Shown one piece after another: positions 1 to 64,000 of a DNA stretch of 64,000 nucleotides; position 1 is the first letter of the stretch, and every line of letters starts with the position of its first letter. The notes under the pieces were generated by a model. That model was not told the origin of the DNA, ran no database searches, and saw only the letters and a program-made list of their open reading frames with translations. The stretch spans positions 13,566,501-13,630,500 of the forward strand of contig NC_053422.1 of assembly GCF_016859285.1 (NCBI RefSeq). Reading direction: 5' to 3'. Made by a program: the position numbers and the translations under genes. The DNA is from Xiphias gladius. Its lineage: Eukaryota > Chordata > Actinopteri > Istiophoriformes > Xiphiidae.

Positions 1-3000
1 TGTTAACCTCCTCCACAGGCGGGTACAGCGGGTAGTAACTTAATGTTAACACAGAAACACAGGAGTCATTAACGCTGGGCATCCTCGAAAAACAGAAAGA
101 ACAAATGAACTCTTTTAGGAATCCCACCTCCTCTGGGTCAGCATGTGTTTCAGTATGCGTGAAAATCGGTCCGATCCAGTGCCACTGCAACATAAACCGA
201 TGTCATTTTTAAACAGAAAACTGTATAGTGACGGCAGTTGTTTATATATTTAGCGCTGCATTGAAACTGTAGCTTCTCTTATTTGGGTAAATTCCACTAG
301 AAAGACGATGTGGCTAAGAGCAGGTTTGTTCGTGTGAATAAAGCGATACATTCTAAACTAAACTAAAAAAAGACAAACGACACATTTTCCTCCCAAATTC
401 AGTTCTAACTGGGCTCCATGGCTGGATGAAGGTGTGGGAAGACTACAAATTGCGCACACAGTCTTCCTCACCAGCTGATCTCCTCTGCGCTCATGTGGAA
501 CAGGATGTCAGTGGACGTCAAGCCGAAGGTCACACCGTCGATCAGCAGGGTGCAGGGGTCAGGGGCCAGGGTGACACACTGCATAGTATGAAGAGGCAAC
601 ATTGCATGAGACTGATCATGAAGTGTGATGCGTGCTATGACTGCTCACAAGCCTTTTGCACGTGCGCACCCGCAAGCAATTAAAAACAAGTAGTGTTTTT
701 AGTTTACATATAGAATCCCAGAATCAGGTCTTTGTGTGTCTGACCTGGGCCCGGTCCTTGCTGAGGGTTGGCAGGGTGAAGGGAGGCTGCGGGTAGATGA
801 AATGGTGGTGGACGTCTCTCTGGGAGGGCACAAACACCAGGCGACAGCCAACACTGGAATAAAAAAAAGGAACATGAAGCTTCATTAAAGTCCTTTAGGA
901 TCCTCAGGAGCATCATTAGTGGAATCAAGAGCCAGGGGAGATATGAGACGTACCTTTTGGTGCCATCCACGATGCTTTCGATACATCTTGAGAAAATGGC
1001 CTCAAACGTCTCAGTCACCTGTGCTTTCTGTTGGAGAAACAGAGAGATGGTCACATATATTCATCAAAAAAAAACAACAAACAAAACAAACTTTAATCCC
1101 AACTAAAAGCTCAAAAGAGTGATTAGGAGAGCAATGTGTATGTTGGACAAGACAATAGGAATGTATATTTCTGTGTTTAGATTTTGGATATGAAGGTTCA
1201 ATTTTTTTTTTTAGAAACGCAAACTATGCTTTCAAAGAGAAGACGGTATTGTGGGATAGGGAAACCAACTGATCATGTCCACTGTTAAACCTACCTCAAT
1301 TTGTTCATGTTTGGAATCCACAAACGGGCCCAGCTGGAGACAAGAAGGGAGAATTAGGAAACACACATGTAACAGAGTCATATGAGTATTGTTTGCCCGT
1401 AAACTACTGCCTGATTTTGGGTTTTTTTTTGAGCAACTGTGAGCATCTGGCCACACACAGAGACTGTCTGTTTAAGAAATGTGTGTGTTTTTTTTTTTTT
1501 TTTGATGTGTCAAAATCTAAACAAAAAACAAAAAAAAAACCAAAGTTACTATACCAGCAAGCAGACATCAGGACGATCCCTGACAATGACACTGATTAGG
1601 TCCAGCAGAGGGTCAAAGGTCAGGGTATCAGAAGTGGTGTACGGTCCGCAGGCCACCAGTACATTCATCGGCTCTGCAAAATTGCACGAGATGATGAGTG
1701 TGTCTTCACGGATGTGAAAGAGACAAAGTAGGAAAACTAACTTTGACAAAAGCCGACTGCAAAGCCATGCCTTCCTTTTGTGGGTGAGAGTTCTCTGCGT
1801 GAACATGGTCTTCATTTAATCGCCGGAGAACATTTTGAGCTTAAAGAAGTCAGTAACAGGATGCAGGGTATGAGCCAACATCGCTCCTTACCTTCATCCA
1901 TCTCCATTTTCATCTCAGAAGTGTAGAAAGGAAGAGGGACACCCTAAAAAACAATAAAAAAAACAAGACCATTAACAGAAGATCCAAAGACAGGCCCCAC
2001 TGGAACCACCTCATTTTGATTTTGAAACAACATTTGTTGTTGTAAATGTGTATCTTTGACTCTCTCTGTGTGTCAGCGTTCATTAACTTGTAGCTGACCT
2101 CATAGAGGTTGGAAGCCATCAGTTTTCTTCCTGTTGTGTTCATCCCCTCCATCACTACCACCTATGAAAAGAGGACACACACGGGGATGAATCTGTGCTC
2201 CAAGATGCATTAAACGCTTCCTGCACGGCAGGCGGGCAGTTATGGATTCCTATGCGGGAACGGTTCGTTTTGTGAGAGTTCTCGGTCAGACGCCGGGCCA
2301 GTCTCCAGCCGGGGTCCTTGGCATGCTCTCTTACTCTCGGTGGTTATATAACCTGCTGCACACAAACCTCAGTGCACAGGCAAAGGAGATACCACCACTC
2401 TGTGTGCGTTCATCATTTCATTACAGTGTGTGTGTGCACTCTAGTCTAGTGACGCCCACTGGTAGAATATATGACAGAAAGCATATAATAGTGGCATAGA
2501 GCTGCGGAGCTGGGTGCATTTCTTAGTGGAGTATTAGAGCAGAGACATGGGATTCAATAATATTTCTTAATACAGCTAAAAAGACTTTCACAGCTGACCC
2601 ATTTGCATCTCGATCTGTCAAACCAACAAGTGTCCTTCTGCCTACCTGACCAGGAAACAGGGAGTACTGTTTGAGCTCTGACACATCAACAGGTACTTGC
2701 TGACCACCTTGCTCCGGTCCCGCCTCCAACAGAACCGACTGTGCGTTCAGTTTGCCGTTACTGTCGCAGCACACCTGTCCCAACACTGTTATGCTGTCCT
2801 ACAGGTGGAGAGATAGAAAACACAGCAAGCAGAGCAGTCAGGTAATCAATATACAAAAGATATTACTGAGCTGTGTCCATTTTAGTCAGCAAAAATAACA
2901 AATGTGGATTACACGATAAAAGCCTGGCTGCTACAAATAATACGCAGTCGAGGCAAATTTGATTCCCGTACTGAGACATTTCTACAACAGTTTTATTATG

Positions 3001-5626
3001 TATGGGAATATTCACATTCATGACTTAGCTAATTTGCCTGAATCCAATGTCAAATGAATCAATAGCTCATTCCAATGTTGGATGTCATATCAACACATAA
3101 CGCATCTATTCAAAGCCTTTGGAAACCGTAGGTTTAAGCTTTCAGAATTTTACAGGTTTTCCACAACAGTAACACCTCTGTACCTGCGCGGGCAGAGAAA
3201 CAGGAGAGAACTCTTCGAGGCTAAAGTGAGACCTGAGGCCTTCTCCAAGCTCCTCTATCTTCTCTGACAACACTGGGGAAGAGAGAGATGCAAAAATCTG
3301 TATTACAGGCTCCAGTCATTTCTGCTGCCTTCATCTATCGGATCAGGATTTTTTAGTTACAATTAACGTCAATATGTCTGAGACTGACAACCCCCGAATA
3401 AGTCTGTACGGCTACATACCGTTTCGAACATCTCGCATCCTCTGGAACATGTACTTGTAGCTGCAGCGGAGGGAGCCTTCGGGACCTTCCAGCAGCTCCA
3501 GCTGGACGCCGGCACCCCGAGCCTTCCTGCCCACCCAGCGGGTGCCCTGCACAGCCCTAAATGTAACCACCACCTCCCCTTTCCCTCCTCGCTGGCTGTA
3601 CTTCTGTGAGGGAGTTGCGCTGCAGAGAGAGATGGAAGGAAGGGCAGAGACTGGTCATCGTGCAACAAATGTCCATTGTATCAAGTGATTCAGTCTAATG
3701 GTTAAAATATTTTAGTTTTCTCTCTGTGTCATGGCTCCAAGATTATACTCTCAAAACAAATTATGAAATAAGCCTGAACATTCATTTGAACAAAAAGGGT
3801 CCCATTAACTACTACTTTAAGCTACTTTTTTGGCCTCTTATGACTAATATACAAGTCGTGCTTATTTAATTTTTGAGGATCTGTTTTGAAAAGTGATTTA
3901 TATAAAGTTTACTATAAATGTGAAATAAAGAACAAAATAATATTAATGATGATAATAATGATATCAAAGCCAGGAGGCACAACGTGTCTGTGGGGATTTA
4001 GCTGTTTTCCAACAGCTCACTCACTGACTGTTGGTCCGCACTGCTCAATACCTGGGAGAGAAGCTGCTAGGAGACAGCAGCAGACCCGGGCTGGCCAGCA
4101 GAGCTGCACTCCTCTTTGAATGAGGGTGTTCAGGAGTGGTCAGTGCTCGCTTCTGAGAACCCTGCACAAGACGTAAACAAACAGGGGCCAGAGCAGAGCA
4201 CACAAAGTCAGCGAGATCTTTTAAAATTCCTATGTACAGAAAACGTAGGCGGGCTCAGAGTCAGCGTATGGACAGCCAGCGAATAAATAGGATAAAAGTT
4301 CTGTTGTCAAAATATACCTTCGCAGGAGTAGAGTAGGAATCTAGTAGATTGTCTTCCTCTTCCTCAGCTTTGATTCTGAGCAAATGAGGTCAAGGTCTGT
4401 AACACGATTGGATGACGGAGACGCTCACCACAGACAACGGGTAAATTCAGAAGGATATTCAGGCGTGTTTTTGTTCTGAGAGTTTACTGTGAAGGATACA
4501 ATTCCTGCAGTGAGTGGATGTCTCTGGTTCTGCTATGAGTTTCTTCCTTTCTGAAGCCTTGTTTGGATTTATTCCTCTTGCTCAACACCTGCAAAGACAG
4601 ACAGACTCACACCGTAAATACAGACAGGGTCCTAACTCATGGTGAGGGCAGTGAATGAACCGGCAGTGGAGAGAAGAGTTCCAACCATTCCACACCCACA
4701 CAAAAAGGTTTGGGTCAGGAAAAAAAAAAAAAAAAAAAAAAAAAAAATGTGGTTACTTGGCAAATATAAACAGTCAGCCTGTCACCTCGTGTTCAAATTG
4801 CTCCAGGGTTTCCATGGTGAGTTTTAAGCCATTTTTTGTGGTGCTGTAGGCCACCCACTCCAGCACCATCTCGGGGGCCTGTATCCTGGCACAAATACAC
4901 TGCTCCACCACTGAGGGGCAGAAGAGAGACATGGGGGGGGAGAGGAAGGGGAGCAGGTCAAGGGAAAGGAAGCTGCAAATACACCTGAGGCACCACGAAT
5001 ACGACATTACAACGCCGACTGAAAAATATTACTGCAAATCGGAGGATGAGAATTACCGCTGAGCTGAGTGAGGTTTTATTTTTTTTTTCTCCCTGACGTC
5101 TGCCTTTCCAGTCTGATATAAGCCCATTTACATTGAGAATATGAACGACGAGCAGACGCTGCGGGACGTGTGGCACATGACGATGTTTTTTTTTTTTTTT
5201 TACAATTAATACACACGACTGTGCCAAGGTTTTAAGCACTTCGGGTGTTTAGATTCTCATCCATCACTTAACACCATCAGGGAGGCGTCTGCCCGGTCCC
5301 GAGTTCATTCTGCAGCACGAGACCACGAGCACAAAGATACAGCCAGAGTCATAAATAACATAAACAGACTGTAATTTTCGATAGATTACAACTCGACAGC
5401 AGATGAGACTAAACATCACAACGAACTACAAAAAAAAAAAAAGTAGCATTGCGATCACATAACGTTGCACGCCGTTGGACGGCCGTAGTACTGGCAGGAC
5501 ATGCATAACGACGTCGAAACGAGCAGGCGGCGGCTACTTACTCTTGTCGAGGACCGACTCATCTTGGCAGGGTACGTCGAACGTACCCAGCTCTGACTTG
5601 AGGCTTTCTGCGCTTACTAGCGCCAT
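1..5626 (-). CDS. pola2: DNA polymerase alpha subunit B (primase-polymerase accessory subunit), 3' end missing
   Basis: Non-catalytic B subunit of the polymerase alpha-primase complex, which makes RNA-DNA primers at nuclear replication origins and on the lagging strand. Seventeen coding exons read right to left with matching phases: 5626-5542, 4910-4786, 4588-4500, 4375-4318, 4161-4052, 3619-3420, 3272-3184, 2798-2646, 2161-2099, 1943-1892, 1673-1555, 1333-1295, 1027-954, 853-745, 578-472, 184-128, 38-1 (open). They encode about 522 aa of a family member near 600 aa; roughly the last 75-80 residues lie left of base 1. Recognisable blocks: N-terminal helical domain ending ETLEQFEHE; acidic and Ser/Pro linker (EEEEDNLLDSYSTPAK, LLLSPSSFSPS); OB fold (GQVCCDSNGKLN, YSLFPGQ, MEGMNTTGRK); and the inactivated calcineurin-like phosphoesterase domain (VACGPYTTSD, LLGPFVDSKHEQIE, FVPSQRDVHH, GVTFGLTSTDILFH, FSRILKHMLTQRSYYPLYPP). 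The ATG at 5626 opens the first exon. The intron 4376-4499 looks U12-type. Identity comes from recall of the vertebrate family and is very secure. Confidence 0.95.
4376..4499 (-). other. U12-type (minor spliceosome) GT-AG intron of pola2
   Basis: Read on the minus strand, the intron opens GTATCCTTC at 4499-4491, one base from the U12 consensus GTATCCTTT. It carries ACCTTGAC, a match to the U12 branch-point core CCTTRAC, with the branch A about 14 nt before the terminal AG. There is no long pyrimidine tract. Phase fits exactly: the upstream exon ends GAA TT and the downstream exon starts A ATC. Confidence 0.8.
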
Positions 5627-5960
5627 TGTTTTATCCTGTATATGTCCCAGATTATGTCTCGACTATGGAGGAGATCGGACGTCATAAGGTCCGGCGTAAC
5701 GTCGGCCTTGCGCTCAGCTCATAACAACGCCGACGAGCCGACTCTCTCAACGGCGCGATTGCTAAATACGAAACCGCGGCCGTTGGCGGCCGTTGGCCCC
5801 CGTTTAGTTTGGTGGGAGATGCGAGAGCTCCGAATAAATCCGATCAACGGTGGAGGCACATTTCATTTTACCGCGAAAAAGGCTCCGTCGGTGTTGGCGG
5901 GCGGATATTACTTCACATCCCAAAACAATAACAAGCGGAGGTTAGCGGTGCTACCAAAAT
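5627..5960 (-). promoter_or_regulatory. CpG-rich pola2 promoter and 5' UTR region
   Basis: The stretch directly upstream of the pola2 ATG is rich in CpG (for example around 5676-5780) compared with the AT-rich flanks, as expected of a housekeeping replication gene. A CRE/ATF-like element, TGACGTC on the minus strand, lies at about 5678-5684. No TATA box stands out. The transcription start cannot be fixed from sequence. The region also ends just left of the predicted poly(A) signal of the next minus-strand gene at 6000. Confidence 0.5.
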
Positions 5961-5999
5961 AAAAGCCTGTGCAGCCGTCTACTGGTCACTGTGAGAATG

Positions 6000-6005
6000 T
6001 TTATT
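6000..6005 (-). terminator. Candidate poly(A) signal of the top6bl-like gene
   Basis: AATAAA on the minus strand, about 845 bp past the stop codon at 6849, between that gene and the pola2 promoter. Other AT-rich sites exist, so this is one candidate only. Confidence 0.35.
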
Positions 6006-6213
6006 CAGTTTTAGCCATCTGGGATGTACGGGTTTTTTTTTTTTTTTTTTTATAAACAGTGTGGTTTTCCCAGTCTAACTACAAACAATAGCATGAACTA
6101 CAGAGCTATATAATTCAACCTTACAGTATCAGTGAGATGTACACATTACAGATGTTCATGTCATTGTTCAATATTGCTTATTTAGGGGTACATAATAGAA
6201 AGATCAGAAATAC

Positions 6214-6214
<1 letters not shown>

Positions 6215-6306
<92 letters not shown>
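6215..6306. repeat. Compound microsatellite (TA)n(GATA)n
   Basis: About 38 bp of alternating TA run directly into about 13 GATA units. It lies in the presumed 3' UTR or flank of the top6bl-like gene. Confidence 0.95.
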
Positions 6307-6307
<1 letters not shown>

Positions 6308-6848
6308 GTGATTGAATGGGTTTTAGAGTGTTAACTGAACCAAACCAGACATTTAATGACGGCATATTGTCACAGGCATTTATCACTGTTTTTTGATGTT
6401 TTGTAGACCAATCAATGAATTGCTAAAATATTCAGCAGAATAATCAATAATGAAAATATTCATTAGTTGCAGCCCCAATATAGATCTCTTCTGGAACATT
6501 TTCTATCTTATAACTGTGTAAACAACGATCACATCTGTTTTAACACACAGACTGCAATAACAACAATGTACTTTTAAAATTAAAGGTGAAATAAATAGCT
6601 ATTTCTATCACCAGCAAATGTACAACATGCACCGCTACCACGCTTTAAACTCCATGAATATTAATTCCAGTGTTAACTGCTTCCACAGGCTTCAAACAGA
6701 ACAAAACTCCTTCAAGACAAACACAAACAGTCTCAGATTTCTCTTCTGGTGGGGCCATCACTCTCATAATGTTCTTCCATCTGTGGAGGCAATGACATGG
6801 CCTTAGACTATGTTACAAAATCAGATGTCTAACAGTAACGAAGCACTG

Positions 6849-9800
6849 CTATAGGAACTGGTTGGTGTCAGTGAACATCCAAATCACCTGAGCAGGGTAG
6901 CACCTGCCCCTCGGGGTGAATTTCCATGATGTCACCCTCCTCAGAGATTCACAGAGGGAGGCCGATAGTTCATGAGTGTCACGCACCTGAAAAACACATA
7001 CATTATGACTTCTGTCACATGATCGACTCGAATATGTGTATTTACAGCGTAGCTGCTAACATACTTGTGTGGTGTCTTTCATCATGACATTTGAAAGTGA
7101 AAATAAAATTCATTTTTTTCACACCTTCATGCTGTTCAGACAGGCATTTCTGAAGTCCATGTTAGTGCTGCAGCTCACGATACTGATGGATGAGCTGAGA
7201 ATCACATTTACAGCTGAACGGAGCTTCTCTTGGTCCTTTTAATATCACACACAACAGCCAAACACACAATATTAGGGCGCCAATAAATACCTGATTTTAT
7301 TATTTATTTGATCTATAAAATGTCAAAATGTAATGCTGACTAATTTTCTGTCAATCAATTAGTCAAATAATTATTCCACCTACCACTATATAAAAATAGT
7401 AGGGTAGTTACTGTGTGTATGTCTTTCTCAGACTTGCCTTTCTTCTGCGATTTTGGGCTTTCAGTGTGTTCTGTAGCTCAGTCTGCAGGGCTGTTGTGAC
7501 TGCATGTCTGTTGTTGCTCAGAACATCCTCCAGGTTGTGCTCTATCAATGCCTCTGTAGCTGTGAGAGAATCACGGACATCCCAGTTACCTCTGTAGCTG
7601 CAACACTAACTTATTCTTGTATTCAGCTGTAGTAGAACAAATGAAGAGAAGCTATGTACGGCCCGGTGTTTTGTGATTCTACATGATGCAGTTGTCTCTC
7701 ACCCATAACATCAGAGAGCTGGGAGGTGAAGGGGTCACTGTGCTGCAGGAAGAGGAAAAGCAGGAGACTCTGCTGCACTGTGGGAAGACTTGATTCTTCC
7801 TCCCTGTTTTCTTGCTCTACTTTGTACACAGTGCCACCACCAAGCACAAGATCTGCGAGGATGTTAAAACATTTTTTTGCAAAACAGATCATGAGGAGGA
7901 GATGGAAGGAAAACATGATTATTAGTGAAAATATCTGTGATGATTTTAACAGTAAAAAACACTGTAAGTCTTCACTGGTTGAAGGCACACTGGTACAATC
8001 ACAACAAATGGAAAACACACCTTTGGGTTGGGCAGGTAGTTGTTATAATGGCTGATTTTAAAGTTCTAGTTTTAATAGTTTCATGCCAGAGTAAACCATA
8101 CTTCACTGATAAAAGTGTTTGTGAGAGAGTATCTTCTCTCTAACAGCCAGAGACTGGCTTTTTTTTCATATTGCATCTAGTGAATGACTAAGCTACTCGT
8201 AATTCATCTAGACCCGTGGTTTTGCTTGTGGTTCTGATGTAATGTGTAATCTAAAACGGAAAAAACTTATTACAAAACAGCAGTTTCTAAGAAATCACAG
8301 CCATGTTTTAGATTTATTGTAATATGACTTTACTACCCATGACTGCTGTACTATGTTGTATCCTATTGTCTGTGCCAGACAGTGATTATTTAGCAATGAT
8401 TAAGCTTAGTTTCCAAACTGAAGTGTCTCCTTACAGTAAATCAGTTTAACCCAAATCAGCTATCTCAAACATGATTGAGTAATCCGACTCCTTACTTAAC
8501 TGACTACCTGAAAGAAAATCTTGTGTTACTCCAGGACTAAATGAATGCTCAAATTGAGGAATAAAGACGGTTTTAATTCAGATATGCTGACTATTGTCTG
8601 GATACACATAGATTATTTGGATTATTTTAGTTAAGACTATTCACCTGCAAGGCATTTATTGACTTGGTGACTCACATTTAATAAATGAAACCAGTTTGCA
8701 TAAGAAAAATACATTTTGGGAAAAATATAATGCAGCCTGGTTTACTTTTTTGCCATGCTAGTGGCGCTGGTCTGTCGGTTGGCTGGTCCACCACTTTGGA
8801 CCTCTTTCCAGACCGAAATATCTCAACAACGATTAGATGAATTTCCATGAAATTGTGTCCGTTCATTCATCCTTCTCCAGAGTTTAAATAATCGTCTATC
8901 CATGTTTAGACTTATGGTTTTGGTGATCCCCATCTTTTCCTCTTTCCCCATTCACATTTGTGGTTCTGAGAGTAATATCTCATTAATGTTCCCCAGGGGA
9001 TGAATCCCAGTGACATTGGTGGTTCTGACTTTTCCTCTAGTTTAATATTTGGTTTTTAATGACATTTCTTGACAACTATTTGATGGATTGCCACAAAGTT
9101 TGGTACACACATTCATGTCCCCTGCAGGATGAATGTTTATATCCTTGGCTTTTCATTCAACACCATCAAGTCAAAATTTCGATTTGTGCAATACTTTGCT
9201 TTATGACCAAACACCTGCAAAACTCCACACATTCCCATAATCCAAAACTGTACTTTGTGTTTAGTGCTAATTAACAAATGTTTGCACGCTAACCTAAGAT
9301 GGTGAAGATGTTTAACATTATACCTGCTAAACATCAGCATGTTAGCATTGTCACTGTGGCGATGTAGTCATGCTGACGTGAGCATTTAGCTAAATGCACG
9401 TTCAACATTTACAATGTTTTATTTTAACAAAGGCCTTATTCTAACTAAGGCATGATGATGGTATAATTTAAGTTTTGGCAACCACAGCCAATTAGTTAAG
9501 GTCAGGGAAAGAAAATGGTCTAAGTCAAATATGACACATTTAACACTTATATCTAGCATAAAACAGGATGGGAACCAGAGCCTCCAGTGTCAAAGCCAAA
9601 CACATGGTAAACCTTGTCTCCACCCAAAATTCCACATAACAACATTCTGCTGAGTTTTCAGAAACAAATGTTTTCAATCAACATGCACCACTTGTCCATA
9701 TTATTTGCATATGAAAATAATTCACAGGAGACAGGTTTTTAAAATGCAGTGACAATCATTTCACTGCTGGATTCCAGACTTGCAATGTTATCACAAAAAA

Positions 9801-12800
9801 GGAAAGCTTGTAGTCCGTTCTCTTCAAGAGCTGTCACTTTAAGGTTTTTGTTACTGTGTTTTGTGTGTGTTCTTGTTTTTTACTACTTCCATTGTTTGGC
9901 CTTGTTTTGGTCCTCTGATTCAAATTATGGGCTTTTTGTGATTCATCAGGGTTTATATAAAGCAACTCCGCGCCACTCACAATTAAACACAGGTGGTTGA
10001 AATAAGTCTTATTCAACTCACACATCATAGTCAGGAAGTAAATATTCCAAATTTTAAGTTTTAAATTACTTCTGTATGCGTAAGGCAGGATTAACAGTCC
10101 CACACTTCTGACCTACTCCAAGTTCAACTCATACCCTGTCCAGGAAAACTGGCCCAAACAGTTCTTCTGGCAAAAAAAAACCTTAAATGTATCCTCATTC
10201 CCATCAGGGATTTCTGTTTACCTTTGAAGGAGGAGCAGTGAAGGCGATGCAGGCTCAGTTCTTGACGGTCCAGATGAACAGGGAGGTCCCGGAAGAAGGT
10301 CGAGGGGCCTGTAACGGGAACATTACTGTGGCTGTAGACCAACACCTAAACACATGTGGAGTCAAGGAAGACTAATCCTAATCAGATGCTCAAACCAAGT
10401 CCACTGAGTCAACGCGAAGGAGCAGTGGTTCTACTCTGAGTTCCCACCAGATGCCTGAGCTCCTCACGTTTCACCCTTTCTGTCAGTGAGGTGAGCCGTC
10501 CTGCGAAGTAAATTCATTTTGATTGTTGGTATCGTGATTCCAGTCTCTTGGTCTCATTACCCAAAGCCTATGACCCTAAATGAGGGCTGAAACGTAGATC
10601 GGGCCGTAAAAGAGCTGGGCCTAAAAGGTGAAGCTCCCTCTTCACTATGACCGTCGGTTACAATGTCCACATTACTGCCACATTATAGCACCAATCCGCC
10701 TGTTGATATCACACTCCATCTAAAGCTGCCAGCATGCTCTGCCACCCCTCAACAACTTTCTTATGTCGGACTGGAGGGGGGGGGCTGTGTCCGTTCATTT
10801 CTGTAACTTTCTTAAACTCACATTCTGACTGCTGTGTGGAGGTAAAAAGTATACAACAATCTGTGGCACTTTCAGTGTAACTGACCATGTGCAACGCTGT
10901 GAATGTCTTCCAGGAGAGACTGTCTGAAAATGTGCACAGTAATCCCCATATTTAAAACAATACAGCATCTCCCCTTTCTCTATGGCAGCAAGCTTTTCAC
11001 CGTGCCTTTGTGTTTGGCTGTTCACAACAACTACAATGTTTCCAACAAGGTTGGACAACATTTCTGACAAAGTAGTTCTTTCTAAGCATAACCCAACCCT
11101 GACCCTCACTCATGAAAAAAATTGAGATCCCATAATACTTGACTTCTCTTGGGGCAGTAACTCACTCTGAATCCAAAGGGAGCAATCCACTGTTCTCTGG
11201 CAGAGGACAAGGGCGCTGGCCCTAAGCCCTGTTGTCACACTCAGCTGCAAAAGGACCCAGTGTGCACTGGAGTCTTAGGAGGCAAGCTGAACCACAGCCA
11301 TCTGCAAAAAGCAGAGACACAATCCAGGGGCCACTATATTGGACACTGAATACAACTACGCCTAAAGATTCTGTTCCTGGCGATCACAACCAGAATTATG
11401 AGAAAATCAGTAAAGGATATTTGTATGTCAGTGAGCTGGGTTGCCAGATTGGGGTACTGCAGCACACAAGGGCTAAGGAGTGTGACAGGCTGGATGCTGA
11501 GCTCCCCGTAAAGGCCCTGATCCATGACTTGTGGTGGGATACTGAGCGGCAACCTGGCTCCAAGGACCGGGTGTCCTCCCTGACACCAGCATCCTTTCTT
11601 CACACACTCTGGAGGCCTTTGAACCCAAGGAGAGAGAATCATTTTCTGCAGACAAAAGCACGCATACAGAATGTACAGCAGTATTTCTGACATGTCGTTG
11701 TAACATGGATAAATGAGGATAAAAACAACTTGTTTTCATTACACATCTGTAATTTTCCTCCTAAAAGTAAGACAACATTGATCCACACAAACAACTATAA
11801 ATTTAATTAATATAAAAAGCATTACTGACAGTGTATTACAGGTGACATCCAAGATCAGTGGTGGGTTGGCTGCCTGTGTAACTTTACTTTTGATTTTCAC
11901 TCTGCAAGAATATGAACACAATGTTAGTACTTCATAAAAACAGAGGCTGACATTCCCATTGCTAATTTAAATTTATGACCTACCCTATACCCGTTGGGAT
12001 TAACTGGAGTAGTGAGTTCTTGTCTTTGTGGTCGTTATTATGATGGAACTCCCAAAGCCACAAATGTTGCAAGCCACTATTAAAATTTGACCTACTCTAA
12101 TTCAGTCTGTGTGTGTGAGGCTAATTTTTTCTATAATATTTTTAAATCACTTAATAAAACAAAATAGCTAAATACTGTGTAATGCTCAGTGACTGCATAA
12201 GTCACTGAATATAGCATATGTCACATATGAATTTAATATAAAGACACAATTGAATTAACCCACTCTATTTTGAGATCATTGAACATAAGACAGGCTCTCT
12301 ACAAAGCTTCAACATTTGCCTGCATTGTTGCAGTCATACCTGAATTCTTGGTGGAGGGTCTGCTTGTTGAATTTGAATTTGAGGTGGATTTTAATCTGTG
12401 AAAAAAAAAAAAAAAAACCCTTTTTGCTAACTACCTTCACATATGACTGTGGATAAGTAGACAGATCCTTTCATACCCCTGCATTAGCCAAGTTGAATAT
12501 GCGTAGGAATTCCTCTATATGAGATTGCCACTCTGGACTGAAAAGTCTTGCATCTTTCATCTGTACAGTGCAAAGAGATAAGCAGATAGAACGTGTCACT
12601 CACAGCCTCACTGTGATCATCTATCACTAATGACATTTGAAAGGAAAAATACTTATAAATATAAATTTTTGGTTCAATTTCAGTCTTATGTAGCTTCATT
12701 TATTTATATAAGGGTAATATCAGTCCAGTTATGAAGACCAGTAAAGTGATCCCACACAGATTCTGTTTCTTAGGACAATCTTAGACTAATAAGTTCCTAT

Positions 12801-14854
12801 AGTGCTTAAAAAGGTTAAGACAATGCTCAGCCGATAACATCCGTAGTTATTATTCAGGCCAATAAGACGCTGGTGAACGATCACCGTTGTTTTTACCTGA
12901 AAGGAAAGGAGTAATCTGAGGGAACCATACAGATCAGTGAAGGCACACAGCTCCTCAGGGTCAGGCTCGGGACATGACCAAGCACAGGGAAACATACTCT
13001 CCTTTAAATCTGTGAGGACGAATGTAGCAAAAAGAGGTTATATAGTATACAAAAGATGAAAATGTGTGCATATGTTGGGTGTGCGTACATACCAGGTTGG
13101 AGTGCTTTTTTTTTAATCCCCGTGCACCAGGGCCCAGCAGCTGCAACTGCACAACAAATGGGTAAGCTTTTTCAGCACCGTGTAGTTTGTTACCGTAAGC
13201 CAAACGTATTTGTTTTATCTGGTCCGAACAGCTGCTGGTAGCAGTCACTTTCCTGTTAATTTTCTTTACAATTTGGGGGATGGAGTTAATGTCAGATCTC
13301 AAGTTTCCATCCAATCTTCAACTATTTCCCACAGTACAGGCCTTATCAGTACAAATAAATATGTACTCATGCCTCAAAGTGACCAATTAATCATGTCGGT
13401 TTTTTTTTTGTCAGATTTCTCTGAAATTAAGCATCTGATAGACATGTGTCTTCTCCATACCTGGCTAATTTTTTACCTGAGGTGTACACCGATGATAGGC
13501 AAACAGAGGCCCGTGGGCCAACTCCGGCCCACCAACAAAAATATTTGGCCCCTGACAAAAGCTGATGATTTCCCTTTTATAGTTTGAATCCAAACAAAAC
13601 ATAATCTTTCATTGATTTGCAATAGGTAATAATGTATTTACAAGGCTTATGTAAATGTAAATAAATATGACCTTGTACCATGTAATAAAAATCTGATTTG
13701 TGTATCAAACTAAACTTAAATAGGTGGCAGTCGTACATGCTAATGTTGTTTTTCTGAGGCAAAAACAGGCTCAACAGTACTTAAATCAACCAAAAACGAA
13801 TGCGTGTGGATAACTTAATCAATTACATTTCAAGTCGTCGAGCGCAACACAAAGCATAAATGTGCCAAAATGAGTCACTTTTTCCGGAATGAGTATTAAA
13901 TAAGATGCGGTAACTGTTGGCACAAACTTACTGATGGGGGGAAAAAAATGCATCTGACCGCAGATGCAATCCCAAAACAAATGGTTTTATAAATCCGTTT
14001 TTATCTTAAATGCAATAAAATACTCAAAAGTTGAATGCTTTGAAGAAACACAGCGCTCACACTGATCAATGCTAAAAGGAAAGTCTAACATGGTTGAACC
14101 TCACTGCTGACTGCTGTGCACCACATTAGACACTGAACCAATTTATAATGGGACTTATTCCACAAGGCGTTGAAACGTTACACTGGCTTTTTGCCAGTAA
14201 GAAATGTCTACGTACTGGTAGTACTCTCTAAATCTGCTTTAAAATAAGGCAACTCGGTGTATCGGTGTTTGGGTGCCTTTTTCCACCCAAGAGAGATATT
14301 TACCCAATTTAAAAAAAAAAAAAAAAAAAAAATAGTGGTAGTCAAATACGTAGCTTCTTCCCTGTCGGAATAAACTTGCTCCGCTCGTACACATTTGATA
14401 GATATTTCTACCTGACACCATGGGATACCCCGCCGTCCGCTGGTCGTTTTATCCTGGAGGGGGGGGGGGGGGGGCAGCTCACCTTGTAAGAACGTGGTGA
14501 AGAGCTGAGGCTTACCGGTGCAGTTCAGACTTTGAACAGACGCTCTGGTTTCGGTCCACAGAAGCACCAAAAGCCCCCCCGCAGCCTTCAAACCACGCTG
14601 TCGTCGTTGCTTCCCCATTAGCATGACCAGCCTCAACACCTGAGGTGGTAATTCAGCAAAGACACAAACGCCTGGCTTAGCATGCTAACGCTACATATGT
14701 TACGCTAGTTAGCTTCAAACCCGATATGGCCGGTCTGTGTATTATACACAACCAAGAACCGCGTTTCACTGCCTACTAAAACAACAATTTTACACGTGTT
14801 TCTAGGTAGAATTGGTCTAATTCAAGCCATTACCTGCTGTATTTCTCGGAGCAT
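6849..14854 (-). CDS. top6bl: Probable meiotic topoisomerase VI subunit B-like protein (TOP6BL/C11orf80 family), tentative
   Basis: Eleven exons on the minus strand with matching phases: 14854-14834, 14639-14516, 13009-12897, 12395-12340, 11901-11826, 11645-11421, 10345-10222, 7852-7703, 7559-7438, 7235-7125, 6986-6849 (stop TAG 6849-6851); 419 aa. The protein starts MLREIQQVLRLVMLMGKQ, contains GSLRLLLSFQIKIHLKF, GGHPVLGARLPLSIPP, YPNLATQLTDIQ joined to VLVYSHSNVPVTGPSTFF, and LLLFLFLQHSDPF, and ends VIWMFTDTNQFL. There is no signal peptide or clear membrane segment. The strand-rich middle and helical C-terminal half would fit a TopoVI-B transducer-like fold. In that family the protein works with SPO11 to form meiotic double-strand breaks, and its C-terminus binds REC114. 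The name rests on recalled resemblance and on the neighbour pola2 (both on 11q13 in human), so the exon model is firmer than the identity. Odd points: intron 10346-11420 looks U12-type AT-AG, and intron 7236-7437 is GC-AG. A recognisable ATP-binding GHKL region is not evident. Confidence 0.55.
8740..9410. mobile_element. Dispersed repeat, copy 1 (family shared with 25080-25680)
   Basis: It lies in the 2.4-kb intron of the top6bl-like gene. The stretch is a diverged duplicate of 25080-25680 in the same orientation. Shared landmarks in order are CCTCTTTCCAGAC, GACATTTGTGGTT(C/T)T, TATGACCAAA, CATTCCCAT, TTAGTGCTAATT, and a terminal block of AACATTATACCTGC, AAACATCAGCAT and GCATTTAGCT. No coding capacity is seen. 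The family is not assigned; this is a sequence-level match between two loci. Confidence 0.75.
10346..11420 (-). other. U12-type AT-AG intron in the top6bl-like gene
   Basis: On the minus strand the exon ends GAC ATA CAA at 11421 and the intron opens ATATCCTTT (11420-11412), a perfect U12 5' splice site of the AT class. Near the 3' end lies TTCCTTGAC, one base from the U12 branch consensus TTCCTTAAC. The branch A sits about 16 nt before TTTAG and the next exon GTG TTG GTC. Phase is 0 on both sides. An AC-ending acceptor nearer the branch point would shift the frame to an early stop. Confidence 0.75.
13485..13562. mobile_element. Possible hAT-type element fragment
   Basis: A short stretch with GGCAAACAGAGGCCCGTGGG followed by CCAACTCCGGCCCACC resembles the paired GGCCC/GGGCC terminal region of hAT (Charlie-like) elements. 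It lies in intron 2 of the top6bl-like gene. Only one end is visible, so this is tentative. Confidence 0.35.
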
Positions 14855-15059
14855 TTTCAGTTTACCGACACAAAAGCGCTGAATCCGCCTTTTCGGATTT
14901 GTGTATGTTCCCCTCTGGTTTACTCGACTAAATATGATCTTCACTTAAAATCCCTGCGAAACCCTGTATCACAGCTGGCAGTGTTACTAAATCTGTGAAT
15001 CCACTGTAAACACCTTACAAATGAAGCAAGGACGGTTTGGGATGAAGTTCTGAAAACAA

Positions 15060-15846
15060 TAGGTGTACCACTACCACACTGTAAAAAAACACAAAAACAA
15101 CTCAATTACAAGTAAAATTCTTGCATTGAAAGTAAAGTGTCATTTAAATAAGAGTATAATCAAGAAGTAAAAGAACTGTAGCATACTCAATGCAGAAAAT
15201 GGCCCCTGTGAGGGTTGTATCGTTAAATTACTATGATACAATCCAATGATGCAAGCCCTATTTTATGTAAGGCTGCAACTACTGATTATTTTCCTTTGTG
15301 GAATAATCTGTTGATTAATTTCTTGATTAATTAATTGTGTTGTTTGAAAAAAAAAAAAAAAAATTAAAAAAACGAAAATAGCGGGAAATGCCGTCATTAT
15401 TACCAGTGCCAAAGTGACTCACAATGCTCCCTTTTTCCAACAAATAGTCCAAACTTCAAAATAAATACTGAATAGAAATTATTCCAAAGAAAACCAGTTA
15501 ATCCGCACATTTGTTTAACATTTTAACATGAAAAATTATCAGAGTAATTGCCAATTACCTGTCTTTCAGTAAACTAATCATTTCAGCTCTACTATTATAT
15601 ACTGTTTGGTAGTTTAATTTATAACAAAGTGCCATATTCTATAAACTCTTGATAGGTTTTTTTAATGCAAAAATATTTTTTAGTAACTAAAGTTGTCTGA
15701 TAAATGTAGTGCAGTAAAAAGTACAATAGTTCCCTCGGGTAGTATAAAGTGGCATGATAAGAAAATACTGAGGTAAAGTACAAGTAACTCAACATTGCAC
15801 TTATGTACATTTGAGTAAAGGGACTTAGCTACATTCCAGTACTGGG
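15060..15846. mobile_element. Non-autonomous inverted-repeat element relic
   Basis: The stretch holds AATTACAAGTAAAATTCTTG near the left and TACATTTGAGTAAAGGGACT near the right. It belongs to the same family as 51496-52075 and 31259-31815, built around repeated AAGTAAAGT/ACTTTACTT motifs. A secondary insert (15270-15360, GGCTGCAACTACTGATTATT) resembles another common fish interspersed repeat. No ORF of note. It lies between the top6bl-like gene and tstd1. Confidence 0.5.
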
Positions 15847-16810
15847 CAAGGAAATTTAAATGGGTAGTCTATAAATTAGGAGTAAATGACCTTAACTTGA
15901 TCATTGTAATTAGCCAGGACTTTGCAAATCAGAGTTCACGAGTCCCCAGCAAAACCAGCCAAACTCTGTAAATGTTTCTGAGCATTTAAAAGAAAACAAA
16001 AAAAAAAACAACTTAACTTATTCATTCAATTGGCCAGTTATATTTTCTGTAAATCTTATCTCAGTACATTATGGTTTAAGTGTTGTTTCAGAGCCTTGTC
16101 TACACTGCCGGGTATTTAACTTGACGGAGAATACTAAAACAAGTCTATTTATTTATTTTTTACTTTTTTTTGTCTAGAAAACGGGCAACTTTTAAGATTA
16201 TACAGTCTTGCACACCAGAATGTCTTACAATGTCCACCGGGTCAAAAAACCTTGACTGTGAAAAAATCAAAAATATCCTGCGCTCCATCAATCACTTTTA
16301 CACATTTTATATTTTTATATTTAATATACTTATATTATATATTGAGTTAACACTTTGCTTTGGGTAACCCTGTTTTGCATATATAAGCAGTACATAAACA
16401 GGTAATAAATGTTTTATGAAACACTATAATGTACTTATAAGCAGATATAAGGATATTTTTAAAGTGTTTATTAATGTACAGTATTTCATAACTGTAACTT
16501 CTCCTTTGATGATAAACAGCAGCCTACACTCATAAGTTTCCACAGGAGGAGCTACAGTTGTACATTAATAAACCCTTTTATGTACTTGAAACTATATTAT
16601 AGTGTGATATAAACCATTTATGACGTTTATATACTGATTATGAACGATAAACAGGGGCAGTTAAAGTAAAGTGTTACTGTAGATGGTAAACTCCTCTTCA
16701 TGTCATTAAACGGCCCCAAATTTGAAGAAATTACCGATGGCGTGACTTAACTAAACTTAACTAACGATTCACAAAAATATAGGTAATTCTGAGTGAATAA
16801 CATAATTCAT
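15847..16810. other. Intergenic DNA, no gene seen
   Basis: AT-rich spacer between the 5' end of the top6bl-like gene and the 3' end of tstd1. It has several tandem-like tracts rich in TATAA/TTATA around 16300-16660 but no ORF with a recognisable product and no RNA gene. Confidence 0.5.
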
Positions 16811-16816
16811 TTTATT
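16811..16816 (-). terminator. Poly(A) signal of tstd1
   Basis: AATAAA on the minus strand about 165 bp after the tstd1 stop codon at 16979, a typical distance for a short 3' UTR. Confidence 0.6.
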
Positions 16817-16978
16817 TGGATCCATTCATACATTTTAAATACAATGGCGCACTCTATGAAAACAAAACAGCATCAAAAGGTAACAAATAAAAGACCAAAA
16901 TGCTTCTCTATTTTGTCTTTCGAGCTTTCACAGTTGCTGTTTTGTATGAATATGCATGAGGCTTTCCTTCAACATGAA

Positions 16979-19232
16979 TCACTTCCCCTCTCTCTCAGAC
17001 CACTCCTTGTATCCCCCAGCATAATTACGTGCACTGTAAGACAAGACAGAGGCACAGAATAGAAGAGTCATCATTATGTAATTACTTAAAATAGTCAGGG
17101 CTATTAATGTAGAAGACTTAGACTGTCTGTTAAAAGCAAGATGGTCTGTGTGTGTAATATGTAATATGTATAGTAAACAGTAACTTATTTACTTCAAGTA
17201 TCCGAGCTCGTGGGCCCTGCCCGTGGCGACTCCCCCTCGCCTCCCCATTTGGCAGTGAAACACCAGCTCTGGGGTGTCCAACGGTGGCTTGGTTACTCTG
17301 TACTTGGCCAAGAATTCTTCTGGCTCCATCGAAAAGGCAGCTTCTACTGTATCAACTGAACGAACAGGGAGGGAGGACGAGACAAAAGCCTTTTAAGATT
17401 AAACAGATGATGGACATAAAACATTCACATCTACTGAAAAACATTCAGAACCCGGAGAACCAGACAACAGTGCACCGATGCTTATCCAACACTACAACAG
17501 TTTTAGCAAGTATACACAACAACACACGCAGGAAAACTTTAGTCTTGGTTTGTATGATAAGTGGTAACAGTGAGGGGAAAAAAGGGGAATTCAGCTTTCA
17601 GGATGAGACAATGGTACATACTGTATCAATTTAAACTGATATTCTTTTTTTTCCCTCCATGTCAAAGAATTTAAAAGAAGCTCACGTGGAACATGGACAG
17701 ATCCTGGAATACGTCCTTTCTCCACTTCTTCTTTAGTGCGGACATCAACCAGGAGGAGATCCTGGCTCTTTTCCAGAAGCGCTTTCAGATTTTCATAGGA
17801 GATTTCCTTGGTGTCTGGCAATGAAAGAGGAGACACATTAAAGGGTTTGCAAAGTTTGAGAAGCCATTGTTGAAAACTTCCATAAAACTGCACCATTCAC
17901 TTTTTTTAAAACACAGGTTAGCCGTCGAGTGATAAAACAGCCTGACACAAGATTTTATGACAAATCATCCTTTTCAAAGAAAAGCATCATGTGATGGGTT
18001 ATACGTAACTCTCTAACATGATACCTGCTTTATGGTGCGAGTCAAAAGCAAAAGGCCTGATAAATGGGGATGTACCAAATGGTAAGTGCATAGGTTTTCA
18101 CTCATGACGTGACTGCTCCACATTAAATACCCTTTACTTGTCAGTGGTATTGTAAAATGCAGTGTTTCCGTGATCAGTTAAATTCATTTCCAGTCTCAGA
18201 GGGCTACCGACTCAGTTTTTAGTGGCACAGCAATCCCAGCCTCATTTTAATTTACATAAAAAATGATCACAATGAGCTAAACACAGTGAGGTGCACAGAT
18301 TTGGAATTACAGCTGCATGTAAGTCTGGGCACCCCTGGGCAAATTACATATTTTGTGGATTGTTTGAAATGAAAAGTAATAAATTCAACCCCTGCAGCAA
18401 ACAGACATTAAACACGAGCCCGCCTTTCTTCAAATGCGAAAGCACTATTACTTTTTATTTCATGAATTTCAAAAAAATTGAAAAAATTAAACAGTAATTG
18501 TGGCATGCGCAAAAGTTTGGGCACCCTATTGAATCGACTATCAAAACTTCAGCTCCAGAGTAGTTCATCGTGAATTTTGAGGTCTGCTTCGGATAATTGT
18601 CCTGTTGAAGAAACCACTCTCTTTTCAGTTACACTTTTTTTTTTGGATTGACTGCAGGATGACATGCTGATTTTGATTTAAAAAAAAAAAAAAAAAAAAA
18701 GTCTGGGATCAGCTCCACCTTCAGGGTGCATTCCTCTCCCGAAGATTGCTCTCTCATGTGGGCAAACACACCTTCCTCTTATCAGACAGCGTACCATTGT
18801 GTGTGCGTCTCTAAACATTAGCAGTGAAGTGTGTCTTTTGCTTGGGGAACCAGGCTGCATTCCTTGAGGGTACAGCTTCTGATTTGACCTTATTAACACT
18901 TCTACTGCCTGCTGAGACACTCTGAATCTGAATCCCCTGTATAATTAACGAGGAGAACCTCAATATTCTTAAAATCACAAATTGTTTCCTCAATTATTTG
19001 TCAAATCCGGACTCGAGATAGTTGACAAAAACGAGAGACACCACAACTGTTCACACAATCTGATAATTACAATACGCCACTTTAACCGCGACTGTTGTAT
19101 TATTAAATAAACAAGTGATAGATAACACGTTTGCGGAAACTCAACCCATGATTCTTAACAAATTCAGATAAACTAGCCAAATTACTTCTCTCTCAGTGAG
19201 TGAAGTGAAAAAGACCCACCTGTGTTCGCCAT
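16979..19232 (-). CDS. tstd1: Thiosulfate:glutathione sulfurtransferase (single rhodanese domain)
   Basis: Small cytosolic rhodanese that, in the TSTD1 family, transfers sulfane sulfur from thiosulfate to glutathione in hydrogen sulfide metabolism. Four coding exons, minus strand: 19232-19220, 17814-17686, 17355-17193 and 17033-16979 (stop TGA 16979-16981); 119 aa, close to the roughly 115 aa of the human protein. The first exon encodes only MANT plus one base. The rhodanese landmarks are clear: LLLVDVRTKEEVEKGRIPGS (residues 24-43, the CH2A-type DVR motif), FHCQMGRRG with the catalytic Cys at residue 82 heading the active-site loop, and the C-terminal LGYLNARNYAGGYKEW. Phases match at all three junctions and all introns are GT-AG. 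A CCAAT box on the minus strand (about 19276-19281) lies roughly 45 bp upstream of the ATG. Intron 1 holds Tc1-like debris. Complete, with no inactivating change seen. Confidence 0.93.
18290..19000. mobile_element. Tc1/mariner-like relic inside tstd1 intron 1
   Basis: Contains two copies of a GGGCACCC-type terminal motif (AAGTCTGGGCACCCCTGGGC at 18321 and AAAAGTTTGGGCACCC at about 18511). It also has a run of about 700 bp with features of a decayed DNA transposon. The terminal motif is shared with the better-preserved element at 62774-63884. No intact reading frame remains. Confidence 0.5.
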
Positions 19233-19609
19233 TCCGCTTATTTAAGGTGGTGTGTGAACGGTACCTTCTCCGTCACATTGGTTGGTGACAAGTAATTGGC
19301 TTAGAGACCAGGGGAGGGCGGGGCTTAGCTTGAATGACTCCAGCTGTTAGCCAATTAGATTAACGTCCTGCGGTATTTTTTTTAAAAGGACTTTCAAAAT
19401 AAAGGTTGAGAAGTTGAAGTTGAATAAATACAAGCAGTTATGAGGAAGTACTCAGGATGTTTCACTTAAGTAAAAGTAGTAAATAGCACAATGTAAAAAA
19501 AAAAAAAAAAAAAGTCTTGCATTCAAAATCAAACGTATAAAAATATCAGAAGTAAAAGTACTCATTAGAGAGAATGGCACATGTCATTGATATATGAATA
19601 ATATATAAA

Positions 19610-19995
19610 GTACTGCGCAAATGTTTTAGGCTCTGAAAGTAAAGTGAGCATGTTTTCAAAAATAATCACATGAATAGTTTTTATTTATTAATCAACACCA
19701 TAAAAGTGCAGTAAACAGAAAAAAACTAAATCAAATCAATGTTTGGTGTGATTACACTGTGCCTTCAAAACAGCACCAGTTCTCCTCAGTACACTTGCAC
19801 ATAGTTTTAATAGGTACTTGGCAGGTAGATTGTTCAGACATCTTGAAGAACTTGCCAAAGTTCCTCTGTGGGTTTAGTCTGTCTCAGTGTCTTCTGTCTC
19901 TTTATGACTCTGGCTGTGTTTGGGGGTCGCTGTCATGCTGCAGAATGAATTCTGCAGCATGACAGCATGTCTCAAACTTTTGCACATTACCGTAC
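19610..19995. mobile_element. Short terminal-inverted-repeat element (internally deleted DNA transposon)
   Basis: The left end GTACTGCGCAAATGTTTTAG matches, with mismatches, the reverse complement of the right end CTTTTGCACATTACCGTAC. Inside are remnants such as TTTGGTGTGATTACACTGTG and CTTGCCAAAGTTCCTCTGTG that I recognise from a common fish DNA transposon. It ends in a 38-bp palindrome (19929-19966). The element lies between tstd1 and lrrn4cl. Confidence 0.6.
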
Positions 19996-20100
19996 ATTAA
20001 GTATATTATTGGGTTATTATTATTATTGGTGCATTAACTTGCAATTTTAATCTTGTAGCTGTCAGTAGTAGCAATTGAATCTTATATATAGTAGTTTAAT

Positions 20101-20102
<2 letters not shown>

Positions 20103-20139
<37 letters not shown>

Positions 20140-20279
20140 TATATATTATATTATGTGTGTGTGTGTATATATAGGTATATGTATATATGTATGTGTATAT
20201 ATGTATGAAAAAAATATATATATGTATATATGTATGTATGTATGTATGTTTGTATGTATGTATGTATGTATATAGATAG

Positions 20280-20338
<59 letters not shown>
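20103..20338. repeat. Compound microsatellite (TA)n / (TG)n / (TATG)n / (TA)n
   Basis: About 235 bp of alternating simple repeats: TA tract, GTGTGT, mixed GTATATAT, GTAT repeats around 20222-20270, TAGA units and a long terminal TA tract to 20338. Long ORFs reading YIYIYI through it on either strand are artefacts. Confidence 0.95.
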
Positions 20339-20339
<1 letters not shown>

Positions 20340-20715
20340 CCAACAGACTGGTGAGAAAGTTAACACCGGAATAAATGGGAGGAAAAACATTACAATTGCA
20401 GTTGCTGTCTTTGAAGGCACAATGACCAAAATGTTAGACTTTGCTTTCCACCAGAAGCATTAAAACACAAATACACTTTGGAATAACTTTTGAAAGAATG
20501 TTTTTTCATCTCTCCAGTAAAGTTTCAGAGACAGTATACCTTCTGATGGCAAGGCACATTAAAGCTGTTCTGGTGGTTTCCTGTGGCCCAGCAACTCAAC
20601 TTACATTATCATTGCTTTTCCTTTAATTTATCACCCATTTGTATGTTATAAAATGTAGGTCTATGCAAAATCTTTCCGTTGAAAACAAAAATTCAACCAA
20701 GGCATTTTACAGTTT

Positions 20716-20721
20716 TTTATT
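20716..20721 (-). terminator. Candidate poly(A) signal of lrrn4cl
   Basis: AATAAA on the minus strand about 370 bp downstream of the lrrn4cl stop. No nearer copy was noticed. Confidence 0.45.
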
Positions 20722-21088
20722 AAAATACGTTTTAGTTTATTACAAAAGTTTCACTGAGTACCTATATCCTAAAAAAACAATATTTTCAATTACATTCACT
20801 ACAATAAACTTACATTGGTTAATTCGCCAGCAAATAAACCTGTAGTTCTAACCCGGAAAATAACACAATTAACTATTTGTTAATGTTATTCTACGAACAC
20901 CACTGCTCTTCTCCCAATATTTTCATATATCCACTCCTGGAACAGGAGTGTAAACAACTTTGTGATTCTATAATGAATCACAACACAACCCCATGACTGT
21001 TTGGCTTTTGTTCATGATCACAACGCTGTGTCCTCTAATTTAGGGGTCCTGAAACTAGGATGGACTGTCCATGCTGCACTAGTCTGGA

Positions 21089-21874
21089 TTACAGAGTCCC
21101 CTCTGTGCTGTAAGAAGGGTTCCCTAGTCCATCGGTGGAGTCTTTCTTTCTCTTTTGGCACATTTTATGCTTCCATAGGATCACAGCTGTTATGATGACA
21201 AGAAGGAGGACAACTCCTCCACCTACAACCCAGGCCAACAATTTGTGGTCAAAAGATTCAGGAAGGTTATATCGCTTACAGGAGAACTCTGAGAGGGTGC
21301 TGCGTCCTGCACCGTTCACCGCCTCCACACACACCTTGGTCCCAACTTCTAAAGATCCCACCAAACCTCGTCGCAGCGCAGCTCCAAACTCCAAAGCCCC
21401 GGCACTTCCCTCAACCACCACTCTATACCCAGTAACCACAGAGAATGGAGCACACCACTGCACCTCTGCCTTCCCCCTGTTATCCCCTTCATTGACTGGC
21501 AGCAGTGCGTTGATGATTGGTGCGTGAGGAGGCTCATTAGCCCCACTGAGCCCAGGACAAAGGCACCCAGTCTGCTGTGAAAGATGGGTGCAGGGCTGCT
21601 GATTCTCTAAGCAGGGGTTATACTGGCATAATTGGGGTCGCTGGTGGAGATGGGTGATCTTCACGGGGGTCCACACTTCAGTAGTAGAGCTGTGGGTATC
21701 AAAGTAGTCGTCGTCATAGTCATCATCCGAGGCCCCACGAGTCATGAATACGATTCGTGGACGAGTGATGGGAGGGGAAGTAGAGGCAGCATGACCGAAG
21801 AGGTGGGAAGAAGGGAGTGGTGAGGCAGTTAAAAAAAGAAGAAGCACAGCTAGGTTCTTGCACAGTGACGCCAT
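21089..21874 (-). CDS. lrrn4cl: LRRN4 C-terminal-like membrane protein
   Basis: Type I single-pass membrane protein of unknown biochemical role, named for similarity to the C-terminal part of LRRN4. One uninterrupted coding exon, 261 aa. Signal peptide about residues 1-20 (hydrophobic LLLFLTASPL). An acidic tyrosine-bearing run follows at 50-59 (DDDYDDDYFD). A Cys cluster comes next (Cys 83, 88, 95, 104, 106) with the family hallmark CLCPGLSG. A fibronectin type III-like domain spans about 115-200 (AEVQWCAPFSVVTGYRVVVE, VCVEAVNGAGRS). The transmembrane helix is about 212-234, followed by a basic stop-transfer stretch (KHKMCQKRKK) and a short tail. The sequence before the ATG reads TTTCTGTCCATAG, an acceptor site, so the 5' UTR is probably interrupted; a possible donor (CAG then GTACAG) is at 22789/22788, which would make an intron of about 0.9 kb. 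Identification is by the Cys-PGLS motif plus domain order. Confidence 0.88.
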   Translation of the reverse strand: MASLCKNLAVLLLFLTASPLPSSHLFGHAASTSPPITRPRIVFMTRGASDDDYDDDYFDTHSSTTEVWTPVKITHLHQRPQLCQYNPCLENQQPCTHLSQQTGCLCPGLSGANEPPHAPIINALLPVNEGDNRGKAEVQWCAPFSVVTGYRVVVEGSAGALEFGAALRRGLVGSLEVGTKVCVEAVNGAGRSTLSEFSCKRYNLPESFDHKLLAWVVGGGVVLLLVIITAVILWKHKMCQKRKKDSTDGLGNPSYSTEGTL

Positions 21875-22789
21875 CTCTATGGACAGAAACGAAAGATCAT
21901 GAGAATGGCACCAAAAATATTGGTAATTTTAAAAATAATACAGTGACAAATAGATCACAGCACGTTTAACAGCATGTTTATCCATTCAGTCGAAGAGAAA
22001 AACAAATCTTCACGGAGTGTTTCTCAGTTGACTTTGTAGCCTATAAAAATCAAGGCTAGGTGTGCAAGGGAATTTAAAATGCAAGTTAAGCGGAATAAAG
22101 AAACTGAAATCAAGAAGCTGAGGTTATTGTAGTAGTAGTCCCTGCGTCAAAACACAGAAACCAAAATACAGAGCTTGGTTTCAATACAGGACACATATAT
22201 GCACGGCAACAAGGACCTGCAGGGGTACTAAAGATAAGAGATAGAATATATTAGATTTTAAGAATTTTTCCCCTTTTTGTTGTTAGGATTTGTCAAAGAA
22301 TAGAAAAACAAAAAAAGTTTGTTGAGAGTGGTAATAAAAGAGAATTATTGGGCCAGATCCAAGCCACTAGGATGCTATTTCACCATAGTTTACAGTTCGG
22401 AAATGTTTTTTTATATGATTGAACTTTTGCAATGTTCTGGTCTACCTCCTGTAAACAGCTCTAAATAAATAAATGCTGAGTGATGGAAAAATAAATTCCA
22501 CTATTTGGGTGACTCCATCTGCACTCCCATTTTCTCTCAGCGGCAAGCCAGTTGAGTTCTGCGTGAACCCAGAACTAAATCAAAAAATAAGTTAATTTGA
22601 GTGAAAAGACTTCAGAATACCTTTTCTCATGCCCTGAAATGCTGATTAATCTGATTACAAAATCTCTGAGAATAAACATGTAACCATTCCAGTGGTTTGC
22701 ATCTGGTTAGTACACATATCACTGTAGTGATAACGTGAAAGAGAACTAAACTACAGCACAGAAAAGTGTTCAGAACGGTTTACTGTACC

Positions 22790-24215
22790 TGTTTAATGCT
22801 GATATGCGGATATTGCAAGACTTTCTCCCTTGTTCGCAGTCTGTCTGCTCCCAACATGTGTTCTATCCCTCTTCAGTTCTCGCCGTCTTAAGTTGTTTTA
22901 CTCAGTTTCTCTCCTCCTCCTCAACACCCCCTCAGTTTCTCTGCCTCTCCCCTCCCCTCCCTTACCCCCCCCCCGTTTATAATCTCTTTTTTCACTCGTC
23001 TCCTACTCTTTCTCAACATGGCTTCCAACCAGTCACTGCTGTGTCATTTACATTTCTTTCTTTGTAATTTTTGTGAGAATGTGTGTCGGAAAAGCGGGTG
23101 TGTGTGTGTGTGTCTGTGTGCGTGCGTGCATGCGTGTAACCATCTGCCTCTGTGCTGATCAGCATGTTAATTTGCTGAGCAACAGCAGTAGGCACGCTTG
23201 TGCTTGTTGCAGTCTGTGTTTGTGTAATCTTTAGGTGTAGCTATCTGTTTTTGACTTTTTTAAAGAGCTAAAGATCCTGCATGCTCCGCAGGTGTTCGTG
23301 TGGAATGAACAGGACATAAGGTCACTTCAGTGTGTGTTTACGTGTCCCTTTGAGAGTGGTGGGTGAAGAATGCATGGATGTGTATTTATTAGAGACCCCC
23401 TCCACCTCTTGTAGCCACCATTTTGACAAGCTGGAGGGGAACAATAAAGGCTCTTTCTTTTCTCCTCCTTTTATGGGGTAAAGCTGGCAAGGTTGGCAAG
23501 TTCTTTCTTATTCCAAGTACCCGCATTGAACAGATGGGAGGAAAATTACCGGGGCAGGAACCTCCATGTTTTTACAGCTCTGCAACCCAAAGGATCACAC
23601 AAACAAAATCTAGGCTGCCTCTGCTTTTCCTTAGGACACAAATGCCATAATTTAAATTGGAGTTGAGCTGGCATATAATCTGTTTTTTGTTAAGTGCATG
23701 TGCGTATACAAGGAATCTTTTTGGAAGCTTTCTCACCAAGTAGTAAGGAGCAAAAACAACAACATAAAGCAAAGTGGGATTGTGAGAGGTTGCACTTGCT
23801 TATACAAATCAACGTTTTATGTTCAGATAAAGGCCAAAAGATTCAATAATATGATTATAAGATAAGGGCTTAGTGCAAAGGAACAATAAATTATTGAGAG
23901 ATGAATAAACAGTGAAGAGAGACTTAAATGTACAGCCACTTAAACTGTACAGCAGGGAGTTTTATGTACTAACAGCGACTGCGAGAAAATGTGGTTTTCA
24001 GATTTATGTACATTGTGTGTACAGTTGAGTTTATGAATGAATATATTGAATATATTGTACAGATGTATTGTACAGATTAAGACTGAATGTCTTAATCATA
24101 TATGTGCATATCAGAAATAGTACGTCACACACAAAAACTCTGCTCTAGATCCACTCAGCTGTAGTGGATAGCTGATTGGGAGCCGGGGTTTTGATAACAC
24201 CTGTAATACAGACCC
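22790..24215. other. Upstream region of lrrn4cl, no further gene seen
   Basis: Includes a possible first non-coding exon of lrrn4cl ending at 22789, a pyrimidine-rich stretch at 22880-22980, and a (TG)n microsatellite near 23095-23135. No other coding region could be supported. Confidence 0.4.
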
Positions 24216-24222
24216 TTGACAA

Positions 24223-24595
24223 ATTAAAGGAAAAACCAACATAAAGTGTCTTTGTAAGTTGCTTCGCCTCCACATGCCGCCAGAACAGCTTCAATGCTCC
24301 TTGTCATTGATTCTACGTGTTTCCTGAACTCTACTGGAGGGATGGACACCATTCTTCCAAAAGATTTTCCATCATTTGGTGTTTTGATGATGGTGGTGGA
24401 GGGTGGTGTCTGACATGTCAGTCCAAAATCTGCCATAGATATTCAATTGGGTTGAGATGTGGTGACTGTGGAGGCCATAGCATATGATTCAAATAGTTTT
24501 CATACTCATTAATCCATTCAGTGACTCCTCCTGTCCTCTGGTTGGGGGCATTGTCATCCTGTTTCTCCACTCATTTTTCAGGTTTTTCCTTTAAT
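24223..24595. mobile_element. Short terminal-inverted-repeat element (MITE-like)
   Basis: A 15-bp perfect inverted pair, ATTAAAGGAAAAACC at 24223-24237 and its reverse complement at 24581-24595, bounds about 370 bp. The interior includes ATTCAATTGGGTTGAGATGT, which recurs in many fish repeats. The 70-aa minus-strand frame inside is not a known product. Confidence 0.65.
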
Positions 24596-25079
24596 CTGTT
24601 ACCCGTCTTTATGTCTCCTGTCTGATACAAAACACACTTTTTGCACATCTTGAACTTGCCAGCAATTGGGTCCAGAGCTGAATTCTCAATATTTGGATTC
24701 CTTCTCATGTCTTAATCTGTGACATATGCGCTTGCTTAAAGGGGGCATGGATGATAAGTTCTTTGAAACCAGCTCTTTGTAAAATTTCCTGCTCATTGGC
24801 TCTAAGAGACTTGAGTTCCCCGACATTTATGAGGTGGCAGTGCTTGGAAAAGGTGGTGCCTGGGGCGAAAAATGTCAGTCATAACTGTGCACCTCTTGGC
24901 TCTTGTTGTTATACGCATGGAGGACATGTTGCACCCAAATGCTCTTTTATTTGGGAAACACAACAGAGGCCTGATCTCCCATGCTGAGTGGATGCTTTGA
25001 GCCAGACATCAAAAAGGTGAACTGAATGGAAAAGTACTTTTCCTGTGCCAGATTGAACTTTTCAACTGATTATACTTTT

Positions 25080-25680
25080 AAATATTTTTCATTGTGGGAC
25101 TAGTATGTGTAATTCTCGGGTGGTCAGTTCTCCACTTGGAACCTCTTTCCAGACTCAAGTATCTCAGCAGTTATTAAATGGGTTACCATGGAATCGGGCA
25201 AAGACATTCATGGTCCCCAGACGATAAAGCCCTTGACTTTTCTTCTAGTGCCACCATGAGGTTGACATTTTTTTGGTTCAGACTTAAATATTTCAAAAAC
25301 AAATTGGATGGAATGCTGTTTAATTTGGGCCAGATATCCATGGCTCCCAGGCAATGTATCCTGATCATTTTGGTGATCCCCTTTCCTTTCCTCTAGTGCC
25401 AATATGAAGCTGACATTTGTGGTTTTTAGAGTATTAATATCTCAATAGCGTATGACCAAATACTTGCAAAACTAATGACATTCCCATCAGCCTCAGCTGT
25501 CCTCTGCATTAAGTGCTAATTGGCAAATGTTAGCACACAAACATGATACCTAAAACGGAGAACATTGTGAACATTATACCTGCCAAACATCAGCATATTA
25601 ACATTGTTACTGTGAGCATGTTAGCATGCTGACGTTAGCATTTAGCTCAAAGCACTGTATAGCCTCACAGAGTCAGGTGG
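25080..25680. mobile_element. Dispersed repeat, copy 2 (family shared with 8740-9410)
   Basis: Same orientation and same ordered blocks as 8740-9410, and somewhat more complete, with three serial sections beginning 'CCTCTTTCCAGAC', 'CTAGTGCCACCATGAGGTTG' and 'CTAGTGCCAATATGAAGCTG'. These imply an internal degenerate repeat structure. Confidence 0.75.
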
Positions 25681-28429
25681 CAGTAGTGTCGACTAGTGTA
25701 TGCTAGGTTGGTAGTCAATAAAAAGCCTGATAATAGGCCATTGTAAGTGTGGTTGTATGGTTGACAAGGGTTGAACCTCTACAAAGGATATTTGTATCAT
25801 GTATATGTATCAAAACCATGTATTTATTAGAAATTATAATGCAACACACTTCAGTGGAAAATTCAGAAATGTATAAAGTATATTCTATAGCCAAGGATGT
25901 AAAGGGGTGGCAGAGAGGAGGGGTTCTCCTCAAGTCTACCCTCAGATCTACAGTTTTTTAAGCTTTAAGCTTCAGGTTGTTTTGGCTGCATAAGACAAGC
26001 ATCTCTTCCTCTGTCTCTGTCCCCTTGTCCACGTCAGGTGCTGACAAGTTTCAACAAGCCCCCTTTAACTGGGTGGTACAGGTTGCTGTGACTTATCACA
26101 GATTGAAATTATGCATTTTGACATTCATTCCTGACCGAGACAATCTGTCTCCAGGATCTCTGAGTACATATTCATTCATTACATTTCAAATACATAGAAA
26201 CACACACAGAAACTGTGTCACTGTTTCTATGGCTGAGTGATCACAGAATTGGTCTGTGATCAATACAGCTATTATTATTGTTTGAATGTCCAATAGAAGA
26301 GCTTATTCTTGTAAGATTTGTAAGAATACATAAGAGATTACGAAATAATTCCTCTCTTCTTCAAATAAGGGAAGAGGACAAGACCAAGGCAAACACAGAC
26401 AAGTGTGTGAAATGTTCAAACTATCTGTGTTTTTCAGATTGACTTTATTGTTTCTTGTCTCTTGCACTTTGGCTCAGAAGATCATGTCCTTATTACTTAA
26501 CACAAATGAAAAACAGAAGGACTCTGGATATGTTGTATGGTATATGACATGCAGTAAGCTACTTCAAACAACCCACATTCCCATTCTGTTAAGTCATACA
26601 TATAAACAGTATAGTGCCAGTGACCAATGGGTAGCTGATTTTTTTCAGTCACACTCAGGATCATAACAAGTTGGATCATTCCAGGGTGAATGTCTAAACT
26701 CACCTCTCACATGAACCCCAGCACAGCATTGGAGGCAGACACATTGACTATATAGGGATTGTACCACTGATATAGTTCACAGCGCCCTCATGCACTGATG
26801 ACTAAAGCTGTCACGGTGGTCAAATTTGCACTGTTCAATAGTTCACTTAAAAGGAGACCGTGTTTGTTATTTATGATTTTCTGATGCCAGTGGGCTGACA
26901 TTTTACACAAACTGTGGTTCTAAGGCCCCGGAGGAATAGAGGGAAACTGCGGGCTGTGAGTCATACTACTTTAGATAATTACTACCCTTGCTAGTGCAGA
27001 TTCCGTCTCCCACCACAGCATGTTTGAGCAGGCTGCTGGACAGGAATCAGAAAACCTGCACATATCAACACCACCATCTTTTGATTGCAGACAACAGCAC
27101 AATTTCACCAGAGTGTTGTAAATTCTTACCGAAAAGGAATACTTTTATTTCTGAACTCAATAAAATAAGTAATTTAAGGCAGGAAATCCCCTCCATCCAT
27201 TTAGCCACAACAAAAACCCTATACTTTCATATTCACTCACTCAGTCAGCCCTCATTTTCTCTGTGACTTTATCAGACTCATACATATGTGGGCCTCTAAC
27301 AGATGCTCATTCCCTCTGCTACCCACACCTCTCTGAGGATTTAAAGTATTCCAGTTCAAACATGAAGCCCTACCATTGGTTGTATCCCCATCACTCTTGA
27401 CCCCCGCTTCATTCAAAAGGAATCCCATGGTAGTCTTGTAACCAAACTCTGTGAAGTTGTTTGAACTGCTATTTTTAGCTGTGGAGCCAAGAATGAGCCA
27501 TGCGATCTTACTGTCCCTCAAAGAGGTTAATTGGAAACAGGCATGTGATGATGTTGCAGCTCCATCTGATGACAAAGTCTCACATTCCTCCACTTAAATG
27601 TGCTTTTTAATGATTATGATGTAATATTGGAAGAGGAGGCTTGTAGTCAGAGAAAATTATCCCACCACAGGTGGAATTCAGTTTAAATCCACCCTGCTGA
27701 AGTGAATCTCCATAGATGGTAATATTAACCTTTGTTGGGGAGGGGAAAATGCTAAAAACTCATTTATTTATCCTGTCAATGTTAAAAAAAAAACAACACA
27801 GAGAAGATTTCTTTTGACTGGATCAAGTAATGTTTCTATGGCAACAAATACAGACTTCACATGTTAAGATGTTTCAAATGTTTTCGGATGTGTCACATCC
27901 CAAATAGATTGCACAATGCTAAATACACAAAGGTGTGAGTGGAAAGTCTGAATGCTGGCCAAGTGTTGGTTACCTGCCAGTATGACCGCAGGACCTCACC
28001 AGATCATAATCACTATTTATGGGACATACTAGAGCAACTTTTTTTTTTGGTTTTTTAATATCACTCAGCCGCATTTTTAAAACGTTAAACAAACCTACTT
28101 TACTTTATATGAAGATATACATTGAGTCATTAAGTCCAGTCATTTGAGTGGCATTCAATGTTAGACAATCCACTGAAATAATGACCATGAAATAAGAGCT
28201 GGCCTACAACCTGGGGCACAATTATAGGGGAACAGGGGCACTGACTGATCACCGACAGCAAACATCTGGACTTCAATGTCCAGAAAGCCACAAAAACAAC
28301 TTTTGTGTTATAAGCAGCAAAAATCGGCTAGGTTAAGGTTCAATGCAGCAGAAGGCTGAGGCGACCTGTTACACGTGGTTTTCTTCGTGTTTTATCCCTC
28401 ATGGGATACGAAAGTATAACCAGAAGTTT
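25681..28429. other. Intergenic DNA, no gene recognised
   Basis: I see only short ORFs with no family signature and no exon chain. The 113-aa minus-strand frame near 27252-27593 has no recognised motif. Nothing was found that supports a gene. Confidence 0.4.
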
Positions 28430-28646
28430 GTCAAGGTCAAGGTAAACTTTATTATCCCAGATGGGGAAATTCAGGTGTTTGAGGTGCAGACGTACACAAA
28501 GCAGTTATAAAGAAACAAATATAAATACAACTTTACAATATTCAATTCCCCACATCCCTCCCCCTAACACATGCACTCACTAACAACCACCCACATACGC
28601 ACACACAGAGCATTTCCAAGCACCCAAGCTCTGGCATATGCTGACA

Positions 28647-28684
<38 letters not shown>

Positions 28685-29760
28685 AGTACTTCAAATACAG
28701 GTGGCTACATGATCCCTGAGACACAAAATCTCTATCAACATTAGGACCAAATAATAAAGTAAAAAAAGATATTGCACCATACAAATGACGCACAAAAATT
28801 ACTGTTTCCTGGCCAAAGAACCACCACTCTTTTGTTTTTTTGTTTTTTTTTTACTGTCCCTTTCATTTAACAGTGTGATTGCTGAAGAAACAAAAGACTT
28901 GCTAAACCTGGTTGTTCTTAATTTCCTTTGCAGAGTCCTTCTTTTACCCAAATAGCTTAGTTGAAACCTGTTGTGTGGAGGGTGAGTAGGGTCACTGAAG
29001 ATGCGTTCAGCCTCGCTCTGAATGAGGTCTTTCCACAAATGAGCAGCTGACAACTGGTCACACCCAATGACTCTACTTGCCATCTTTATCATGCGCTGCA
29101 ACTTATCTTGGTCGTGGTTGGGCGTGTTACCAAATACACAAATCAGGCCAAAGGACTGGGTGCTCAGGACAGTTGCAAGACATACCTTCACAGTAGCACA
29201 TTTGTTGAATTTCAGCTGGTCGTCATTTTCTATCCCAAAATATTTATATGAATGAACTCTTTCAATGGATGTAGTGTTGACAATGTTGAGTGACTGCGTC
29301 TAAAATCCCCGACCATTTCCTGTGTTTTGGTCACATTAACGTCAAGGAAATTGTCGGAACACCATTAAATTGAGTTCCTTACCTCTTACTCAAACCCACC
29401 CAAGGATGAGTTGTCAGATTTCAAGGAACCCTAACGTGGCTGTGTCATCTACCTAAGAAAGGTGTGGCTGGAGACTGATGAGGATCAAAAGATGGTGAGA
29501 CTTCAGCGAGGAGATGTTTCAACACTATCTTCTCAAAACACTTCATGGAGAATGAGGTTAGGGAAACTGGCTGCAGGTCATTCGTCTCCTTGTCCCTGCT
29601 GTTTTTGGGCACAGTTGCAATCACAGACTGTTTGCGCTGGTCAGGGATTAACCCAGTGTCCAGTGAGTGCTGAATCAGCCTTTGGAAAGGAGATGTAAGT
29701 GAATCAGTGCATGCCTGAAGGAGTTTACACTCAAAAATAATTTCTTCCACTCATCCAGGG
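28430..29760 (-). mobile_element. 5'-truncated, broken LINE retrotransposon (reverse transcriptase and 3' end)
   Basis: Two blocks read right to left. First, 29750-29445 encodes part of a non-LTR reverse transcriptase N-terminal region (PFQRLIQHSLDTGLIPDQRK, VSLTSFSMKCFEKIVLKHLL). Second, 29191-28799 encodes the C-terminal domain typical of fish LINEs (FGNTPNHDQDKLQRMIKMAS, DPTHPPHNRFQL, SFVSSAITLLN). The central RT catalytic part is missing between them. The 3' end lies near 28430, where minus-strand GGGATAATAAAGTTTACC resembles the tail of these elements. A (CA)n tract at 28643-28681 interrupts the 3' region. Non-functional. Confidence 0.8.
28643..28681. repeat. (CA)n microsatellite
   Basis: About 17-19 CA units, nearly uninterrupted, within the LINE 3' region. 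Confidence 0.9.
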
Positions 29761-30814
29761 TAATCCTGGTGTCACTAAATTATAAACTTCTTATTTTATC
29801 AACTGCCTCACCATGCTATGCCATATAATCAACAGTGTCAAATGTGAAATAAAATCAGTTTCAAGTCATCGGCATAGACAGAATCACTAGCAACATTCAT
29901 AGTGTGCGTTTTAGATTTATAGCCTGTGATTTTTTTTAGTTCTTATTGTTGAGTATAATTTTGTGATTATTTGATGGCTATTCTTTTGTATACTGTCAGC
30001 ACTACTGGATTATGCTGGGAGTGCTGAGATTTTCAAAATTTATGGATGAATAAACTGAACTTTGAATATGTCTGGAAACGCTTTTGTTAGGATTAGCTAT
30101 AGTGAATGTAACTATTGGGTAATCCCCTGGCTTGCTTTTGTGCTTGCAATCCTGAACAACCCCTTACACACAGTTGTAGCTCCTCTTAGTGGTAAATACT
30201 TGTTATTGTCGCCTAATTTCACTTGGCCAGATGAATAAAGAAAACAAAGGAAAGAAACAGGATTCCTTGAGAGTCTAACAGAGTCTAACAAAGTCTAACA
30301 GTGGTTCTTGCCTACTTGAAGTTATCTATTTGAATCTAATGGGCTGGTAAATAGGATGACTTAATTGGATTTATTGTTTGAATCACGAAAATAGGCAGAA
30401 ATGATGTCCAAACACACTGTACAAAAGACTCAACAAGATTTTTAAAAAATTTGCAATTTTTAGATCAAAATGCTGATGTGCAGTTGAACAGTTTTATCAT
30501 TTTGTAACCCTAATATGGTATATATATATAGGTCATATTCAAGAGGATTATAATGCTATTTCGACTCGAATAGGTGTTTTTGTTGCTCGTTCACTTGAAA
30601 ACTCTGCTCAAGTGCGAAATTCTCTCACTTTAATTGTCGCTGCCTGCAGAATCTCTCTCCACCCCCATCCTCTCAACCCATAAGGATGAATCAGTAGAGG
30701 CAGAGCAGCTTTTGTTTTGAAACTGTTAGGTTGAACTACATGTCCAGAAGCGAAATAATAATCCTCCTGGTCTGATTTTAGCCTATAAAATGTTGTGTTT
30801 TTGTCAGTGCTGGT

Positions 30815-31815
30815 GGAGGACTTCAGATGTTTTACTTGGGTGAAAGTTGCAGTGCCACAGTGATAAAGTACTCTATTACAGTGGTAGAAAGTAAGTAAGT
30901 ACAGAGATTATACATATAAAAAATATCATTGGTTATAAAATATGACACATTATTATAGAAACAGAACTTTCTGCATTATGAGTATTTTTAATTTTTTTTT
31001 TTAATTTTTACATCATTGTATTGCTACTTTAAATTCTAAATTTTTCTTTCACCAGTACTCAATTACAAATGAAGTGTTTACATTTAAAATTATACTTAGG
31101 TAAAACTACAGAATTATTATCAGTTATTGTTAGTTTATTATCCTTTTATATACTGTTCTGTAGCTAAAAAATAGAACAATACATCATATTTTATAAACTG
31201 ATCATATGATTTGTACAAGTTTAATCTGCAAAGAAACTACAGTAATAACTACAGATTACTGATGGGAAGTAACTAACAACATTTACTCAAATATAGTACT
31301 TAAATACAATACTGAGGCATTTGCCCTCGAGCAGTTTAATTTTATATTTTATACTTTTACTCCGTTACATTTCGCAGGGAAATATTGTGCTTTCTGCTCC
31401 ACTACACTTATCTGACGACTGCAGATAAAGAGTCTGCATACAGAAAATATGATCAGTTTATTAAACATGTCTAACTGATGTAGAAACCACCTTAGCAAGA
31501 GCTACAACGGTACAGTGCTGCTTATGCATAGTACATGAGTAACAATAATTCAATGATTTACAAATAATTTACAACTCCCACAGGAATTTTTTTTTCCTGC
31601 ATAAATAGTGCTTTTATTTTGCTCATAACTATGTGCTTCTACATTAGACAGATTTTGAATTCAGGAATTTTACTTGTAATTAAAGTATTTGCACGTTTGT
31701 GTTGCTTTGACCTCTTCCCATCAAATGTTACAGTTGTCAAATAACTGCAGTGGAGTAAAAAAGTACCGCGTTCTCATTTGAAGTGCATTGAAGTAGCGAT
31801 GCAGGTACAAGTACA
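30815..31815. mobile_element. Two adjacent copies of the AAGTAAAGT-rich inverted-repeat family
   Basis: A first part (30815-30905) starts GTGCTGGTGGAGGACTTCAG and a second, larger part starts at 31259 with GGGAAGTAACTAACAACATT TACTCAAA. Both share ends with 51496-52075. The second keeps the TACTTTTACTCCGTTACATT block that is typical of the fish family. Boundaries are approximate. Confidence 0.5.
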
Positions 31816-31979
31816 AGTATATTAGCTGTTTGGTTGCTTACATATTTAGGGCTATTAGAGATTAGAAACCCACCTTAGCTGGAGATAGGACCAGAAATGG
31901 GCGGGAACCTGGAAGTAGGCTTCTACTCCCGGTACAGTATGAACAGGAAATATCAGGTACTGTACATGGGGCAGGAAAT

Positions 31980-54093
<22,114 letters not shown>

Positions 54094-54570
54094 GTTGCAC
54101 CGTACAAAGGTTACATACATTTACACATATCAGGCACATGTCATGTATCTGCACCTGGAAATACTGTATGTAAACACACGTTTCTCCTTATGTTTACTTT
54201 CCTTTTGTTTTTGTTTTTCCAGGGATTCAGCCCACCAGCACCTTTTCTCATCCTTAAATTGCCCTCCTACCAACCAGAGCACTCAACCGTGGACTTCCTG
54301 TTGGCTGACCTTTAACCCCTCTGGGCCTTCATTGGATGTTTGTTATTTTCATGTGGCGAAAGGTCGAAAAGGGCACTCTGGCTACAAGCCGCAGAGAGGA
54401 CAAAAAGCAGGCACATCAGGGTAGGATGATGGAAACGTTTAAGGGGGATAAGCACAACACAGTCTCAACTAGGATTGTTTCATCAGTGGGGACTCTGTAG
54501 TAACACATGCCTCCAAGAGGAAAGAAATGAAAAGATTTTAACTGACAGTGATAGTTTATGATTTCACAGA

Positions 54571-54608
54571 ATTTATGACTATAAATATGTATATTTATAG
54601 TCATAAAT
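54571..54608. repeat. 38-bp near-perfect palindrome in the slc16a2 3' UTR
   Basis: Arms 54571-54588 and 54591-54608, 18 bp each and exact reverse complements (first arm begins ATTTATGACT), separated by GT. Two further partial copies of TTTATGACTA follow by 54650. It ends about 57 bp before the poly(A) signal at 54665. Confidence 0.9.
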
Positions 54609-54664
54609 ATAAAGAATAGTCACATTTATGACTAAAAATGACTATGCTTTGTTTTTAGATTCCT

Positions 54665-54670
54665 AATAAA
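54665..54670 (+). terminator. Candidate proximal poly(A) signal of slc16a2
   Basis: AATAAA 572 bp past the stop codon. More distal candidates occur at about 56459 and 59559, so several 3' UTR lengths are possible. Confidence 0.5.
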
Positions 54671-55460
54671 CACGTTGTTAAGATAAAGAGGCATATGAAA
54701 AAATAACTAGTGAAGGGATAAATTCACAATTTCTTTATGTAGTACCTCGCGCATCTAATTTTTTCCAACACAAAGCAGGCTTGCTTTATTCTGTTCTATT
54801 GTTTTCTGCTGTGACCACTACAACAGAAACGTATTGTATGTATCTGCTGTAAATGTCACAGGAGGAAAGAGACAGTTTTTCTAAGAGATCCGCCACCAGA
54901 CAAAATCAACTCAACCGCACACTGTACCACACTGTACTCACAGCCAGGGTCTAAAACTTCAGCAAAATTACTTCAGCTACTCCAACAGCCCACCTGCATG
55001 GGAGATTGTGTTTGTGGCTGCTGTTGATTCCACTGATTCATATGCCATGAACACTAGAGTGTTCGACGTTTCCACAGTTAGTGATTTTTACAGTGAATTT
55101 GTAGCATGTGGCAGGTTAACTTATGCAGTCAAAGTTAAAAGAGGTGAGCTGTGAGAGCTGTGCATCTCCTGCCTGAATCACCCAAACTAAACACTACAGT
55201 TGATACAAGATCTTCTCCTGAGTCCGCCTTAACGTTCAGCTTTTGTTTTTTCAAAGAAACAAACTACGGTTTTTATTGGCCTTTTAAGGTTTTAGCAGGG
55301 TGCTAGACAAATCCTCATATACTGTGTTTTTTTATGACTTTGAGAAATAATTGCAGTGCAGTCCTAATGGGAGATTGACAGCCGTTGGTAGCATAGATTT
55401 TTCTCATATTAACAAAAGGCATTTTTGTCTCTCTTCTTTTTAAAGTTTTCCTCTGTGTGA

Positions 55461-55505
55461 ATGTGTGTGTGTGTGTGCGTGTGTGTGTGTGTGTGTGCGC
55501 GCGCG
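55461..55505. repeat. (TG)n(CG)n alternating tract
   Basis: About 45 bp of unbroken purine-pyrimidine alternation, TG repeats with one CG interruption, ending in GCGCGCGCG. This is a composition associated with Z-DNA. Confidence 0.9.
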
Positions 55506-56624
55506 GCACCGTTACATCTGCATTTTGATAGTAGAGGCAGTTATGTAATATGAAACTACTATGATGTTACAATCTGTTGATAAGAGGGGACTACTAAGAT
55601 TAAAACTGCCAAGAGGCCAAAGCCCTCATCAGGCCATCTCACAGATAAACCAGTCGGTTTGCTGCTTTAGTTTAGTCTCGTCATGAGGGCCTCACTCACT
55701 GTGTCAGCAGTAATGAGACAAAACGTCACAGCCTCATTGAGATATTCCCTCAGGAGGAAAGTTTGAGTTACACTCTGTGTTTATATGCATAACTGAATAG
55801 CAGACGGGGGAACTGGGAAAAAGAAACACCCTGGTGTTAAGGTGGTATTCCTTTCTATCAATTCCCCTCGTTGCTTTCACTGCCATTATTCAGTCGGCTT
55901 CTGTGTTACAACATTTTAGGGCCTGAAAGCTACACAAACCTCACTGCTGAGTGTAGTTTTCTTGGGGGTAATGCTATAGGACAAACAGTTCTGAATAGGA
56001 AACGTACACCTACTGTATACCTCAGTAATCAGTCAATCCTCAGCAGTTTAGTTGAACACGGCGGCATTCTTCATTAACTGTATAATTTCACTGTTCTGTG
56101 TGGTGGTTTGTTGGTGCAGTCTGAATCTCAAAACCACAAAAGCTGCCAAACACCTATTTTCAATCAACCGTGCTCCCCCCAAAACCTCATTAGTGTCTGT
56201 TTAAGTACCACAAAACTGTAGAGATGTCATGCTTCCATTCCCCATGATCTACCAGTTGGTGCATAATAGATTTATCCTTCCACCTTTTTTTGCCTTCATA
56301 CCCATCTGCTCTCCTGTTTTTGATACTCATCATTCCCGCCCTCTGTTACCTCTTCCTAAAAAAGTTACTAGTTGTCATTATTGTAGCTTCTCCTTATCAA
56401 AGCCTGTTTTTCATGTCTGTGATGGAAAAATTCAGTTATTTAAATGTCTAATATTCTTAAATAAAGTTAGAGGAGACACGTAACAATAAGCAGTGGAGAC
56501 ACATAGAATGGTTAAAGAGTGTAAAGCATGTTTGAAAGCGAAAACATAGGCCTCTAATTTGACTGAGGCAGCATTAAATTCTCTTGACAGCACCGCTTTT
56601 GATGCTATTTGCAGCTGCTGTTAA

Positions 56625-56690
<66 letters not shown>
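56625..56690. repeat. (AC)n microsatellite
   Basis: About 33 uninterrupted AC units. Confidence 0.95.
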
Positions 56691-56695
<5 letters not shown>

Positions 56696-59600
56696 CAAAA
56701 AATGGTGGGGGTAATTAAAATTATGGGCTGCACGAGCTGTCCTTGTACCACCTATATAAGCTAACCAGTATCATTGTCATCACAATTTAACTTGATAATA
56801 TTATTTCAGATTAGCCAATTTGAGTTCACTTTTGAGTTTCATCATCCCTCAAAACATAACAGATCACATTAACCTGAAGAGTACTCCTCCACATTAATAT
56901 GGTTACAAACGCCAAGCCCAATTAAATCGTCAAAGTAAAGAGACATCTCTTTTTCACTTTCATCTAAAGATGATGTTTTTACAGCAAATTTCTGTCACTT
57001 CCTCGGTGAAAGTATAGTGTTGGGCGTTAATGACAAGTTGCACTAGTTTGCTGCTGCTAAACTAGAGGCCTATGTCACAAAGTCTTGGAATCTAGCAAAT
57101 GAATGAGTGAATGAAAAGTCCACAGAGCATTTTCCCTCTGGCAGCCATATTGGAGGACCTCAGCCTTTTGGTTTAACAGCAGCCGCAAAAGGCTGATGGT
57201 GTTTCTCTGCACGAAACGTATCGGTCTCAACAAAGTTTACTACAATTGTTTCATTTTTGTGCTTTTTTTTTTTTTTTTTTTTGACTGTGAACTGATATTT
57301 TGTTTTCATTTACTTGTGTTGAATATGTCGTCAGCTTGGTAGCTATCAGCTTAACGTCACTGTTCTAAACGCATTTTTTGAAGAAGAGACGAGGACTAAA
57401 CGCAAGACATTTGAGACACAGCAGTAACCTCAATGTAGAAACAAAACAAATCTGCCTTACAGTTACTGGACAGATACACCAGCACCAGAACTTGTTGCTA
57501 GATTTGAGACACAATTGCAAAGCTTATACAGTGAACCTTCAGTTCTTAGTGTGACTTTTTTACTTATTATTTTGTATTATTTTTTTTCGGTTTCAGTATA
57601 GTCATTATCGGTCCTGGATCTTTCTTAACAGACTCCTTACTTGATTTCACCTAAGTCAGCTTCACCCAGATTCTGGTCAAAACCAGCTCCTTTTTTTTAA
57701 GCTTGCAGTAGATTCAAATAGAGTAAACTGTCATGTATCAACATATGTACTTTATATACTTTGTAAAGGTTTTTGATTAACCATAAAACTGTTTAATTGT
57801 TTTTAATTATTGATTTTTATTTGTTGTCGTTTTAATGATACAATTCAATGACTACTGGAAAAAGAACAACTGTTGAGTTACTTCAGATTTAAAATACTAT
57901 TCAAAAGTGAGGGAGCTGAATGCATGAAGAATGATACAATACATCCGAATGGTTGCATGGTGTCTGCTGAACCAGAGTTTGGCCAGTCTTTTTGTCTATG
58001 CAGCATTGCTGGGCTCACGGTCCACCTCCTGTGACCGCTTCACTTCCTTAAGTCTGAACACGTCAAAGTCTAGAAGATGAAGGTTTACTTGGACTCCAGG
58101 TTTGCATTTGTCTCCTGTAGCGCTCAGAGCTGTAGCCTGCAGTAGTTTCAGGAACAGCTGAATCCACAGTAGAGCCTCTTCAATGTTAGCTAAATTATAT
58201 TACTACTTACACTACTGCTGGTTTGACTTATTGTCTGTCAGACTTTGTTTTTATAATTAGAAAGTTTTTGAACTGTTTTTGGACTTTTAGTTGTTTTCCC
58301 TGACGCTAAAAATGGTGAAAACTTCCCATTTCTCCTCTGTGTCTCTTTTCTTCATCGACTGGTGCTCACCTGTGGCGTACAGTATGCGGGTCAGAGCTAC
58401 AGAGGGACACATTCGACACACTAGGCTGCACATAAATAAGGTCAGGCTTATGCTGTATTAAACCCTATCGTACACAAGATGTTGTTACATTCTTCCAAAA
58501 ACAAATGCAAAACAGGTCAAGTGAGTAAAATCAGTTGCATGTATTATTGGTCTCTACTATAACAATCTCATGTTTACTTTTTTAATCAGCTTGTAATACT
58601 TTTATTTCATTCGGCGTTTGCTTAAAGTTCCTGCTGATATCTTTTGCTCAGTTGCCGGATAACAGAACCTGTCTTCTCAGTCTCACCCCATGAAAGTGTC
58701 CTCTGGCAGAAAAAACCCCCCACAAAAAACCCACCTGACTTAAGGTCAATCCGAACTACGGCAATATTGAGCCTTGCTACCCTGCTCTCCAATGTGCCAT
58801 TTCTCTGCTCCTCTGACCTCAGTCTCCGCCTACTATTTAACTGCTATGCTTGCCTGAAACCACACAAACAATATGTGAAACAGGATAGCTGAAGATCTAT
58901 ATATTATGCAGCTGCACTTCAGAGACCACCGTGGACCACTTCCAGTAATAATATGTTTTCAAAGCTGTTGTCAGTACCAGTCATTCTGTTTCATTTTTGT
59001 AAAGAAACCTTTTTTTTGGATTGCTTTTGGTCACATCTGAAAAACGTATAGACCTTTATATGCTCCGTATGTTCTAGAAATCTTGTATTATTCATGCATT
59101 TTTCTCATTATCTTGCCTGTAGGAATCATGTGTTCACAGTCATACATATCCCAACTTTTGCAGGCGATACATTCTCATTTATATTTGTTTATGGTCCCAG
59201 GGAAACACTCTGCCCAGGCCTTCCCACAGCCTTGCATGTTGAAATATGAGTAATATTTCAGTGCAGGGCTCCGCTTAACTTTCCCTCTCTAACCTTCAGT
59301 AAGGTTGCTGCAGTTAAACCTCTGTTGCCTCTCTTCACTTTTTAAAGCTTTCAGCTTCCGTCCTCCCTCGACAAGCTATACCTTTTTATATAAAAGCATA
59401 TTTTTGTTTTAGTCATTTTACAAAACGTTCTAACAAGGCCAGTGACGTCGCAAGATCTGAAATTAAGTCATGCTGCTAGAAAAATGTAATTTTTGTGTTT
59501 TTGTCGAAGTAATTTTGAATCTGGATCAAATGAGGCACATTTTTTCTATTAAACCAACAATAAAGATGTAATATGAAAATAACCCATGCTGTCATTGCCG

Positions 59601-62600
59601 GTCCCTCTTTTGTTGGCTGTGTGAATTCAGCCCTCAACTTCTCCACTTCCAAATGAGACGCTGCAGGCGCTCAGGTGTTTTAGACATGCAGTCATGTTGG
59701 AGATTAACCCCAGCCACCATTAAATGCATCAGGACATGGCCATTCAAGAGAGAAACGTAATACACTGCTGCTGTTTAGGGACACACTGAATGTGTCTTCA
59801 AATGCGTGATCTACTCTTTATCACCACAGCAACATGGTTGAGTTTATTCAGGCGTTAAGTCCTCCCTTGGCTCCCCATTCCCCTATTTAACCTCAGTAGC
59901 TCACAGCCAAGCAGCCAATCATGCTGAATCTTAAAAATCACGCTTTCCTGAATAACCTCCAAGCAGCAGAGCTCTTTATATACTTAAAAGGAACTATTGT
60001 GCACATGTCACAAGGCAAATAATAAATCACTTGTTGACTCTGGCATTGAGCCCAAGGCCGTCTTTTCTCCTCTTGGTAAATAAGCATTAATTCAATGACC
60101 TTTTACTTGGGGTCAGGGAGCGAATACATTTTAAAAAAATGTTATCAAGCAATGCCCAATTAAACCACACTGAGATGGCATAATTCTTACTTTCAGCAAA
60201 GGTTTATTTTCATGATCAGAATTCAGAAACTGTCTCCCAACAATGGCCTTTCAATTGAAATAAGACTGAAGCAGCAGATCACCGCACCACTATCACAAAG
60301 GTGAATTTTGAGTCAGAGAGAAGAGTTCAAACATGGTGAGCATGTTGCTTTGGAAACAAGAAAATTAATGTCACTCCACTGGAGTTTATTTTTAAAACTA
60401 TGTAATAATATAATTCTGAAATGCTGAAATTCTTAGTATGGATGGTTTTTTTTTTGGCAGTATACTCGTCAAGTCTCTGATTGGTCCACCTCTCTTTTAT
60501 TCTAACATAATTCAGGATAATCAGCCCTTGACGATTAGCTAATTTTAGAAGGCCACTTACTACACTTAAAATTCAGCCTGAGTTGTATGTGCACAGAGTA
60601 AAATAACCAGAGGTACCGTATCAGAAAGCAAAAAGCAGTGAACTGTTTCTTAAAGCTGAGTGAGTAATGCAGAAGACCACGGCTCACAGGGTTTACAGGG
60701 AAGAACTATACAGCTGCCTGTATATTGATTCTTGTAGTATAAACGCGCTGAGTTGGGTTGGCACACGTTGTACAAGTGCTGGCTATAGCCATTTTACTGT
60801 ATATTTCTGAGTCCACATGTTGGCCGTTAGATGTCTCCATATCACCCTTCATTGACACACTAACGTAACACTGTGGATTGTCCAGTAGGGGTCACCCCTC
60901 ACGTACTTTTTTGAGTGAACTGTTACGATGGAACTTAAATAAAGGATCTTAGATATGATAAGTTATGTTCCAGTTTAGAATATACTGAATGTCTACATGT
61001 CTTGCCCATAGAGATTTATGTGGCAGCATAAGGCAACTTTCAGGAATAAAATAAAATGTTTACAATCAGGAATTAATTTTAAATGCATGTTATTTATTGA
61101 GACCTTCTTATAAAGACCATTTATTAAGCATGAAAACTGAGCAATTACAGTTGTGCATATTTCAGCCAACATCAGCCAAAGACATTTCAAATACTGTAAA
61201 TAAATAACGCCCCACCTTGTTTTTCTCTCCGTACAAGCACATTTATAACCTTAAATTCCACCTCAAATAATATGTTAAACCCTTCCAAAGTGATGTCAAA
61301 GGTCAATAATTTTACCACTTATGATATCAGTGTCATACTGATTACCTAAAAAAGCGAGTCATTACAAATGATTTACGAAATAATCTCAACTATGTATAAT
61401 ATTTTTTTAAGTTTTTTTATAGGCTCCTTGATAAATTCCCTACAGATGACAAGTGTTAATGTTTTCTGTGGTTGTGAAATTTTTCTTTCAGGTCTACCAG
61501 TGTCGTCACAATGGAAACTTGTGGGAATTAACCCTACAGACACGTACACACAAGGCTAAGCAATAAGTGTCTGTGAGCAATTCTTTAAACTATTCTTAGA
61601 TATTAACTATAACAGGAACTATAAAAAGTCTGTTCCAAAGAGCGCTGATTTAGCTTATGAAAAACTAGAAAACATAAGTTTTTAATTTGAAAAAAAAACC
61701 AAAACGGTACACTTTGGGTGACAAATTACTGCGTTCATTTGTGACTTAGAGTGGAAGTTAAAGTTTTGAAGTTAAAGTCAGAATATATTTCTTAATAAAT
61801 GGGAATGACTGGTTTTGGACAATTTTCTAGTAGAAAGTATAAAAAATGACATCTTCTAATATTAATATCACAGTGAAAATGCTTTCCCGGATTTATACTG
61901 TAGTCCATGTGTTTGCTATTGTACTACTTATATATGGAACAAAGCATGTACACACACTGATGTTGTCCCTTTAAATGATGTTGTAAATGTCACCACAAAG
62001 CAAAAAAAGAAGAAGAAGAAAAGGGTAGATAAGGTCTTCATCTGTTCGTTTGTTTTAACTTACGTCCAGGGGCCTCTGGGTCCTCAGGGGACTTCGGACC
62101 ATGGCAGGAAGGGATGTAAAGGGGGTGATAAAACTGTGGCTATGTTTTCTATTGTGTCACATGGTTTTCTTTCTTCTCCTGCCACTTCTGAGAATCATCC
62201 CTCACTGATCTGCCAACAGAGAAATAGAGATCTTAAGAATGTTGTCACATATTAGCAAAGTTAAATGTGGCAATCACTCACCAGGTTCCACATTCACAGC
62301 AGAGTAAAATGTCTGTGAATCTGAAACTCCAGATAATACATTTGTCGTTTTTGGATTTTTCATTTCTGAAGGATTTTCCATATGGGGAAATTTGTGAGGT
62401 TTCTGACAGTCGACTTATTCTAAATCAGAAAGATTGTGTCAGGTCAGGTATGGTCAAATACAATTTCAAAAAGAATGGGTGGATTTATTTAACAAAATCA
62501 ACACAGTCTTTGATGAATTTGTCATACTGGACGGTTTATAACAATACCAGTCTTCCTTGAATAAACAAAAGAGGTATTTCTTTGAACTATTTTGCAGAAA

Positions 62601-62770
62601 TTTGCACAAACATTTAGTAATACTGTAAATTTGTCTTCATCAGTGCTGGCAAGCTTGGGCCTCTCGACTGTTGCAAACTGAAAGAAGAAGAAAAAACAGG
62701 AAGCTGAGGGTACCGACCTTGAGAAGACATTTGTGGTTTACTTCATGTCAAAGTCCATTAACCACAACAC
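56691..62770. other. Downstream flank of slc16a2, no further gene recognised
   Basis: Could include a long alternative 3' UTR of slc16a2 up to about 59580 (AATAAA at 59559). A T-rich tract lies at 57266-57282. The short ORFs (58644-58892 and 62267-62560) have no family signature. I found no exon chain and no RNA gene. Confidence 0.35.
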
Positions 62771-62773
62771 CTG

Positions 62774-63884
62774 CAGTAGCATGAAAAAAGTTTGGGCACC
62801 CCTTGTCATAATTTTACTGTTAAAAATGAAAAAAAAATTTCAACATTTTAAGCAAGATTAGTGTATTATTTCTGTTTTGTACAAATTTATAGTATAAAAA
62901 AAAGGAGCACTAGGCAAAAGTTTTGGCACCCCAAAAGCTTGAGTTCTCATAGCTTTTACGTTCACATTCATCTACTGTGCAGTGACACATGCACAAATGT
63001 GACCTTCATGGAAGGGTCAACAGAACAAAACCTTTCCTGCGTCCTCAACCCCAAAATTCAATATCAGAAGTTGGCAAAGGAACATCAAAACAAGCCTGAT
63101 GCATTTGGGAACAACTCCTGTGGACTGGTGAATATTAAATTGCAACTTTTTGGCCACAATGAGCAAAGTTATGTTTGGAGAAGAAGTTGCCGAATTTCAT
63201 GAGAAGAACAGTTCTACAGCTGCTAAGCACGGGGCTGGATTGATTATGCTTTGGGCTTGTGTTGAAGCCAGTGGGGAACATTTCACTGGTAGAGGGACGA
63301 ATGGATTCAATTAAATACCAGCAAATTTTGTGAGAAAACATCAAACCGTCTGAAGAAAAGCTAAAGATGAAGAGAGGACGGCTTCTGCACCAGGATAATG
63401 ATCCTAAACACACCTCAAAATCCACAACAGACTACCTAAAGAGGCGTAAGATGAAGGTTTTGCCATGGCCCTCACAGTCCTCCGACCTAAAGATCATCGA
63501 AAATCTGTGGATAGACCTCAAAGGAGCAGTGCATGCAAGATGACGCAAGAATCTCAAAGAAGTAGAAGCCTTTTGCAAAGGAGAATGGGGGGGAAATCCC
63601 CCAAACAAAAACTAAATGACTTTTAGCTGCTACTAAAAGCTTTGACAAGCGACTTGATACAAGATACTTGCTAAAGGTTGCCTTACCGAGTACTGACCAT
63701 TTAGTTTTGGGCCCTCTTTCTTTTTTGTTATTTTTAAACTGTAAAAGATGGAAATAAAAATGTATTCTTGTTGTAAAATCTTGCCAAGGAAATCAGGTCA
63801 TGGTCAAAGTAAGTTTTACTCACTTAATTATTCATAGTAACAGAAATTTTGACCAGGGGAGCCCAAACTTTTTCGTGCCATTGT
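62774..63884 (+). mobile_element. Degenerate Tc1/mariner transposon, about 1.1 kb
   Basis: Imperfect terminal inverted repeats: left ATGAAAAAAGTTTGGGCACC (62781-62800) and right reverse complement GGCACGAAAAAGTTTGGGCTC (63859-63879). Inside, in shifted plus-strand frames, are transposase marks in Tc1 order: LFGHNEQSYVWRRS, KHGAGLIMLWACV, LLHQDNDPKHTSK (second acidic residue of the DDE triad) and SDLKIIENLWIDLK (third). Multiple frameshifts and stops mean it is inactive. It shares the GGGCACCC end motif with the relic in tstd1 intron 1. Confidence 0.85.
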
Positions 63885-64000
63885 ATGGTATGTACTTGAC
63901 ATTACTGCCAAGTTTTCCACAGAATACCATCAGTCTTTGGTTCAGTTCTTTATTGCCCTCTAATTTCTTTTTTGATATTTTCAGTAAAATTGGAAAATGA

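Follow-up and report, generated by a model that had tools for sequence, protein, structure and literature searches.

The AT-AN minor introns are a published class that includes introns with AT-AG ends (PMC8280824). In the parts of that paper drawn on here, 92% of the A-type introns of human cells responded to the depletion of CENATAC, and AT-AC introns make up 84% of the class. The AT-AG combination is called disfavoured in the passages used of a review, where it is considered possibly a poorly spliced intermediate between AT-AC and GT-AG U12 introns (PMC3584512). Signs of A-to-I editing have been described, in the cited portion of a third report, for two human AT-AG introns with U12-like signals, those of NUP210 and CRYZL1 (PMC4176328).

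The current analysis supports a probable intron of this kind in a top6bl-like gene on the minus strand of the window, the window being the whole stretch of 64,000 nucleotides that was analysed. The eighth intron of the gene (11420-10346, minus strand) is very probably a U12-type (minor-spliceosome) intron that belongs to the AT-AN class and has AT-AG ends. This reading fits because the donor, the branch site, the frame, the contrast with 12 other introns of the gene, the snRNA genes and CENATAC all agree. AT-AG U12 introns are already published, and intron 8 would add one more member to a rare but known group. In the one open-access library searched, no paper reporting it in C11orf80 was found.

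The top6bl-like gene and its protein family

The gene extends over 6733-14854 of the minus strand and has been modelled with 14 exons, which on joining give one open frame of 468 amino acids. Residues 173-449 match the Pfam family DUF4554 with 112.8 bits (E 2.8e-32; cut-off 27), a family which we take to be that of C11orf80/TOP6BL. Exon 8 (11421-11645, 225 nt, phase 0 to phase 0) has an open frame and by itself scores 26.6 bits to DUF4554, against the cut-off of 27, while exon 9 (10222-10345, 124 nt, starting in phase 0) together with exon 10 scores 17.8 bits. Exons 8-10 joined score 46.7 bits, slightly more than the sum of the two separate pieces. The 13 introns of the model comprise 11 with GT-AG ends, intron 11 with GC-AG and intron 8 with AT-AG. 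The placement of exons 1-3 and the donor of exon 7 are less certain, because the intron 7 donor is weak (0.7) and the Pfam match does not reach the exons ahead of residue 173. The apparent GC-AG intron 11 (7437-7236, minus strand) has AAG before and GCAAGT after its donor junction, and a poor pyrimidine tract.

The protein contains the segment LCESLRRVTSW, in which, on comparison by eye, L, L, V and W are spaced like W562, V566, L569 and W572 of the C-terminal REC114-binding helix of mouse TOPOVIBL, as given in the passages cited of PMC9671922. The gene probably encodes a TOP6BL-like meiotic DNA-break protein, for which binding to SPO11 is predicted. A phmmer search of the protein against PDB sequences gave no match up to an E-value of 10. 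Relatives were also sought in viral contigs (three pattern matches, no relative) and in the set genome_contigs (41 pattern matches, no relative), an outcome to be expected for an animal gene. A search of the same genome with exon 8 DNA for a second copy of the gene matched the locus in the window alone.

Minor-spliceosome signals and their background

Intron 8 is 1075 nt long. Read on the minus strand, exon 8 ends with GACATACAA at 11421 and is followed from 11420 by the 5' splice site ATATCCTTT (11420-11412). The consensus letters used for scoring are RTATCCTTT for the U12 donor and TTCCTTRAC for the U12 branch site. The donor agrees with this consensus at 9/9 positions, so that its description as a perfect AT-class minor-spliceosome site in the sequence-only reading holds, and the branch site TTCCTTGAC (10369-10361, minus strand, with the branch A at 10362) is likewise exact at 9/9. 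The 3' end of the intron is TCCACATGTGTTTAG, closing in TTTAG with the final AG at 10347-10346, and exon 9 starts with GTGTTGGTC from 10345. The earlier placement of the branch site 16 nt before the acceptor is right if the count runs from the branch A as far as the final base of the intron, but the gap between the branch site and the exon is 15 bases. The 16 nt are somewhat long against the optimum of 11-13 nt stated in the part used of PMC3584512. The join of exons 8 and 9 is in phase 0 and reads LTDIQ-VLVYSHSNVPVTG within the 468-residue open frame, in agreement with the continuous protein claimed beforehand. The last 17 nt before the AG of intron 8 contain 65% pyrimidines, which is inside the range of the other introns of the gene (47-94%), so that the lack of a distinct polypyrimidine tract that marks U12-type introns is not evident here.

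Exact motifs are few in the window. On scanning both strands, two exact RTATCCTTT and three exact TTCCTTRAC have been found, all on the minus strand, and the motifs of 10346-11420 form the sole ordered, same-strand exact pair of donor and branch site at most 5 kb apart. Two hundred dinucleotide-preserving shuffles gave means of 1.31 donors, 1.60 branch sites and 0.09 ordered pairs, the last figure being the expectation before any demand for an in-frame exon end at the donor and an in-frame acceptor near the branch site. Donors with one mismatch occur in the window at chance level (38 found, 36.25 expected) and the donor by itself is therefore no proof; the weight lies in its pairing with the branch site and in where the two are placed. 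The second exact ATATCCTTT (25791-25783, minus strand) has no exact branch site within 5 kb downstream, upstream stops are near in each frame, and it has been taken as a chance occurrence. The 12 other introns of the gene have donors of 3-6/9 and branch sites of 5-6/9 on the U12 counts, as compared with 9/9 and 9/9 for intron 8. On a major-type donor score, which uses approximate weights, intron 8 scores -9.0 and the other 12 introns score 0.7 to 8.9.

The adjoining POLA2 gene offers a control. It has a U12-like GT-AG intron (4499-4376, minus strand) with the donor GTATCCTTC and CCTTGAC shortly before the AG, and its exon join ...HSLQEL-IKAEEE... aligns gap-free at the junction with a solved DNA polymerase alpha subunit B chain (E 1.2e-42). 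As the join is supported by this alignment, correct reading of a U12-type intron from the present sequence is feasible. Both this intron and intron 8 have a U12-like donor and a branch motif near the end, on the same strand of the same window; the POLA2 intron ends GT-AG with a branch site of 7/9 against the consensus, whereas intron 8 has AT-AG ends and 9/9. A second donor-like ATATCCTTC is present within the POLA2 intron at 4458-4450.

Components of the minor spliceosome are encoded in the same genome, which was searched over 690.8 Mb in 1298 contigs and which, by its size and gene content, is probably that of a fish. U11 (104.3 bits), U12 (125 bits), U4atac (98.6 bits) and U6atac (131.4 bits) have matches above the cut-off, and a second U6atac match of 32.2 bits falls below it. 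CCDC84/CENATAC is represented, likewise above the cut-off, by four stretches within 4.4 kb (best E 1.2e-23). An Rfam scan of the 64,000-nt window gave no matches at the gathering score. Nucleotides 18-25 of the U12 snRNA of this genome pair 8/8 with the branch site of intron 8, with the branch A bulged, and this is the best place in U12. The corresponding pairing test carries no information for U11 and U6atac, as other places in each of these RNAs give short matches that score equally well or better. Taken with the intron contrast and the DUF4554 match (E 2.8e-32), the splice signals and the snRNA and CENATAC genes support the U12-type AT-AG intron that had been proposed for a top6bl-like gene.

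Other features of the window include a small gene at 19232-16979 (minus strand) that is rhodanese-like (TSTD-like) by eye. The frame at 21874-21089 (minus strand), open for 261 amino acids, has a signal-peptide-like start and a membrane segment; its Pfam match to DUF6121 lies below the cut-off, and by eye we presume it to be LRRN4CL-like. Several exons at 33091-51405 (plus strand) resemble a monocarboxylate-type transporter by eye, with a weak MFS_1 match, below the cut-off, in the exon 50965-51405 (plus strand). Nine open reading frames of at least 130 amino acids are listed in 20000-64000, six of which were scanned against Pfam, and nothing among them bears on intron 8.

Choice of the 3' end and competing junctions

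Ten AC and AG ends between 10361 and 10299 have been listed, each checked for frame and for distance past the branch A. Two ACs, at 10361 (1 nt beyond the branch A) and at 10356 (6 nt beyond it), run into a stop. The AG at 10346, 16 nt past the branch A, is open, and the three other listed AGs run into stops. Ending the intron at the AC of 10334 or of 10328 keeps the same open frame as the AG at 10346. The ACs at 10311 and 10299 follow the branch A by 51 and 63 nt, and from them exon 9 is open but is read in a different frame. The AG at 10346 is the single one of the ten listed ends with both an open frame and a plausible branch distance; no other of the ten that falls 6-24 nt beyond the branch A keeps the frame open.

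AT is usually paired with AC, and a U12-type AT-AC intron that truly ends at the in-frame AC of 10334 or 10328 would leave both joins open. These ACs, however, follow the branch A by 28 and 34 nt, far over the optimum of 11-13 nt in the cited part of PMC3584512. Moving the end to 10334 removes VLVY and lowers the DUF4554 score from 46.7 to 39.6 bits (-7.1), and moving it to 10328 removes VLVYSH and lowers the score to 38.2 bits (-8.5). We regard such an AT-AC intron as very improbable. Frame, branch distance and family score favour the AG at 10346, and intron 8 is therefore read as AT-AG rather than AT-AC, as had been claimed from the ending in AG. This AG is the best candidate 3' end and on these three measures the predicted class is AT-AN.

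A join by the major spliceosome has also been considered, in which GT-AG ends at 11468/10308 give the main form and the U12-like ends are skipped. This is the best-scoring phase-compatible GT-AG join found there; it is open, and the acceptor before 10308 scores 2.5 as against 1.1 before 10345. Its donor at 11468 scores 2.4, compared with 5.0-8.9 for 11 of the 12 other donors and 0.7 for that of intron 7 (all with approximate weights), the family score falls to 36.7 bits, and the exact pair of U12 donor and branch site is left without explanation. As the main form it is scarcely credible. It could exist as a by-product, since cryptic major sites are activated at A-type introns on CENATAC depletion according to the sections used of PMC8280824.

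The family profile bears on another arrangement, in which about 11 residues come from a small exon lying within 11420-10346, or from a longer exon 8 that continues beyond 11421, and the AT-AG ends are an artefact of their omission. Across the exon 8/9 junction the model falls short of the DUF4554 profile by about 11 positions: by itself exon 8 matches as far as position 119, and the match of exons 9-10 by themselves starts at position 142, with 10 residues between, so that positions 120-141 face 10 model residues and the joined piece has 151 residues over 162 positions. The frame past 11421 stays open for 28 codons into the intron before a stop. We enumerated 142 possible inner exons, of which eight passed crude site filters. 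The scoring covered five of these eight, which gave 45.3, 49.6, 40.9, 51.0 and 51.8 bits. It also covered two lengthened forms of exon 8, with 49.9 and 50.1 bits.

Some intron-derived inserts thus lift the score from 46.7 to 49.6-51.8 bits, and two intron peptides exceed their own reversed letters (51.0 against 48.1 and 51.8 against 50.4). Seven made-up or reversed fillers, a small hand-written null, nevertheless reach the same range (48.1-52.5 bits), and a filler of eleven X gives 46.8 bits. The extension of exon 8 requires a donor at 11388 scoring about 0.4. A single intron has exact U12 signals at both ends, whereas two introns would each require their own partner signals, and 10346-11420 contains no further exact U12 donors or branch sites. 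The Pfam profile gives no clear support for a small missed exon and does not decide against one, and we consider the arrangement unlikely. For the single AT-AG intron, splicing at exactly 11421/10345 with no small exon inside is predicted.

Proposed splicing and comparison with known AT-AG introns

In the proposed mechanism U11 would bind the donor ATATCCTTT and U12 would bind TTCCTTGAC with the branch A bulged, after which U6atac would take the place of U11. Beyond the branch site the AG at 10346 would be the first end that can be used, because the two ACs before it end just 1 and 6 nt after the branch A, and they break the frame as well. Splicing would then join LTDIQ to VLVYS in phase 0. 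Retention of intron 8 would add 28 codons and a stop, with loss of exons 9-14 and hence of most of the DUF4554 match; if the protein is TOP6BL, the SPO11- and REC114-binding parts would also be lost, following the domain order in the passages available of PMC9671922. Removal of intron 8 is likely to be dependent on U12 and on CENATAC. Slow, CENATAC-aided splicing would be expected of it as an AT-AN intron, on the basis of the published minor introns in the parts cited of PMC8280824, PMC3584512 and PMC4176328.

A case of AT-AG ends with exact donor and branch sites, in a gene that meiotic breaks probably require, would make a useful test of how the 3' end is chosen and of whether introns sensitive to CENATAC extend to the germ line. 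The exon 9 boundary could be misplaced by gene finders limited to GT-AG or AT-AC ends. As AT-AN introns are slow and CENATAC-dependent, a further proposal makes the AT-AG minor intron a conserved and rate-limiting step in TOP6BL, by which the minor spliceosome sets the amount of the SPO11 partner and the capacity for meiotic breaks. We hold this to be a speculative and rather improbable extension; if true, defects of the minor spliceosome would directly impair meiosis.

Folding of the donor region was considered with respect to A-to-I editing of the first A of the intron. The last 13 nt of exon 8 are able to pair inside intron 8 (11433-11344, minus strand; CACTGACATACAA with GTTGTATTCAGTG). 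The 221-nt donor region folds with z -1.63 (12 of 200 shuffles as low), and a shorter donor segment, picked after the 221-nt fold had been seen, with z -2.45 (15 of 1000 shuffles as low). However, 119 of 680 windows of the top6bl-like gene fold as low, and in the context of exon 8, intron and exon 9 the pairing probability of the last exon base is 0.13. The suggestion of an editing hairpin has been dropped, the statistics being unconvincing.

The human A-type introns were measured by RNA-seq (PMC8280824), whereas intron 8 is predicted from sequence, in a gene that is unnamed in the passages drawn on from that source. The NUP210 and CRYZL1 introns show signs of A-to-I editing to GT-AG in the cited portion of PMC4176328, whereas the donor hairpin of intron 8 is unconvincing in folding. 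With the human A-type introns, as described in the parts used of PMC8280824, intron 8 shares a U12 donor starting with AT and an end other than AC, and with those of NUP210 and CRYZL1, as far as described in the same portion of PMC4176328, it shares AT-AG ends and U12-like signals.
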